From assembly GCA_016756835.1 (NCBI GenBank), contig JAESPE010000009.1, positions 1 through 55,827 on the forward strand: a DNA stretch of 55,827 nt. The letters run 5' to 3'. The DNA is from a gamma proteobacterium endosymbiont of Lamellibrachia anaximandri (GTDB lineage Bacteria; Pseudomonadota; Gammaproteobacteria; Chromatiales; Chromatiaceae). The position numbers were made by a program, and so were the translations under genes. The notes under the pieces are model-generated. The model was not told the DNA's origin, did not search any database, and saw only the letters and a program-made list of their open reading frames with translations. Shown here one piece after another: positions 1-55,827 of the stretch. How positions within the stretch are numbered: the stretch's first letter is position 1; each line of letters opens with the position of its first letter.

Positions 1-95
1 CAGTGACCGGGACGGCCGGGGCACAAACAGGCTGTCGAAGGCCGAGTCGATTTTGGGGACTGGGATGTCCCAAAATCTTTCACGAGGTCGAAGAC

Positions 96-374
96 TCACT
101 TGTCGACGTGTCCCATGATAACGGTGTCGAGCACCGTGGATTCTTCATAGGCGAACTGGTCCTGGCGCAGTTTGCCCAGCCGCTCGTTGGGGTCGACGGC
201 GACGTTGCCGGCAGTCGGCTCCAGATCTCCGCCGAGGATTTTCATCAAGGTCGACTTGCCGCAACCGTTGGCGCCGATCAGGCCGTAGCGGTTGCCGCTG
301 CCGAACTTGACCGAGATGTTTTCAAACAGGGGCTTTGCCCCGAACTGCATGGTGATATTGGCTGTTGAGATCAA
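96..374 (-). pseudogene. ybiT: Truncated YbiT-type ABC-F ATPase (N-terminal part only)
   Basis: The reading frame encodes the start of an ABC-F family ATPase (soluble twin-ATPase proteins that act on ribosomes). The N-terminal signature [20 protein letters not shown], the Walker A motif GANGCGKST and the stretch [16 protein letters not shown] match the YbiT branch. I place the start at a TTG (374), because the homologous region begins there and GGAAA lies just upstream; an in-frame ATG at 452 would add an unrelated leader. The frame stops with TGA right after HVDK, about 90 residues in, whereas the family is about 530 residues. I could not follow YbiT-like coding in another frame across bases 1-95, so a simple frameshift is unlikely. 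A rearrangement, or a misassembly at the window edge, is more likely. Confidence 0.75.
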
Positions 375-560
375 GGTGGTTTCCGGAAAAAGGATAGAGG
401 CTTGCGGACGACTGGATAGATGCGAAGGTGCAGGCAGGAAGACGTTAAGCACAAAAGCGGCGCATTATGCCACAGCTTGGGGTGGGGGGTGCAACCTTGG
501 ATTGAAGTGAGTTAATACTTCGCAGCAAGAAGTCACCCTTTCCGAATGAATCCTTAAGAT

Positions 561-649
561 GTAGGCCGGTTCAAGCGCAGCGGAACCGGCAACCATATTG
601 ATCCTGCCAATGCAATAATGCCCGATCCTCTACGCTTGATCGGGCCTAC
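561..649. repeat. REP-like palindromic pair, copy 1
   Basis: Two short hairpins face each other. The first is GCCGGTTC/GAACCGGC around a loop containing AAGCGCAGCG. The second is GCCCGATC/GATCGGGC around CTCTACGCTT. The outer ends GTAGGCC and GGCCTAC are inverted. Closely related elements lie at 31110-31196 and 36403-36487, with a single half at 35663-35693. All are intergenic. This one lies between the 3' end of the DUF2461 gene and the 5' flank of the ybiT remnant. Confidence 0.85.
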
Positions 650-652
650 GGC

Positions 653-1342
653 TTAATAGTTCACATTCACTGCGCTGCACAGGTAGCGCATGAACGGATC
701 TGCCTGTTTGAAGCTGTTGGTCACGAACTGGGCAAAGGATGGTGCTGTTACCTTTCCGCAATCGAAGTATTTACAGGCGATGAAGTCCTTGCGTTTGAGG
801 TCGTCCATCAACTCATGATCTTGGGGGAAACCCCGAGGGGGACGTTTGAGTGAGTCACCCTCAAGGGTGAAATGCCTGCGGAAGGTTTTGTCATCCCTGG
901 CGGCTTTCCATGATGCCGGATTGTCCACGATGAAATCACGAATTTTCCCCAGAAGGGGGTTCTCCGGATGCCAGATGCCGGCGCCGACAAAGCAGAATTC
1001 CGGCTCAATGTGAACATAAAAACCCGGTGCATGGACGTCCTTTCCCAGTTCGTGTCGGAATTGAATGCCGATGTTGGTTTTGTAGGGTGTTTTGTCTTTC
1101 GAGAAACGGGTGTCCCGGTAGACCCGCATCAGGGAGCCACCGGATTTTTTTGCGATGGCGCGGAATCGTGGGGAGATCTTCTGCAGCCTGGGCTGCATAT
1201 GCTCGATGAATGCCAGCGCAGGTTCACGTATCTGCTGTTCGTAAGCGGTTTTATTCTCGCTAAACCAGGCTCTGTTATTGTTGTTTGACAAGGTCTCCAG
1301 AAAAGGGAGACAGGTCTCGGGAAACCCTTTGAAAGCACTCAT
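653..1342 (-). CDS. DUF2461 family protein
   Basis: A 229-residue protein matching the DUF2461 (TIGR02453) family of unknown function. Visible signatures are the N-terminal FKGFPETCLPFLETLSNNNN, the AWFSENK segment, the central RVYRDTRFSKDKTPYKTN and the later GFYVHIEP, in the usual order and at the usual family length of about 220-230. There is no signal peptide or membrane segment, so it should be cytoplasmic. It is a single leftward gene, separated from hemF upstream by about 200 bp that contain a palindromic element, so it is probably not co-transcribed with hemF. The biochemical role is not known for the family. Confidence 0.85.
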   Translation of the reverse strand: MSAFKGFPETCLPFLETLSNNNNRAWFSENKTAYEQQIREPALAFIEHMQPRLQKISPRFRAIAKKSGGSLMRVYRDTRFSKDKTPYKTNIGIQFRHELGKDVHAPGFYVHIEPEFCFVGAGIWHPENPLLGKIRDFIVDNPASWKAARDDKTFRRHFTLEGDSLKRPPRGFPQDHELMDDLKRKDFIACKYFDCGKVTAPSFAQFVTNSFKQADPFMRYLCSAVNVNY

Positions 1343-1422
1343 GATTCCCTCCGTTCATCGTTATCAGGTTTATCTTGATGGTAGGCCAAAACCTCAAGGA
1401 TTCAATCTTACTAAGGAGAACG

Positions 1423-1530
1423 TTGGATAGGCGACATACACAAATGAAGGTGTCGGCGGCATGGACGCCGCCGTCAAGCCTACAGGGATGTATATTCGGC
1501 GTCCCTCATTTGGGGATGCTGCCTATCCAA
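1423..1530. repeat. 108-bp palindromic, MITE-like intergenic element
   Basis: A perfect 10-bp inverted repeat, TTGGATAGGC (1423-1432) and GCCTATCCAA (1521-1530), bounds the element. Inside it CAAATGA and TCATTTG are also inverted, and GGCGGCATGGACGCCGCC forms a central hairpin. It starts 8 bp beyond the hemF stop codon. The internal stretch around AAGCCTACAGGGATGTAT resembles dispersed intergenic repeats I recall from other gammaproteobacteria; that last point is memory, not shown here. Confidence 0.65.
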
Positions 1531-1538
1531 TGAACTGT

Positions 1539-2627
<1,089 letters not shown>

Positions 2628-2951
2628 TCAGCGGTTGACGTCCAGATAACCACGCTCTATGGTCGTTTCCAGCGCTTGTGCGCCCTTGACCAGTTCCTCG
2701 AAGTTCTCGCGCAGCTTCTTCAATCGTCCTATCTGATCCTGGGATGGCATTTTATCTCCTGTAATCTCAGTTACCTCAAACAACTCTTTCAGATAGAACC
2801 CCCTTGCACGGGCGACCAGTTCCATGACCGGGCAGAGATCATTCAGAGTGAGCTCGGGTATCATGGGGTTGATGGTGTTACGGTTGAGGTCACGGATCGT
2901 GCGATCGATCTCCAGCAGCATGCGGTTGTGATCAAGTGATTCTGGTGCCAT
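2628..2951 (-). CDS. Small conserved-looking hypothetical protein
   Basis: A 107-residue soluble protein I do not recognise. It is rich in charged residues and predicted helical, with LLEIDRTIRDLNRNTINPMI near the N-terminus and IGRLKKLRENFEELVKGAQA near the C-terminus. It has no signal peptide or membrane segment. A good Shine-Dalgarno (AAGGAG) sits 9 bases before the ATG, which supports expression. It lies upstream of hemF in the same direction with a gap of about 160 bp, so co-transcription is possible. No function is proposed. Confidence 0.7.
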   Translation of the reverse strand: MAPESLDHNRMLLEIDRTIRDLNRNTINPMIPELTLNDLCPVMELVARARGFYLKELFEVTEITGDKMPSQDQIGRLKKLRENFEELVKGAQALETTIERGYLDVNR

Positions 2952-3062
2952 GGTCTGTTACTCCTTAACGGCTGGTCTTGTGCTAGACGTCAATGATCGG
3001 GAATCTATTGATTGATACGGCAGAGAGTGGGGGAACTTTAATCGACTTCCCACGAATGCGGA

Positions 3063-3722
3063 TCAACTTCCTGTAAGGAACTCTAACTGGCGTTCACCAA
3101 ATACGATTTGATCGCCATGTGTGAGCTCAACGCCTCCTGCGCGCACAGAGTTGCCGTTAACCGAAGGGATTGTGTGCCCGCCAAGCTTCAGCAGATAGTA
3201 ACCTTGATGACGTTTGGTGATCAGCGCAAGATCGCCGCCTGTCTCCCCGATAGTGAAGAAGGCGCGGTTGAGTTTTGCTTCCTGACCTTTCTCCGGCCCT
3301 GCCAGATAGTGGATAAAGGCTAAGCCAGGTTTGGAGGTTAGCGGTTTTTTGGCCGGTTTTTCCCATGATACAGGCTGTGGGACTGACGCCTGTATGACGA
3401 CCGTTTTGTCGAGGTCGTTCTCGTCGCTCTTCTCCTGTTGTTTCTTGAATTTAAGCCGATACTTTCCGATCTCGATGACGTCACCGTTTTTCAGCATATG
3501 TTTTTTGATATCCTGGCCATTCAGCCGGGTACCATTGGTGCTGCGATGGTCTTCCAGATAGTACTCGGTGTAGATTCGCACCAGACTGGCGTGATGGCGA
3601 CTGACTGACTGGTCACCAAGACAGAGGTCGTTGGCTGGATCCCGCCCCAGTTCAACGCGTCTCTGCTCCAAAGGAAACTCCTGAAGCGTATCGTTGCTGT
3701 TTAAAACGACGAGTTTTTCCAT
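3063..3722 (-). CDS. FHA-domain protein with a second degenerate FHA-like half
   Basis: FHA domains bind phosphothreonine peptides. The N-terminal domain (about residues 20-90) has all the usual binding residues: GRDPANDLCL, SRHHASLVR and STNGTRLNG. A linker rich in charged residues and Pro follows. The C-terminal half (about 130-219) has an FHA-like pattern (FFTIGETGGDLALI, VNGNSVRAGGVELTHGDQI) but lacks the SxxH motif, so it is probably structural. The PP2C phosphatase gene is immediately upstream in the same direction. That pair suggests a Ser/Thr phosphorylation switch, although no kinase gene is seen nearby. Confidence 0.9.
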   Translation of the reverse strand: MEKLVVLNSNDTLQEFPLEQRRVELGRDPANDLCLGDQSVSRHHASLVRIYTEYYLEDHRSTNGTRLNGQDIKKHMLKNGDVIEIGKYRLKFKKQQEKSDENDLDKTVVIQASVPQPVSWEKPAKKPLTSKPGLAFIHYLAGPEKGQEAKLNRAFFTIGETGGDLALITKRHQGYYLLKLGGHTIPSVNGNSVRAGGVELTHGDQIVFGERQLEFLTGS

Positions 3723-3782
3723 GATTCAACTACCCCAATACTGTAATAAATCTTCGCATTCATAACCCAGTCGGATCTTCAC

Positions 3783-4538
3783 TCAAGCCGCCTTATCAAT
3801 GCTTACCAGCACAATAGAAATATTATCGGTACCGCCATTGTTGCAGGCGTTTTCAATTAGATCATCGACCTGCTTAATCAAATTCTTGTCTGTGCTGAGC
3901 AACTCATCCTCTATCTTTTCATTGGAAACGATGCTGGTCAGTCCGTCAGAACAGAACAGATAGATATCTCCCGCCATGATATCGGTCTTGGCGATCTCAG
4001 CTTTGACATTCGGTGCGGTGCCGAAGGCCTTGGAAAGAATATTACGCGGTACACCGGCTTCAATAGCTTCCAGTGGCGAGGAGAATACTTGCTTATCAAT
4101 CATATCCTCGATCAGACTATGATCACGGGTCAGGGGAGTCAGCTTGCCGTTACGCAGACGGTAGAGTCGGGAGTCTCCAACGTGTGCGTAGCGTAGGTGG
4201 TTCTCATCGAACATGCCCAATACCAGCGTGGTACCCATCCCCTGTAGCTCCGGCATCTGCTCTGCAGCTTCCAGGATGGCATTGTTGACTACCGAAAGGC
4301 TCTCCTGGAGTTCGCGGTCGGATTCAGTGGCTGGGTTACGTTCATCGTCAGCGAAATATTGCATCAACAGATCAACTGCCAGTTGACTGGCGATCTCACC
4401 GCCATTCGCGCCACCCATGCCGTCAGCAACGATTACGATACCGGCAGCTTTATCTGTGCCGATCGTATCCTGGTTACTCTTGCGCACGGGCCCCGTTTCG
4501 GTGCGATATGCCAGATCCAGTTTATGGGCCTGCACCAT
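3783..4538 (-). CDS. PP2C-family serine/threonine phosphatase
   Basis: A 251-residue PPM/PP2C phosphatase, dependent on Mn or Mg and cytoplasmic. The metal and catalytic motifs are complete: KSNQDT (N-terminus), VADGMGGANGGEIAS, GMGTTLV, HVGDSRLYRLR, LTRDHSLIEDM, LFCSDGLTS and GGTDNISIVLV. A Shine-Dalgarno (GAGGAA) precedes the ATG. Together with the following FHA gene it forms a phosphorylation-reading and erasing pair, as often found near type VI secretion or cell-division loci; no such locus is in the window. There is no membrane segment. Confidence 0.92.
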   Translation of the reverse strand: MVQAHKLDLAYRTETGPVRKSNQDTIGTDKAAGIVIVADGMGGANGGEIASQLAVDLLMQYFADDERNPATESDRELQESLSVVNNAILEAAEQMPELQGMGTTLVLGMFDENHLRYAHVGDSRLYRLRNGKLTPLTRDHSLIEDMIDKQVFSSPLEAIEAGVPRNILSKAFGTAPNVKAEIAKTDIMAGDIYLFCSDGLTSIVSNEKIEDELLSTDKNLIKQVDDLIENACNNGGTDNISIVLVSIDKAA

Positions 4539-4651
4539 CTGTTCCTCTAATGTCTAATGTTGCTTGAGAAGGCTAGCGGCAGTTGTTCCAATTTATTGAC
4601 TCATTGAGCTCGCAATTATGCTGATTGTGAGTCGTATCACGAAAATCAGGC

Positions 4652-4677
4652 AAAAAAATGGGGAGCAGAAGCTCCCC
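4652..4677 (-). terminator. Intrinsic terminator downstream of dsbC
   Basis: Read on the minus strand, a 7-bp stem GGGGAGC/GCTCCCC with a 4-base loop is followed by seven Ts. It lies about 27 bp beyond the dsbC stop and separates yajQ-dsbC from the PP2C gene. Confidence 0.85.
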
Positions 4678-4703
4678 GTTTGCTGTTTCTCAAGATGGTC
4701 GAA

Positions 4704-5465
4704 CTATTGGTTGATCCGTCCATTCAGAAAGGCCGACATCTTGGCCGCCGGGACGTAACCGGGCAGGAGTTCCCCATCGGAAAGAAAGACCGCCGGCGTA
4801 CCTGTAACGCCGAGCAGTTCGCCCAGTTTCATGTGATCCACGATTGGATTGTCGCACAGCTTCTCATCAATGGGCTCACCGGACTTGGAAAGGGTCATGG
4901 CGGATTTCTGGTCATCGGCACACCAGACAGAGACGGCCTTTGTGTAGGAGGCGCTACCGACGCCGGCGCGTGGATACATCATATAGCGGACTCGGATGCC
5001 CAGATCGTTGTATTGCGTGATCTCACTGTGCAGTTTGCGGCAATAACCGCAGTCGATGTCGGTAAAAACAGTGATGGTGTGTTTGGAATCTTCGGGACCA
5101 AAGATGACCATGTTCTCCTCACCAACCTTGGTGATGGCATCCGCCTTGGCCAGGGAGATCTTAGGCGTTGAGAGATCCTCTCTTGTTGCGATCTCAAACA
5201 GTTTGCCGTTGAAGAGATACTTTCCATCACCGCTGACATAGAACAGACGTGGCCCGATCATCACTTCATACAGGCCCGGGACCATCGATTCGGTGATGCT
5301 GTCAGGCGTCTCTCCGGGAATCAGCTTGGCGATCCCATCCTGAACTCGTTTGATCGTTGCGGCATCTTCAGCAGCCTGGCTGTTGCCGAAGGAGAGCAGG
5401 GCAACTAAGGCTGCCGCTGAAAGGATGCCTACTTGCTTACGGCGGATATTAAAATTTTTCTTCAT
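4704..5465 (-). CDS. dsbC: Periplasmic disulfide isomerase DsbC
   Basis: DsbC reshuffles wrong disulfides in periplasmic proteins and is kept reduced by DsbD. The 253-residue product has an N-terminal signal peptide (basic KKNFNIRRKQ, hydrophobic VGILSAAALVALLSF, then SQA cleavage). An N-terminal dimerisation region follows (about residues 30-90), then a thioredoxin fold with the active site DIDCGYCRKLH (CGYC) and the cis-Pro loop GVTGTPAVFLSDG. Length and order match DsbC rather than DsbG or DsbA. It starts three bases after yajQ ends and is probably translated from the same transcript, which ends at the hairpin just downstream. Confidence 0.95.
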   Translation of the reverse strand: MKKNFNIRRKQVGILSAAALVALLSFGNSQAAEDAATIKRVQDGIAKLIPGETPDSITESMVPGLYEVMIGPRLFYVSGDGKYLFNGKLFEIATREDLSTPKISLAKADAITKVGEENMVIFGPEDSKHTITVFTDIDCGYCRKLHSEITQYNDLGIRVRYMMYPRAGVGSASYTKAVSVWCADDQKSAMTLSKSGEPIDEKLCDNPIVDHMKLGELLGVTGTPAVFLSDGELLPGYVPAAKMSAFLNGRINQ

Positions 5466-5468
5466 TAA

Positions 5469-5951
5469 TCAATCCCGAAAATTCTGATATTGCAGTGGCA
5501 GGCCGTAGTCAGCCTCCCGTAACATGGCGATGATCTGCTGCAGATCATCCCGTTTCTTGCCGTTTACCCGAACCTGTTCACCCTGGATCTGGGCCTGAAC
5601 CTTGATCTTGCTTGCCTTGATCGCCTTGACCATCTTCCGGGCGGTATCGGTATCTATGCCCTGTTTGATGATGATCTGCTGGCGGGCGGTGCTAAGTGTG
5701 GTTTCCGGATCCTTGATATCCATACAGGCGATATCGACTTTTCGTTTGACAAGTTTTTGCCGCAAAATATCCATCATCTGCTGCAGTTGGAACTCTTGCT
5801 CTGCGCGCAGGGTGATTTCGCTCTCATTCTGTTCGAATTTTGCGTCCACGCCTTTGAAGTCAAAGCGGGTGCCGATCTCACGGTTCGCCTGATCCGCAGC
5901 GTTTCTCACTTCCTGGATGTCGACTTCTGACACAATATCGAATGACGGCAT
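5469..5951 (-). CDS. yajQ: YajQ family nucleotide-binding protein
   Basis: A 160-residue UPF0234/YajQ protein. Members bind nucleotides, and some bind cyclic di-GMP as transcriptional co-regulators. Sequence hallmarks are [18 protein letters not shown] at the start, [26 protein letters not shown] and the C-terminal ISGKKRDDL-like segment (here [18 protein letters not shown]) ending [10 protein letters not shown]. The start at 5951 is set by homology and by GGAG seven bases upstream; an upstream in-frame ATG would add 17 unrelated residues. It is cytoplasmic and the first gene of the yajQ-dsbC pair. Confidence 0.93.
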
Positions 5952-6051
5952 TGAAAACTCCTGATTTGCCCGGTCAACCTGAAACTGCCTGGAATGTAGC
6001 ACAATGCGAGGATGGCTTCATAACTCGTAAAGCCGGGATGACAAACTATTC

Positions 6052-6966
6052 TCAACCTCTGGGATGGTGGGTGGCGTGCAGGTTTTTCAGCCGTTCCCTT
6101 GCTACATGGGTATAGATCTGGGTGGTGGACAGGTCGCTATGACCGAGTAACAGTTGTACAACCCGCAGGTCTGCTCCATGGTTCAGCAGGTGGGTGGCAA
6201 AGGCGTGTCGCAGGGTGTGTGGGGAGAGATGCTTGCTGATTCCTGCAGTGACCGCATGTTTTTTTATCAGATACCAGAAGGCCTGACGGGTCATTCCGCT
6301 GCCACGGCGTGTGGGGAAGAGATCCGGACAGAGCCGGGTGCCCAGAATCTCTTGCCGGGGGCCTTTCAGGAAACGTATCAACCAGGCTTGAGCCTCATCA
6401 CCCAGCGGCACCAGCCGCTCTTTACCGCCTTTGCCGATGACCCTAACCACGCCTTGGGTCAGGCTGATCTGCTCCGGACGCAGGCTGATCAGTTCCGACA
6501 CCCGCAGGCCGGAGGCATAGAGCACTTCCAGCATGGTGCGATCCCGAAATCCTTGCGCATCCGCCAGATCCGGGGCATCGAGCAAGGCCTCGACCTCCGC
6601 TTCGGTCAGGGCGCCGGGCAGGGGGCGTCCGATCTTGGGCGCGTCGATGAGGGCGCTGGGATCGTGTTCGATCCAGCCTTCACGCAGGGCATATTGATAG
6701 AATTGGCGCAGGCAGGAGAGCCTTCGTGCGGTTGATCGGGGTTTGAGACCCTGCCGGGCAAGCTCGGCCAGATAGAGCAACAGATCACTGCGGTCAGCAT
6801 TCAGCAGGTCGGTTTCCCGTTGCTGCAGCAGCCAGATCGAAACCTTGTTTAGATCGCTTTGATAGGCACTGAGGGTATTGCGGCTCAGTCCTCGCTCCAT
6901 CCAAAGGGCGTCGGCAAAGCTTTCGATGCGTCCCTGAATCTCTGCCGGCAACACCATCAGTTGCAA
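6052..6966 (-). CDS. xerD: Site-specific tyrosine recombinase XerD
   Basis: XerD works with XerC at dif to resolve chromosome dimers at division under FtsK control. The 304-residue protein has the N-terminal SAM-like DNA-binding domain (FADALWMERGLSRNTLSAY) and the catalytic domain with ASGLRVSEL (Arg), the conserved GKGGKERLVPLG turn, LSPHTLRHAFATHLL (His-x-x-Arg), LGHSDLSTTQIYTH (His, Tyr) and a C-terminal HATHHPRG tail like E. coli XerD. It overlaps the end of ogt by 10 bp and is probably co-transcribed with it. A start three codons further in is equally possible. Confidence 0.95.
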   Translation of the reverse strand: MQLMVLPAEIQGRIESFADALWMERGLSRNTLSAYQSDLNKVSIWLLQQRETDLLNADRSDLLLYLAELARQGLKPRSTARRLSCLRQFYQYALREGWIEHDPSALIDAPKIGRPLPGALTEAEVEALLDAPDLADAQGFRDRTMLEVLYASGLRVSELISLRPEQISLTQGVVRVIGKGGKERLVPLGDEAQAWLIRFLKGPRQEILGTRLCPDLFPTRRGSGMTRQAFWYLIKKHAVTAGISKHLSPHTLRHAFATHLLNHGADLRVVQLLLGHSDLSTTQIYTHVARERLKNLHATHHPRG

Positions 6967-7445
6967 CCGGACCAGCCTTCGTGATTCAGCAACCAGCGTT
7001 TGATCGCCAGCGGCCCACCCTCCCGCTTACCCGAAAATCCACCGATGCCATTGGCTCCCACCACTCTGTGGCAGGGCACTACGACAGGACAGGGATTGGC
7101 GCGACAGGCATTGCCGACGGCACGGGGGCTACTGTTGAGTCGTTTGGCAACCTCTCCGTAAGTGCGGACCTCACCGGATGGTATCATTTGAAGCTCAGCC
7201 CAGACTTTCTGCTGGAAATCGGTTCCATGCAGTTGCAGTGGCAGAGTGAACCGGCGCTTACCATCGACTAAATAGTGTTGAATCTGGGACACTATGTCTC
7301 TGGTTACATCATCTGACGGGGTTTTGGATGAAGTATTCTGGGGCAGAAAGTCGATCTGATGCAGTATTTCACCCCGCATTACAATCCCTAACGCACCAAA
7401 TGGAACGGGGAAAATTGCCTGAAATTCTTTGTGTTGCTGACTCAT
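6957..7445 (-). CDS. ogt: Methylated-DNA-protein cysteine methyltransferase (Ogt/MGMT)
   Basis: A 162-residue suicide enzyme that takes the alkyl group from O6-alkylguanine onto its own cysteine. The active site PCHRVVGANGIGGFSG is complete, preceded by the helix-turn-helix segment GEVRTYGEVAKRLNSSPRAVGNA with its RAVGNACRANPCPVVVPCHR context, which includes the Arg finger. The N-terminal domain is short, as in Ogt, and there is no AraC part, so it is not Ada. It is divergent from the gene at 7980 across 530 bp of intergenic DNA and overlaps xerD downstream. Confidence 0.93.
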   Translation of the reverse strand: MSQQHKEFQAIFPVPFGALGIVMRGEILHQIDFLPQNTSSKTPSDDVTRDIVSQIQHYLVDGKRRFTLPLQLHGTDFQQKVWAELQMIPSGEVRTYGEVAKRLNSSPRAVGNACRANPCPVVVPCHRVVGANGIGGFSGKREGGPLAIKRWLLNHEGWSGCN

Positions 7446-7635
7446 TATCTATCTTTGTCAGTGTGCATATATCCCACCGTCCAAGTGACTCCGTTACCTT
7501 ACCTCTGCGGAGCTTTGCTGAATACCCCGATAAGCGTGTATTGCGAAAAGGAGACTCGCTGACGGTCGTTAGGTCATTCAGCACTGGAAAAACGCAGTTG
7601 GAGGCTGGTTGATCGGAATATTCCAACACTGAAAT

Positions 7636-7848
7636 CTTTCCACAGATCCTGTGGATAACTTTGTGGGTAAGGTGATTAAGTTTGTCCCCAGCCCTTGCTG
7701 TTCCAGCATGGCCATTAAATTGTTTAATTTTTGCACAATACAATTTAATATATATATATCAATAAGATGCAGCGTGTTTAATATGTATATTCACAAGAAT
7801 AAAATGTAACCCAATATCCTGGAGCCTTCGTTTCACAAATGTGCATAA
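7636..7848. other. Cluster of DnaA-box-like sites with AT-rich core (origin-like)
   Basis: The intergenic region 7446-7979 has no convincing gene. It holds a perfect DnaA box TGTGGATAA (7650-7658), a one-mismatch box TGTGGGTAA (7662-7670), a TTATNCACA-type box read as TGTGCATAA (7840-7848) and a weaker CTTTCCACA (7636-7644). CCACAG and CTGTGG form a perfect inverted repeat at 7640-7654. Between the boxes lies about 90 bp of very AT-rich DNA (about 7710-7803), including a run of alternating TA. All genes to the left run left, and the next genes to the right run right. This is what an origin of replication looks like. A DnaA-responsive regulatory region or a DnaA-titration site is the alternative. 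No dnaA, gidA or parAB gene is near. Confidence 0.4.
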
Positions 7849-7979
7849 AGAGATTGACAAGCAGTTTCTCTAATGCCTTGTGCTGGATTTGGGAAAAAAC
7901 TTAGTATGAGTAGGGGGATAGGGTTTTTCGTGAGACAATTTCATTGCCTGATTAGCGCTGAAGCCGGAGAATTGCGCGG

Positions 7980-8444
7980 ATGAAGAAAGAGGGGCCAATG
8001 GTTGAGAAAAATAGAAAATTCTGGCGGGAAGTAAAACTGACGGAGATGAGCGCGTTACAGTGGGAATCGCTCTGCGATGGCTGTGCCAAATGCTGTCTGC
8101 AGAAACTGGAAGACGAAGATACCCGAGAGATCTATTTCACCAATGTGGTCTGTGATCTACTGGATCTCGAAGATTGCCGGTGCACCTGTTATACAGATCG
8201 ATCCGTGCTGGTTCCCACCTGCATCACATTGACACCGAAGGATCTGGAAGAGCTCTACTGGCTTCCCGCCACCTGCGCCTATCGCTTGCTGGCGGAAGGC
8301 AAGGACCTGCTGGAGTGGCACCCACTGGTTTCCGGAAGGCAGGAGACGGTGGAGGAGAGTGGCAACTCGATTCAGGGTCGCGTGGTTCGCGAAGCGGAGG
8401 CTGATGACTTGGTTTTTCACTTGATCGATTGGGTCGAAACATGA
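7980..8444 (+). CDS. YcgN-type cysteine-cluster protein (UPF0260)
   Basis: A 154-residue cytoplasmic protein of the YcgN/YkgJ CxxCxxCC family, presumed to bind zinc or iron. The cluster WESLCDGCAKCCLQKL is followed by the family signatures DEDTREIYFTNVVC, TCITLTPKDLEELYWLP and TCAYRLLAEGKDLLEWHPL, closely similar to E. coli YcgN. Two starts are possible: 7980, or 7998 (MVEKNRKFW), the latter with AGGGG five bases upstream. Its stop overlaps the start of the next gene as ATGA, indicating translational coupling. Confidence 0.9.
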   Translation: MKKEGPMVEKNRKFWREVKLTEMSALQWESLCDGCAKCCLQKLEDEDTREIYFTNVVCDLLDLEDCRCTCYTDRSVLVPTCITLTPKDLEELYWLPATCAYRLLAEGKDLLEWHPLVSGRQETVEESGNSIQGRVVREAEADDLVFHLIDWVET

Positions 8445-9505
8445 GCGGGATAGCCAGCCTGACGGAGTTTCTCGAAACGGCCGGTGGACGTCTGCGTTTC
8501 TTCGACATGGGACGCCGTGTCAGCAAAATCCCCCACGATGATTTTCTCAAGTTCGAAAGAACCGAGCTTCCCTACCCACAGCCACTACAACAGCAGGCCT
8601 GGTTTGCCTTGGTCTTCCATGACCGTGAAAGTCAGGAGGAACCATTTATCTGGTTCCTGCGTTTCCCTTTGGATGAGCAGGGCAAGCTGATGCTGGCCGC
8701 GCGGGACGATTTCATGCATCGACTGGTGGAGACACTGGGGGAAAAGCTCAAGGCGGAAAGCAATGGAGAACAGTTCCAGGCTGCGTTGGAGGATAATCCC
8801 TACGCCTTTCAACCGAAACAGGAACGCCTGGCCGTTCTGCACGCCAAGCTTACTCTGCTGCTGAAACAGCCTGCTTCCCGCTACTATGATCACGCGGTCG
8901 GCTATTTTCAGGGTAAGCTCGGCTGGGATCAGTGGTCTTTTCTTGGCTATCAGGGCATTGCCGATCTGGCGGCCCGCTGTGCCGAGCCGGAGATGGCCAG
9001 GCAAATCGCCGAGGCGATTCCACATCTGCCCCCATCCCCGTTGGAGGCGCTCTGTCATTGTTTGGAAAATGAAGCGGTGCCGGTGGCGATTGCCGAAGCG
9101 CTCTGTAAAAGGGTGGGGGTGACCCTGGCAGAGGACGAACCTGATCCCCAAATAGTTACTGCCGGCATTCGTGGCATCTCCAACAGCATCTCCCTGACCT
9201 ATAGGGATAAGCTGATCGACAGCGTGCTGAATCATCCGATAGCCTCTCGCAGCGACGTGCTCACGGCGATTGGGGGACGGGCCTGGGAGGCGTTGGAGGA
9301 CGAGGAGCTGCGCTGCCGCTATCTTGAATGCCTGGCGGCATCTGATGAGTCGCAGGGCTTTTTCAACCGGGTGCTGGCAGATCTGCTTTTTCTTCCCGGC
9401 ACCCGCAGCTTCATGTTGGCCAGTCTGCGCGATCCCAAACGATCCGAGACACTGTCGGCAGCCATCGGTGAGTTTTTTTCCAGCATTCGGTCACCAGTAA
9501 CCTGA
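8441..9505 (+). CDS. DUF3549 family protein
   Basis: A soluble protein of 354 residues with the start at 8441, where ATGA overlaps the YcgN-type stop. It resembles the DUF3549 family of gammaproteobacteria: an N-terminal block SLTEFLETAGGRLRFFDMGR followed by RVSKIP and FLRFPLDEQGKLMLAARDDF, then a helical HEAT-like C-terminal region (IAEAIPHLPPSPLEALCHCL, VLTAIGGRAWEALEDEELR). The function is unknown. No signal peptide or membrane helix is seen. Coupling to the cysteine-cluster gene suggests they work in the same process. Confidence 0.75.
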   Translation: MSGIASLTEFLETAGGRLRFFDMGRRVSKIPHDDFLKFERTELPYPQPLQQQAWFALVFHDRESQEEPFIWFLRFPLDEQGKLMLAARDDFMHRLVETLGEKLKAESNGEQFQAALEDNPYAFQPKQERLAVLHAKLTLLLKQPASRYYDHAVGYFQGKLGWDQWSFLGYQGIADLAARCAEPEMARQIAEAIPHLPPSPLEALCHCLENEAVPVAIAEALCKRVGVTLAEDEPDPQIVTAGIRGISNSISLTYRDKLIDSVLNHPIASRSDVLTAIGGRAWEALEDEELRCRYLECLAASDESQGFFNRVLADLLFLPGTRSFMLASLRDPKRSETLSAAIGEFFSSIRSPVT

Positions 9506-9792
9506 AAGCTGCGTTTGAATTCCGGGAACGGAGCCAATCCGGTCCGCCAAGTGTTGTTTAACTATCCGCTATTGCATGGATTGATATCGACCCCTTGTGT
9601 GCGTTTGCGAAAACCAATGCCTATCCCCCAGTGCGACGCGTGCCCTCCAGGTATTCCGATTGTTTGGCGCTATACTGTATTAGAGAGGAGGATCACAACG
9701 CATAATTGATGTCTGGCGATGCGGCGTTTCCCTAAGCCTTACATTGCCTATCTGTGATCAAGCTGTAACCTCGTTGAAGATGGATCAAGGCC

Positions 9793-12700
9793 ATGCGCCT
9801 GGGTATTGATTTCGGTACTTGTTATTCCAGTTCCGCGTTTCTGTTGCGGGATGACCTTGTATTGGTCAAGGAACCCCTATCCCATACTTTTTCATTCCCA
9901 TCGAGTCTCTATATAACCCAGCAGGGCGAAGTCCTGGTTGGACAAGCAGCCGAAAACCAGCGTTTGCAAGCCTTGTCTCGCTACCGAAGCGGTTTCAAGC
10001 GCGATCTGGGTCAACAGGAGCCATTCCAGCTCGGCGAACGGGCAATGCCGCCGGAGGAACTGATCGCAGAGGTTCTGAAAAAGCTCAAAACTGAAGCGGA
10101 GCAGATGAACGGTGGGGCCGCTATCACCTCAGCGGTTTTGACGGTTCCAGCGATCTACGCCGATTACAAACGCGGACTGATGGCGCGCGCCGGAATGATG
10201 GCTGGGCTTGAGGTGGCTCTGTTGGATGAGCCGGTGGCAACAGCCATCTACCACACTTGGAAAGCGGGCGCAGAACAGCGGCCCTCCGGCGGAGAGGTCG
10301 TGCTGGTCTACGATCTTGGCGGAGGTACCTTCGACGCGGCTCTGGTACGCAAGACCGAATTCGGCTATGAACTGCTTGCCCTTCCTGTCGGTCTGGAACA
10401 GTGTGGCGGGATAGACCTCGACCGCATGATTTTCGAACATCTCAAGCGAAATTGCAGTCAGGAGTTGCGCACTCTGCTCGAACAGCGGGATGAAGATGCG
10501 ATGCGCCTGCGGGCCATGGTTACTGAATGGTGCAGGGGGCTCAAGCATCAACTGAGTGAAGCTCAGGAGGCGTTCGTATCTATCCCTGTTCCCGGTGCCA
10601 CAGCTATGGAGCCATTCAGTCTCGACAGGGACACCTTTAACGAGATGGTCGCTAGTTTGGCAAAGGAGACGGCCCAGCTCTGCCATAAGCTTGTCGAGAT
10701 GGCAGGAATTGGCTGGGAGTCGGTAGACTACCTGCTGCTGGTCGGAGGGTGCAGCCGGATACCCTACATCAAGGCGTTACTGGAAAACGAGTTTCAGTGC
10801 CGGGTTGAACGGGTGGACGACCCAGAACTGGCCATATCACGTGGTGCGGCGATCTATGCTGCTGAACTGGAGCGGCGAGACGATAATCCAGTCGTCTCAG
10901 CGAACGGTGGCTGGGGACTCTTCTCGAGCATCTCCGAGGCGATTCAAACGGTTAAGCCTGAAACCCGTATCCAGGTGGAACCCGGGATCTATAGGGAAAC
11001 CCTGATCATCGATAAACCGGTGGAAATTACCGGTGCGGGTGCGGTCGATCAGATCATTGTTGAATCGGAGACTGGCCCCTGTGTTTCGATGCAGACAGAG
11101 CGTGCAACTCTGAGAGGGCTTACCCTGCGCCGTGCTGAGTCCTCGCGAAAGCGCGAGAAATCGGAGAGCAGATCCCACGATGCGCATTGCGCCGTGTCGA
11201 TCTCACAAGGAAAACTCACAATGGTCGGATGCCGGGTGACATCTCAAGACGGCCCGTGCATCCTGATTAGCGGCGCACAAACCGATCCGCTGATCTGCAA
11301 GTGTCGGATCCATCATGGAAAGGAGGCAGGGATTGCGATTTCCGAAGGCGCTGCTGGAACGCTCGAGCATTGCAAAATCATTGAAAATACAGGTCCTGGA
11401 ATCTCTGTTTCTACCGGCGCCGCTCCCAAGATCGACCACTGCAATGTCCGCGGAGGAAAGAGTAACGGTATCCGTTTCAGTGACAATGGAATGGGATCGG
11501 TTGAGTATTGCGATATACGCGGAACTGAAAAACCAGGCGTTTCCGTCGATGAAGCGAGCGCTCCCACCATCTCCCACAGCAATATCCATTTTGGAAAGCA
11601 ATCCGGTATGTGGATCCAGTCCAGTGATGGCTGCATCGTAGAAGGGTGTGATATCCACGATAATCAGGAGGCCGGCTTGGTGATTGGGCCGGGGGGAAAC
11701 CCTGAAATCCGCTCATGCAGAATTCATGATGGTACGAAAGAGGGTGTGCTTACGGTCGGTGCTGGAAAAGGTATCTTCAAAAACTGCGATATTTTTTCCA
11801 ACACAGGGCCGGGTGCATCAGTTACCGGAGGTAGTGACCCAAGATTTATCCACTGCAGGATTTACGATGGAAAAGATTCCGGTGTGATTTTCGATGCCGA
11901 TGCAGTTGGCTCACTGGACCAATGTGAGATCCATTCCAACACCAATGCCAATGTCATAAGCAAAACAGGCGCGTCACCTGTTGTGCGGCGATGCACAATC
12001 CGTGGCGGGGAAATGACCGGGATATCTGTTACCGATAGTGGCAGGGGGCAGTTCATTGAATGCAACGTATTTGCCAATGGAAAATCCGGGGTCGAGATCA
12101 AGCGTAATGGCGATCCATTGTTCAGTGGATGTAAAATCCATGACGCTATAACCTCTGAAATTATCGTATCTGACAAGGGCTTGGGAACATTCGAGAATTG
12201 CGATATCTCGAAGGCGGATGACGGGGCTTTTTGGGATATCTCCTGCATGGAGATCACCGATGGTGCCAGTCCCTCGGTCAGGGGCTGTAAACTGCACGGA
12301 AACGCCGAACGTGGGTTCCTGATAAAAACCACTGCGAAGTGTTCGATTTCGGAGTGTGAGCTCTTCGATCTCCGGTGCGGACTATATATTTCAGGTAGGG
12401 CCAGCCCTGTAATCCGAAACTGCACCTTACGCGATAACGATGTCGGGATCATCTTCGATAATCAGGCCCAGGGAATGATTGAGCGTTGCGTCATCAAAGA
12501 GAACTCAGTTAGCGGAATTCAAATTACTGAAAGAGCGCAGCCACTGATACGCGTCTGCAAGATACATGAAAACCTCGGTGTTGGCGTTTTCGTGTCGGCA
12601 CAGGGGCGTACAACACTTGAGGACTGCACCATTGAAAAAAACACGGACGGATCCTGGGAGATCGAACCGCAAAGCGATGTAAGCATCGTTTGGTCGCATG

Positions 12701-12999
12701 ACCCATATCAAAAACTACGCGAGCTGTTGGCCAAGAGCGGTCGCAATGTCAAGGGCGCAAAACGCGAGACGTTCCGGTTGGTCCGCGAGATAACCGGCCA
12801 TCAATGCATCGACAAAAAGAGAAAGATGCGCGGTGTTCCCTATCAGTTGCTGCGCAACTTAAACGAGGTATGGGTACAAGCGGGGCACCGCCCGCTGTCT
12901 CAACAAGCGTGGTTCTCCGAAGACGGAGAGATCACGACGGTAGGCTGGTTCAGTGATGAAAGCTGGATGCTGCGAAGACTCCACGAACTGGGACTCTGA
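9793..12999 (+). CDS. Hsp70-type ATPase fused to a right-handed beta-helix
   Basis: Residues 1-355 form an actin-like Hsp70 ATPase domain: phosphate-1 GIDFGTCYSSSA, connect segment LDEPVATAIYH, phosphate-2 [13 protein letters not shown] (about 171-183) and adenosine loop LVGGCSRIPYIKALL. The Hsp70 substrate-binding domain is missing. In its place residues 376-420 form a beta-helix cap (SISEAIQTVKPETRIQVEPG). About 21 coils of 23 residues follow (roughly 470-960), each of the type xCxIxxNxxxGIxV. In 20 of the 21 coils the second position is Cys (first C480, last C945; one coil has Ser), so a stacked cysteine ladder is predicted. A globular tail of about 100 residues ends the protein. There is no signal peptide, so it is cytoplasmic. 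It is the first gene of a rightward cluster with two C39-like and two dynamin-like genes. The domain roles are known; the function of the fusion is not. Confidence 0.9.
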   Translation: MRLGIDFGTCYSSSAFLLRDDLVLVKEPLSHTFSFPSSLYITQQGEVLVGQAAENQRLQALSRYRSGFKRDLGQQEPFQLGERAMPPEELIAEVLKKLKTEAEQMNGGAAITSAVLTVPAIYADYKRGLMARAGMMAGLEVALLDEPVATAIYHTWKAGAEQRPSGGEVVLVYDLGGGTFDAALVRKTEFGYELLALPVGLEQCGGIDLDRMIFEHLKRNCSQELRTLLEQRDEDAMRLRAMVTEWCRGLKHQLSEAQEAFVSIPVPGATAMEPFSLDRDTFNEMVASLAKETAQLCHKLVEMAGIGWESVDYLLLVGGCSRIPYIKALLENEFQCRVERVDDPELAISRGAAIYAAELERRDDNPVVSANGGWGLFSSISEAIQTVKPETRIQVEPGIYRETLIIDKPVEITGAGAVDQIIVESETGPCVSMQTERATLRGLTLRRAESSRKREKSESRSHDAHCAVSISQGKLTMVGCRVTSQDGPCILISGAQTDPLICKCRIHHGKEAGIAISEGAAGTLEHCKIIENTGPGISVSTGAAPKIDHCNVRGGKSNGIRFSDNGMGSVEYCDIRGTEKPGVSVDEASAPTISHSNIHFGKQSGMWIQSSDGCIVEGCDIHDNQEAGLVIGPGGNPEIRSCRIHDGTKEGVLTVGAGKGIFKNCDIFSNTGPGASVTGGSDPRFIHCRIYDGKDSGVIFDADAVGSLDQCEIHSNTNANVISKTGASPVVRRCTIRGGEMTGISVTDSGRGQFIECNVFANGKSGVEIKRNGDPLFSGCKIHDAITSEIIVSDKGLGTFENCDISKADDGAFWDISCMEITDGASPSVRGCKLHGNAERGFLIKTTAKCSISECELFDLRCGLYISGRASPVIRNCTLRDNDVGIIFDNQAQGMIERCVIKENSVSGIQITERAQPLIRVCKIHENLGVGVFVSAQGRTTLEDCTIEKNTDGSWEIEPQSDVSIVWSHDPYQKLRELLAKSGRNVKGAKRETFRLVREITGHQCIDKKRKMRGVPYQLLRNLNEVWVQAGHRPLSQQAWFSEDGEITTVGWFSDESWMLRRLHELGL

Positions 13000-13058
13000 C
13001 TGTGCCGAAGACGCCGGGCACACCATGGGTAATCCCACGACCGACATGGGACTGAAGT

Positions 13059-14021
13059 ATGATCGATTTCGATGACTATCTTGAATCGCTCGATGATGAT
13101 TTCGAGGACACCCATGAAATTTCTGAACAGATGGAGAGTGAATATAGCGGGATCGAAGGTAACGAGTTTGCTGTTCCCGATATTCCAGACGGTGACGCAT
13201 CTGAGTTTAGTCGGGTCATGGCTGCCGAAACCATTGGGGAACCTATTAACACCCTGGATGCGAACTTCCCGACAGAGAGTATTACTTACGGAGAAGGATA
13301 CTGGGCCACTGAATTGTTCGATGCGAAATCATTAATCACCGCCAGCGTTCAGCCTGAAGATGTCATCGGTGATCCATGGGCTTATCTGCAGTACTGGCGA
13401 ATGCAACCCGAGCCAGGATTCGGTGCGACGACCTGTCAGAATTTCATTCTGTCCGAGCAACTTGCTGAGGGAATATCGGACGAACAGCTCAGCGCCATGG
13501 CGACTGATGCGGGATGGCAGGTTGTTGGAGCCGGGACCCCGATTGCCAGTATCGGCAATCTACTCGAATTCGGCGGCTTGGAGGTCGAATACGACCAATC
13601 CGCCACCCTCGATGACTTGGCCCAACAGTTGGCGGAAGGACGAACGGTTATCGCAGCCGTGAGTACAACCAAATTGTGGGCCCCGTCCGCCGATGATGAC
13701 AATCTGGGCGACTATCAAGGGATTCCCGGCCAGCAAGCCTTGGGTGCGGTTCAGGTCATCGGCATCGACCGGGCCGATGCGCAGAACCCGGTTGTCATAC
13801 TGAACGATCCGGGTTTGCAAAATGGTTCTGGCATCATGATTTCAGCGGAAGCTTTTATTGACGCATGGAACGAGAGCGGTGGTTACATGGTATCGGCGAC
13901 AGGTGCAGGTGCAGAATCCTCACCCCTGTTGGCGGGCGGCTACAACAAATGGGGATATTGGCAGTATGACGATGGTACTTGGGAGGAAGACTTCAAATGG
14001 GGTCATTATTACAACTATTGA
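13059..14021 (+). CDS. C39-like papain-fold protein, catalytic residues lost
   Basis: A 320-residue protein with an acidic N-terminal region (about 1-110), a C39-like papain-fold domain (about 110-280) and an aromatic tail (GYNKWGYWQYDDGTWEEDFK). Aligned with its neighbour at 14114, the oxyanion-type Gln is kept (Q116, in WRMQP), but the catalytic Cys position is Gly (G122) and the catalytic His position is Gly (G229, in ALGAVQVIGID). The ILNDPG motif with N249/D250 remains. C126 is four residues off register and cannot replace the nucleophile by simple alignment. It is therefore probably a pseudoprotease, binding or regulating its active paralogue. There is no signal peptide. It lies 59 bp after the Hsp70-beta-helix gene on the same strand. 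Confidence 0.7.
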   Translation: MIDFDDYLESLDDDFEDTHEISEQMESEYSGIEGNEFAVPDIPDGDASEFSRVMAAETIGEPINTLDANFPTESITYGEGYWATELFDAKSLITASVQPEDVIGDPWAYLQYWRMQPEPGFGATTCQNFILSEQLAEGISDEQLSAMATDAGWQVVGAGTPIASIGNLLEFGGLEVEYDQSATLDDLAQQLAEGRTVIAAVSTTKLWAPSADDDNLGDYQGIPGQQALGAVQVIGIDRADAQNPVVILNDPGLQNGSGIMISAEAFIDAWNESGGYMVSATGAGAESSPLLAGGYNKWGYWQYDDGTWEEDFKWGHYYNY

Positions 14022-14113
14022 CGAGCCAGACAGATTCACGAGTAAACAGTTGCGTGGAATGATCGAGTGGATCTGCGCAAGGTACAGACCAATATTCTGG
14101 TATGGAGAGGATG

Positions 14114-15079
14114 ATGAATGAGCTATTCGATCAGTTTGACGAATTCGAAGATGACCTCTGGGGCCCAATTGCTGACGATGCAATGGAACCCGTAGCTGAT
14201 TTATCGGTCGGTTCAGCCTATCAGGCTCCCGTTGAGTGGAATGGCATCTTTACCTCCCCAAGTGAAGAGAATAATGCGTATTTACCCGATGTTGAGCCTA
14301 TGGATCAGACTGATCTATCCTCAATCCAGTCACTTGACTCTGGCGAACTGCAGCCGGAAAACATGGCGGAGTCCTTCTTTATCGAGTATCCCGTTTTTGA
14401 TCCGGAGAACGCCGATCTGGAGCAAATCGTAGGCGATCCGGCCCAGGACATGGAGAACTGGCACATGCAGTCGACCCAGTCATCTTGCGCATTGGTCTCT
14501 CAGGAATTTATTCTGGATAAGGTGCTTGGGCGCGATGTCACCGAAGAGGAACTGACCAGTGTTGCAACTGATGCGGGTTGGTACACCCCCGGTGGAGGAA
14601 CGCCGATGAATGAGATGGGACGCATACTCGAACATTTCGAATGCCAGGTCGACTATGACATTAATTGCACCATGGATGATCTATCGGCAAAGCTTGAGCA
14701 GGGAGAATCGATTTTAGTCGCGTTGGACTCTGATGAAATATGGAACACAGGGGCCGATCTTGACGACATACTCTCCGAGTATTTCGGCATGCCTGGTCAG
14801 GATGCCAACCATGCGGTTCAGGTTATCGGTATCGATTACAGTGATCAGGGCAGCCCAAAGGTAATTCTGAATGATCCCGGTTCCCCAGATGGTAGTGGGG
14901 TCATGATTCCAGCCGATAAATTTATGGACGCCTGGGAAGACAGTAATCATTTCATGGTATCCAGTGGAGCATCCCAGGTGTCGGATCAGATGATCGGCAA
15001 CTACTATGATCGCTATGGAACCTGGTATTACGATGATGGTACGCCAGAGAGATATAACTGGGACACGGGCTATTACTGA
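14114..15079 (+). CDS. C39-like cysteine peptidase, intact catalytic residues
   Basis: A 321-residue paralogue of the preceding gene, from a tandem duplication. It has the same plan: acidic N-terminus, C39-like papain-fold domain and an aromatic C-terminal tail (YDRYGTWYYDDGTPERYNW). Here the catalytic set is complete: Gln119, Cys125 (six residues later, the papain spacing), His233 (in ANHAVQVIGID) and Asn253/Asp254 in ILNDPG. The start at 14114 is chosen because GGAG lies six bases upstream; 14102 and 14111 are also in frame. No leader peptide, membrane segment or ABC-transporter domain is present, so it is not a bacteriocin exporter of the usual C39 kind. The substrate is unknown; a neighbouring gene product is the natural guess. 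Confidence 0.75.
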   Translation: MNELFDQFDEFEDDLWGPIADDAMEPVADLSVGSAYQAPVEWNGIFTSPSEENNAYLPDVEPMDQTDLSSIQSLDSGELQPENMAESFFIEYPVFDPENADLEQIVGDPAQDMENWHMQSTQSSCALVSQEFILDKVLGRDVTEEELTSVATDAGWYTPGGGTPMNEMGRILEHFECQVDYDINCTMDDLSAKLEQGESILVALDSDEIWNTGADLDDILSEYFGMPGQDANHAVQVIGIDYSDQGSPKVILNDPGSPDGSGVMIPADKFMDAWEDSNHFMVSSGASQVSDQMIGNYYDRYGTWYYDDGTPERYNWDTGYY

Positions 15080-15132
15080 TTTGACCACCGTTTAAATTGC
15101 AATCATGAGCTTATTCAGCAGGAGAATCGATC

Positions 15133-15726
15133 ATGTCGCACTTAAGTGAACAGACTCAGGAAATTCATTCAAACAGGTCAACACAGCAGTCGGTCCGCAG
15201 GACATCCGGGCTACTGGAAAGACTCAGAAAAACCCCTTGGTTTCAGCAACTGATTCCTGCGGAAGCGGGCATAGGATGGCCGATCCCCTTGCGCAGGAAC
15301 GGAAAGGTCTATATACGAATTCCGTTTTTTGGATTCTCGCCCACGAGCGAGAAGGGAAAAACCGCCCTGTTTCCTCCTTTTGCCCTGGTCACACTGGATT
15401 GGGCCAGCTTGGTTCCAGTTGAATATGTAAACCTGCAGTTTCGAAATCCTTGGCCTGATGTGGAGTGGGGGAAGCCTGTCGGACATTTTCCTCACGAGTC
15501 AGTCGCCTCCCTTGCCGTTGGTGAATACAAAGCAAAGCGTAAGGAACTGCTTGAGCTATACAATGAGTTGTTCGACAAGCTGTCGCAGGGATCTGATTTC
15601 TCTGAAGAATGGAATCACAGATTTTCAACAGCACTAAATATACTGATGGAGCCGTCACTGGAGCCCTACTACAGGACACTCGGCAAAAAGTTTTTTGATC
15701 ACTATCTCCCGTCGAAAACGCGCTAA
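15133..15726 (+). CDS. Hypothetical protein of the Hsp70/dynamin cluster
   Basis: A 197-residue protein I do not recognise. A disordered, polar N-terminus (about 1-40) leads into a compact region with many aromatic and Pro residues (GWPIPLRRNGKVYIRIPFFG, ALFPPFALVTLDWASLVPVE), followed by a helical C-terminal half (EYKAKRKELLELYNELFDKL). There is no signal peptide or clear membrane helix. A strong Shine-Dalgarno AGGAG stands eight bases before the ATG. The gaps to both neighbours are short (53 and 63 bp) and all genes run right, so it belongs to the same presumed operon as the C39-like and dynamin-like genes. Confidence 0.75.
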   Translation: MSHLSEQTQEIHSNRSTQQSVRRTSGLLERLRKTPWFQQLIPAEAGIGWPIPLRRNGKVYIRIPFFGFSPTSEKGKTALFPPFALVTLDWASLVPVEYVNLQFRNPWPDVEWGKPVGHFPHESVASLAVGEYKAKRKELLELYNELFDKLSQGSDFSEEWNHRFSTALNILMEPSLEPYYRTLGKKFFDHYLPSKTR

Positions 15727-15789
15727 TAGTTAGGACAAACATTGTCCGCATTGAGGATTGAAAATAACCGAATTACGAGAGATCGTCCT

Positions 15790-17802
15790 ATGCTTGAGTT
15801 TGCACAATACAAAAACAGCACGCTGCTGTTGATTCGCAGCGCAATCGATCTGGCGCAATCCCAAGACCAGGATTCAATAGCCGGGGAGCTGGAAGAAGCA
15901 GCCAATCACCTGACAGAAGAGAAGATATACATCGTCGCATGCGGTGAGTTCAAGCAGGGTAAATCATCGTTCATCAATGCACTGCTCAATGAGTCCAGTC
16001 TGTTTCCTGTTGACATTGACATCACCACGAATCTGGTCTCCACCATCAGTTACGGCCCCCACGAAGTGATTGAGGTGTTGGCTGGTGAAACAGGGAATAT
16101 AATCTCCAAGGCGATCAGCCGCGACGAAATAGCAACATTCTCTACCGAACAGAAGAACAAGGACAATGTAAGAAATGTACGCTTGTTGACGATCATAAGT
16201 CCGAACGAATTGCTGAAAGACGGACTTGTGTTTGTGGACACGCCGGGAATTGGAGGTCTGAATGAGCGACATACGGAGGTGACTCAGACGTTTATCCCGA
16301 ATGCGGATGCTGCAATTTTCGTCAGCGATGCTCATGCACCACTAACCACCTCCGAGCTGAATTTTATCTCCAACATCGCGCACCACTGTCCCCATATTAT
16401 TCAGGTCGTGACAAAGATCGATTCTGTTCAGGACTATGTAAAGATCGTCGAAAGCAACCGCGCCAAACTGGCCGATATGCTGGGTGACGGCAAAGAGAAG
16501 ATCGCTGTTGTTCCGGTATCAAGTCTTGCAAAACTGGATTATCTTGAATCCCAGGATGAGGAGGATTTGGCGGACAGTAACTTTGATATTTTCCGCGAAC
16601 AGTTGTGGAGACTGATCGGCAATAACAGGGCAGCAACATTGACGCTGCATGCATTGAACAGACTATCGCTTGCCATGGCAAGACTGAACGAGCCGCTACA
16701 GGTTGAACTGAGTGCAATCGAGCAACGCAGTAAACAAAAACTCGAAGCGCTGGAACAGCAGTACCGTGACTCGAGGAGCCGGCTGCAGGAGATGTTGGAC
16801 AGCAACACCCAGTGGAGGACTATGTTGAGTGATGGACTTCAGGATATACGCATGGAGGTACTGGCGGAATTCCAAGACGGTTTCGTCGGGATAAATCGCC
16901 ATAACAACGCTAGCCTGGATGATGAAGCCCTGCTGCGAAATCCACAGCAGATCGTGGGTCTGCTTGAGTTGAACATCGACTCCCTCATGACGGATCTGTG
17001 GGCGTCGCTGAACAGGCGGGCGAGTGACCTGTTTGGACAGATGGAATCGGTCACTGGATTGAGCATGGGGGTAGTTGGCCTGAATAAAGAGGGCATCCTC
17101 AAGGCAGAAATCTCTGCAGATGAAATGGGAACGCAGGACTCCGATTGGTTCGCGAAATCCCGTTCCGTGGCGCGTGGCGGGATTTTCAATATCTATGCGG
17201 GCAGTGTTGTCGGCGGCGTGTTAGGCCTCGTGGTCGGCGGTGCCCTCGGCGCAGTGACTGGAGGTGCAGGGTTCCTCCCTGGCGTCGAACTCGGGCTTAT
17301 GGCGGGTGCTGCTCTGGGTGGAGTCGCCGGAATTGCGTCTGGTGCCAAGGAAGGATTGGCGCAGATCACAGAAAAGGACAGGAAAGCAAGAAAGATCCAG
17401 ATCGTAAAGATCATCAAGCCTTATCTCGAAGACAGCCAACGGTTGTGCCAAAAGAAGCTTACCGAGGCGACGTCAAAACTCGAACGCATTATGCGGGATG
17501 AACTCGTCAATCAACTCAGAGAGGAGAAGCAACGATGCGAGCGCACGCTCGCTTCGATTTCCGGCGGTGGCAAACTGTCGCGGAAAGCGAGCGAGGAGAG
17601 ATCGCTCACGATCAAGCGGGAAATCCAAAGAATTACCCGGATTAGCACAGCAGCACGGGAATCGACGAGAACCATCCTATCTAAAATCGCAGCCGAAAGT
17701 ACCCACACGGGTCGGGGTGAGGAGATGAGTCGCATCGATAATCAAGCAACGCATGATCAGAAGCCGGAAATTGCTGATAAGGGCGACTGGGCTGACGGAT
17801 AG
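15790..17802 (+). CDS. Dynamin-like GTPase with glycine-zipper membrane segment
   Basis: A 670-residue bacterial dynamin-like protein. GTPase motifs are G1 GEFKQGKSSFINALL (K58, S59), the switch TTNLVST, G3 DTPGIGG and G4 TKID. Coiled-coil stalk segments follow (about 300-400 and 560-640). Residues about 465-520 are a Gly/Ala-rich hydrophobic stretch (GGVLGLVVGGALGAVTGG and more), typical of membrane-inserting paddles in this family. The family remodels or fuses membranes in a GTP-dependent way. I use ATG 15790; an in-frame TTG 48 bases upstream is less likely. It is followed almost directly by a second dynamin-like gene, and such tandem pairs often form hetero-oligomers. Confidence 0.9.
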   Translation: MLEFAQYKNSTLLLIRSAIDLAQSQDQDSIAGELEEAANHLTEEKIYIVACGEFKQGKSSFINALLNESSLFPVDIDITTNLVSTISYGPHEVIEVLAGETGNIISKAISRDEIATFSTEQKNKDNVRNVRLLTIISPNELLKDGLVFVDTPGIGGLNERHTEVTQTFIPNADAAIFVSDAHAPLTTSELNFISNIAHHCPHIIQVVTKIDSVQDYVKIVESNRAKLADMLGDGKEKIAVVPVSSLAKLDYLESQDEEDLADSNFDIFREQLWRLIGNNRAATLTLHALNRLSLAMARLNEPLQVELSAIEQRSKQKLEALEQQYRDSRSRLQEMLDSNTQWRTMLSDGLQDIRMEVLAEFQDGFVGINRHNNASLDDEALLRNPQQIVGLLELNIDSLMTDLWASLNRRASDLFGQMESVTGLSMGVVGLNKEGILKAEISADEMGTQDSDWFAKSRSVARGGIFNIYAGSVVGGVLGLVVGGALGAVTGGAGFLPGVELGLMAGAALGGVAGIASGAKEGLAQITEKDRKARKIQIVKIIKPYLEDSQRLCQKKLTEATSKLERIMRDELVNQLREEKQRCERTLASISGGGKLSRKASEERSLTIKREIQRITRISTAARESTRTILSKIAAESTHTGRGEEMSRIDNQATHDQKPEIADKGDWADG

Positions 17803-17803
17803 C

Positions 17804-19369
17804 GTGAATATCCAGCAAAATGCCAGAGAACTGTTCGAGTCAGTTCTTGCCCTGACGCAAGATCACCCCTCCCTACAGGAACTGCATTGTGAACTGCAGT
17901 CTCATTACCAGCGGCTTCACCAGCCCATGCAGGTTGCCATTGTCGGGAAAATCAAGGCGGGTAAATCGACCATGATGAATGCGCTGCTCGGTGAGCAGAT
18001 GGTGGCCACTGGCGCGGAGGAACTTACCTTCAATGTCAACTGGCTGAGATATGCTTCGGAACCGTTTCTGCTGGTCCACTACAAGGATGACCGTCCAGCC
18101 GAGGAGAAGTCCCTCGAAGAACTGGAATCGCTGACCCGACGGCGGGGTTTCGATATGGAACAATTGAAACAGATCAAGTATGTCGAAGTCGGTTACCCAA
18201 ACGATATGCTGAAAAACTTCAACCTTATCGATACCCCTGGTCTTGGGTCTGCCTATCTGGATGACAGCCGCAATACCCTTGATTTTCTCGGTCTGGATGC
18301 ACACAAGCTCACTGAGCGAACCGAGGCTGAGGCCTCAGGTGAGGACGCTATCCTCTATCTGTTCAGCCAGAGCATAGGCCAGTCGGACAAAAGCATTCTT
18401 GAAGAGTTTCAGGGTGCATCCATAGGAGAGGCGTCGCCGATAAACACCATCGGTGTGCTTACACGAATTGACGCCTATTGGCCGACAGAGGATAACCCGC
18501 TGGCCGGAGGACAAAATGTCATTAACCGGCTCCGCTCAGAGCATAATGAGGTCAAGGGGGTTTTTTATAATATTTTTCCGGTTTCCGGGCTGTTGGCGTT
18601 TGGTGCAAAGACACTTACCAGGGAAGAACATGGGACGCTTCTGCAATTGGCCAGGTTGCCGCAAGCGCGTTTTCAGCGACTGATCCGGAACGTCAATCGC
18701 TTTGCTCAACGTGAATACGACGACATCGACGTCTCCCCACAACGTCGGCAATCACTTCTGATACGGCTGGGGCAATTTGGTATAGGGGAGGCATATTCAG
18801 CAATATCTGACGGCATTGGTGAAAAGGATGCTTTGTCTCAGGCGTTGGTCAGCCGGAGTGGTCTGCCCCAACTCATTGATTGTGTCATGTCTCATTTTGG
18901 CAACCGTGCTTTTTTGATCAAGCTGAGTACCGGATTGCACAAGACCGCTGCGAGTTGTTTTGCTGCAGAGAGAAGACTCTCCGGGCTGGAGCGCGGAATC
19001 GTCTCGCAGATCAGGGCAAAGTTCGAGGCCTTTGAAGCACAGCAACATGAATTCACCGAATTACGAATACTACGCAGCTATTACGATGGTGGATTGGAGA
19101 TTACCCCGGATGAAGCGCAACACCTGCTGCAGATAACCGGCGAGTATGGCGCGTCTATAGGCGAAAGACTGGGGGCTGACCAGCAAGCGGACCCCGCGAC
19201 TCTCCTTGCTGCCTGCCTTGAGCGAAAGAGGTATTGGTACCAAAGGGCGAATGACGTAATGGGTGCCGGCAGGGCTACGATTTCAGCTGCAAATGCACTC
19301 GCACGATCCTACGAGAGGATCGAGTACAATCTTAGTAGAGGCCCCGGATCTGCAGATCGCCAAAATTAA
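17804..19369 (+). CDS. Second dynamin-like GTPase, no membrane segment
   Basis: A dynamin-family GTPase of about 521 residues. G1 is VGKIKAGKSTMMNALLG (K54), followed by a threonine switch in ATGAEELTFNVNW, G3 DTPGLGS and G4 TRID. The second half is helical with no glycine zipper, unlike its neighbour, so it would be the soluble partner of a pair. The start is uncertain. A GTG at 17804, one base after the preceding stop, puts the homologous part at the N-terminus. An ATG at 17753 overlaps the preceding gene by 50 bp and lacks a Shine-Dalgarno. It is the last gene of the rightward cluster; the next gene starts 271 bp away. Confidence 0.85.
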   Translation: MNIQQNARELFESVLALTQDHPSLQELHCELQSHYQRLHQPMQVAIVGKIKAGKSTMMNALLGEQMVATGAEELTFNVNWLRYASEPFLLVHYKDDRPAEEKSLEELESLTRRRGFDMEQLKQIKYVEVGYPNDMLKNFNLIDTPGLGSAYLDDSRNTLDFLGLDAHKLTERTEAEASGEDAILYLFSQSIGQSDKSILEEFQGASIGEASPINTIGVLTRIDAYWPTEDNPLAGGQNVINRLRSEHNEVKGVFYNIFPVSGLLAFGAKTLTREEHGTLLQLARLPQARFQRLIRNVNRFAQREYDDIDVSPQRRQSLLIRLGQFGIGEAYSAISDGIGEKDALSQALVSRSGLPQLIDCVMSHFGNRAFLIKLSTGLHKTAASCFAAERRLSGLERGIVSQIRAKFEAFEAQQHEFTELRILRSYYDGGLEITPDEAQHLLQITGEYGASIGERLGADQQADPATLLAACLERKRYWYQRANDVMGAGRATISAANALARSYERIEYNLSRGPGSADRQN

Positions 19370-19401
19370 ATCGGTCAGCCTGATCGCCGGGAGAACGCTT
19401 A

Positions 19402-19443
19402 TTAATGATCCAAGCGAAAACCGATCTTCACGGTGACCTGCAA
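19402..19443 (-). pseudogene. Dodecin C-terminal fragment
   Basis: On the minus strand this encodes QVTVKIGFRLDH and a stop. The first eleven residues are identical to those near the C-terminus of the intact dodecin at 24622-24831 (QVTVKIGFRLDD). At DNA level 29 of 32 bases match between 19409-19440 and 24629-24660. Upstream of this short piece the similarity stops. It is therefore a remnant of a second dodecin gene or the scar of a duplication or insertion. Confidence 0.7.
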
Positions 19444-19640
19444 TGGGTATCCGCATAGTGTTAACAGGCACTAGGAGCATCCGGCGATTAGTAAGTATGC
19501 ATCGAGAGTGGTTATAATTTATTCAGATGGATAATCACACATGCTGACGGATCAGATTTCCCTATCAGCAACTGGTGGCGTCCCATCAAACGGGGAACAA
19601 TACCGGCTTTCCCCAAATGCCTGATCATTGGGAGATGGAC

Positions 19641-22600
19641 ATGGGCAGTGTGAAAAAACGTTTTCATCCGCACCTGCAGAGCCTTGCAAGGATCTGCATC
19701 GTCCTCTGTCTTTCCCTGGGGTATCTCACCCCGACATACTCTGAAACCGCTATTCAAGACGGCGCCATCCCCATCGACCAGTTGCGTGCTGCTCAGCAAA
19801 AGGAATTGGATGCCCTGCGTGAAGGTTATCGAAATCAGGCCAATAAACCCGGCGCCGATCAGGATGCACTCTTTGACCGTTACCGATCGGATCGAAAACG
19901 GCTCCAGGACAAATACAACCGGCTGGATACCCGTAACCAGCGCGTAGATGAGATGATCAATCGGACCGGCGCCGCCCAGACCGGGAGCAACACCAAGGAT
20001 GTGCGGGCCGATGTCGATACTGCGGGCAACACGGACCAGATCGATGAGCGGATGGTCGAGGAGTTGAAACGCCGAGGTCACGATGTCGATACCAGCAATC
20101 CCAGCAAGGTGGTCGATCATACGGATGACCATGTCTACTGGCGCAAGGAGACCGCTGCGGGGAACAAGGCCAAGGAGACCGACTTTGACTCCTTCAAGAC
20201 CCCCGGCGGGCGCGATGCCACCGGCAACCTCGGGGAGGTGAAGGATGCACGGGGTGAAGGGATCGACCACTCATCCAAATATCACCACGGGCGCGCGGAC
20301 GGTGACCTGAAGACCATGGGCAAGTCGGTGTCGAAGATGGACAAGGCGTCGGACCGGGTCAGGTATGACGAGAGCAAAGGCGCCTTTGTCAAAGACCAGG
20401 GGGAGTTCAGACGTTCGCTGGCAGAGCATCCCGATCCCGAGATGAGGGCGCTGGCTAAGATCGACCCGAAAACCGGCAAATCCCAGGCCGATACGCTGGT
20501 CGACCAGGCAAAGGCATTTCAGAAATATGGTGATCCGGTGACCGCAGGCATCGCTGATCTGGGCGATTCACCGGAGGTTCAGGCGCAAAAGGTGAAAGAG
20601 TGGCAAAAGAGATCCAATAAGTATATGGATGCAGCTGAGCAGAGGGCGAATCGTCGTGGGGATGTCCGGGACAAGGTGAGGGAAAACTTCGAGCAGTCCT
20701 ATCGCAACGCAAACAGTGCCGATCCGGCGGAAAAGGAGTGGAACAGAAACGCTGCCGATGACATCGATAACAATCGGCGTCGTGTACGAGAGGGCAACGA
20801 GGTCGGCGATAGATTTCTCAGTGGCGAAAAAGGCCGCAGGACCTCGGATGACACATACAGCGGCGGTTGGAAAGACCGGGGCGAGTCCGTCAAGGGCGCG
20901 ATTCCTGATGATGAGCTGCAGCGGCGGCTAAACGCGGCGGAACAGAGTGCCAACGCGAAGAAGCAGGGTGGGATCGACAGTCCGGATGGCGGTGCCCCGA
21001 AAAGGGGAATCTCAAGTGACCCTGATCTGCCTGCGAGCGGAATAGGCGCAAGAAGAGGGCAGGGCATTCCAGATCCGGATCTTCCCTCTGCCGGTAGGCG
21101 GCCCTCCTGGGCAGATGGCCCGACTGACGTGGTGGTTGTGGGCAAGAGAGGCAAGGCCAAGGTGACCGCCATCGATGGCCGACTCCCCAAGTCCAAGCCA
21201 AACATCAAAGGTGCTGTCGGAGCTGGCGTGGAAGCTGGCCTGCAGATGGGTGAAGCCACGGCGCGAAAGCTGGGTGAGGTGCTGGATCGCTCCGACCAGA
21301 CCGTCACCGGGAAGGACATGGCGGACATCGTCAAAGAGGGCTCGGGATATGAGCCGATGCGCAAGGCGGTGGAAGATACCCGGTTGCGCCAGCGCATCAA
21401 AAAGATCGAGCTGGAAAACAAGATTCGTGATCTGGAGAAGAAGCCGGGGTCGCTGACTGCTGCGGAACAGGGTGAACTGGGTCGGTTGAAACAGCAGGCC
21501 GCCAATACCGACACGACCACCTCGAATTTGCAGGATCTGGGCCAGCAGATGCTGATCGATCCCAACAAGGAGATTATCGGTCGTCGGATGGGTGAGATGG
21601 AGGCGCAGGCCAAGGCGGAGGGACGCAAGTCGGAGTTTCTGCGGGATGGCCTACCGGCCATGGGGAAGGCCGGGGCCGAAGTGGTTGGAAACGCTGTCGG
21701 AATCGGGGCGGCGGCCAATATGGCAGCCGAGATGGAGACCTTCAACGAGCGCTCCGACTGGTCGGCACAGAAAAACGCCATGGTGCAACACCTTAACGAC
21801 AAAGCGCGCTGGGCGGACAAGCGAAACCGCAAGGCGACGGCGGAGTTGGAAGGCATCCTCTTTTCAGGCAACGCAGACAGCCCGGAGAATCAACAGCGCG
21901 TCGAGCAACTGCTGGGTGAGATCGCGGCAAACCAGGCGGAGATGGACAAAATCGTCGCCATCGCTAACCGCAACCTGAGTGAAGTCGATCCGAAAAAGCT
22001 CGCTACGATCCGGGGCTTGGCTGGTAGCCAACCCGATCCCGATGCCATGCGAGACTATGCCCGGCAGATGTCCGAAGGTGCAAGGCAAAAGGCGGAAGAG
22101 GAAGAGTCCTGGCTCGACAAGGAGAAAAAACGGGAGCAGGCCCGCCGTGCCGAGGAGGAAAAGCGGAGGAAGGTAGAGGAGGAGAAGGCCCGTCTGGCCG
22201 AGCAGAATAAGCAGAAAGAGACAGAGGCCGATGACGGATGGGGCAGCGCCGAGAGCGGTTATGGTGAAGAGGCGCCAAAGACGGCAGCCTCCGGCGAAGA
22301 GGCACTCACTGACAAGATCACCGAGATCATGCTCACCGAGCCGGACCCTGAACGTCGAAAGGAACTCATCCGACAGGCCATCCGGAAACATGCCGGTGGT
22401 GGGCAACAGGGTGGTGCAGATGACGGTGCATGGGGCGACGGCGGATACGAACAGGCCAGCCCCGCGGAGCAGTATGTCAGTGCCATCAGGGCCGCCAATG
22501 CCGATGGCGATTTCCAGCGGGCAATGCGTCTGGCCAACCAGGCCCGAGACGCAGACCCGGAGCATGCATGGCTGAATCAGAACTACGGTACCATTCAGCT

Positions 22601-23285
22601 GCTTGCGGAACGTGATAAACGCTATCGGGAAGCTATCCAACACGCGATCAGCAATCTGGAGCGCGGCAATGTCGATGAGAGCATTGATGCGCTAAAGAGG
22701 GCAATGCAGAACGCCTCGACCCGGTTGGGACAGGATCAGGATGTCCGCACCCTGCTGGAGGACGCCAAACGGATCGCCCAAATGGAGCGCGAGGAGGCCA
22801 TAGAGCGGGCGCGTCGGGAAGGGGAGAGGAGTGCCTACGAGCGGGACCGCGAACGGGCGCGCTATCAACAGCGCCGGGAAGAGAACAGACGTTCAGCTCA
22901 GGCCTTGAGGGGAGCCCTGATGGGTGTCCTGGGGGCGGTCAGTCAGGCCAAGGCCGCGCGTAGCACCAGTACAACAGTAAATCCGGGTGCCTATTCCGAC
23001 GACATCATCCAGCGCAAGGTGCGGGAGAACCAACGCAAGTATGGCGATTTGATGAAAAAGTACGAACAGAGCCATCGCCAAAATCTCCATACTGCGCCCA
23101 AGACACCCAGACGGCAACCCGGCAACAACGCAAATGCGGGGTGGGCAACCAAGTCGTCACAGCCCGCAGCCAAGACCAAGTCTTCGGGGTTCGATAAATG
23201 GGAAGGCGATTTCAGCAGTCAATGCGATGGCAAGGCCCCGGGTATCTACGAGTTTGGAGAATGTTTCGAACATACCGATTTTTAA
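19641..23285 (+). CDS. Very large exported coiled-coil protein, unknown function
   Basis: A 1214-residue protein I do not recognise. The start at 19641 is chosen because GGGAG is six bases upstream and a Sec signal peptide follows (VKKRFHPHLQSLAR, hydrophobic ICIVLCLSLGYLT, cleavage near TYS-ET). The mature part is very hydrophilic. It has charged and disordered stretches, long coiled coils (about 585-640 and 790-880, the latter rich in Glu, Lys, Arg and Ala), a Gly/Asp-rich spacer (QQGGADDGAWGDGG) and a TPR-like helical segment (AIRAANADGDFQRAMRLANQ onward). The C-terminus holds two cysteines (SSQCDGKAPGIYEFGECFEH), perhaps disulfide-bonded. Its high-charge composition resembles a periplasmic scaffold or an exported effector. 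The neighbouring lipoprotein gene is convergent. Confidence 0.85.
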   Translation: MGSVKKRFHPHLQSLARICIVLCLSLGYLTPTYSETAIQDGAIPIDQLRAAQQKELDALREGYRNQANKPGADQDALFDRYRSDRKRLQDKYNRLDTRNQRVDEMINRTGAAQTGSNTKDVRADVDTAGNTDQIDERMVEELKRRGHDVDTSNPSKVVDHTDDHVYWRKETAAGNKAKETDFDSFKTPGGRDATGNLGEVKDARGEGIDHSSKYHHGRADGDLKTMGKSVSKMDKASDRVRYDESKGAFVKDQGEFRRSLAEHPDPEMRALAKIDPKTGKSQADTLVDQAKAFQKYGDPVTAGIADLGDSPEVQAQKVKEWQKRSNKYMDAAEQRANRRGDVRDKVRENFEQSYRNANSADPAEKEWNRNAADDIDNNRRRVREGNEVGDRFLSGEKGRRTSDDTYSGGWKDRGESVKGAIPDDELQRRLNAAEQSANAKKQGGIDSPDGGAPKRGISSDPDLPASGIGARRGQGIPDPDLPSAGRRPSWADGPTDVVVVGKRGKAKVTAIDGRLPKSKPNIKGAVGAGVEAGLQMGEATARKLGEVLDRSDQTVTGKDMADIVKEGSGYEPMRKAVEDTRLRQRIKKIELENKIRDLEKKPGSLTAAEQGELGRLKQQAANTDTTTSNLQDLGQQMLIDPNKEIIGRRMGEMEAQAKAEGRKSEFLRDGLPAMGKAGAEVVGNAVGIGAAANMAAEMETFNERSDWSAQKNAMVQHLNDKARWADKRNRKATAELEGILFSGNADSPENQQRVEQLLGEIAANQAEMDKIVAIANRNLSEVDPKKLATIRGLAGSQPDPDAMRDYARQMSEGARQKAEEEESWLDKEKKREQARRAEEEKRRKVEEEKARLAEQNKQKETEADDGWGSAESGYGEEAPKTAASGEEALTDKITEIMLTEPDPERRKELIRQAIRKHAGGGQQGGADDGAWGDGGYEQASPAEQYVSAIRAANADGDFQRAMRLANQARDADPEHAWLNQNYGTIQLLAERDKRYREAIQHAISNLERGNVDESIDALKRAMQNASTRLGQDQDVRTLLEDAKRIAQMEREEAIERARREGERSAYERDRERARYQQRREENRRSAQALRGALMGVLGAVSQAKAARSTSTTVNPGAYSDDIIQRKVRENQRKYGDLMKKYEQSHRQNLHTAPKTPRRQPGNNANAGWATKSSQPAAKTKSSGFDKWEGDFSSQCDGKAPGIYEFGECFEHTDF

Positions 23286-23326
23286 CCAGACAATGCGTCA
23301 GCCGTCACTTCTAAATGGTCGAATTG

Positions 23327-24304
23327 TCAGGGTTCGATTGTGAACCTCACCAGCCGGCTGGTACAACCGGTCTGGATGCAGACCTCGCCTTTGTAAGTAT
23401 AGGTGCCTGGTGTTGCCTGCGGCGGGATCTTCTGGCGGAAGTTGGTCGCATGCTTCCCGCTGCTGCGGGTTTCCTGTCGTTCTTTGGGATAACCCGGCAG
23501 AGCCTTGCTGTTGAAGACCAGGTTGCGTGATTCGGTCACCTGCACAGGCTGCCCGTCGGCCGCGTCGATGGTGTAGTCGAGTTGCAGTTTCAAGACCTCT
23601 CCGTGCCTGACACGGGATGGTGTTGCGGCTACGGTGAGGCGGGAAATCGATGGTTCAGCCATCTGTGCCGGGGCTGGTGCGACGGGCGCAACGGGAGTCA
23701 GTTCCGGCTGGGTCGGTGGTGTCGGCAGCGTAGCGGGGATCTCTGCGGTGCTCGTTTCCGTCTTGTCAAGGAACTTGATGGTTGCGTTAGTGAGCTGATC
23801 TTCGATCCAGTCCACGGTGGCTGTTTGGTTTGTCATGTCTTCATAGAATTCGCTACCCCAAGAATCTTTGTTGGGTGTGCTTATTCTGAGGAGGCCTCTA
23901 TTGCCTTGCTGATTTTTGAAATAGAGCGCCAGTGCATGGTGTGTCCACGGCCTGACATTTGTGAAGGTGGCAACGTCTCCTCCACGCGCCTGAAACTTGC
24001 CGAGCTTCTGCTGCTCTTTCTTATCATGTGGGGATTGGTTGTAATGGGTGGCATACCAGTGAACCGGCTTGCCTTTGTAAATCACCATTTTGGAGTGCCA
24101 ATCCGTTCGAAAAACAAACTCCCGCCCGACAAAGGCGAGCCTGAGTTTGTCCATGTGCCCATTCGTCAGTTTGACCTTTTGTGCACCGCAGGAACTCAGC
24201 AGCAGGCCGGAGAGGATAAGCGCCATGACGTTGAGGAAGCCACGTTGAAAACCATATCTGTCAGACAGGGTATTGGCGTTGGGTTGGGAGATAGTTCCGT
24301 TCAT
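23327..24304 (-). CDS. Lipoprotein with C-terminal Ig-like domain
   Basis: A 325-residue predicted lipoprotein. A Shine-Dalgarno AAGGA seven bases before the ATG at 24304 supports this start. A lipobox LLLSSC follows a hydrophobic stretch (VMALILSG), although the n-region before it is unusually long (about 25 residues). The first half has a compact domain (KLRLAFVGREFVFRTDWHSK onward). A Pro-rich linker (LPTPPTQPELTPVAPVAPAP) then leads to a beta-sandwich-like domain with two cysteines (EVCIQTGC) near the end. It is convergent with the large exported protein, which has a similar cell location. The function is unknown. Confidence 0.85.
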   Translation of the reverse strand: MNGTISQPNANTLSDRYGFQRGFLNVMALILSGLLLSSCGAQKVKLTNGHMDKLRLAFVGREFVFRTDWHSKMVIYKGKPVHWYATHYNQSPHDKKEQQKLGKFQARGGDVATFTNVRPWTHHALALYFKNQQGNRGLLRISTPNKDSWGSEFYEDMTNQTATVDWIEDQLTNATIKFLDKTETSTAEIPATLPTPPTQPELTPVAPVAPAPAQMAEPSISRLTVAATPSRVRHGEVLKLQLDYTIDAADGQPVQVTESRNLVFNSKALPGYPKERQETRSSGKHATNFRQKIPPQATPGTYTYKGEVCIQTGCTSRLVRFTIEP

Positions 24305-24621
24305 TTTCCGTCCTTCCGGCCTGGTCATTGGGTCAATGGATAGATAGCAGGTGATGTTGGAGAAAACTATACCATTTGTGGGGCAGAACGACAGGGGGCG
24401 AGATCGCCTGCTACTCTCTCTTCACGTTGCAGAAGAGAGGGGTAGCGAAGGCGAAGAGTTCGAGGATGATAACCAGTGTCGGGTCCCGGCCCTGCATCTG
24501 ACCTCCAGGGATGGAGGAAATGCAGAAGAGTGCAGCAGCAATCTCTGCCATGCAGTCGTGTGTCCTTGGTGTGTTTCGTGGTTGAAACAGTATTTCTTGC
24601 CGGACACAAGTCAGGGTCTTT
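24305..24621. other. Intergenic region without a recognisable gene
   Basis: This gap lies between the lipoprotein start and the dodecin stop. A minus-strand frame reads TTKHTKDTRLHG, which I recognise as the typical out-of-frame reading of repeated non-coding DNA rather than a protein. I see no RNA gene, terminator with a T-run, or operator. Confidence 0.6.
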
Positions 24622-24831
24622 TCAGTCGTCCAGGCGAAAGCCGATCTTCACGGTTACCTGCCAGTGGGCCACCTTGCCGTCCTGGATATGGCCACGGGTT
24701 TCGACTACCTCGAACCAGTTCATACTATGGACTGACTTACCGGCGCGTTTAATGGCATTGCGGATTGCCGCGTCGCTGCTTTTGGTGGAAGAACCCACCA
24801 CTTCGATCTTTTTGTAGACATGGTCACTCAT
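24622..24831 (-). CDS. Dodecin (flavin-binding dodecamer)
   Basis: A 69-residue dodecin. These proteins assemble into 12-mer hollow spheres that store or buffer flavins in the cytoplasm. The sequence is full length and typical: VYKKIEVVGSSTKSSDAAIR, AIKRAGKSVHSMNWFEVVE with the Trp that stacks on flavin, TRGHIQDGKVAHWQV and a C-terminal TVKIGFRLDD. It is downstream of mutS on the same strand. A fragment of a second copy lies 5.2 kb away at 19402-19443. Confidence 0.95.
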   Translation of the reverse strand: MSDHVYKKIEVVGSSTKSSDAAIRNAIKRAGKSVHSMNWFEVVETRGHIQDGKVAHWQVTVKIGFRLDD

Positions 24832-24862
24832 TGTGATACTCCTTGATTGGGGTTTGATTTTT

Positions 24863-27430
24863 CTATGTTTGTAGCTCCAGCTTCTTTTTCAGCAGATAGA
24901 GCTGTTCCAGTGCCGCTCTGGGAGAGAGATCATCGGGATCGATCTCACGCAACATATCAAGTGCGGGAGACTCTTGAGGTTCCGCTGCAAACAGAGGCAA
25001 CTGGTTCTGCTGTTGGTCCGCGTGTTGCTGGGCTGCCTGTTCCAATTCCAGTAATCGCTGCCGGGCACGTTTTATCACGCCCTTGGGAACCCCCGCCAGT
25101 GCTGCGACCTGCAGTCCGTAACTCTGATTTGCCGGTCCCTCCCGCACAGCGTGCAGAAAGATGATGGAGTCGCCATGTTCCACTGCATCCAGATGTACGT
25201 TGGCGATGCCGGGATACTCATCGGGCAGGGTGGTCAGTTCAAAGTAGTGGGTGGCGAAGAGGGTGAACGCGCGGATGCGTGTTGCCAACTCGACGCCGCA
25301 GGCCCAGGCGAGGGAGAGTCCGTCGAAGGTGGAAGTGCCGCGTCCGATCTCATCCATCAACACCAGGCTCTGCTCGGAGGCGTTGTGCAGGATGTTTGCG
25401 GTCTCCTCCATCTCCACCATAAAGGTGGAACGTCCACCGGCAAGATCGTCCGACGCGCCGATGCGGGAGAATATGCGGTCGATGGGGCCTAGGCTGGCCG
25501 CCTTTGCCGGTATGAAACTGCCCGCATAGGCCAGCAGCGTGATGATTGCGATCTGCCGCATGTAGGTTGATTTGCCGCCCATGTTGGGGCCGGTGATGAT
25601 CAGGATGCGGCGTTTCTCATCGAAGCGCACGTTGTTGGCAACGAAAGGTGTGCTACTGACCTGCTCTACAACTGGGTGGCGTCCATCCAGGATCTCAAGG
25701 CCAGGCTCCTGGTTCAGCTCAGGTTGGCGCAGGTCGAGGGTCTCGGCCCGTTCCGCCAGATTACAAAGAACATCCAAGGCGGCGAGACCCTCTGCACAAT
25801 TTTGCAGGGGCTGGAGATGCACTCCCAGTCGGTCCAATAGTTCATTGTAGAGTGATTTTTCCCGTGCCAGTGAACGTTCTCTGGCACTGAGTACCTGATC
25901 CTCGAACTTCTTCAGTTCCGGGGTGATGAAACGTTCTGCCCCCTTCAATGTCTGGCGGCGGACGTAATCTTCCGGCGCCTTATCCGATTGAAGACGGCTG
26001 ATCTCGATGTAGTAGCCGTGTACCCGATTGTAGCTGACCTTGAGGTTGTTGATGCCGGTGCGCTGCCGCTCCCGCTGCTCCAGGTCGAGCAGAAACTGGT
26101 CGGCGTTCTGCGACAGGTTGCGCAGTCGGTCGAGCTCCTCGTCATAACCTTCCGCCAATACACCGCCGTCGCGGATCAGCATCGGCGGCTGTTCGATGAC
26201 GGCGCGTTGCAGCAGGTCGTGAACCTCCGGATGTTTGCTGATCTTATCCGACAGGACGCCAGGCAGGGGCGAGGTGAGCAGTGTCAACTGCTGCTGCAGC
26301 TCGGGCAGGGTTCCTAGGGCGTCCCGCAGCACACTGAGATCCCGTGGACGTGCGCTCTTCAATGCAACCCTGGCAAGGATTCGCTCGATGTCGCCGATGC
26401 CTTGCAGCGTCTCCTGCAAGGCGGGGAAGGCACGTTGGTTGAGTAATTCATCGATCGCGGCATGGCGCTCGGAGACAGCGCCGGCATCGCGCAGGGGACG
26501 GTTGATCCAGCGCCGCAGCATGCGGCTGCCCATCGGCGTGGCGGTGCGGTCCATGATCCCCGCCAAAGTGTGTTGGGGCTGATTCGACAGGGAGTGATCC
26601 AGTTCGAGATTACGGCGGGTGGCGGCATCGATGATGATGGCGTCCTCACGCCGTTCTACCCGCAGGCTACGGATGTGGGGCAGGGCGCTGTGCTGGGTCT
26701 CCTCCACATACTGCAGCAGGCAACCGGCAGCACCGACTGCAAGGGGCTGATCCTGACAGCCGAAGCCGGTGAGTTCACGGGTGCCGAACTGGCGCGTCAG
26801 CAGTTGGGTGGCGGCGTCCAGATCGAAATGCCAGACAGGGCGGCGGGTGATGCCACACTGCAGATCGAGACTCTCCGGCAGACCGGAGTCCTCATCCAGC
26901 AGCAGCTCTGCCGGGTGCAGTCGTTCGAGTTCGCTGGTTAGCGCTTCATCTGTGTCGAGCTGTTGGACTGTGAAACGGCCGCTACCAAGGTCAAGTACCG
27001 CGAGGCCAAAACCCGCCTCCGTTTCATAAAGTGCAGCCAGTAGATTTTCCCGCCGCTCCTCCAGCAGTGCCTCGTCAGTCACCGTGCCGGGTGTGACGAT
27101 ACGCACCACCTTGCGTTCCACCGGGCCTTTGCTGGTTGCCGGATCGCCGATCTGTTCGCAGATGGCGACCGATTCCCCCAAACGCACCAGCTTCGCCAGA
27201 TAGCCCTCGGCGGCGTGATAGGGCACCCCGGCCATTGGGATTGGTTTGCCGGCGGACTGGCCCCGCTTGGTCAGAGTGATATCGAGCAGGCGTGAGGCCT
27301 TCTCCGCGTCAGCGAAAAAGAGTTCGTAGAAATCCCCCATGCGATAGAACACCAGCATATCGGGGTGTTCCTCTTTGATGCGAAGATATTGCTGCATCAT
27401 AGGAGTGTGATTCGGAGTGTTTTTCGTCAT
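24863..27430 (-). CDS. mutS: DNA mismatch repair ATPase MutS
   Basis: MutS recognises mismatches and recruits MutL in cytoplasmic DNA repair. The 855-residue protein has the mismatch-binding [20 protein letters not shown] (Phe-x-Glu), the lever/clamp region ([20 protein letters not shown]), Walker [15 protein letters not shown], the ABC signature region [16 protein letters not shown] and Walker [17 protein letters not shown]. The length and the [13 protein letters not shown]-terminus match MutS1. It is a leftward gene upstream of dodecin, with a 31 bp gap to that gene. Confidence 0.97.
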
Positions 27431-27558
27431 CTAGGCGCCGGGATTCAATTTAGACGGGTAGGGTATAAGGCAAAAAAATCTGTGTCGATATCTTGCAATG
27501 TCAATCTTTTTTAGATCATGAAACAGCTACAAAGCTCGGCCTTTCCAGTGGCACGGCC

Positions 27559-27592
27559 ACCTTTAACCTTTTGCCTTGTACCTTTAGCCTTA
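27559..27592. repeat. Degenerate heptamer repeat at the cupin 3' end
   Basis: Read on the minus strand, directly after the cupin stop, a heptad of the type RAAAGGY repeats about four times (CTAAAGG, TACAAGG, CAAAAGG, TTAAAGG). A similar array lies directly after the stop of the pentapeptide-repeat gene at about 31250-31287. Confidence 0.55.
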
Positions 27593-27874
27593 TCACCCAA
27601 AGCTATAATGCTTCTCCACGTCCTTGATGATCTGCCAAGTGCACTTCATCCCCGCAGGGAAGGTCACCAGATCACCGCGTCCAAACTCCTGGGGCTCACC
27701 GTCCTCCGGCGTCACTATGACCTTGCCGCGCAGGAAATAGCAGGTTTCGCTCTTGTCATAGGTCCACTCGAATGTGGAGACCTCTTTTTCCCAGGTTGGC
27801 CAGTCAAAAACACCGGTAATTTCCAACTTCATCGCAGAGGGACGGTGTTCAAAATGGATTGTGTGATGTGTCAT
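27593..27874 (-). CDS. Small cupin-domain protein
   Basis: A 93-residue single-domain cupin of the DUF861/cupin_3 type. The two cupin strands are visible: SETCYFLRGKVIVTPEDGEP and GRGDLVTFPAGMKCTWQI. A conserved FEWTYDKSET precedes the first. It is cytoplasmic. Relatives include the EutQ and ureidoglycolate-type cupins, but the substrate cannot be told from sequence. It is leftward, between mutS and a rightward sulfotransferase-like gene, with no obvious operon partner. Confidence 0.88.
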   Translation of the reverse strand: MTHHTIHFEHRPSAMKLEITGVFDWPTWEKEVSTFEWTYDKSETCYFLRGKVIVTPEDGEPQEFGRGDLVTFPAGMKCTWQIIKDVEKHYSFG

Positions 27875-28044
27875 ATTCGTTAGTTGCTGTCTGCTCGTGA
27901 TTTACATCGGGTGAGTCTAACCTGAATTGAGGGCTGCCGTCAGGTGGCTCATTTTTATTATTCATGCCCCATTTCGTGATGATCTGATTTGATTGGTTTA
28001 TGATCATCGGAAATGCCGGATCCCCATCCGGCTCGGAAGACACC

Positions 28045-28581
28045 ATGAATGTTTTTATCCTCAATACGGGTCGCTGCGGCTCCACAACTTGGGTCGAGGC
28101 CTGCAAATACATCCGCAATTACACTGCGGCCCATGAATCCCGAAGTCATCTTATCGGCGAGCAGCGGCTAGCCTATCCATCCCGGCATATCGAGGCGGAC
28201 AACCGCCTCTCCTGGTATCTGGGTCGACTGGATGCGCTGTATGGGGACGATGCGTTCTATGTACATCTGAGTCGCAATCGGGATGAGACAGCGCAAAGTT
28301 TTGCCAGGCGTATCGATTTCGGCATCATGCGCGCCTATCGAGAGGGCATCCTGCAGAACATGGAGCCTGACTATAGTGCCGAAGTATTGGCGCATGATTA
28401 CATCGAAACGGTGGAGAGCAATATCGCGCTATTTCTCAAGGACAAACACAATAAGATAAATGTTCGGCTTGAATCGGCCAAAGCTGATTTCTCTCTCTTC
28501 TGGAAAGCCATTGGTGCTGAAGGGGAATTGGAGGTAGCACTGGCTGAATTCGATGTGCGTTACAACCCGTCCAGTAGCTGA
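28045..28581 (+). CDS. Sulfotransferase-like protein
   Basis: A 178-residue protein with the PAPS 5'-phosphosulfate-binding loop at its N-terminus: MNVFILNTGRCGSTTWVEAC. A later segment FYVHLSRNRDETAQSFARR resembles the 3'-phosphate-binding region of sulfotransferases. The start at 28045 is chosen so that the loop sits at the N-terminus; an upstream GTG or ATG would add 15 residues. It is short for the family (usually over 220), so activity is uncertain. It is convergent with the methyltransferase-like gene. Surface glycan or lipid sulfation is a possible role but is inference. Confidence 0.75.
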   Translation: MNVFILNTGRCGSTTWVEACKYIRNYTAAHESRSHLIGEQRLAYPSRHIEADNRLSWYLGRLDALYGDDAFYVHLSRNRDETAQSFARRIDFGIMRAYREGILQNMEPDYSAEVLAHDYIETVESNIALFLKDKHNKINVRLESAKADFSLFWKAIGAEGELEVALAEFDVRYNPSSS

Positions 28582-28619
28582 ATATTGCCGAAGTAGGGCG
28601 GCATTCGGCACAGGTAGCT

Positions 28620-29264
28620 CTATCGTTTGTCGATAGACAGCAGGGAGCAGCCACGCTCCGTTTCGATAAAACTGTGCTGGACAGGCGGGTAATCCGCCTG
28701 CCACTGAGCGACCAGTTCCCGCTCATCTGCCCGCGCCGCATCGTCCAGATAGACGGTGCAATGGCTATTCAGTCTTTCCATCAACAACGGCAGTGCCGGG
28801 TAACGGGAGTGCTTCTGGATAAAGCCTGGAGGACCATCGATCACAAGCATATCGATCTCTGGTACGGATAGATCGGAGAGCATGTACCATTGAAATTCCC
28901 GACCACCAATTTTGGTGGCTACCAGTGGCGCGTGCAGAACTGTCGCCATGTTATCCAGGCCGTAGAGGTTCAGGGCAGCTTGCGTGGCCTGTGCGTACTT
29001 CTCACCATTTTCAAGGCTCCAGACATGGCCGTTACCATTTAACTGGCAGCAGCGTGCCAGCAGCAGCGTGCTCAAGCCACTGCTGCACTCAAACACGACA
29101 GAAGGCTTCTCCCGCAGACAGTGCTCAACGACCAAGCCCAAAAAGTCAGCTCCGGCCGACCAATGTTCGGTGTAGGGTAAGCCTTGATCGAGACCCAGAC
29201 GGTCGCACAGGGGTTGATACTCATTCGGGTAAGAAAAAGTGAGTGATGCCTGGATATGAGCCAT
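28620..29264 (-). CDS. Class I SAM methyltransferase-like protein, 5' end at an IS
   Basis: A 214-residue protein of the Methyltransf_24 type. It contains the SAM-binding motif I variant VVFECSSGLSTLLLARC, a motif II acidic residue in VWSLENGEKYA, and PEIDMLVIDGPPGF as the post-I Asp region. It is cytoplasmic. The ATG lies only 6 bp from the end of the ISAs1-type element, so no native promoter or Shine-Dalgarno is left (the bases before the ATG are the IS end plus a few). The original N-terminus may have been longer and lost. Confidence 0.75.
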   Translation of the reverse strand: MAHIQASLTFSYPNEYQPLCDRLGLDQGLPYTEHWSAGADFLGLVVEHCLREKPSVVFECSSGLSTLLLARCCQLNGNGHVWSLENGEKYAQATQAALNLYGLDNMATVLHAPLVATKIGGREFQWYMLSDLSVPEIDMLVIDGPPGFIQKHSRYPALPLLMERLNSHCTVYLDDAARADERELVAQWQADYPPVQHSFIETERGCSLLSIDKR

Positions 29265-29269
29265 ATTGT

Positions 29270-30481
29270 CAGGGCCACCGCATTAAAATCAGCTTGAAAA
29301 CACCACCTTAGTGCGGTAACGGTCATTCCACGCAGCTTTTCTCTTTTTCTTAGCGAGACTGAGTGAAGAGGACTCCTGCTGAAACAAGTTCATACACAGA
29401 TGACGTATGCTGGTCATGATCGTAGCGGCATGCCCTTTACGTATCCGGCTGGCATCGTCACCAAAAACCACATCGAGTCGCCAATGCAGTGGATTCTCCA
29501 CCCCCCAATGCCCACGCACGGCATTTGCAAATACCTTTGCATTTGCCGTGATTGAGTTGATGAAATAACGCCGCTCAATGCTTTTAACATTCCCTTCCAA
29601 ACATTCACGTTCAACCATTCCAATGCTGGTCAGCCCCTTCCATTTGTGCATATCGGGTAACGTCAACAGAACATCACTTATCCAGTATCGTCGCGTTTCA
29701 AGCCGACCATGCGCCTTATCCAACTCTTCCTCATAGTCATAATTAATACCATTGAAATGACTCACTTGTGCTGTCAGAAAAAAATCCTCAACGGCATCAT
29801 GAAGTGTGCCCTGATTGCCCTTTAATCCGAGCACATAATCTCCTTGCCGATCAATGATCTGCTCAGCAATGCCTCGTTGACAGCCCATGGCATCAATCGT
29901 AACGATGCATCCCTTAAGTTCCAATAATTCCAGCAGTTTTGGAATGGCTGTAATCTCATTAGACTTCTCATCTGTGGCTTGTTGGCCCAGAACCATGCGG
30001 TTGGTGCACGCCCATGCACTGACCATGTGCAGTGGATTGCGGTTATTCTTACGATCTCGCGAACCCCGTGCCGTTTTGCCATCTACGGCAATAATCTCTC
30101 CATTCGTAGCGCTCACCACTGATTGCGTCCAGCTCATAAAGCATTCACGGAATCCTACGGGCGATATCCTTGAGAGAACATAGGCGATGCAGTCATGAGA
30201 TGGAACTCCATTCTCAAGGGCAATATGCTGCTGTAGCCAATCTAGTTTTTCTTTTCCAAAATCCTCTATCGCCTCCCAGCCATCTGCTCCGCTGGCAACA
30301 GCTGATACGGTGAGTACGATGATATCAATTAGGCTATGTTGCTTGTGTCGCTCTATTCTTGGGTCAGTTAGGGAGGAAAAATGCTCTACTATGCTGGCGG
30401 TCATGAGAAACTCCTGATGTTGTTTCTCGTAATGATCGCCTAGTTCATTGCATTTAAACAGGTTTTAATGCGGTGGCCCTG
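29270..30481 (-). mobile_element. ISAs1-type insertion sequence
   Basis: A 1212-bp element bounded by perfect 19-bp inverted repeats: CAGGGCCACCGCATTAAAA at 29270-29288 and its reverse complement at 30463-30481. It holds one intact transposase gene. The flanks (GCCATATTGT left, GAACCCAGGC right) do not match, so there is no target-site duplication. That points to a deletion or rearrangement next to the element after insertion. It cuts the 3' part of a secreted-protein gene on the right. Confidence 0.95.
29289..30404 (-). CDS. ISAs1 family transposase
   Basis: A 371-residue DDE transposase of the ISAs1/H-repeat type. Family signatures are FSSLTDPRIERHKQHSLIDI at the start, AVASGADGWEAIEDFG, the first Asp in IAVDGKTARGSRD, the second in VTIDAMGCQRGIAEQI, and the C-terminal RGHWGVENPLHWRLDVVFGDD with the catalytic Glu. 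It is full length with no stops or frameshifts, so it is probably functional. It fills the IS between the two inverted repeats. Confidence 0.96.
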   Translation of the reverse strand: MTASIVEHFSSLTDPRIERHKQHSLIDIIVLTVSAVASGADGWEAIEDFGKEKLDWLQQHIALENGVPSHDCIAYVLSRISPVGFRECFMSWTQSVVSATNGEIIAVDGKTARGSRDRKNNRNPLHMVSAWACTNRMVLGQQATDEKSNEITAIPKLLELLELKGCIVTIDAMGCQRGIAEQIIDRQGDYVLGLKGNQGTLHDAVEDFFLTAQVSHFNGINYDYEEELDKAHGRLETRRYWISDVLLTLPDMHKWKGLTSIGMVERECLEGNVKSIERRYFINSITANAKVFANAVRGHWGVENPLHWRLDVVFGDDASRIRKGHAATIMTSIRHLCMNLFQQESSSLSLAKKKRKAAWNDRYRTKVVFSS

Positions 30482-30823
30482 GAACCCAGGCTCATCGATC
30501 TCCCAAGACTGGCCAGCCACCAGTACACCATGAGCCGCGCCGGTTTCGTTGAAGGAAGTATTGATCGCCTGGTCGATCTCATGGTCAAACCAGCCACCGA
30601 AGAAATGATCGCCGGTTCCGGTAATGGTTGCCGTAATGATGCCCAGCCCCGTCGTCATGTTGAATGCACTGACATCAACGCCGGCAGGCACGGCGGCAGC
30701 ACTAAAAGTCCCGTCGACATTGAAAGCGAAATCTTTCAGATCAATGGTGCCGGCATGGGCTGAAAAGGCGGTCAACCCCAGGACCGAAGCCAGAATCCAT
30801 GCGGAAAATCTACGTTTCATCAT
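30482..30823 (-). pseudogene. Secreted-protein gene truncated by the ISAs1 element
   Basis: The first 114 codons of a gene with a Sec signal peptide (MKRRFSAWILASVLGLTAFSAHA) and a Gly/Asn/Asp-rich beta-type mature part (TIDLKDFAFNVDGTFSAAAV, GTGDHFFGGWFDHEIDQA). The composition is like PEP-CTERM exported proteins, but the C-terminal sorting signal is absent. The frame runs into the IS and stops there (30440). The missing 3' part is not found on the other side of the IS, where the methyltransferase-like gene begins. Expression of a truncated exported product is possible but it would lack its end. Confidence 0.75.
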
Positions 30824-31109
30824 CCTACTTTCGCCTCCCGACGCTGGATATAAATGTTTTATACAGATAATAAATTCACAGCAAGATTTGAACCAGATAT
30901 TTTCGATGCACGCTTAACTTCTTGTATTTTTTAATAATTTGATACGAATTAGGATTATTTATCCCATCCCGTCTCCAGCCAAAAGCAGAATTTGTAAAAT
31001 ATTCCGACATAAAAAGAAAGGTTAAAGGCGTTCGTGCCAGTGGATAGGCCGGGCTTTGTCGCTACTGCTTTCTGAGAGATAGCGATTTCTTTCCAAGAAC
31101 TCCGAATGC

Positions 31110-31196
31110 GTAGGCCCGATCAAGCGCAGCGGATCGGGCATTGAAGCATTGAGAACGATTGAGGTTGCCGGTTCCGCTGCGCTTGAACCGTCCTAC
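31110..31196. repeat. REP-like palindromic pair, copy 2
   Basis: It carries the same two hairpins as 561-649, in reverse order. First GTAGGCCCGATC and GGATCGGGCA surround the AAGCGCAGC loop. Then TTGCCGGTTCCG and CTTGAACCG surround the CTGCG loop, ending TCCTAC. Confidence 0.85.
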
Positions 31197-31249
31197 ATCT
31201 TCCCACTGGCAGCAGCGACGCAGCACGGCATCTCCTGTGGCATGGTCTC

Positions 31250-31287
31250 CTTTAGTTTTTTACCTTTCGCCTTTAACCTATATTTTT
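31250..31287. repeat. Degenerate heptamer repeat at the pentapeptide-gene 3' end
   Basis: On the minus strand the stop context AGGTGAA is followed by TTAAAGG, CGAAAGG and then TAAAAAACTAAAGG. It is the same RAAAGGY-type heptad as at 27559-27592, again starting at a stop codon. Confidence 0.5.
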
Positions 31288-32142
31288 TCACCTAAGATTC
31301 TGCTTATACGACGGTATATCCGCATTCAGCGCCTTGGAAAAGTTGGAGAAGTCCATGGTCACCGAGGCCAGTTCGACCCCTTCAAAGTTGGTATTGGTGA
31401 CATCGGCACTGCGCATCACGGTGCCCCCCATCACTGCATGAGAGAGATCGGCACCGGAAAGATTGACATTTCTCATCACACAATCCTCGGCGGAGATATT
31501 GCGCAGACGGGCGCCACTCAGGTTGGCCCCTTCCAGATTCGCCAGATTGATGGCGCTGAAACCGTCCGGCTGTTGACTTTCGAGGTTGATCCCACTGAGA
31601 TCGGCTTTGATCAGGTTGGTGTCGTTCAGATGGGCATCCCTGAAATCGGCATTGGAGAGATCAGCCCGGCGAAGATTGGCCTTGATGAAGAGCGCATCAT
31701 GGGCCACGCTGCCTGATAGATTGGCCTCCTGAAAATCGGCATCACACATGTCCGCACGGCTCAGGTCGGCACCTGACAGGTTGGCCCCGCGAAACATCCC
31801 GCTGCGCAGGTCAGCACCTCTCATGTCAGCCCCGGTGAGATCCGCCCCTTCCAGCACCGCAGCATTGGCGCGTACGTTACTGCCGAAACGCACCTGAACG
31901 AGATTTGCGCCTTTGAGACTCGCGCCACTCAGATGGGCATTATTGAATGTTGCCCCTTGCAGATTGGCGCCACTCAGATCGGCATCGATCAACTCGGCAG
32001 AGTTGAATCGCGCACCTCGCATATCCCTGTTTCTCAGATCTGCCGCCTCCAGATCCATCTCCCGCAGATCCGCGCCGACCAGCGTTTCGAGTTCGAGACT
32101 GGCAATCACTTCACCCGACACTTTATTTTTGATTTCCAGCAT
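31288..32142 (-). CDS. Pentapeptide-repeat protein
   Basis: A 284-residue protein made almost wholly of A(D/N)LxX pentapeptide repeats (for example GADLTGADMRGADLRSGMFR, GANLSGADLSRADMCDADFQ), which fold into a right-handed quadrilateral beta-helix. The start at 32142 (MLEIKNKVSGEV) is favoured because GGAG lies six bases upstream; the open frame extends 28 codons further. There is no signal peptide. Functions in the family range from gyrase protection to scaffolding and cannot be told apart here. A heptamer repeat begins at its stop codon. Confidence 0.9.
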   Translation of the reverse strand: MLEIKNKVSGEVIASLELETLVGADLREMDLEAADLRNRDMRGARFNSAELIDADLSGANLQGATFNNAHLSGASLKGANLVQVRFGSNVRANAAVLEGADLTGADMRGADLRSGMFRGANLSGADLSRADMCDADFQEANLSGSVAHDALFIKANLRRADLSNADFRDAHLNDTNLIKADLSGINLESQQPDGFSAINLANLEGANLSGARLRNISAEDCVMRNVNLSGADLSHAVMGGTVMRSADVTNTNFEGVELASVTMDFSNFSKALNADIPSYKQNLR

Positions 32143-32317
32143 TTTTTTCTCCATTTTTTCCGTGTCACTGTTATTCCTAATTGGAAGCATAGTCCCAGCC
32201 ACTATCCTCTGGAAGACTTTATCCATCCAAGATGATCATGGTCAACAGAAGAAGGCTGTCAACAACTATACTTGCTCGTAGATAGTGCGTTTTTTCGCAG
32301 TCTGTGGGAAGCCGTCA

Positions 32318-35300
32318 ATGACAAAAAAAACATCACCCAGATTTCGATCGCGTCGACCGGCTCTCGATCATGCCGCGCTACCCCATAAGGTTGAGCTGCC
32401 ACTGGGCATGGCGGGTAATGTCGCCCGCACATTCATCGACTCCCCCCTCTCCCCCCTGCTTCTGCTTGCCTGCCTCTTCATCGGCATCCTGGGCCTGATC
32501 TTCACGCCGCGGCAGGAGGATCCCGAGATCCTCGTGCCGATGATCGATGTCTTCGTCAGTTACCCCGGCGCCTCCTCGGATCAGGTCGCCAGCCTGGCCA
32601 CAGATCCGCTGGAACGCATGATGAGCGAGATCCCCGGTACCAAGCACATCTACTCCGCCAGCGAACGTGAGCGGGCCATCGTCACCGTCCGATTCAAGGT
32701 CGGGGAGAAGCTTGGGCCCTCTATCGTCAAGGTGCACGACAAGATCCAGTCAAACCTCGACAAGATGCCCCCCGGCGTGGCGATGCCTCTGGTAAAACCC
32801 AAAGGCATCGATGACGTTCCAGTGGTTACCGTTACCCTCTGGTCTGAGGAGATGAGGGGCGTCGATCTGCGCGCCCTCGCCTTCGATTTGCTGCAGCGTC
32901 TGAAGGAGGTGCCGGATACGGGGCAGGGTTTCGTCGTCGGCGGGCAGGCGCGTCAGGTACGCGTCGAGGTCCTGCCCGAGCGGCTTGCGGGTCACGGCAT
33001 CAGCATGGACTCCGTTGCCAATACGATCCGCACCGCCAACATCGAGCAGAGCTCAGGCACGATAGAGATCAGCGATACCCACTATAAGGTCACTGCCGGT
33101 CAGTTCCTTAAAAATGCCGCAGATGTGGCAAAGCTGGTGGTGGGCAGCCATTTCGGCAAACCTGTCTATGTCCATGACGTGGCAAATGTGTTCGAAGACG
33201 CGGAAGAGACCCAACGCATGGTCAGCTTCATCAGTGGCACAGCCTTGCCTGATGAGGCGATCCACACTGATGGCGCAGCCGCGGTCACCATCGCCATTGC
33301 CAAAAAAGAGGGCACCAACGGTGTCGCGGTAGCCGATACGCTGCTGGAAAAACTGGAGCGTCTCAAAGGCCGGCTGATCCCCACCAACGTCAACGCCGAG
33401 ATCACCCGCAACTACGGCAAGACCGCCAACGACAAGGTCAACGAACTGCTCATCGCCCTGCTTGAAGCCACCATCGCAGTGAGTATTCTCAGCTGGCTGC
33501 TGATCGGCCGCCGCCCGGCGATGGTGGTCATCACCATCATTCCGGTGGTCATCCTGGTCACCATCTGGTCATCCTGGGTAATGGGCTACACCATCAACCG
33601 GGTAAGCCTTTTCGCCCTGATCTTCTCCATCGGCATCCTGGTGGACGACGCCACTGTGGTGGTGGAGAACATCTTCCGGCGCTGGCTGCACGACGATTCA
33701 ACCAGTAAGGAGATTGCAATAGATGCCGTGCGCGAGGTGGGCAATCCCACAATCATCGCCACCCTGACGATCCTCTCCGCCCTGCTGCCGATGGGTTTCG
33801 TCAGCGGCATGATGGGGCCCTATATGTTTCCCATCCCCCTGTTCGGATCGGTGGCCATGATCTTCTCTCTCTTCGCTGCCTTTGTGTTCACCCCCTGGAC
33901 CGCGCGTCTGATGCGACCCAAACTCGATGCACTGAAGCGGGCGGAAGAAAAAGAACGCAAGATCCAGGCCGCCATCGGAAAACTCTACCGGCCTATCATT
34001 GAACCCCTGGTTCACAACCGGCATCTGGCAAAGGTCTTCCTGATCAGCATCGTCATCGCCTTCTTCGCAGCCTGCTCCCTCTTCTATTTCAAAGCAGTGA
34101 CGGTAAAGATGTTGCCGTTCGACAACAAACCGGAATTCAACGTCGTCATCAACATGCCGGAAGGTACCGCACTGCCGGTCACTGCCAACGTAACCCAGCG
34201 GCTGGCCCGGCACCTGAAGGGCATGCCTGAGGTTACCGCTCTGCAGACTTACATCGGCACCGCCTCGCCGTTCAACTTCAACGGCATGGTGCGCCACTAC
34301 TATCTGCGCCAGGAACCCTGGCAGGCAGACATTCAGGTGATGTTGATCGACAAGGATGACCGAAAGCGCAGCAGCCACCAGATCGCCGAAGCGGCCCGGC
34401 GCCTGCTGACACCCTTTGCCCAGGAGCTGAATGCCCGTATTTCGGTGGTCGAGATGCCCCCCGGCCCACCGGTGCTGCAGACCGTGGTGGCAGAAGTTTA
34501 TGGTCCGGATGACCTCACCCGCAAGACCGTCTCAAAAGATCTGATAGAGATGTTCAAAGCGGCTCCCAATCTGGTGGACGTCGACTCCTACATCGCCGAT
34601 GACTATCAACGTTGGCACTTTGCGGTGGATACTGAAAAAGCCACCCGCCGTGGCGTCCAGGTGGAAACCATCACCCGCAATCTGGACATGGCCCTCGGCG
34701 GCTACAAGCTGGGCGACGTGAAACGGGGACACGAACTGGAGCCGACCTATCTGGTCATTCAGTTGCCGCTGGCCTCCCGCGCCGAACTGAACCGGTTGGC
34801 CAACCTGCCGATCGCCGGAGGAGAGGGCACGACCATTCCACTCTTCGAGCTGGGCAGATTTGAACTGATAGCGGAAGACCCGATCATCTACCATAAGGAT
34901 CTGCGCCCCATGGAGTATGTGGTGGGCGAAATGGAGGGCAAACTCGGCGCACCACTCTACGGTATGCTCGCGGTGGAGGATCAACTCAAACAGTATGAGA
35001 CCCCGGATGGGGTTCAGATCAGCGGTACCATGACGGGGCCACCGCAGGACGATGCTGTCTCCGGCTTCGAATGGAGTGGCGAGTGGATCATCACCTATGA
35101 GACCTTCCGCGACCTCGGGCTTGCCTTCGCTGCGGCACTGGTGTTGATCTATATCCTGCTGGTATGGGAGTTCGGTAACTTCATCCAGCCGGTGATCATC
35201 ATGGCGCCGATCCCGCTGACTCTGATCGGCATCATCCCCGGACACTGGCTGCTGGGCGCAGAGTTCACCGCCACCTCCATGATCGGCTTTATCGCCCTGG

Positions 35301-35650
35301 CCGGTATCGGCGTGCGCAAGTCGATCCTGCTGGTGGACTTTGCCAAAAATGAGGTCCATCGCGGCGTGAGCATCAAAGAGGCGGTAATGATGGCAGGACA
35401 GATCCGCATGCGCCCGATCTGGGTAACCGATCTCACCATGATGGCCGGCGCCTTCGCCATCCTGTTCGACCCTATCTTCCAGGGTATGGCAATCTCCCTG
35501 CTGTTCGGCCCGATCATCGGCATCCCGATGACACTGGCGGTCATTCCGCTTGGGTGCATATCTGCAGGCAACGCCTTCTGTGCAGTGGATGACCAAGAAG
35601 CAACCAGCTGTGATCTGCCGGATACGGAGACCATCGTAGAGAAGGAGTAG
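32318..35650 (+). CDS. RND family efflux permease
   Basis: A 1110-residue inner-membrane proton-driven pump of the AcrB-like HAE1/acriflavin-resistance type. TM1 lies near FIDSPLSPLLLLACLFIGIL, a large periplasmic loop follows, and TM4 contains the proton-relay pair in IGILVDDATVVVENIFRRW. A second periplasmic loop is followed by TM10 (GVRKSILLVDFAKNEV, with Arg-Lys where AcrB has Lys940-Asn). The start at 32318 is a better fit than GTG 32285. No membrane-fusion protein or outer-membrane partner gene is adjacent, so it must work with partners encoded elsewhere or alone. The substrate is unknown. Confidence 0.92.
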   Translation: MTKKTSPRFRSRRPALDHAALPHKVELPLGMAGNVARTFIDSPLSPLLLLACLFIGILGLIFTPRQEDPEILVPMIDVFVSYPGASSDQVASLATDPLERMMSEIPGTKHIYSASERERAIVTVRFKVGEKLGPSIVKVHDKIQSNLDKMPPGVAMPLVKPKGIDDVPVVTVTLWSEEMRGVDLRALAFDLLQRLKEVPDTGQGFVVGGQARQVRVEVLPERLAGHGISMDSVANTIRTANIEQSSGTIEISDTHYKVTAGQFLKNAADVAKLVVGSHFGKPVYVHDVANVFEDAEETQRMVSFISGTALPDEAIHTDGAAAVTIAIAKKEGTNGVAVADTLLEKLERLKGRLIPTNVNAEITRNYGKTANDKVNELLIALLEATIAVSILSWLLIGRRPAMVVITIIPVVILVTIWSSWVMGYTINRVSLFALIFSIGILVDDATVVVENIFRRWLHDDSTSKEIAIDAVREVGNPTIIATLTILSALLPMGFVSGMMGPYMFPIPLFGSVAMIFSLFAAFVFTPWTARLMRPKLDALKRAEEKERKIQAAIGKLYRPIIEPLVHNRHLAKVFLISIVIAFFAACSLFYFKAVTVKMLPFDNKPEFNVVINMPEGTALPVTANVTQRLARHLKGMPEVTALQTYIGTASPFNFNGMVRHYYLRQEPWQADIQVMLIDKDDRKRSSHQIAEAARRLLTPFAQELNARISVVEMPPGPPVLQTVVAEVYGPDDLTRKTVSKDLIEMFKAAPNLVDVDSYIADDYQRWHFAVDTEKATRRGVQVETITRNLDMALGGYKLGDVKRGHELEPTYLVIQLPLASRAELNRLANLPIAGGEGTTIPLFELGRFELIAEDPIIYHKDLRPMEYVVGEMEGKLGAPLYGMLAVEDQLKQYETPDGVQISGTMTGPPQDDAVSGFEWSGEWIITYETFRDLGLAFAAALVLIYILLVWEFGNFIQPVIIMAPIPLTLIGIIPGHWLLGAEFTATSMIGFIALAGIGVRKSILLVDFAKNEVHRGVSIKEAVMMAGQIRMRPIWVTDLTMMAGAFAILFDPIFQGMAISLLFGPIIGIPMTLAVIPLGCISAGNAFCAVDDQEATSCDLPDTETIVEKE

Positions 35651-35662
35651 TTTTTCAGATGA

Positions 35663-35693
35663 TGCCGGATCCGCTACGCTTGATCCGGCCTAG
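35663..35693. repeat. REP-like palindrome, single half
   Basis: One hairpin TGCCGGATC/GATCCGGC around CGCTACGCTT, ending GGCCTAG. It matches one half of the paired elements and lies 13 bp after the RND permease stop, so it could act in 3'-end stability. Confidence 0.75.
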
Positions 35694-35718
35694 GTTCCTG
35701 TCGCCTGTCGCCATTTAT

Positions 35719-36300
35719 TTACTCACACATTTTGGAAATCTTACGCGAGCCTGTCGCCTGTCCACCCTGCCCCAGGGTGATCTTCAGCAACGGCGGCGTC
35801 ACCAACGTCGTCACGATCACCATCAACTCCGCTGCTGAAAACGTGGCGGAATCGATTACCTTCAGACTAATACCGATGGAGGCAAAGACCAATCCCACCT
35901 CACCCCTCGGCAGCATGCCTATACCTACCGCCAATCGCTTGCGTCCCTTCTCCAAAACCCCCAACCCGGAAACGATCTTGCCGATTATGGCAACCAGAAT
36001 CAGGCCGGTGGAGAGCAGTAACACATGCCAATCGAGGAAGGTTTCCAGTTTCACCTGTATCCCCATCAAGACAAAAAATATCGGCACCAGAATAGCCATC
36101 AGATCGAAACCGAGAAAGTAGAGCAGATTACCCAGCAGCACGCCCATCACCAGCTCACCGAGCACAGAGGGTTGCTTCAGACGCCGGGCGCCAAAACGCC
36201 CAAGCAGCGCGGAGACAAGAATCAGGGTAACACTAAAGATGACCGGGGCGATGGGATCGCCATGGGAAACGATAGTGGATACTTCGGTAACCGGATCCAT
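35719..36300 (-). pseudogene. Cation:proton antiporter with large in-frame internal deletion
   Basis: The 193-codon frame joins the first and last parts of a CPA2/Kef-type Na+ or K+:proton antiporter. Residues 1-67 match the N-terminus (IFSVTLILVSALLGRFGARR, LGELVMGVLLGNLLYFLGFD). From MAILVPIFFVLMGIQVKLE on, it matches the last third of the protein (KIVSGLG, VGIGMLPRGEVGLVFASIG, VTTLVTPPLLK). Full-length relatives are about 400-450 residues, so some 200-250 residues with the central helices and ion-binding site are missing. The reading frame is kept. It is almost certainly not a working antiporter, though it would still be a membrane protein if made. Confidence 0.8.
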
Positions 36301-36402
36301 GCGCTGTCAACAAAACCTGTCAGGAATAAGCGTTTAATCTAATTCTAGTCCGCTTTTCGACAGGGTTCGTTTTTTGGGGTAATGAAGATATTGCTGATCA
36401 GT

Positions 36403-36487
36403 GTAGGCCCGGTCAAGCGCAGTGGATCGGGCATTTTCATGATAGGACGCATGGGGCGCCGGTTCCGCTACGCTTGAACCGGCCTAC
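36403..36487. repeat. REP-like palindromic pair, copy 3
   Basis: GTAGGCCCGGTC and GGATCGGGCA surround an AAGCGCAGT loop. Then GCGCCGGTTCCG and TTGAACCGGCCTAC surround CTACGC. It lies between the antiporter pseudogene and the isc operon end. Confidence 0.85.
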
Positions 36488-36501
36488 TCTCGTTCGTTTT
36501 T

Positions 36502-36532
36502 GGGAGCGGTATTATCGGCGCGGCGCCGCTCC
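36502..36532. repeat. GC-rich hairpin between REP copy 3 and iscX
   Basis: GGAGCGG and CCGCTCC are inverted around a GC-rich spacer containing GGCGCGGCGCC. No T-run follows on either strand, so it is not a typical intrinsic terminator. It sits 40 bp beyond the iscX stop. Confidence 0.5.
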
Positions 36533-36572
36533 TACGCTCTGACTGAGCATTCGTCGGCCCAGGGCCGCGAAA

Positions 36573-36773
36573 TCACTCCCGCTCCTCGATCCACGCCATC
36601 TGAATGGCTTCGAGGATCTTTTCTCCGGAGTGATCCGGGTCATCATCGAACTCGTCCAAGGCCAAAACCCAATTGTGCAGGTCGACAAAATTGACCGTCC
36701 TGGGATCAACCTCGGGATGGGTTTCATCCAATTCGATGGCAATATCCAGCACATCAATCCATTTCAGACTCAT
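36573..36773 (-). CDS. iscX: IscX, small acidic Fe-S assembly protein
   Basis: A 66-residue acidic protein that binds IscS and iron and modulates cluster assembly. The sequence is typical: MSLKWIDVLDIAIELDETHP, then EVDPRTVNFVDLHNWVLALD, then a D/E-rich EFDDDPDHS and the C-terminal ILEAIQMAWIEERE. It is the last gene of the isc operon, 11 bp after fdx. Confidence 0.95.
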   Translation of the reverse strand: MSLKWIDVLDIAIELDETHPEVDPRTVNFVDLHNWVLALDEFDDDPDHSGEKILEAIQMAWIEERE

Positions 36774-36784
36774 GGCATTTCCCC

Positions 36785-37123
36785 TCAGTGGTGCTCGGAC
36801 ACCATGTTGATGGTGTATTTCGGTATCTCGATGACCAGATCCTCATCCCCAACCACAGCCTGACAACTCAGGCGGGATTCCGCTTCCAGACCCCAGGCCT
36901 TATCCAGCAGGTCCTCTTCATCCTCTTGCGCCTCGGTAAGAGAATCGAAACCTTCCCGCAGGATGACGTGGCAGGTGGTACAGGCGCAGGACTTTTCGCA
37001 GGCGTGTTCGATCTCAATACCATTCTGTTGGGCTGCGTCACAGATGGTGGTGCCCGGCTCGACATCGAACGCAGCCCCTTCCGGGCAAATCTCTTCGTGT
37101 GGCAGGAAAATCAGTTGAGGCAT
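36785..37123 (-). CDS. fdx: 2Fe-2S ferredoxin of the isc operon
   Basis: A 112-residue adrenodoxin-type ferredoxin that supplies electrons to IscS/IscU for cluster assembly. Cluster ligands are visible as CEKSCACTTC (C-x5-C-x2-C) and a fourth Cys in LSCQAVV. The N-terminal MPQLIFLPHEEICPEGA and the acidic EAQEDEEDLLDKAWGLE are standard for IscFdx. It is cytoplasmic. It lies between hscA (12 bp upstream) and iscX. Confidence 0.96.
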   Translation of the reverse strand: MPQLIFLPHEEICPEGAAFDVEPGTTICDAAQQNGIEIEHACEKSCACTTCHVILREGFDSLTEAQEDEEDLLDKAWGLEAESRLSCQAVVGDEDLVIEIPKYTINMVSEHH

Positions 37124-37135
37124 CGATTCACTCCT

Positions 37136-39007
37136 TTATTCAAATTCGTTGACTTTATGACCAGCCATGGCTTCATGGATACTCTGATTCATGCGGCGCT
37201 CGACATAAAATCCGCAGGTCTTTTCGATGGCAGAGATGCCTTCCTTGATGGCATTGATATCCTCTGAGCGGGCGATTTCACGCAGTGCCGCCAAGGCAGC
37301 ATCAACAGTCCGGCGCTCGTCATCGTTGAGCAAACGATCTCCATCGGTCGCTAATGCCGCCTCCAGCGCCTCGATCACCCTGTCCGCGTCCACCTGCTGT
37401 TCCCGCAGGTTTCTTGAGTCCATATCATCCTGGGCATGATCGATGGAGTCACGCAGCATGGTCTCGATCTCGCCATCAGTGAGTCCGTAGGAGGGTTTGA
37501 CCTCGATACTCGCCTGCACCCCGCTGCTCTGTTCTTCGGCGGAGACGCTCAACAGCCCATCCGCATCCACCGCGAAGGTAACCCGGATACGCGCGGCACC
37601 CGCCACCATCGGCGGTATGCCGCGCAGTTCGAAGCGGGCCAGAGAGCGGCAATCGCTGATCAGCTCCCGTTCACCCTGCACCACGTGGATCGCCATCGCG
37701 GTCTGTCCATCTTTAAAGGTGGTGAACTCTTGGGCGCGCCCCACCGGAATGGTGGTGTTGCGGGCGATGATCTTTTCCGACAGCCCACCCATGGTCTCCA
37801 GACCCAGGGAGAGCGGAATGACATCGAGCAACAGCATCTCATCATCGGGTTTGTTGCCCGCCAGGATGTCGGCCTGGATCGCCGCACCCGCTGCAACCAC
37901 CCGGTCGGGATCTATATCCACCAGGGGTTCGGTAGCAAACAGATCGCCAACCCGTTCCCGCACCCTGCGCACCCGGGTGGAACCCCCCACCATCACGACC
38001 TCTTTGATCTCGTCGTTCTCAACCCCCGCATCCCGCATGGCGCGACGGCAGGCGATCAGGGTCTTTTTTATCAGCGGGTCGATCAATGCGTTGAACCGTT
38101 CGAGATCGAGTGAACCCTGCCAGCGGGAACCGTCCGGCAGTTCGATATCAAGAGGCACGGTATCAGCTTCGCTGAGTCCCTCTTTGGCGCTACAGGCGTC
38201 CTGCATCAGGCGGCGCAAAGTCATGTGGTCTGCATCATCCTGGATACCGGCCTGGATCATAATCCACTCTGCCACGACCTGATCGAAATCGTCTCCACCC
38301 AGGGCGGAATCACCCCCGGTGGACATCACCTCGAAGACGCCTTTGTTGAGCCGCAGAATCGACACATCGAAGGTGCCGCCACCCAGATCATAGATAGCGT
38401 GCACACCCTCGGCACCCTTGTCGAGACCATAGGCCACCGCTGCTGCGGTCGGCTCATTGAGCAGGCGCAAGACCTTCAGCCCAGCCAGTTTCGCCGCGTC
38501 CTTGGTCGCCTGGCGCTGTGCATCGTCGAAATAGGCTGGCACGGTAATCACCACCCCTGTCAGATCACCACCGAGCGTCTGCTCGGCACGTTGCGCCAGG
38601 GTTTTCAGGATCTCAGCGGAGACCTCCACCGGGGTGACATCACCAACAACGGTGCGGATTCGCGGCACTGCTGTCTCAGTCTGAACAAATTCGTAAGGCA
38701 GGCGGTTGCCGAGACTCTTGATATCCTCGACTCCCCGGCCGATAAGCCGTTTGGCAGAGGCGATAGTGTTCAACGGATCAGTCACTGCGGCAACGCGGGC
38801 CGCCTCACCGACGACCACGCCGTTTTCACCAAACTGCACCACTGACGGCAGCAGATGACGGCCCAACTTGTCCGGCAGCGTCTCCGCCTTGCCGCTGCGC
38901 ACGCTGGCCACCAGCGAGTTGGTGGTACCCAAGTCGATACCTGCCGCCAACTTATGTTGGTGCGGGGCCTGAGCCTGACCGGGTTCTGCAATCTGCATCA
39001 ATGCCAT
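37136..39007 (-). CDS. hscA: Fe-S cluster chaperone HscA (Hsp70 type)
   Basis: The 623-residue specialised Hsp70 that, with HscB, releases Fe-S clusters from IscU by binding its LPPVK motif. The ATPase domain is complete: [13 protein letters not shown], the [17 protein letters not shown] segment, [13 protein letters not shown] and [12 protein letters not shown]. The substrate-binding domain begins near [20 protein letters not shown]. Length and the N-terminal extension match HscA rather than DnaK. It lies in the order hscB-hscA-fdx, with a 27-bp gap after hscB. Confidence 0.97.
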
Positions 39008-39034
39008 AATTCGTACGCTCTATGTAATGACGGA

Positions 39035-39580
39035 TCAGAGCTCGTCTTCCAGATCCGCCGCCACCGATTCGACTTCGGTGCGCAGTTTCTGCAGAAAACG
39101 CATCTTGCGCAGGATCTCCCGCGCGTCTTCCAACTGGTCAGTGGTAGCGCTCTCAAACTGCACCGCCATCTGCCCGACCAAAGTCTTGATCTGTTTGTTG
39201 ATTCGGCCACGCAAGTCGAGCACGGCCTCGTAGGGATCATCCTGATTTCGTACCCCTTCCAGCTCTTCCCTCAGTTCCATCTGCTGCATCAGGAAGGCCA
39301 TGTCGCTGGTGGTCTCTTTCTGGGCATCCATTTCGATGCCATGCATGGTCAATAGATAGGTGGCCCTGGCAATGGGATCCTTGAGGGTTTCAAAGGCTTC
39401 GTTGATGCGGCTTGCGCCCTGCAGCGAGAGGAGACGTTCCTGCTCGGAGGCGTTGGCGTAGCGGTCGGGATGGATAACCCGCTGCAGATCCCGATATCGA
39501 TCGGAGAGCGAATCAGCATCCACGATGAAGCCGACCGGCAGGCCAAAAAGCTCAAAATAGTTCTTCGAAAAATCCAGCAT
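39035..39580 (-). CDS. hscB: Fe-S cluster co-chaperone HscB
   Basis: The J-domain co-chaperone that brings IscU to HscA and stimulates its ATPase. In the 181-residue protein the J-domain covers residues about 5-75 and contains the HPD motif in RVIHPDRYANASEQE. The C-terminal three-helix domain binds IscU (FLMQQMELREELEGVRNQDD). The N-terminus MLDFSKNYFELFGLPV aligns with known HscB starts, so the ATG at 39580 is secure. It has no Shine-Dalgarno: the U-tract of a hairpin ends four bases before the ATG. Confidence 0.95.
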   Translation of the reverse strand: MLDFSKNYFELFGLPVGFIVDADSLSDRYRDLQRVIHPDRYANASEQERLLSLQGASRINEAFETLKDPIARATYLLTMHGIEMDAQKETTSDMAFLMQQMELREELEGVRNQDDPYEAVLDLRGRINKQIKTLVGQMAVQFESATTDQLEDAREILRKMRFLQKLRTEVESVAADLEDEL

Positions 39581-39584
39581 ATCG

Positions 39585-39611
39585 AAAAAAACGGCTGTCC
39601 GGGGACAGCCG
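39585..39611 (-). terminator. Intrinsic-terminator-like hairpin between iscA and hscB
   Basis: On the minus strand a perfect 9-bp stem CGGCTGTCC/GGACAGCCG with a 2-base loop is followed by seven Ts, then CGAT and the hscB ATG. It lies inside the isc operon and would reduce read-through from iscRSUA into hscBA-fdx-iscX. Confidence 0.8.
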
Positions 39612-39648
39612 ATTTATCACCTGTTGTTACGACTTTGAAAAAAGAGGG

Positions 39649-39972
39649 TCAGACCTGAAAACTCTCACCACAACCACACTCGCCCTTGGCATTCGGGTTG
39701 TTGAACTTGAAACCTTCGTTGAGTCCTTCCTTGGTGTAATCGATCTCAGTGCCGTCAAGATAGACAAGGCTTTTGGGGTCGATAATGACCTTTACACCCA
39801 AGTCTTCGAATACCTGGTCATCCTCGTCCAGTTCATCGGCGAACTCCATCTCGTATGCCATACCGGAGCAGCCGGAGGTACGCACCGCCAGGCGGATGCC
39901 GATCCCCTTGCCCCGGTTCGAAAGGAACTGTTGCACATGTTTTGCGGCAGCTTCTGTGATCGTAATCGCCAT
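39649..39972 (-). CDS. iscA: A-type Fe-S carrier IscA
   Basis: The 107-residue A-type carrier that accepts or delivers Fe-S clusters or iron. The three ligand cysteines are present in [10 protein letters not shown] and in the C-terminal [10 protein letters not shown]. The start [17 protein letters not shown] is typical. It is cytoplasmic. It lies after iscU and before the hairpin that precedes hscB. Confidence 0.96.
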
Positions 39973-40019
39973 TTAACTTCTCCAGAATCGAACCTGTAAC
40001 TTCGATTCTACAACGGATA

Positions 40020-40403
40020 TCAATCTGTATTCTTTTTTGCGTAGTCCTGGATCGCCGCCTTGATGGCATCTTCCGCCAATACGGAGCAGTGAACCTTAAC
40101 CGGCGGCAAAGCCAACTCTTCAGCGATCTCGGAGTTCTTGATCTGCTGCGCCTCTTCCAGGGTCTTGCCCTTCACCCACTCGGTTAGCAGGCTGCTGGAG
40201 GCGATTGCGGAACCGCAGCCGTAGGTTTTGAAACGTGCGTCTTCAATCACACCGTCATCACCCACTTTGATCTGCAGACGCATCACGTCACCACAGGCGG
40301 GCGCACCCACCATGCCGGTGCCGACACTCTTCTCTTCTTTGTCGAACGCACCTACGTTACGGGGGTTCTCGTAGTGGTCGAGTACTTTATCACTGTATGC
40401 CAT
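40020..40403 (-). CDS. iscU: Fe-S scaffold IscU
   Basis: The 127-residue scaffold on which IscS-derived sulfur and iron are built into 2Fe-2S clusters. Cluster cysteines are in VGAPACGDVM, TYGCGSAIASSS and KVHCSVLAEDA, with the stabilising Asp in CGDV. The HscA-recognition motif LPPVK precedes the third Cys. It starts MAYSDKVLDHYENPRNVGAF as in other IscU proteins and follows iscS with a 26-bp gap. Confidence 0.97.
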   Translation of the reverse strand: MAYSDKVLDHYENPRNVGAFDKEEKSVGTGMVGAPACGDVMRLQIKVGDDGVIEDARFKTYGCGSAIASSSLLTEWVKGKTLEEAQQIKNSEIAEELALPPVKVHCSVLAEDAIKAAIQDYAKKNTD

Positions 40404-40429
40404 AACCTTAACCTCTTAAAACTGATCGC

Positions 40430-41644
40430 TCAGTGCGCCGCCCACTGAATCGATTTCAGATCGATACCATCTTTGAACATCTCCCACAAAGGAGAGAGTT
40501 CACGCAATCGATCGACCTCGGTACGGATCTTCTCTACCGCATAATCCACCTCTTCCGCCGTACTGAAACGGCCGATGGAAAAGCGAATCGAGCTGTGGGC
40601 CAATTCATCTTCCCGCCCCAACGCACGCAGGACGTAACTGGGCTCGAGACTGGCGGAGGTACAGGCGGAACCGGATGAGACCGCCAGATCCTTCAACGCC
40701 ATAATCAGAGATTCACCTTCGACGAAGGCAAAACTCACATTCAGGTTGCCGGCGACACGCTGTTCTTCATCGCCGTTGAGGTAGACCTCTTCCATATCCT
40801 TGAAACCGTCCCAGAGGCGTTGACGCAGCCCGAGCAGACGCTCGTTTTCCGTCGCCATCTCTTCACCGGCAATACAAAAGGCTTCGCCCATGCCGACAAT
40901 CTGGTGGGTCGCCAGGGTGCCGGAGCGCATGCCGCGTTCATGACCGCCACCGTGCATCTGGGCTTCCAGGCGTACACGGGGTTTGCGCCGCACATAGAGA
41001 GCGCCGATGCCTTTCGGTCCGTAGATCTTGTGCGCCGAGAAGGACATCAGATCCACCTTCAGTTCTGCCAGGTCGATCGGCACCTTGCCGGCACTCTGTG
41101 CTGCATCCACATGGAAGAGGATCTTGCGTGCACGAGTCATCTCGCCGATTGCGGCAATATCCTGGATCACGCCCACTTCGTTATTGACGTGCATAATGGA
41201 GACGAGAATAGTGTCGTCACGCAGCGCCGCTTCAAGTTTCCCCAAGTCAATCAGACCACTGGGTTCCGGATCGAGATAGGTGATCTCGAATCCTTCACGC
41301 TCAAGCTGGCGACAGGTATCCAGCACCGCCTTGTGTTCCGTCTTGCAGGTAATAATGTGCTTGCCGCGTTTCTGGTAGAAATGCGCTACACCCTTGATCG
41401 CAAGATTATCTGATTCGGTGGCACCGGAGGTCCAGACAATCTCTTTCGGGTCGGCATTGATCAGATCCGCCACCTGCTTGCGCGCCAGGGTCACTGCCTC
41501 ATCCGCGCTCCAACCGAAAGGGTGGGAACGGGATGCAGGATTACCGAATTTTCCGTCGGGTGTGAGGTAACTGCACATCAACTCCGCGACGCGGGGATCC
41601 ACCGGCGTGGTTGCCGAGTAATCCATATAGATCGGTAGCTTCAT
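40430..41644 (-). CDS. iscS: Cysteine desulfurase IscS
   Basis: The PLP enzyme that takes sulfur from L-cysteine and passes it as persulfide to IscU, ThiI and TusA. In the 404-residue protein the PLP lysine is in [15 protein letters not shown] and the catalytic cysteine loop is [20 protein letters not shown]. The N-terminal [13 protein letters not shown] and the C-terminal [16 protein letters not shown] (the IscU-docking end) are those of IscS group I. It is cytoplasmic and lies between iscR and iscU. Confidence 0.97.
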
Positions 41645-41675
41645 CTTTTAACTCCAAAAAATCCGCTAATTAGCT

Positions 41676-42170
41676 TCAGGCGTTGGCCCGTGGGGAAGCC
41701 GAAGTCAGCTCTGTGATATCGATGTCCGGCGTGTCCGGATGATCCTGCCGGGTCGAAACCTCTCGCACCGCCTGACGATCCATCAGATCCTGCAGACTGA
41801 TCTTATTGAGGTAGCTGTAGATCTGGTTACTGAGATCCTGCCAAAGATCATGGGTAAGACAGCGTTCGTTATTCTGGCAGTTGTGGGCACCGTGGCAGCG
41901 GGTGGTATCCATGTTCTCATCCACTGCGGTGATCACTTCGCCAATATGGATCTCGCCCGCTTCCCGACCCAGGCTGTAACCGCCACCGGGACCACGAACA
42001 CTGGAGACCAGGGCTTTTTTTCGCAGACGCGAGAAGAGTTGCTCAAGATAAGAGAGGGAGATCCCCTGACGCTGGGCAATGTCTGCAAGGGTAATCGGCC
42101 CCTTGCCATAGTGCAGTGCCAAGTCCAACATGGCTGTTACCGCGTAGCGGCCTTTTGTGGTAAGCTTCAC
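41676..42170 (-). CDS. iscR: Fe-S-responsive repressor IscR
   Basis: A 164-residue Rrf2-family winged-helix regulator. With a 2Fe-2S cluster it represses the isc operon. The DNA-binding part is [20 protein letters not shown] with a recognition helix near [15 protein letters not shown]. The cluster ligands are C-x5-C-x5-C with a nearby His, in [17 protein letters not shown]. It starts at a GTG (42170) with GGAG eight bases upstream. The upstream promoter carries a recognisable IscR-type site, so autoregulation is expected. Confidence 0.96.
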
Positions 42171-42201
42171 TTTATCGGCTCCAAGTATATCCTTGAGCGC
42201 T

Positions 42202-42233
42202 AATATACAATCCCTAGTAAATTAGTCAAGTAT
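42202..42233 (-). promoter_or_regulatory. isc operon promoter with IscR type 1-like site
   Basis: On the minus strand, -35 TTGACT (42224-42229) and -10 TATATT (42202-42207) are 16 bp apart. The sequence ATACTTGACTAATTTACTAG and the next bases (42233 down to 42209) match the E. coli type 1 IscR consensus at most positions, with three mismatches by my count. It covers the -35 box, which fits repression by holo-IscR. Confidence 0.8.
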
Positions 42234-42256
42234 TCCCTCCGCGATTATTGCAAGGT

Positions 42257-43087
42257 TTAACCCTTGGCATCCTCGGAAACCTCTTCGTCATCCAGCTTTA
42301 ACAACTCTTCCGCAGTGGAAAAGATTTCACAGGAATCGAGTTCAGGCATGGATTCATCCGTATCTTCCAACCCCATGCTCTTCAGCGCCTCACACATGGA
42401 CTCCATCTTTTTGTCCATAACATGCATATGATCGAGCATGCAGTTGATGGCGTGAGCAACAGGGTCCGGCGCATCCTTGGTGGCGCCATAGGCATCAAAT
42501 CCGATCTTCTTGGCAATCGCCTCGCGATGACCGTTGTCTCCGGTTTTTTCCGGACGGATCAGTCTGCCGGGCACACCAACAGCAGTTGCCCCGGCCGGTA
42601 CATCTTTCACCACCACGGCATTTGAGCCGATGCGGGCATCTTCGCCAATCTCTATAGGGCCCAATACCTTGGCGCCGGCACCCACCACCACGTTGTTTGC
42701 GAGGGTCGGATGACGTTTGCCCTTCTGCCAGCTGGTGCCACCGAGCGTCACCCCGTGATAGAGGGTGCAGTCATCGCCAATGACCGCAGTTTCACCGATC
42801 ACCACACCCATACCGTGATCAATGAAAAAACGACGGCCAATCCGGGCACCAGGGTGGATCTCTATACCTGTCAGCAACCGGGCAATGTTGGAGAGCATCC
42901 TGGCCAACCATTTCAAGCCAAGATTCCAGAGCCCATGGGAGGCCCGATGGAACAGAATCGCATGCACGCCAGGATAGGTAGTGATGATTTCAAACGTCGT
43001 TCGAGCAGCGGGATCACGCTCGAAGACGCTCTGAATATCCTCTCTCCACCTGGATTGTCTGGGATTCTCTTTGGTTTCCTGCTGCAC
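42257..43087 (-). CDS. cysE: Serine O-acetyltransferase CysE
   Basis: CysE makes O-acetylserine, the precursor for cysteine. The 276-residue protein has the N-terminal helical part ([34 protein letters not shown]) and a left-handed beta-helix of hexapeptide repeats with [19 protein letters not shown] and HGVTLGG. It has an unusual acidic C-terminal tail of about 80 residues ([35 protein letters not shown]). It is upstream of iscR on the same strand, the common isc-linked location, which couples cysteine supply to IscS. Confidence 0.95.
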
Positions 43088-43243
43088 AACCTATACCCGA
43101 CTAAATTAATCAAATATCAATGGAATAGTGACATGGGGGTGACAGATTATCCATAATACCATGCGAAATACTAGGTTATTGTGTCCGCAGGGATTGGAAC
43201 CTATGCAGAATGTGGTGATATTGAGCGCAAGCCTCGACTTGGG

Positions 43244-43969
43244 TCAACGACGCATCGACTTGCGTCCCTGGGCAACACTCAGGATTCCCCGCAGGATATT
43301 GAGCTCATCAACATCCGGCCGGGCACGGTGAAACAGGCTGCGCAACCTGCGCAGCAGCTTGTCTGACTGGCGGGGATTGGCAAAACCAATATCCTCCAGA
43401 GCCTGAGCCAGATGGCCATGAAACCCCTCCATCATCTCCGCAGTGGCCACCTCTCGGAGAGGTTCCTGAGCCGTCTCCCGCCCTTCCAGCCAGGCAAGAT
43501 AGATTTCATAGCTGAGCACCTGAACCGCAGCACCGAGATTCAATGAACTATAGGCGGAGTTGGTGGGAATATGGACCAGAAAATTGCAACGGTCCAGCTC
43601 CTCGTTAGTGAGTCCTGAGCTCTCTCGGCCGAAGACCAGGGCAACCTCGCCCACTGCACTCTCCTCGATGATCTTTGCCGCGCAGGCCCGCGGATTCAAC
43701 AGAGGCGAGGAGACAGTCCGCTCACGGGCGCTGGTGCCTATTATCAGACGGCATCCCTTCAGTGCCTCGTCGAGGCTGTCGCAGACCGGCGCCCGCGCAA
43801 GCAGATCATCCGCCCCCGAGGCCCGGGCGGTCGCCTCTTCGCTCGGAAAATGCTTCGGTGACACCAGAACAAGCTGCTCCAGGCACATATTATTCATCGC
43901 CCGGGCCGCAGCACCGATATTTCCGGGGTGGCTGGTCTCCACCAGCACGATTCGTACACGATTCAACAT
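43244..43969 (-). CDS. trmJ: tRNA (Cm32/Um32) methyltransferase TrmJ
   Basis: A 241-residue SPOUT-class RNA methyltransferase that 2'-O-methylates residue 32 of several tRNAs. SAM-knot motifs are present: VETSHPGNIGAAARAMNNM near the start, VALVFGRESSGLTNEEL in the middle and IPTNSAYSSLNLGAAVQVL. It is cytoplasmic, leftward and upstream of cysE with a 156-bp gap. It is divergent from suhB across 88 bp, an arrangement common in gammaproteobacteria. Confidence 0.95.
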   Translation of the reverse strand: MLNRVRIVLVETSHPGNIGAAARAMNNMCLEQLVLVSPKHFPSEEATARASGADDLLARAPVCDSLDEALKGCRLIIGTSARERTVSSPLLNPRACAAKIIEESAVGEVALVFGRESSGLTNEELDRCNFLVHIPTNSAYSSLNLGAAVQVLSYEIYLAWLEGRETAQEPLREVATAEMMEGFHGHLAQALEDIGFANPRQSDKLLRRLRSLFHRARPDVDELNILRGILSVAQGRKSMRR

Positions 43970-44057
43970 GGGCGCAAGGGTACCGCATGAACAACCTCAA
44001 GACCAAAACCGGTTTTCTGCTTTATCCGCCATGCCGCTTGCTGTATCTTTGCCGCCC

Positions 44058-44855
44058 ATGAACCCAATGGTAACCATCGCTGTCCGTGCTGCACGTGACG
44101 CCGCCCGTGTGCTGATGCGCAATTTCAATCGGCTCGATACCCTCAACGTCACCGACAAGGGGATGCACGATTATGTCAGCGAGGTGGACCGGATAGCCGA
44201 ACAGGCGATTATCGATGTTTTGCGGGACAAATACCCCAATCACGCCATACTGGCGGAAGAGAGTGGCAGTCACCCAGGTGACGACTTTCAGTGGATCATA
44301 GACCCGCTGGACGGTACCACCAACTATCTGCACGGGTTCCCCCAATTCTCCATCTCCATCGCCCTGCGACACAAGGGTAGACTGGAAGTAGGCGTGATCT
44401 ATGATCCGCTGAATGAGGAGATGTTCACCACCAGCCGTGGTTCCGGCGTCCAGCTGAACGATCGGCGTTTGAGGGTCTCCAGCCGCAAGAGCCTGGATGG
44501 AGCGTTATTGGGAACCGGTCTGCCCTACCGTGATTTTCGTTTTACGGAAAACTATATGGGCATGCTCAAAGACCTGATGGCTGACACTGCAGGGATACGC
44601 CGCCCCGGCTCCGCCGCGCTTGATTTCGCCTATGTGGCCGCCGGGAGGCTGGACGGTTTTTGGGAACTCGGCCTCGCCGAATGGGATTTTGCCGCAGGCG
44701 CTCTCATGGTGCGCGAGGCTGGTGGCCTGGTTACCGATATCTCCGGCGGCGAGCGTCACTTTGAGACCGGCAATGTCATCGCCGGCAACATCAAGGTGCA
44801 CAACGCCATATTGCGCCGTATCCTTCCCCACCTGGACGATAGACTTACCGCTTAA
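44058..44855 (+). CDS. suhB: Inositol-1-monophosphatase family protein SuhB
   Basis: A 265-residue Mg-dependent phosphatase of the inositol monophosphatase family. In E. coli SuhB also joins the rRNA antitermination complex. The metal motifs are intact: ILAEESG, WIIDPLDGTTNYLHGFP and GLAEWDFAAGALMVREAGG. The start MNPMVTIAVRAARDAARVL aligns with E. coli SuhB; a much longer upstream open frame is antisense to trmJ and is not coding. It is divergent from trmJ. Confidence 0.95.
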   Translation: MNPMVTIAVRAARDAARVLMRNFNRLDTLNVTDKGMHDYVSEVDRIAEQAIIDVLRDKYPNHAILAEESGSHPGDDFQWIIDPLDGTTNYLHGFPQFSISIALRHKGRLEVGVIYDPLNEEMFTTSRGSGVQLNDRRLRVSSRKSLDGALLGTGLPYRDFRFTENYMGMLKDLMADTAGIRRPGSAALDFAYVAAGRLDGFWELGLAEWDFAAGALMVREAGGLVTDISGGERHFETGNVIAGNIKVHNAILRRILPHLDDRLTA

Positions 44856-44979
44856 TTCCTGATACGGCGAATCCGCTTCACAGTTTTCCCCGTTTTTGCA
44901 TCCCCATCCTCAAGATTACCGCCCGCCGACCGTTACCGGAGATAACATCGGTAACAACTGTAAAAGCGGAACCTACCTA

Positions 44980-45222
44980 ATGGCGAATAAGAACAATATC
45001 GACCAGGCACTCAGCGACCGGGCACTGGAAATGGTGATGAGGGATGTACTGGATGGGGTGCAGGACATCTCACTGCAGTCAGCGTTTACCGACAATCCCT
45101 ACAATGTGGATATTATCTCTATCGAACGACCCGACAAGCAGGGTGACGATCAAGATAAAGCCGGGATGAGCCCCAACAATGCTGAGGTCATCTATCCACC
45201 GGCATTCTGCAAGACCGCGTAG
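44980..45222 (+). CDS. Small hypothetical protein
   Basis: An 80-residue frame starting MANKNNIDQALSDRALEMVM. It continues with DGVQDISLQSAFTDNPYNVD and ends in a polar segment (YPPAFCKTA). There is a weak Shine-Dalgarno (GGAA). It has no recognised domain, signal peptide or membrane helix. It follows suhB in the same direction after 124 bp and is convergent with secF. I consider it a plausible but unproven gene. Confidence 0.45.
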   Translation: MANKNNIDQALSDRALEMVMRDVLDGVQDISLQSAFTDNPYNVDIISIERPDKQGDDQDKAGMSPNNAEVIYPPAFCKTA

Positions 45223-45280
45223 CTAACACTAACAGGCCCGTTATCAGGCGGTCCTGAAACCGCTTGATACGACAACTGAA

Positions 45281-46225
45281 TCAGGGGGTTTCCTCGACAT
45301 CGGCACCCTCTTTTTCAACCGGCATCAGATCATCCTTGCTGATACCCATCATGATGATCGCCGTGCTCGCCACGTAGATGGAAGAGTAGGTACCAACCAC
45401 CACACCCACGATCAGTGCCAGGGCAAAACCGTGGATGATCTCACCGCCAAAGACAAAGAGCGCAATCAATACCAGCAGGGTAGTCAGGGATGTGACCAGA
45501 GTACGGGTGAGGGTCTGGTTTAGCGAGGCATTGATAATCTCGACTGCGCTGCCTTTGCGAATCTTGCGGAAGTTCTCACGAATGCGATCAAATACGACGA
45601 TGGTATCGTTCAGTGAATAGCCGATCACCGCCAGCACAGCGGCCAGCACCGGCAGGTCGAACTCAACCTGGAACAGGGAGAAGATGCCGATAGTAAAGAT
45701 CACATCATGCACCAGCGCAATAACCGCGCCCACAGCAAAACGATACTCAAACCGTATGCCCACATAGATCAGAATACCAATCAACGCATAGAGCATGGCG
45801 AGACCGCCGTCTTCGGTCAGCTCATCACCGACCTGTGGCCCGACAAACTCTACCCGTCTCATATCAGCCTGGCCATCCGCCAATTTGCTCATTGCCGCGA
45901 AAGCGCTGGTGCTGATGGCCGCACTGTCTGCACCATCCTTGGGTGCCAACCGAACCAACACGTCCCTGGATGTGCCAAAGTGCTGCACCGTTGCCTCGGA
46001 AAAACCTTCCGCAGCCAGTGCTTCACGAACCTTCGGTAAATCAACCGTTTCCTGATAACCCACTTCGACAAGAGTACCACCGGTAAAGTCGATACCCAGG
46101 TTCAGGCCACGCACCACAATGGAGGCCAACGCAACCAGGATCACTGCACTGGAAACGATCAGGGCGAGCTTACGTCCGCCCATGAAGTTAAACTTTGTCG
46201 TCTTTTTGAAGATCTGCATAGTCAA
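45281..46225 (-). CDS. secF: Protein translocase subunit SecF
   Basis: With SecD and YajC, SecF uses the proton gradient to help preproteins through SecYEG. In the 314-residue membrane protein the first helix is ALIVSSAVILVALASIVVRG, with GLNLGIDFTGGTLVEVGY following it. Five more helices come after the periplasmic domain, with the typical VIGYSLNDTIVVFDRIREN. It starts 10 bp after secD ends and is the last gene of the queA-tgt-yajC-secD-secF group. Confidence 0.97.
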   Translation of the reverse strand: MTMQIFKKTTKFNFMGGRKLALIVSSAVILVALASIVVRGLNLGIDFTGGTLVEVGYQETVDLPKVREALAAEGFSEATVQHFGTSRDVLVRLAPKDGADSAAISTSAFAAMSKLADGQADMRRVEFVGPQVGDELTEDGGLAMLYALIGILIYVGIRFEYRFAVGAVIALVHDVIFTIGIFSLFQVEFDLPVLAAVLAVIGYSLNDTIVVFDRIRENFRKIRKGSAVEIINASLNQTLTRTLVTSLTTLLVLIALFVFGGEIIHGFALALIVGVVVGTYSSIYVASTAIIMMGISKDDLMPVEKEGADVEETP

Positions 46226-46235
46226 TCCGCCTTTA

Positions 46236-48089
46236 TCAAACTGCCAGCGCTTTCACCTGCCTGCGACCGTAGATCCAATTGATCACTGCGCGGGTGCCGA
46301 TGATGGCGGTAAACATGGAGGTCAGGATACCGATAGCCAGGGTAACCGCGAACCCCTTGATGGGGCCGGTACCGAAGCTGAACAGCACCACTGCGGCTAT
46401 CAGCGTGGTGATATTCGCGTCGATGATAGTGGAGAACGCCTTCGCATAACCCGCCTGAATGCTGGCCTGGGGCGTATTGCCATTACGGATCTCCTCACGG
46501 ATACGCTCGAAGATCAACACGTTGGCATCCACTGCCATGCCCACGGTCAACACGATACCGGCGATGCCCGGCAGGGTCAGTGTCGCCTGCAACATGGAGA
46601 GAATAGCGACGATCAGTACCAGGTTCATGCTCAGGGCCAGATCAGCCACCAGACCAAAGACCCGGTAGTAGACGGCCATGAAGATCATTACCAGGGCCAT
46701 GCCGATCATGACTGACATGAAACCCTGATCGATGTTGTCCTGACCCAGGCTGGGGCCGATAGTACGCTCTTCAACAATCTCAATGGGGGCAGCCAGTGCG
46801 CCTGCACGTAGCAACAGCGCCAAGTCGTGAGCCTCTTCCGGGGTATCTAGGCCAGTGGTCTGAAAACGGCTGCCGAAAGGTTCGAGGATATTGGCGATGC
46901 TGATCACCTCCTCCACCTTGGTTCTATGTTTCACCGGTTCGCCGTCCACCATACGGGTGACTACGCGGTTCTCGATGAAAACCACCGCCATCGGCTTGCT
47001 GACATTGTCATTGGTGACACGGCGCATGCGGTTGCCACCGGGGCCGTCGAGGCGCACTGAAACCATTGGCTGACCGGAACGCTGATCGAAACCAGAGGAT
47101 GCGTCAATGATCTGGTTACCGGTGACAATAACCGACTTCTTCAGCAATACCGGCTGCCCGTTGCGCTCATGATAGAGTTTGGAGCCTGGCGGCACCCTGC
47201 CGTTAACGGCATCCTGCACACTGTGCTCGGTATCGGCGAGGCGGTATTCCAGGGTCGCGGTGGCACCGAGAATCTCTTTCAGCTTGGCAGGATCCTGAGC
47301 GCCGGGCAGCTGCACCACGATACGCCGCTCGCCCTGCTGTTGGATCAGCGGTTCCGCCACGCCCAGTGCATTGACGCGGTTACGCAGGGTGGTGATGTTC
47401 TGTTCCAGGGCAAACTTCTGCACCGCGCGGCGCTCAGCGGGCTTAAGGGTGGCGCGCACATAGAAGTCCCCCCCTTCATCCGACATAGCGGTTGCCAGTG
47501 AGCGAAATTCGCTGTGGATCAGCTGCTCAGCTTTGTCCCGCTTGGCCAGGTCGTTGAATTTGATGACGACCTTCTCCCCCTCTCGGGAGACCCGCAGGTA
47601 GCGGACCTTGTTCTTACGCAGCAGGGTTCTGATGTCACCGCTGTTACGCTCCACTGCCTGCTGCACCGCCGCTTCCATATCCACGTCGATCAACACATGA
47701 ATACCACCACGCAGATCGAGACCAAGATACATTGGCTCTGCGCCAAATGAACGCAGCCAGTCAGGCAGATCCGGTGACAGCGTCAAAGCCTGGTTGTAAT
47801 CAGTGCCCAGCTCGTCCGCAATAGCCTCCTTCGCCTTCAACTGATCTTCGGAGTTAAGGAAACGCACCAGCAGTTTGGCGTTTTCGGATGAGATACCCTT
47901 CGCCTCGACGCCTGCCTTCTCCATCGCCTGGGTAATCCTGGCCATAGTGGTTTCATCCACCGAGGCGCGCCGGGTGCCGGAAATTTCCAAGGAGGGGTCC
48001 TGATCGTAGATATTCGGTAACGCAAAGAGCGCTCCGACAAGTACTACGATCACTACCAGAAGGTTTTTCCAGAGAGGATATTGGTTCAT
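46236..48089 (-). CDS. secD: Protein translocase subunit SecD
   Basis: The 617-residue partner of SecF. TM1 is WKNLLVVIVVLVGALFALP. The periplasmic P1 domain contains GLDLRGGIHVLIDVDMEAA and NRVNALGVAEPLIQQQG. The C-terminal membrane domain has the conserved TLPGIAGIVLTVGMAVDANV and LIFERIREE. Length and domain order match gammaproteobacterial SecD. It lies between yajC and secF on one leftward transcript. Confidence 0.97.
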   Translation of the reverse strand: MNQYPLWKNLLVVIVVLVGALFALPNIYDQDPSLEISGTRRASVDETTMARITQAMEKAGVEAKGISSENAKLLVRFLNSEDQLKAKEAIADELGTDYNQALTLSPDLPDWLRSFGAEPMYLGLDLRGGIHVLIDVDMEAAVQQAVERNSGDIRTLLRKNKVRYLRVSREGEKVVIKFNDLAKRDKAEQLIHSEFRSLATAMSDEGGDFYVRATLKPAERRAVQKFALEQNITTLRNRVNALGVAEPLIQQQGERRIVVQLPGAQDPAKLKEILGATATLEYRLADTEHSVQDAVNGRVPPGSKLYHERNGQPVLLKKSVIVTGNQIIDASSGFDQRSGQPMVSVRLDGPGGNRMRRVTNDNVSKPMAVVFIENRVVTRMVDGEPVKHRTKVEEVISIANILEPFGSRFQTTGLDTPEEAHDLALLLRAGALAAPIEIVEERTIGPSLGQDNIDQGFMSVMIGMALVMIFMAVYYRVFGLVADLALSMNLVLIVAILSMLQATLTLPGIAGIVLTVGMAVDANVLIFERIREEIRNGNTPQASIQAGYAKAFSTIIDANITTLIAAVVLFSFGTGPIKGFAVTLAIGILTSMFTAIIGTRAVINWIYGRRQVKALAV

Positions 48090-48165
48090 CGTGTTTTTCT
48101 TGCTGTTGCGCCAGCCAGGCTGGCGCGGTTTCCATTATATTTAGTGCAACTGACAATCCGGACGT

Positions 48166-48492
48166 TTACATGTCCTTCAGTGACCCCTTGGGCATTACGG
48201 ATTCCACTGCTGCACGGCGGAATTTGACCTCCACGCCCTCGGCAATCTCCACCGTGATGAAGTTGTCACCCATCTTGGTGATCTTGCCAACGATGCCGCC
48301 GGCGGTGGCCACCTCATCACCTTTGCCCAGTGTCTCGACCATCTTCTTGTGCTCTTTCTGACGCTTCACCTGGGGGCGAATCATCAAAAAGTATAGGACT
48401 ACACCAAACAGCACCAGCGGCAACAGCCCGGTCAAGGCATCCGGCGAGACGGCGGCCCCTTCAGCAAAGGCGTCGGAAATAAAAAAGCTCAT
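48166..48492 (-). CDS. yajC: Preprotein translocase subunit YajC
   Basis: A 108-residue SecDF-associated membrane protein. It has one membrane helix (LTGLLPLVLFGVVLYFLMI), then the cytoplasmic RPQVKRQKEHKKMVETLGKG and a beta domain (VATAGGIVGKITKMGDNF). It sits in the usual order tgt-yajC-secD-secF. Confidence 0.95.
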   Translation of the reverse strand: MSFFISDAFAEGAAVSPDALTGLLPLVLFGVVLYFLMIRPQVKRQKEHKKMVETLGKGDEVATAGGIVGKITKMGDNFITVEIAEGVEVKFRRAAVESVMPKGSLKDM

Positions 48493-48628
48493 AATCTGTA
48501 CCCGATTTTTGAGAGATCAAAATCCAAACGGCGCCGGAAAGCATCCGACAGCCAAAATCAGCCGCCGATTATGCCACAGAAGACCGCAAGATACAGGCAG
48601 TGGTTTTTCCACTGCCAATCAACACCAC

Positions 48629-49735
<1,107 letters not shown>

Positions 49736-49883
49736 TTAATTCACATTGGGTTTCAAATGAAAAAAATAGTGAAAATCTTTATATTTCAAAAAGTAACGGG
49801 GGTGATCTTTGCGGATTTCCACGCTGATCCTAGCCCTGTGTGATATTCAGAACCAGAAAAGCGAGGGTTAACCCTAATAAGAC

Positions 49884-49912
49884 TTGACAAATCGCTCTAT
49901 ATATTAGAAAAT
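49884..49912 (+). promoter_or_regulatory. Candidate promoter for the small RNA
   Basis: A consensus -35 TTGACA (49884-49889) is followed 17 bp later by GAAAAT (49907-49912), a weak -10 in a strongly AT-rich context that also includes GATAAT at 49913-49918. There is no coding region on this strand until beyond queA. Confidence 0.45.
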
Positions 49913-49918
49913 GATAAT

Positions 49919-50001
49919 GCGCTAAATCTTACGAATTAGCACACTCCTCCATCCTCCTTTGGTGGAACTTTTAAGCGCGACACCCTGTCGCGCTTTTTTT
50001 T
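49919..50001 (+). ncRNA. Candidate small RNA with anti-Shine-Dalgarno loops
   Basis: About 83 bases on the strand opposite tgt and queA. There is a 5' hairpin GCTAA/TTAGC (49921-49940), then an unpaired linker with two anti-Shine-Dalgarno motifs (CTCCTCC at 49944-49950, TCCTCC at 49952-49957). A strong intrinsic terminator follows: stem AAGCGCGACA/TGTCGCGCTT (49973-49995) with a 3-base loop and a run of Ts to 50001. No protein gene precedes the terminator on this strand. The plan resembles known trans-acting small RNAs with CU-rich seeds. The 5' end is a guess from the promoter. Confidence 0.55.
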
Positions 50002-50033
50002 GCCTGAAAGCCACAGTAACCACTGGGTTATGC

Positions 50034-51068
50034 CTACTGCATGAGCGATGGCGTGAGAAACATCGCATCCCCGTAGCTGAAGAAACGATAGTGTCTTGAG
50101 ACCGCATGGCGATAGGCCGCCATCACATGATCATAACCTGAGAAAGCGGAGACCAGCATCAGCAGGGTCGATTCCGGAAGGTGGAAATTGGTGAGCATCC
50201 CATCGACGCTGCGAAAATGGTAACCGGGACGGATAAAGAGCCTTGTATCACCGCTAAAAGGCGCTATCTCCCCTGATGCAGAGGCAGCTTCGAGGCTGCG
50301 CACGCTGGTGGTGCCCACAGCCACTACCCGTCCACCGTTGGCACGCGTCTCCCGCACCTTTTGGCACACGGTTTCATCCACTTCCACATATTCGCTGTGC
50401 ATGATGTGTTCATCCAGATTGTCCACTCGCACCGGCTGGAATGTTCCGGCACCGACATGCAGGGTGACCTGTGCACTTTTCACCCCTCTTTCACCCAGCT
50501 CATCCAGCATCTCAAGATCAAAATGGAGTCCTGCCGTGGGGGCCGCAACGGCACCGGGACGACGGGCATAAACGGTTTGATAGCGCTCCCTGTCCGAAGA
50601 GTCATCCGAACGATCGATGTATGGCGGCAGGGGCATATGTCCCTGCTCCTCCATCAGCTGAAAGAAATCGCCATCCTGCAAATCTATCTCAAACAGACTC
50701 TCCTGACGCCCAACTACCTCCACCTCTCTTTTCCGCTCCCCAAGATAGAAGCGGCTGCCTGCCTTCGGGGATTTGCTGGCACGCACATGAGCCAGCGCCC
50801 GGCCCGGCGTGAGCACCCGCTCGATAAGCAACTCGACTTTTCCGCCACTCTGTTTAAAGCCGTGGAGCCGGGCCTGCATCACACGGGTATCATTGAATAC
50901 CAGAAGATCCCCCTTTCGCAGCAACCGCGGTAGATCCGTAAAATGCTGGTCATTCAACTCACCACTGGTACCGTCCAGGGTGAGCAGGCGACTGCCCCGC
51001 CGCTCTTTTTCAGGGAATTGGGCAATCAGCTCCGGAGGAAGGTCGTAGGAAAAATCGGATAGTTTCAT
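50034..51068 (-). CDS. queA: S-adenosylmethionine:tRNA ribosyltransferase-isomerase QueA
   Basis: QueA builds the epoxycyclopentane ring of queuosine on preQ1-tRNA from SAM. The 344-residue protein starts [19 protein letters not shown] and continues with [47 protein letters not shown] and [20 protein letters not shown]. The start at 51068 is set by homology; the open frame runs 33 codons further without similarity. It is followed on the same strand by tgt, the next enzyme-coding gene of the pathway. Confidence 0.96.
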
Positions 51069-51364
51069 GCGGGCGGATAATATCATGGCCCTGGCTGCCA
51101 CAACATCCAGCAAAATGCCTGCCGCCGGGAATCGCGAACATCTCTCAGCAACTCGGGCGTTTCTCAAACGAGGTACACGTCAAGGTACAGACTCCGGTAT
51201 CGACTATCCTTAGGTCAATGGAGTCTCTATGCGGGACGATTCGCATGGCTGGCTAAACTTAGGCAAACTAAACCGGATAGCATGAAGCGAAGCAGGCAAA
51301 GCCCTTTTTCGACCACCAACGTGAATTTGATCTGACTGAATCTACTGAAATAATTCGGACCTAA

Positions 51365-53575
51365 ATGTCAAACAGAGTCATTTCCATCAACACATATGCA
51401 ACGATCTATATCGTTATCGCATTTGTGTCACTCAGCTTTGTTGGGGGGCTGACCTACCTGAATATTCAGAAAATGGAATCTGAATTTCATGACAGCAGTG
51501 TCACCATTGCAGAAAAAGAGATCGAGCAGGCTATCGCTTCCGTTACAGCTGATATACAGAAGCACGCAGTAGATTTGGCCGAATGGCATGAGGTTAGGCA
51601 GCAGTTACTGAACCCCGGCTTTTATAGTGATTGGCATGAGCGCAGTATACAGAATACAGGTATTCTTCCGGAGTATGTGCTTGACACCTCGATCTACAAC
51701 AGCGAGGGGAAAGTATTGGGGAAACTGGATACCTCGATATTACCGCAAGCCATAAATATCGAGCGCATTGAACCCTTTTTCCGGATCGAGGAGGGGAAGC
51801 CTGGAATATTTATCATTGCGCCTGTCCGTGACCTGAAAAACCTGAATACCATCGGTTATGTCGCCACTTTAAGCGATTTTCTAACCGGCTTTTATAGTCA
51901 AAGACGCTTTAGTCAAATAGACCCTCAAACAATAACATTCATATCGTCAAGCCACGATTTTCTTCCGATTGCTGAACTAAAAAGGCATATCAAGTACACA
52001 TTGCGCAGTGATCCTTACGCTGAAGAGTTGAAAAAGGTCATGCTACAAGCGGTGGGTTATCTCATCGTTGTCAGTGTAATTCTAACGCTCCTGATCTTCC
52101 CGCAAAGTGTCTGGTTTACCGGAAAATCGATTCGCCAACTCTCTCGCCATCTCGATTTTCTCAAACGACACTCCGCGGAAAAAATTGCTGAAAACCTGGG
52201 TAAACGTCTGCCCATTAAGGAACTGGATAAAGTCAGGCTTTCCCTGAATGACTATCACAATCAACTCAACAGTCTGAATACCAGTCTGGATGAGAAAAAC
52301 AGGAAACTCTGGAGTCTCGCTCTTCACGACCCTCTGACCGGTGCCAAAAACAGACGGGCTTTTGACGAATACTGGAAGGAGGTGAACAACCTCTTCGATA
52401 TCCGCCGCAATCCCATCTGTCTGGCCCTGTTTGATGTCAATCACTTCAAGGCCATCAACGACACCTATGGACATCAGATCGGGGATGAGGTGCTTATAGC
52501 GATCAGCCACTCCATACAAAAAGTGTTGCGAAAAAGAGAGTATCTATTCCGCCTTGGGGGTGATGAGTTCGCAACCATCCTTTTCGACTGTACACCTGCC
52601 ATCGCAATGCGTATTGCTGAGCGCTGTGAGGAGGCGATTGCCGACTACCCATTCCATGACTTCGGCATCAAAGAGCCAGTGAGAATCAGCATCGGCTTGG
52701 CCCTCACCGATAGCGAAACAGAGGAGGATTCACCTTTGACATCGCTACAGTGGCAGGCCGATATTGCCATGTACACTGCCAAGCGCCCCGCCACATCCCA
52801 TATCGCGGTTTTTTCACCCGAAATGGCAGAGGAATCCAGCGGGCTTTTCTCAAACCTGACTCACAATGCTGTTTACGACGCAGTAACCCATGGCACTGGT
52901 TTGAATATGTTCTATCAACCCATCGTCAAACTCCAGGATGGCACCATTCAGTATTATGAGGCGCTACTCAGAATTTCTCATGGCAACGGATGGATACTTC
53001 CTTCGCACATCTTTCCTCTGATTGAGGCGCGTCGACTGGAAATCGACCTCGATCGTGTGGTAATCAATCGCGTTCTGAAGGATTTGGAGAACAACCGGAT
53101 CCCCGCTGGAACCGGCATATCCATAAACATTTCGGCACCGACTGCCATCAACCAATACCTGACCGAGTGGCTCAAAGACTTTCTACCCTATTTAAAGACA
53201 CACAAGCTTGTGATTGAGATAACCGAGACGGCCTTGATCACACAGCTAAAGACAGCGACAAAAAACCTGACCGCGCTCAGAAAGATGGGATACCAGATCG
53301 CGCTCGATGACTTTGGCAGCGGCTACTCCTCATTACGCTACCTGGCCACAATGCCGGTGGATATCGTGAAATTTGATATCTCACTAACCCGGAATGTGGA
53401 TAACGAAGCGCAAACCCGCATCATTCGTCATCTGGTACAGATGATTACTGAATCAGGACACCAACTCGTTGCGGAAGGTATCGAAAGCGAGGAGATGTCG
53501 CAAAAACTTGCGAGCCTGGGATTCGTCTTCGGCCAGGGCTATTTTTTTGGCAAACCATCCCCACCAGAAGCTTAA
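51365..53575 (+). CDS. Membrane-bound GGDEF-EAL cyclic-di-GMP protein
   Basis: A 736-residue inner-membrane sensor-effector. TM1 is at about residues 10-30 (TIYIVIAFVSLSFVGGLTYL). A periplasmic sensor domain of about 190 residues resembling CHASE4 follows, then TM2 at about 228-248 (AVGYLIVVSVILTLLIF). The GGDEF domain has an intact RLGGDEFA. The position of the RxxD inhibitory site reads RKRE, so product inhibition may be weak. The EAL domain has an intact YYEALLR, EITETALI and DDFGSGYSS, so phosphodiesterase activity is likely. It is a single rightward gene before tRNA-Leu. Confidence 0.93.
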   Translation: MSNRVISINTYATIYIVIAFVSLSFVGGLTYLNIQKMESEFHDSSVTIAEKEIEQAIASVTADIQKHAVDLAEWHEVRQQLLNPGFYSDWHERSIQNTGILPEYVLDTSIYNSEGKVLGKLDTSILPQAINIERIEPFFRIEEGKPGIFIIAPVRDLKNLNTIGYVATLSDFLTGFYSQRRFSQIDPQTITFISSSHDFLPIAELKRHIKYTLRSDPYAEELKKVMLQAVGYLIVVSVILTLLIFPQSVWFTGKSIRQLSRHLDFLKRHSAEKIAENLGKRLPIKELDKVRLSLNDYHNQLNSLNTSLDEKNRKLWSLALHDPLTGAKNRRAFDEYWKEVNNLFDIRRNPICLALFDVNHFKAINDTYGHQIGDEVLIAISHSIQKVLRKREYLFRLGGDEFATILFDCTPAIAMRIAERCEEAIADYPFHDFGIKEPVRISIGLALTDSETEEDSPLTSLQWQADIAMYTAKRPATSHIAVFSPEMAEESSGLFSNLTHNAVYDAVTHGTGLNMFYQPIVKLQDGTIQYYEALLRISHGNGWILPSHIFPLIEARRLEIDLDRVVINRVLKDLENNRIPAGTGISINISAPTAINQYLTEWLKDFLPYLKTHKLVIEITETALITQLKTATKNLTALRKMGYQIALDDFGSGYSSLRYLATMPVDIVKFDISLTRNVDNEAQTRIIRHLVQMITESGHQLVAEGIESEEMSQKLASLGFVFGQGYFFGKPSPPEA

Positions 53576-53638
53576 TCTATATCTTCCAAATCAGGATCTT
53601 ACAATTCGAGAAAATCCTGTATACTACCCGCCTCCAGC

Positions 53639-53725
53639 GCCGGGGTGGTGGAATTGGTAGACACAGGGGATTCAAAATCCCCCGGCTTCACGGCCTTGAC
53701 GGTTCGAGTCCGTCCCTCGGTACCA
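53639..53725 (+). tRNA. tRNA-Leu (anticodon CAA)
   Basis: An 87-base tRNA with acceptor stem GCCGGGG/CCTCGGT (with wobble pairs), the D-loop GGTAGACAC, anticodon stem GGGGA/TCCCC around TTCAAAA with anticodon CAA, a long variable arm (CGGCTTCACGGCCTTGA) as expected for Leu, the T-loop GGTTCGAGTCC and an encoded CCA. A likely -10 TATACT lies at 53620-53625. The 3' end is the probable attachment site of the integrated element that follows. Confidence 0.96.
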
Positions 53726-53749
53726 AATTTTTGTCCCAAGACGTCCAGC

Positions 53750-53792
53750 AAAAGCCGTAACATTCATTTAAAACAATGGGTTACGGCTTTTT
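53750..53792 (+). terminator. Intrinsic terminator after tRNA-Leu
   Basis: An 11-12 bp stem AAAAGCCGTAAC/GTTACGGCTTTT with an 18-base loop ends in a T-run. It lies 24 bp beyond the tRNA CCA end. Confidence 0.8.
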
Positions 53793-53903
53793 CTTTGGTT
53801 TATTAGTCTATCCTGATCCCATCAAATCCTATTGAATCCAGCACTTTTTGTTGGTACTTTTGTTGGCATATTTCCAAACCACATCAAGAAATCAGGATGA
53901 CAT

Positions 53904-55133
53904 ATGGGAACCAACAAGCTGACCGATCTCATGGTCAGACGACTCAAACCCGGTCAAAAGACCTTTCGCGTATCCGACGGCAAGGGACTGTTCCTCCAGG
54001 TTGAACCCAGCGGCAGCAAATACTGGCGCATGGCCTACCGCTATCTTGACAAGCAGAAACAACTTGCTCTGGGTGTCTACCCCGAAGTCACCATTGCAGA
54101 GGCAAGAAGACTACGTGATGCAGCCAGGCAACAGCTTCGCGATGGCAAAGACCCCTCCCTAGAGCGAAAGCGCAAGAAGGCTGAAAAACTGCGGGCTGCA
54201 TCCAACTCCTTTGAAATCCTGGCACTGGAATGGCACCAACAGCGCAAGGGTGACTGGGAGCCGGCACATGCCGAGCGCATTCTCAACTGGATGAAACGAG
54301 ACCTCTTCCCTGACCTTGGCCAACGCCCAGTAACCGAGATCACACCTGCCGATGTGCTGATGACGATTCGAAAGATCGAGAGTCGTGGTGCCCTGGATGT
54401 TGCCAAGCGCCAGAGAGCCAGAATCTCCGAAATCTACCGCTACGCTATACAGACCGGCCGAGCGGCCATCAATCCAGCAGCCGACCTGATCGGAGTCGTA
54501 AAATCTGAACGGGTAAACCATCGGCCAGCACTGGGCCGTGAAAACCTGGGGCCTTTTTTGCGTGAATTGGATCAGTTCGAGCAGATCAAGGAAGTCACCC
54601 GACTGGCCCTCAGACTGTTGATTCTCACCTTTGTCCGTCCGGGTGAACTACGGGGTGGAAAATGGTCTGAAATCGATTTTGAACGTAAAGAGTGGCGAAT
54701 CCCCGCCGAACGCATGAAGATGAGGACTGAGCACATCGTCCCACTATCATCACAGGCTGAAGCCATTCTTGAACAACTCAAGCCACTAACAGGCAGCTCC
54801 GACTATCTTTTTCCAAGTGATCGAAGTCGTAAGGCCCCCATGTCAGAGAATGCACTCAGCTATGCAATGAAGCGCATGGGCTATCAGGGCAAGGCCACAC
54901 CCCATGGATTTCGCGCCACGGCCTCAACCATACTCAACGAGACCGGATTCAAGCCAGATGTCATTGAACGCCAGTTGGCACATATCGAGCGGAATAAAGT
55001 CCGGGCTGCTTATAACCGGGCCGAATACCTGCAGGATCGACGTAAAATGATGGATTGGTGGGGAGACTTCATCGATGCCACACAAAACAGAGCGACGATC
55101 ATTCCACTGCACATGCAAGCATTCAGGAGTTGA
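53904..55133 (+). CDS. int: Tyrosine integrase of a tRNA-integrated element (P4 type)
   Basis: A 409-residue P4/CP4-57-type phage integrase. The N-terminal DUF4102 arm-binding domain (LTDLMVRRLKPGQKTFRVSD) is followed by the core-binding SAM-like domain (about 100-200). The catalytic domain contains Arg in RPGELRGGKW, His-x-x-Arg in TPHGFRATASTIL, and HIERNKVRAAYNRAEY with the nucleophilic Tyr. It starts 178 bp after tRNA-Leu and reads away from it, the normal layout at one end of a genomic island. It is full length, so the element could still move if its other end is present beyond the window. Confidence 0.94.
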   Translation: MGTNKLTDLMVRRLKPGQKTFRVSDGKGLFLQVEPSGSKYWRMAYRYLDKQKQLALGVYPEVTIAEARRLRDAARQQLRDGKDPSLERKRKKAEKLRAASNSFEILALEWHQQRKGDWEPAHAERILNWMKRDLFPDLGQRPVTEITPADVLMTIRKIESRGALDVAKRQRARISEIYRYAIQTGRAAINPAADLIGVVKSERVNHRPALGRENLGPFLRELDQFEQIKEVTRLALRLLILTFVRPGELRGGKWSEIDFERKEWRIPAERMKMRTEHIVPLSSQAEAILEQLKPLTGSSDYLFPSDRSRKAPMSENALSYAMKRMGYQGKATPHGFRATASTILNETGFKPDVIERQLAHIERNKVRAAYNRAEYLQDRRKMMDWWGDFIDATQNRATIIPLHMQAFRS

Positions 55134-55827
55134 ACTTTGTATGTTCTGCCAGGTTAAGCAGCCTCTCCACCTTTCCAGAAGCTCTCATGATCTGATAGAA
55201 ACCTATACGATCAATCTTGGTTTCACTACCCACAAAATTCGATAAATATGTTTGAGACTTAGGCACGATTCCATTACGCCGAGACACCAAATATGCTACT
55301 GACTCAGCTTCAATCTCTCTCAGGTCATGCTCAGGTATTTGCCGTTTTGGAATACCAAGTTTTTTATCAGCCCCCAGGTGGCCAAGGAACAGATGCCCCA
55401 GTTCATGGGTAAGAGTGACAAACTGATTAGCACTTTCGTGATTACGGTTTATTTTTATGAGATAAGCCGTTTTCGACTCTTTTGAAGTCGCTCGTTTCAC
55501 GACTTGAATTGACCCTGCCTTATTGTCACCTGCATCAGTCCACACCCAACGAATGTTTTTGTTTTCAAGAAGTTTCGCAAATACCTTAATCTTTCCAGCG
55601 TCTATGAAGCCTTTGGCGGGAAAAGAATAGACATCTTCAGGCAGAGGTTTTCCAACGGTATCCAACACATCGTACACCAGAGCCACTGGTCCAAATGGCC
55701 ACAGAATAATCAGTGGCCTAGCTCCCTCTTTTATGGCTCTTCAGGAAAATTTGTGGGTAGAAATATAGCGGATTCATTGCGATAGAGGAAATTTGTCTGG
55801 GATTTGAGGGTAGAGCATCCTGCCCCC
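55123..55827 (-). pseudogene. ImmA/IrrE-type zinc metallopeptidase gene, frameshifted, 5' end off window
   Basis: From a GTG at 55686 down to 55123 the frame encodes 187 residues with the zinc site THELGHLFLGHL and a downstream EAESVAYLVSRR. Upstream of the GTG the same frame stays open to a TGA at 55741-55743 and reads RAIKEGARPLIILWPFGPV. The next frame, open from the window edge, reads FLYRNESAIFLPTNFPEE and then stops. The two pieces look like one protein split by a small indel near 55740, so the gene is probably broken, and its beginning lies beyond the window. It overlaps the end of the integrase gene by 11 bp (convergent), so it is cargo of the same element. Confidence 0.7.

Follow-up and report, generated by a model that had tools for sequence, protein, structure and literature searches.

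Bacterial dynamins usually occur in pairs, and we know of no account of how most of them are controlled. In mycobacteria, two tandem dynamin-like GTPases are encoded by iniBAC, described in PMC6715688 as a three-gene operon of iniB, iniA and iniC with a glycine-rich IniB; that paper nowhere uses the terms Hsp70, DnaK, C39 or peptidase. Paired dynamins are also represented by the LeoA/LeoBC models of PADLOC and by DLP1/DLP2 of Campylobacter, whose operon putatively includes an HcpA-like gene; the available portion of PMC6104087 makes no mention of a C39 or beta-helix partner, and Hsp70 appears there only within a reference title. DynA of Bacillus subtilis protects the population from phage at the membrane, according to PMC8844932, the text of which contains none of the terms Hsp70, DnaK, peptidase or protease. 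The DO-GTPase/GAP1 systems (Kaur et al. 2020, PMC7159879) encode GTPases of a TRAFAC-clade family, often in two copies, with GAP1 and variable linked modules, and Hsp70 takes part in some of their themes, including proteins with an Hsp70 domain that lacks the peptide-binding domain.

The window analysed here, 55,827 nucleotides of contig JAESPE010000009.1 from an endosymbiont of Lamellibrachia anaximandri, contains a dynamin pair that differs from these systems in its partners: the genes upstream of its DynA encode a C39-like peptidase pair and a 197-aa protein instead of a glycine-rich IniB, and an Hsp70 gene heads the set. In the cyanobacterial clusters L079-L082, too, dynamin-like genes lie directly next to the gene for a C39-like peptidase belonging to the same family; these clusters have three dynamin-like ORFs and, on the stretches read, no relative of the window Hsp70 or of the 197-aa protein. 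A search of largely open-access literature found no description of a C39-dynamin-Hsp70 operon. Comparison among genomes supports the view that such dynamin pairs are accompanied by an Hsp70 nucleotide-binding domain with a variable C-terminal module in place of a substrate-binding domain, and often by a C39-like protease.

Gene layout and domain content of the island

The six genes span positions 9793-19369, all on the + strand and all with open reading frames. Intergenic gaps are 59, 80, 53 and 15 bp between the listed ORFs, and the longest ORFs of the last pair overlap, in agreement with the six rightward, closely spaced genes reported in the first-pass annotation. They lie on an island of ~9.97 kb (9512..19482, + strand), whose limits follow from blastn searches of L052 and L053 with the flanking sequences of the window. 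A scan for promoters and terminators found no more sites than in shuffled sequences. The ten other window genes scanned with Pfam are mostly housekeeping genes; they include a transposase gene and a member of the tyrosine integrase family, and the scan revealed no recognisable defence gene among them.

The first gene (9793..12999, +) encodes a 1068-aa protein matching Pfam HSP70 (3.4e-48) and Beta_helix (3.6e-75), so the description of an Hsp70 ATPase carrying a beta-solenoid stands. Its nucleotide-binding domain (9793..10872, +) matches the DnaK model at positions 5-375 of 625, where the match ends, and contains the phosphate and adenosine motifs. No substrate-binding domain was detected, and a right-handed beta-helix with rungs of mostly 23 residues follows (10933..12672, +). 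Structure prediction for residues 377-1068 (mean pLDDT 78.9) shows this beta-helix, for which Foldseek returned generic beta-helix matches only (pertactin, alginate lyases, tailspikes). The C-terminal helical stretch (12673..12999, +), a low-confidence part of the model, is weakly GUN4-like: as an isolated fragment it matched Pfam GUN4 with E 0.0014 and 19.3 bits, below the cut-off of 29.2.

The next two genes, C39a (13059..14021, +) and C39b (14102..15079, +), encode C39-like peptidases. C39a had no Pfam match, and C39b only a chance-level one and none to a Pfam C39 family; the assignment is based on homologues, since the Anabaena C39, which shares 55% identity with C39b across 203 residues, exceeds the Peptidase_C39_2 cut-off. 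In the alignment, C39b retains the Cys and His common to the other full-length members, while C39a has Gly at both positions, in line with the prediction of one live and one dead papain-fold peptidase. A tree places C39a with C39b. Both are free-standing genes with no transporter match in Pfam; the C39 peptidases of bacteriocin exporters are fused to an ABC transporter.

The 197-aa protein (15133..15726, +) had no match in Pfam or NCBIfam. It is 55% identical to the product of the gene in the same place in Anabaena and Dolichospermum. Fold prediction gave no usable model (pLDDT 47.4). A profile of the protein had no convincing match to a solved structure (best E 0.64) and none in viral contigs. 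Three loci were detected among genome contigs with two short peptide patterns, a search that may underestimate its spread.

DynA and DynB both match Pfam Dynamin_N (3.6e-24 and 4.4e-14, respectively). The longest ORF of DynA is 15742-17802 (+), but the ATG at 15790 is the likelier start (15790..17802), because in G003 a stop codon lies just upstream of the corresponding position. The longest ORF of DynB is 17753-19369 (+), and here the GTG at 17804, directly after the DynA stop codon (17800-17802), is the more likely start (17804..19369). DynA has G1, G3 and G4 motifs and resembles IniA (6j72) with E 9.4e-34 over ORF residues 35-588 of 686, while the best solved match of DynB was 5owv chain C (E 2e-14), a likeness to the Campylobacter pair. 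DynA carries a hydrophobic, glycine-rich segment, VVGGVLGLVVGGALGAVTG, at residues 489-507. The hydrophobicity of the best stretch is 1.93 in DynA and 1.28 in DynB, where it is not of the glycine-rich kind, in line with the earlier proposal that only one of the two GTPases has a membrane-inserting glycine segment. Comparison supports DynA as the likely membrane-binding partner, with DynB as its soluble counterpart. With PADLOC, the six genes gave only dynamin matches of the LeoA/LeoBC type (DynA to LeoA, 8.4e-22; DynB to LeoA, 3.8e-9, and to LeoBC, 1.2e-6), which general dynamin similarity could explain, plus two matches with E above 0.01.

Distribution in symbionts and in other bacteria

The island was present in four of the six genomes of the symbiont genus. 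In the other two, G002 and G001, the flanks adjoin and the island is replaced by ~1 and ~6 bases, respectively. Genes for DynA, DynB, C39b and the 197-aa protein are open in all four carriers, whereas two of these have a broken Hsp70 gene (interrupted in G005, mostly deleted in G003) while the other genes persist. The dynamins can therefore be retained without an intact Hsp70, which counts against the original reading of the set. dN/dS values between sister genomes were mostly 0.09-0.35, with exceptions, and the island genes appear to be mostly under purifying selection. Between the window and G005, dN is 0.088 in the beta-helix and 0.016 in the ATPase part; since dS is also higher in the beta-helix (0.317 vs 0.164) and the Hsp70 gene of G005 is broken, recombination or relaxed constraint could be the cause.

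In the comparison with G004, dS of the island was 0.007-0.102, against 0.174 and 0.304 in two genes upstream; the island has apparently been exchanged between symbiont lineages. The exchanged stretch may extend beyond the island, because a downstream gene for a 1236-aa protein also has a dS of 0.108 against G004. This gene was considered as a member of the module and ruled out, as G001 and G002 have it although they lack the island.

Homologous modules were found in at least three bacterial phyla. A plasmid of Anabaena sp. 90 and a Dolichospermum genome encode Hsp70, four other genes, C39, a homologue of the 197-aa protein, DynA and DynB, with 41-55% identity (47% between the window and Anabaena Hsp70s) and in the same relative order as in the window. 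In PLSDB a C39b relative occurs in 27 records, and all 27 contain relatives of DynA, DynB and Hsp70 in the same region; in our judgement they represent about four independent lineages. In Rhodococcus an Hsp70 nucleotide-binding domain, a C39-like protein and two dynamins are neighbours, the same neighbourhood as in the window and Anabaena. In Gordonia and Nonomuraea (the latter, the unannotated L132, read by tblastn only) a dynamin pair and Hsp70 occur and the stretch read contains no C39; the protease is therefore not an obligatory part. The first-pass annotation had presented these domain types as not normally occurring together; the combination is instead recurrent, and the gene order in the cyanobacterium and the 27 plasmid records support well its proposal that the genes form one unit. 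It had also stated that scattered homologues would speak against such a unit. The proposal withstands this test: homologues are neighbours in other phyla and six of nine cyanobacterial C39 loci adjoin dynamin ORFs, though the other three have no dynamins. This neighbourhood in other phyla, together with most of the sister-genome dN/dS values, argues that the gene association is not due to chance.

The C-terminal module of the Hsp70 beside the dynamin pair differs among lineages: a beta-helix in the window, and Sel1 and Lcl_C elsewhere. In Rhodococcus the C-terminus, read by eye, has a hydrophobic anchor-like segment and a further stretch, and in Anabaena there is a short tail only. The Anabaena operon also encodes, between Hsp70 and C39, a protein above the cut-offs of both DO-GTPase1 and DO-GTPase2; no GAP1 match was found among the Anabaena proteins scanned. 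A C-terminal Trp-Phe tag, considered as a shared recognition signal, occurs in the Anabaena operon and was rejected because it is absent from the ends of the window and Rhodococcus proteins read.

At the strict threshold of E 1e-20, and with only four candidates scored per genome among the matches listed, the DynB profile detected the two known carriers only, one in 319 cyanobacterial and one in 329 Pseudomonadota genomes, which makes this a weak negative. Among 398 Pseudomonadota genomes the C39 profile matched two: that of the window itself and one with a borderline match (E 7.7e-4) that has no module around it. At E 1e-35 the Dolichospermum Hsp70 query had matches in 58 of the 234 cyanobacterial genomes; besides its own genome, the only close relative was in G545 (49%), with no dynamin adjoining on the stretch read, and the remaining matches, judging from score and frame length, appear to be ordinary DnaK.

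Possible functions of the module

We tentatively prefer, at somewhat less than an even chance, a module in which an IniA/IniC-type dynamin pair is placed under the control of an ATPase switch and a protease and acts on membranes in stress or conflict. The GTPase pair would be its business end. The Hsp70 ATPase would serve as the switch, and its C-terminal module, in this case the beta-helix, would recognise a cue, for example envelope damage or a component of an invader. On sensing, the live C39b could cleave an inhibitory partner or one of the dynamins, with the dead C39a as a decoy or adaptor, and the freed dynamins would assemble at the inner membrane, which they would remodel, seal or sever. 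The sensing, proteolytic control and membrane remodelling envisaged in the first-pass annotation are inferred roles, made more plausible by the variable C-terminal module of Hsp70 and the relatedness of DynA to IniA. The natural role may be envelope-stress survival or an anti-phage or anti-competitor response; we lean to conflict. Presence or absence at one site, signs of lateral exchange, plasmid carriage and the Anabaena DO-GTPase are habits common among conflict genes. Points against the preferred reading are the PADLOC result for the six genes, the mostly housekeeping character of the other window genes scanned, the broken Hsp70 genes of G005 and G003, the cyanobacterial C39 loci that lack dynamins, and the dynamin pairs with Hsp70 that have no C39 on the stretch read. 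The fully immune form of this proposal, with the Hsp70 as a STAND-like switch, interchangeable modules (beta-helix, Sel1 repeats, Lcl_C, anchored domain) recognising the threat, and the live/dead C39 pair gating the dynamins on the membrane, is on balance doubtful.

Hsc70 disassembles clathrin coats, a parallel for an Hsp70 acting on dynamin oligomers. It is possible, if not probable, that the module performs envelope maintenance of the iniBAC kind with no immune role, the dynamin pair repairing or stabilising the inner membrane under cell-envelope stress, Hsp70 disassembling dynamin oligomers and C39 trimming one component. DynA is closest to IniA, for which fission activity and a suggested role in drug tolerance are reported in PMC6715688, membrane repair is the speculated role of the Campylobacter pair in PMC6104087, and most parts are under purifying selection. 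However, a housekeeping repair system would not usually be so patchy, island-like and plasmid-borne in its distribution, no glycine-rich IniB was recognised in the island, and the differing Hsp70 tails suggest that varied targets are recognised.

The DO-GTPase between Hsp70 and C39 in Anabaena, and the GTPase, Hsp70 and peptidase themes in PMC7159879, would also fit a variant of the NTP-dependent GTPase-centred conflict systems of Kaur et al. (2020) in which dynamins replace the DO-GTPases. This is unlikely, as Pfam gave no DO-GTPase or GAP1 match among the six window genes and the words 'dynamin' and 'C39' are absent from the text of that paper. The broken Hsp70 genes of G005 and G003 and the absence of the island from G001 and G002 are what would be expected of an acquired island in decay, being lost and without present function in the symbionts; with the genes for DynA, DynB, C39b and the 197-aa protein open in every carrier and dN/dS of 0.09-0.35, we consider this very improbable.

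Across three phyla, the comparison links a bacterial dynamin pair of the IniA type with a putative ATPase switch and a protease, and names partners that can be tested. If the conflict reading is true, bacterial immunity would gain dynamin effectors and an Hsp70-based sensor; under the stress reading, the module would give a hint of how IniA-like proteins are regulated.

The six genes and the C39-like pair

All six ORFs that the first-pass annotation had proposed as a set (window 9793-19369, forward strand) were present, open and in a single direction. They encode, in order, an Hsp70-beta-helix protein, two C39-like proteins (C39a and C39b), a 197-aa protein, and two dynamin-like GTPases (DynA and DynB), separated by gaps of 59, 80, 53 and 15 bp, with an overlap of the last two. 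Pfam searches matched the first gene to HSP70 (3.4e-48) and Beta_helix (3.6e-75), and DynA and DynB to Dynamin_N (3.6e-24 and 4.4e-14); no useful Pfam match was found for either 320-aa protein (C39a, C39b) or the 197-aa protein. The Hsp70 similarity stops at position 375 of the 625 in DnaK, so the recognised part is the ATPase domain only, and the beta-helix replaces the substrate-binding domain. The structure predicted for residues 377-1068 (mean pLDDT 78.9) shows a long beta-helix and then a helical stretch, modelled less certainly, that weakly resembles GUN4 (fragment alone, E 0.0014, below the family cut-off; copy in G005, another genome of the symbiont genus, E 0.051). DynA has a glycine-rich hydrophobic stretch at residues 489-507, and DynB has none of that kind.

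C39b shares 55% identity over 203 residues with an Anabaena protein annotated as a C39 family peptidase, which exceeds the Pfam Peptidase_C39_2 cut-off. In the alignment with homologues, Cys and His are retained in C39b and both are Gly in C39a, as they also are in the C39a copies of the congeneric genomes G004, G005 and, read by eye, G003. A tree that excluded the fragment from cyanobacterium G557, and whose deeper parts are unsure owing to long branches, joined symbiont C39a and C39b (support 92/90, below the tool's starred level), with branch lengths of 1.42 and 0.56, respectively. On this clustering, the dead copy C39a looks like a local, faster-evolving duplicate.

Distribution and exchange within the symbiont genus

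The set was present in four of the six genomes of the genus, and the 197-aa protein is 96-98% identical in two loci from endosymbionts of the tubeworms Lamellibrachia anaximandri and Escarpia spicata. In G002 and G001, a DUF3549 gene adjoins the gene for a 1236-aa protein, with ~1 and ~6 bases, respectively, in place of the island (window 9512-19482). This 1236-aa gene (window 19575-23285) has only weak TPR matches; its identity to the window is 78% in G005, 93% in G003, 98% in G004 and ~90% in G001 and G002, and the G005 copy is, judged from these identities, a divergent allele. A 32-base direct repeat with 3 mismatches lies at the island right end (window 19410-19441) and 5.2 kb downstream (24630-24661), with zero expected from shuffles, and may mark the mode of island insertion.

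All four carrier genomes keep open reading frames for C39b, the 197-aa protein, DynA and DynB. In G005 the Hsp70 gene is split by an element carrying two IS3-like ORFs, the IS family being our reading of these ORFs. An in-frame deletion in G003 (approximately window 9838-13255) has removed the greater part of Hsp70 together with the beginning of C39a; this genome also has a stop codon upstream of its DynA ATG equivalent to window 15790.

Comparison of the window with G003 or G005 gave dN/dS values of 0.09-0.35 for C39a, C39b, the 197-aa protein, DynA and DynB. Against G005, dN and dS were 0.016 and 0.164 for the Hsp70 ATPase part, and 0.088 and 0.317 for the beta-helix; of the ~119 Hsp70 differences beyond residue 368, 85 are in residues 645-966. 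dN/dS was higher for the beta-helix compared with G004 (0.71, a value from very few changes) and for the Hsp70 C-terminal piece compared with G005 (0.43). Relaxed constraint may add to the divergence of the G005 Hsp70 gene, since it is broken. Against G004, dS was 0.007-0.102 for the island genes, 0.174 and 0.304 for two upstream genes, and 0.108 for the downstream 1236-aa gene; the lower values in the island than upstream point to its probable exchange between symbiont lineages, perhaps with part of the downstream flank.

Relatives in other genomes and on plasmids

A plasmid of Anabaena sp. 90 carries, co-directionally, an HTH gene, Hsp70 (47% identity), four further genes, C39 (55%), the 197-aa relative (55%), DynA (41%) and DynB (47%); this order is repeated in Dolichospermum UHCC 0259. 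Of the four additional Anabaena genes, one exceeds the DO-GTPase1 and DO-GTPase2 cut-offs. In both operons (L059 3152-9236; L064 1237-7333) Trp-Phe ends Hsp70 and the products h1, h2 and h4 (NDWF, DNWF, FNWF, PEWF); h1 and h4 are paralogues, the other Trp-Phe-ended proteins have no blastp match to them, and the shared ending resembles a C-terminal recognition tag. C39 matches were found in 9 of 386 cyanobacterial genomes: one locus is the homologous operon of G432, four adjoin three dynamin ORFs, G557 (a weak match) has a dynamin with Hsp70 and C39 fragments, and the remaining three had no dynamin on the stretch read. The cyanobacterial clusters L079, L080, L081 and L082, in which a single C39-like peptidase adjoins three dynamin-like genes, apparently represent a second C39-dynamin arrangement. 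Another locus (L120 164-2317) has a relative of the module Hsp70, 48% identical to that of Anabaena, then two small paralogous proteins, presumably YbjN-like, and no dynamin was found on the stretch read.

A C39b relative occurred in 27 of the 72,556 PLSDB records searched. All 27 have a DynA relative among the matches listed (40 of 43 records) and belong to the 39 records in which a DynB relative was found; an Hsp70 relative was found by search in 26, the other being Anabaena, with Hsp70 in its operon. By printed positions, C39 and DynA are at most ~12 kb apart in each record. Since 12 of these records are mutually very similar Prescottella plasmids, we judge the independent cases to be about four. 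On Rhodococcus plasmids the genes are DynA, DynB, Hsp70, a hypothetical gene and C39; judged by eye, this Hsp70 has a hydrophobic segment resembling an anchor. In one of the three regions read, C39 lies some kilobases off, past other genes. DynA-DynB-Hsp70 relatives also occur in Gordonia sp. 135 and in Nonomuraea, with no C39 on the stretch read.

In G022, from the window's own family, DynA is accompanied by a frameshifted DynB and by two Hsp70 genes, one ending in Sel1 repeats and the other in an Lcl_C domain. At this locus (L049 923-7933) the two Hsp70 ATPase domains are adjacent and very similar, their C-terminal modules differ, and the dynamin pair lies beside them, its second gene spread over two frames. 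HcpA is likewise a Sel1-repeat protein. An HcpA-like gene is putatively part of the Campylobacter dynamin-pair operon (PMC6104087).

Known systems and proposed function

Paired dynamins in operons are described as the usual bacterial arrangement (PMC6104087). The parts of the module and its dynamin pair are known; no paper on their association in this module was found in the literature searched. GTPase-centred conflict systems, some with Hsp70, are reported as almost wholly absent from cyanobacteria (Kaur et al. 2020, PMC7159879), and the words 'dynamin' and 'C39' do not appear in that text. The Anabaena operon may join the two themes.

Most of the DynA sequence matches mycobacterial IniA (E 9.4e-34), a protein that binds negatively charged lipids and, in vitro, divides membranes in a GTP-dependent manner (PMC6715688). 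The DynA of B. subtilis delays lysis by phage (PMC8844932). What recurs beside the dynamin pair is the ATPase domain of an Hsp70, and its C-terminal module varies by lineage; such variation would be expected of a switch with an exchangeable recognition part, the role that we infer. The putative C39 protease could gate the dynamins. Envelope repair is a viable role, since DynA is related to IniA, but we lean towards a role in conflict on account of plasmid carriage, presence and absence among genomes, exchange, the broken Hsp70 gene and the neighbouring DO-GTPase.
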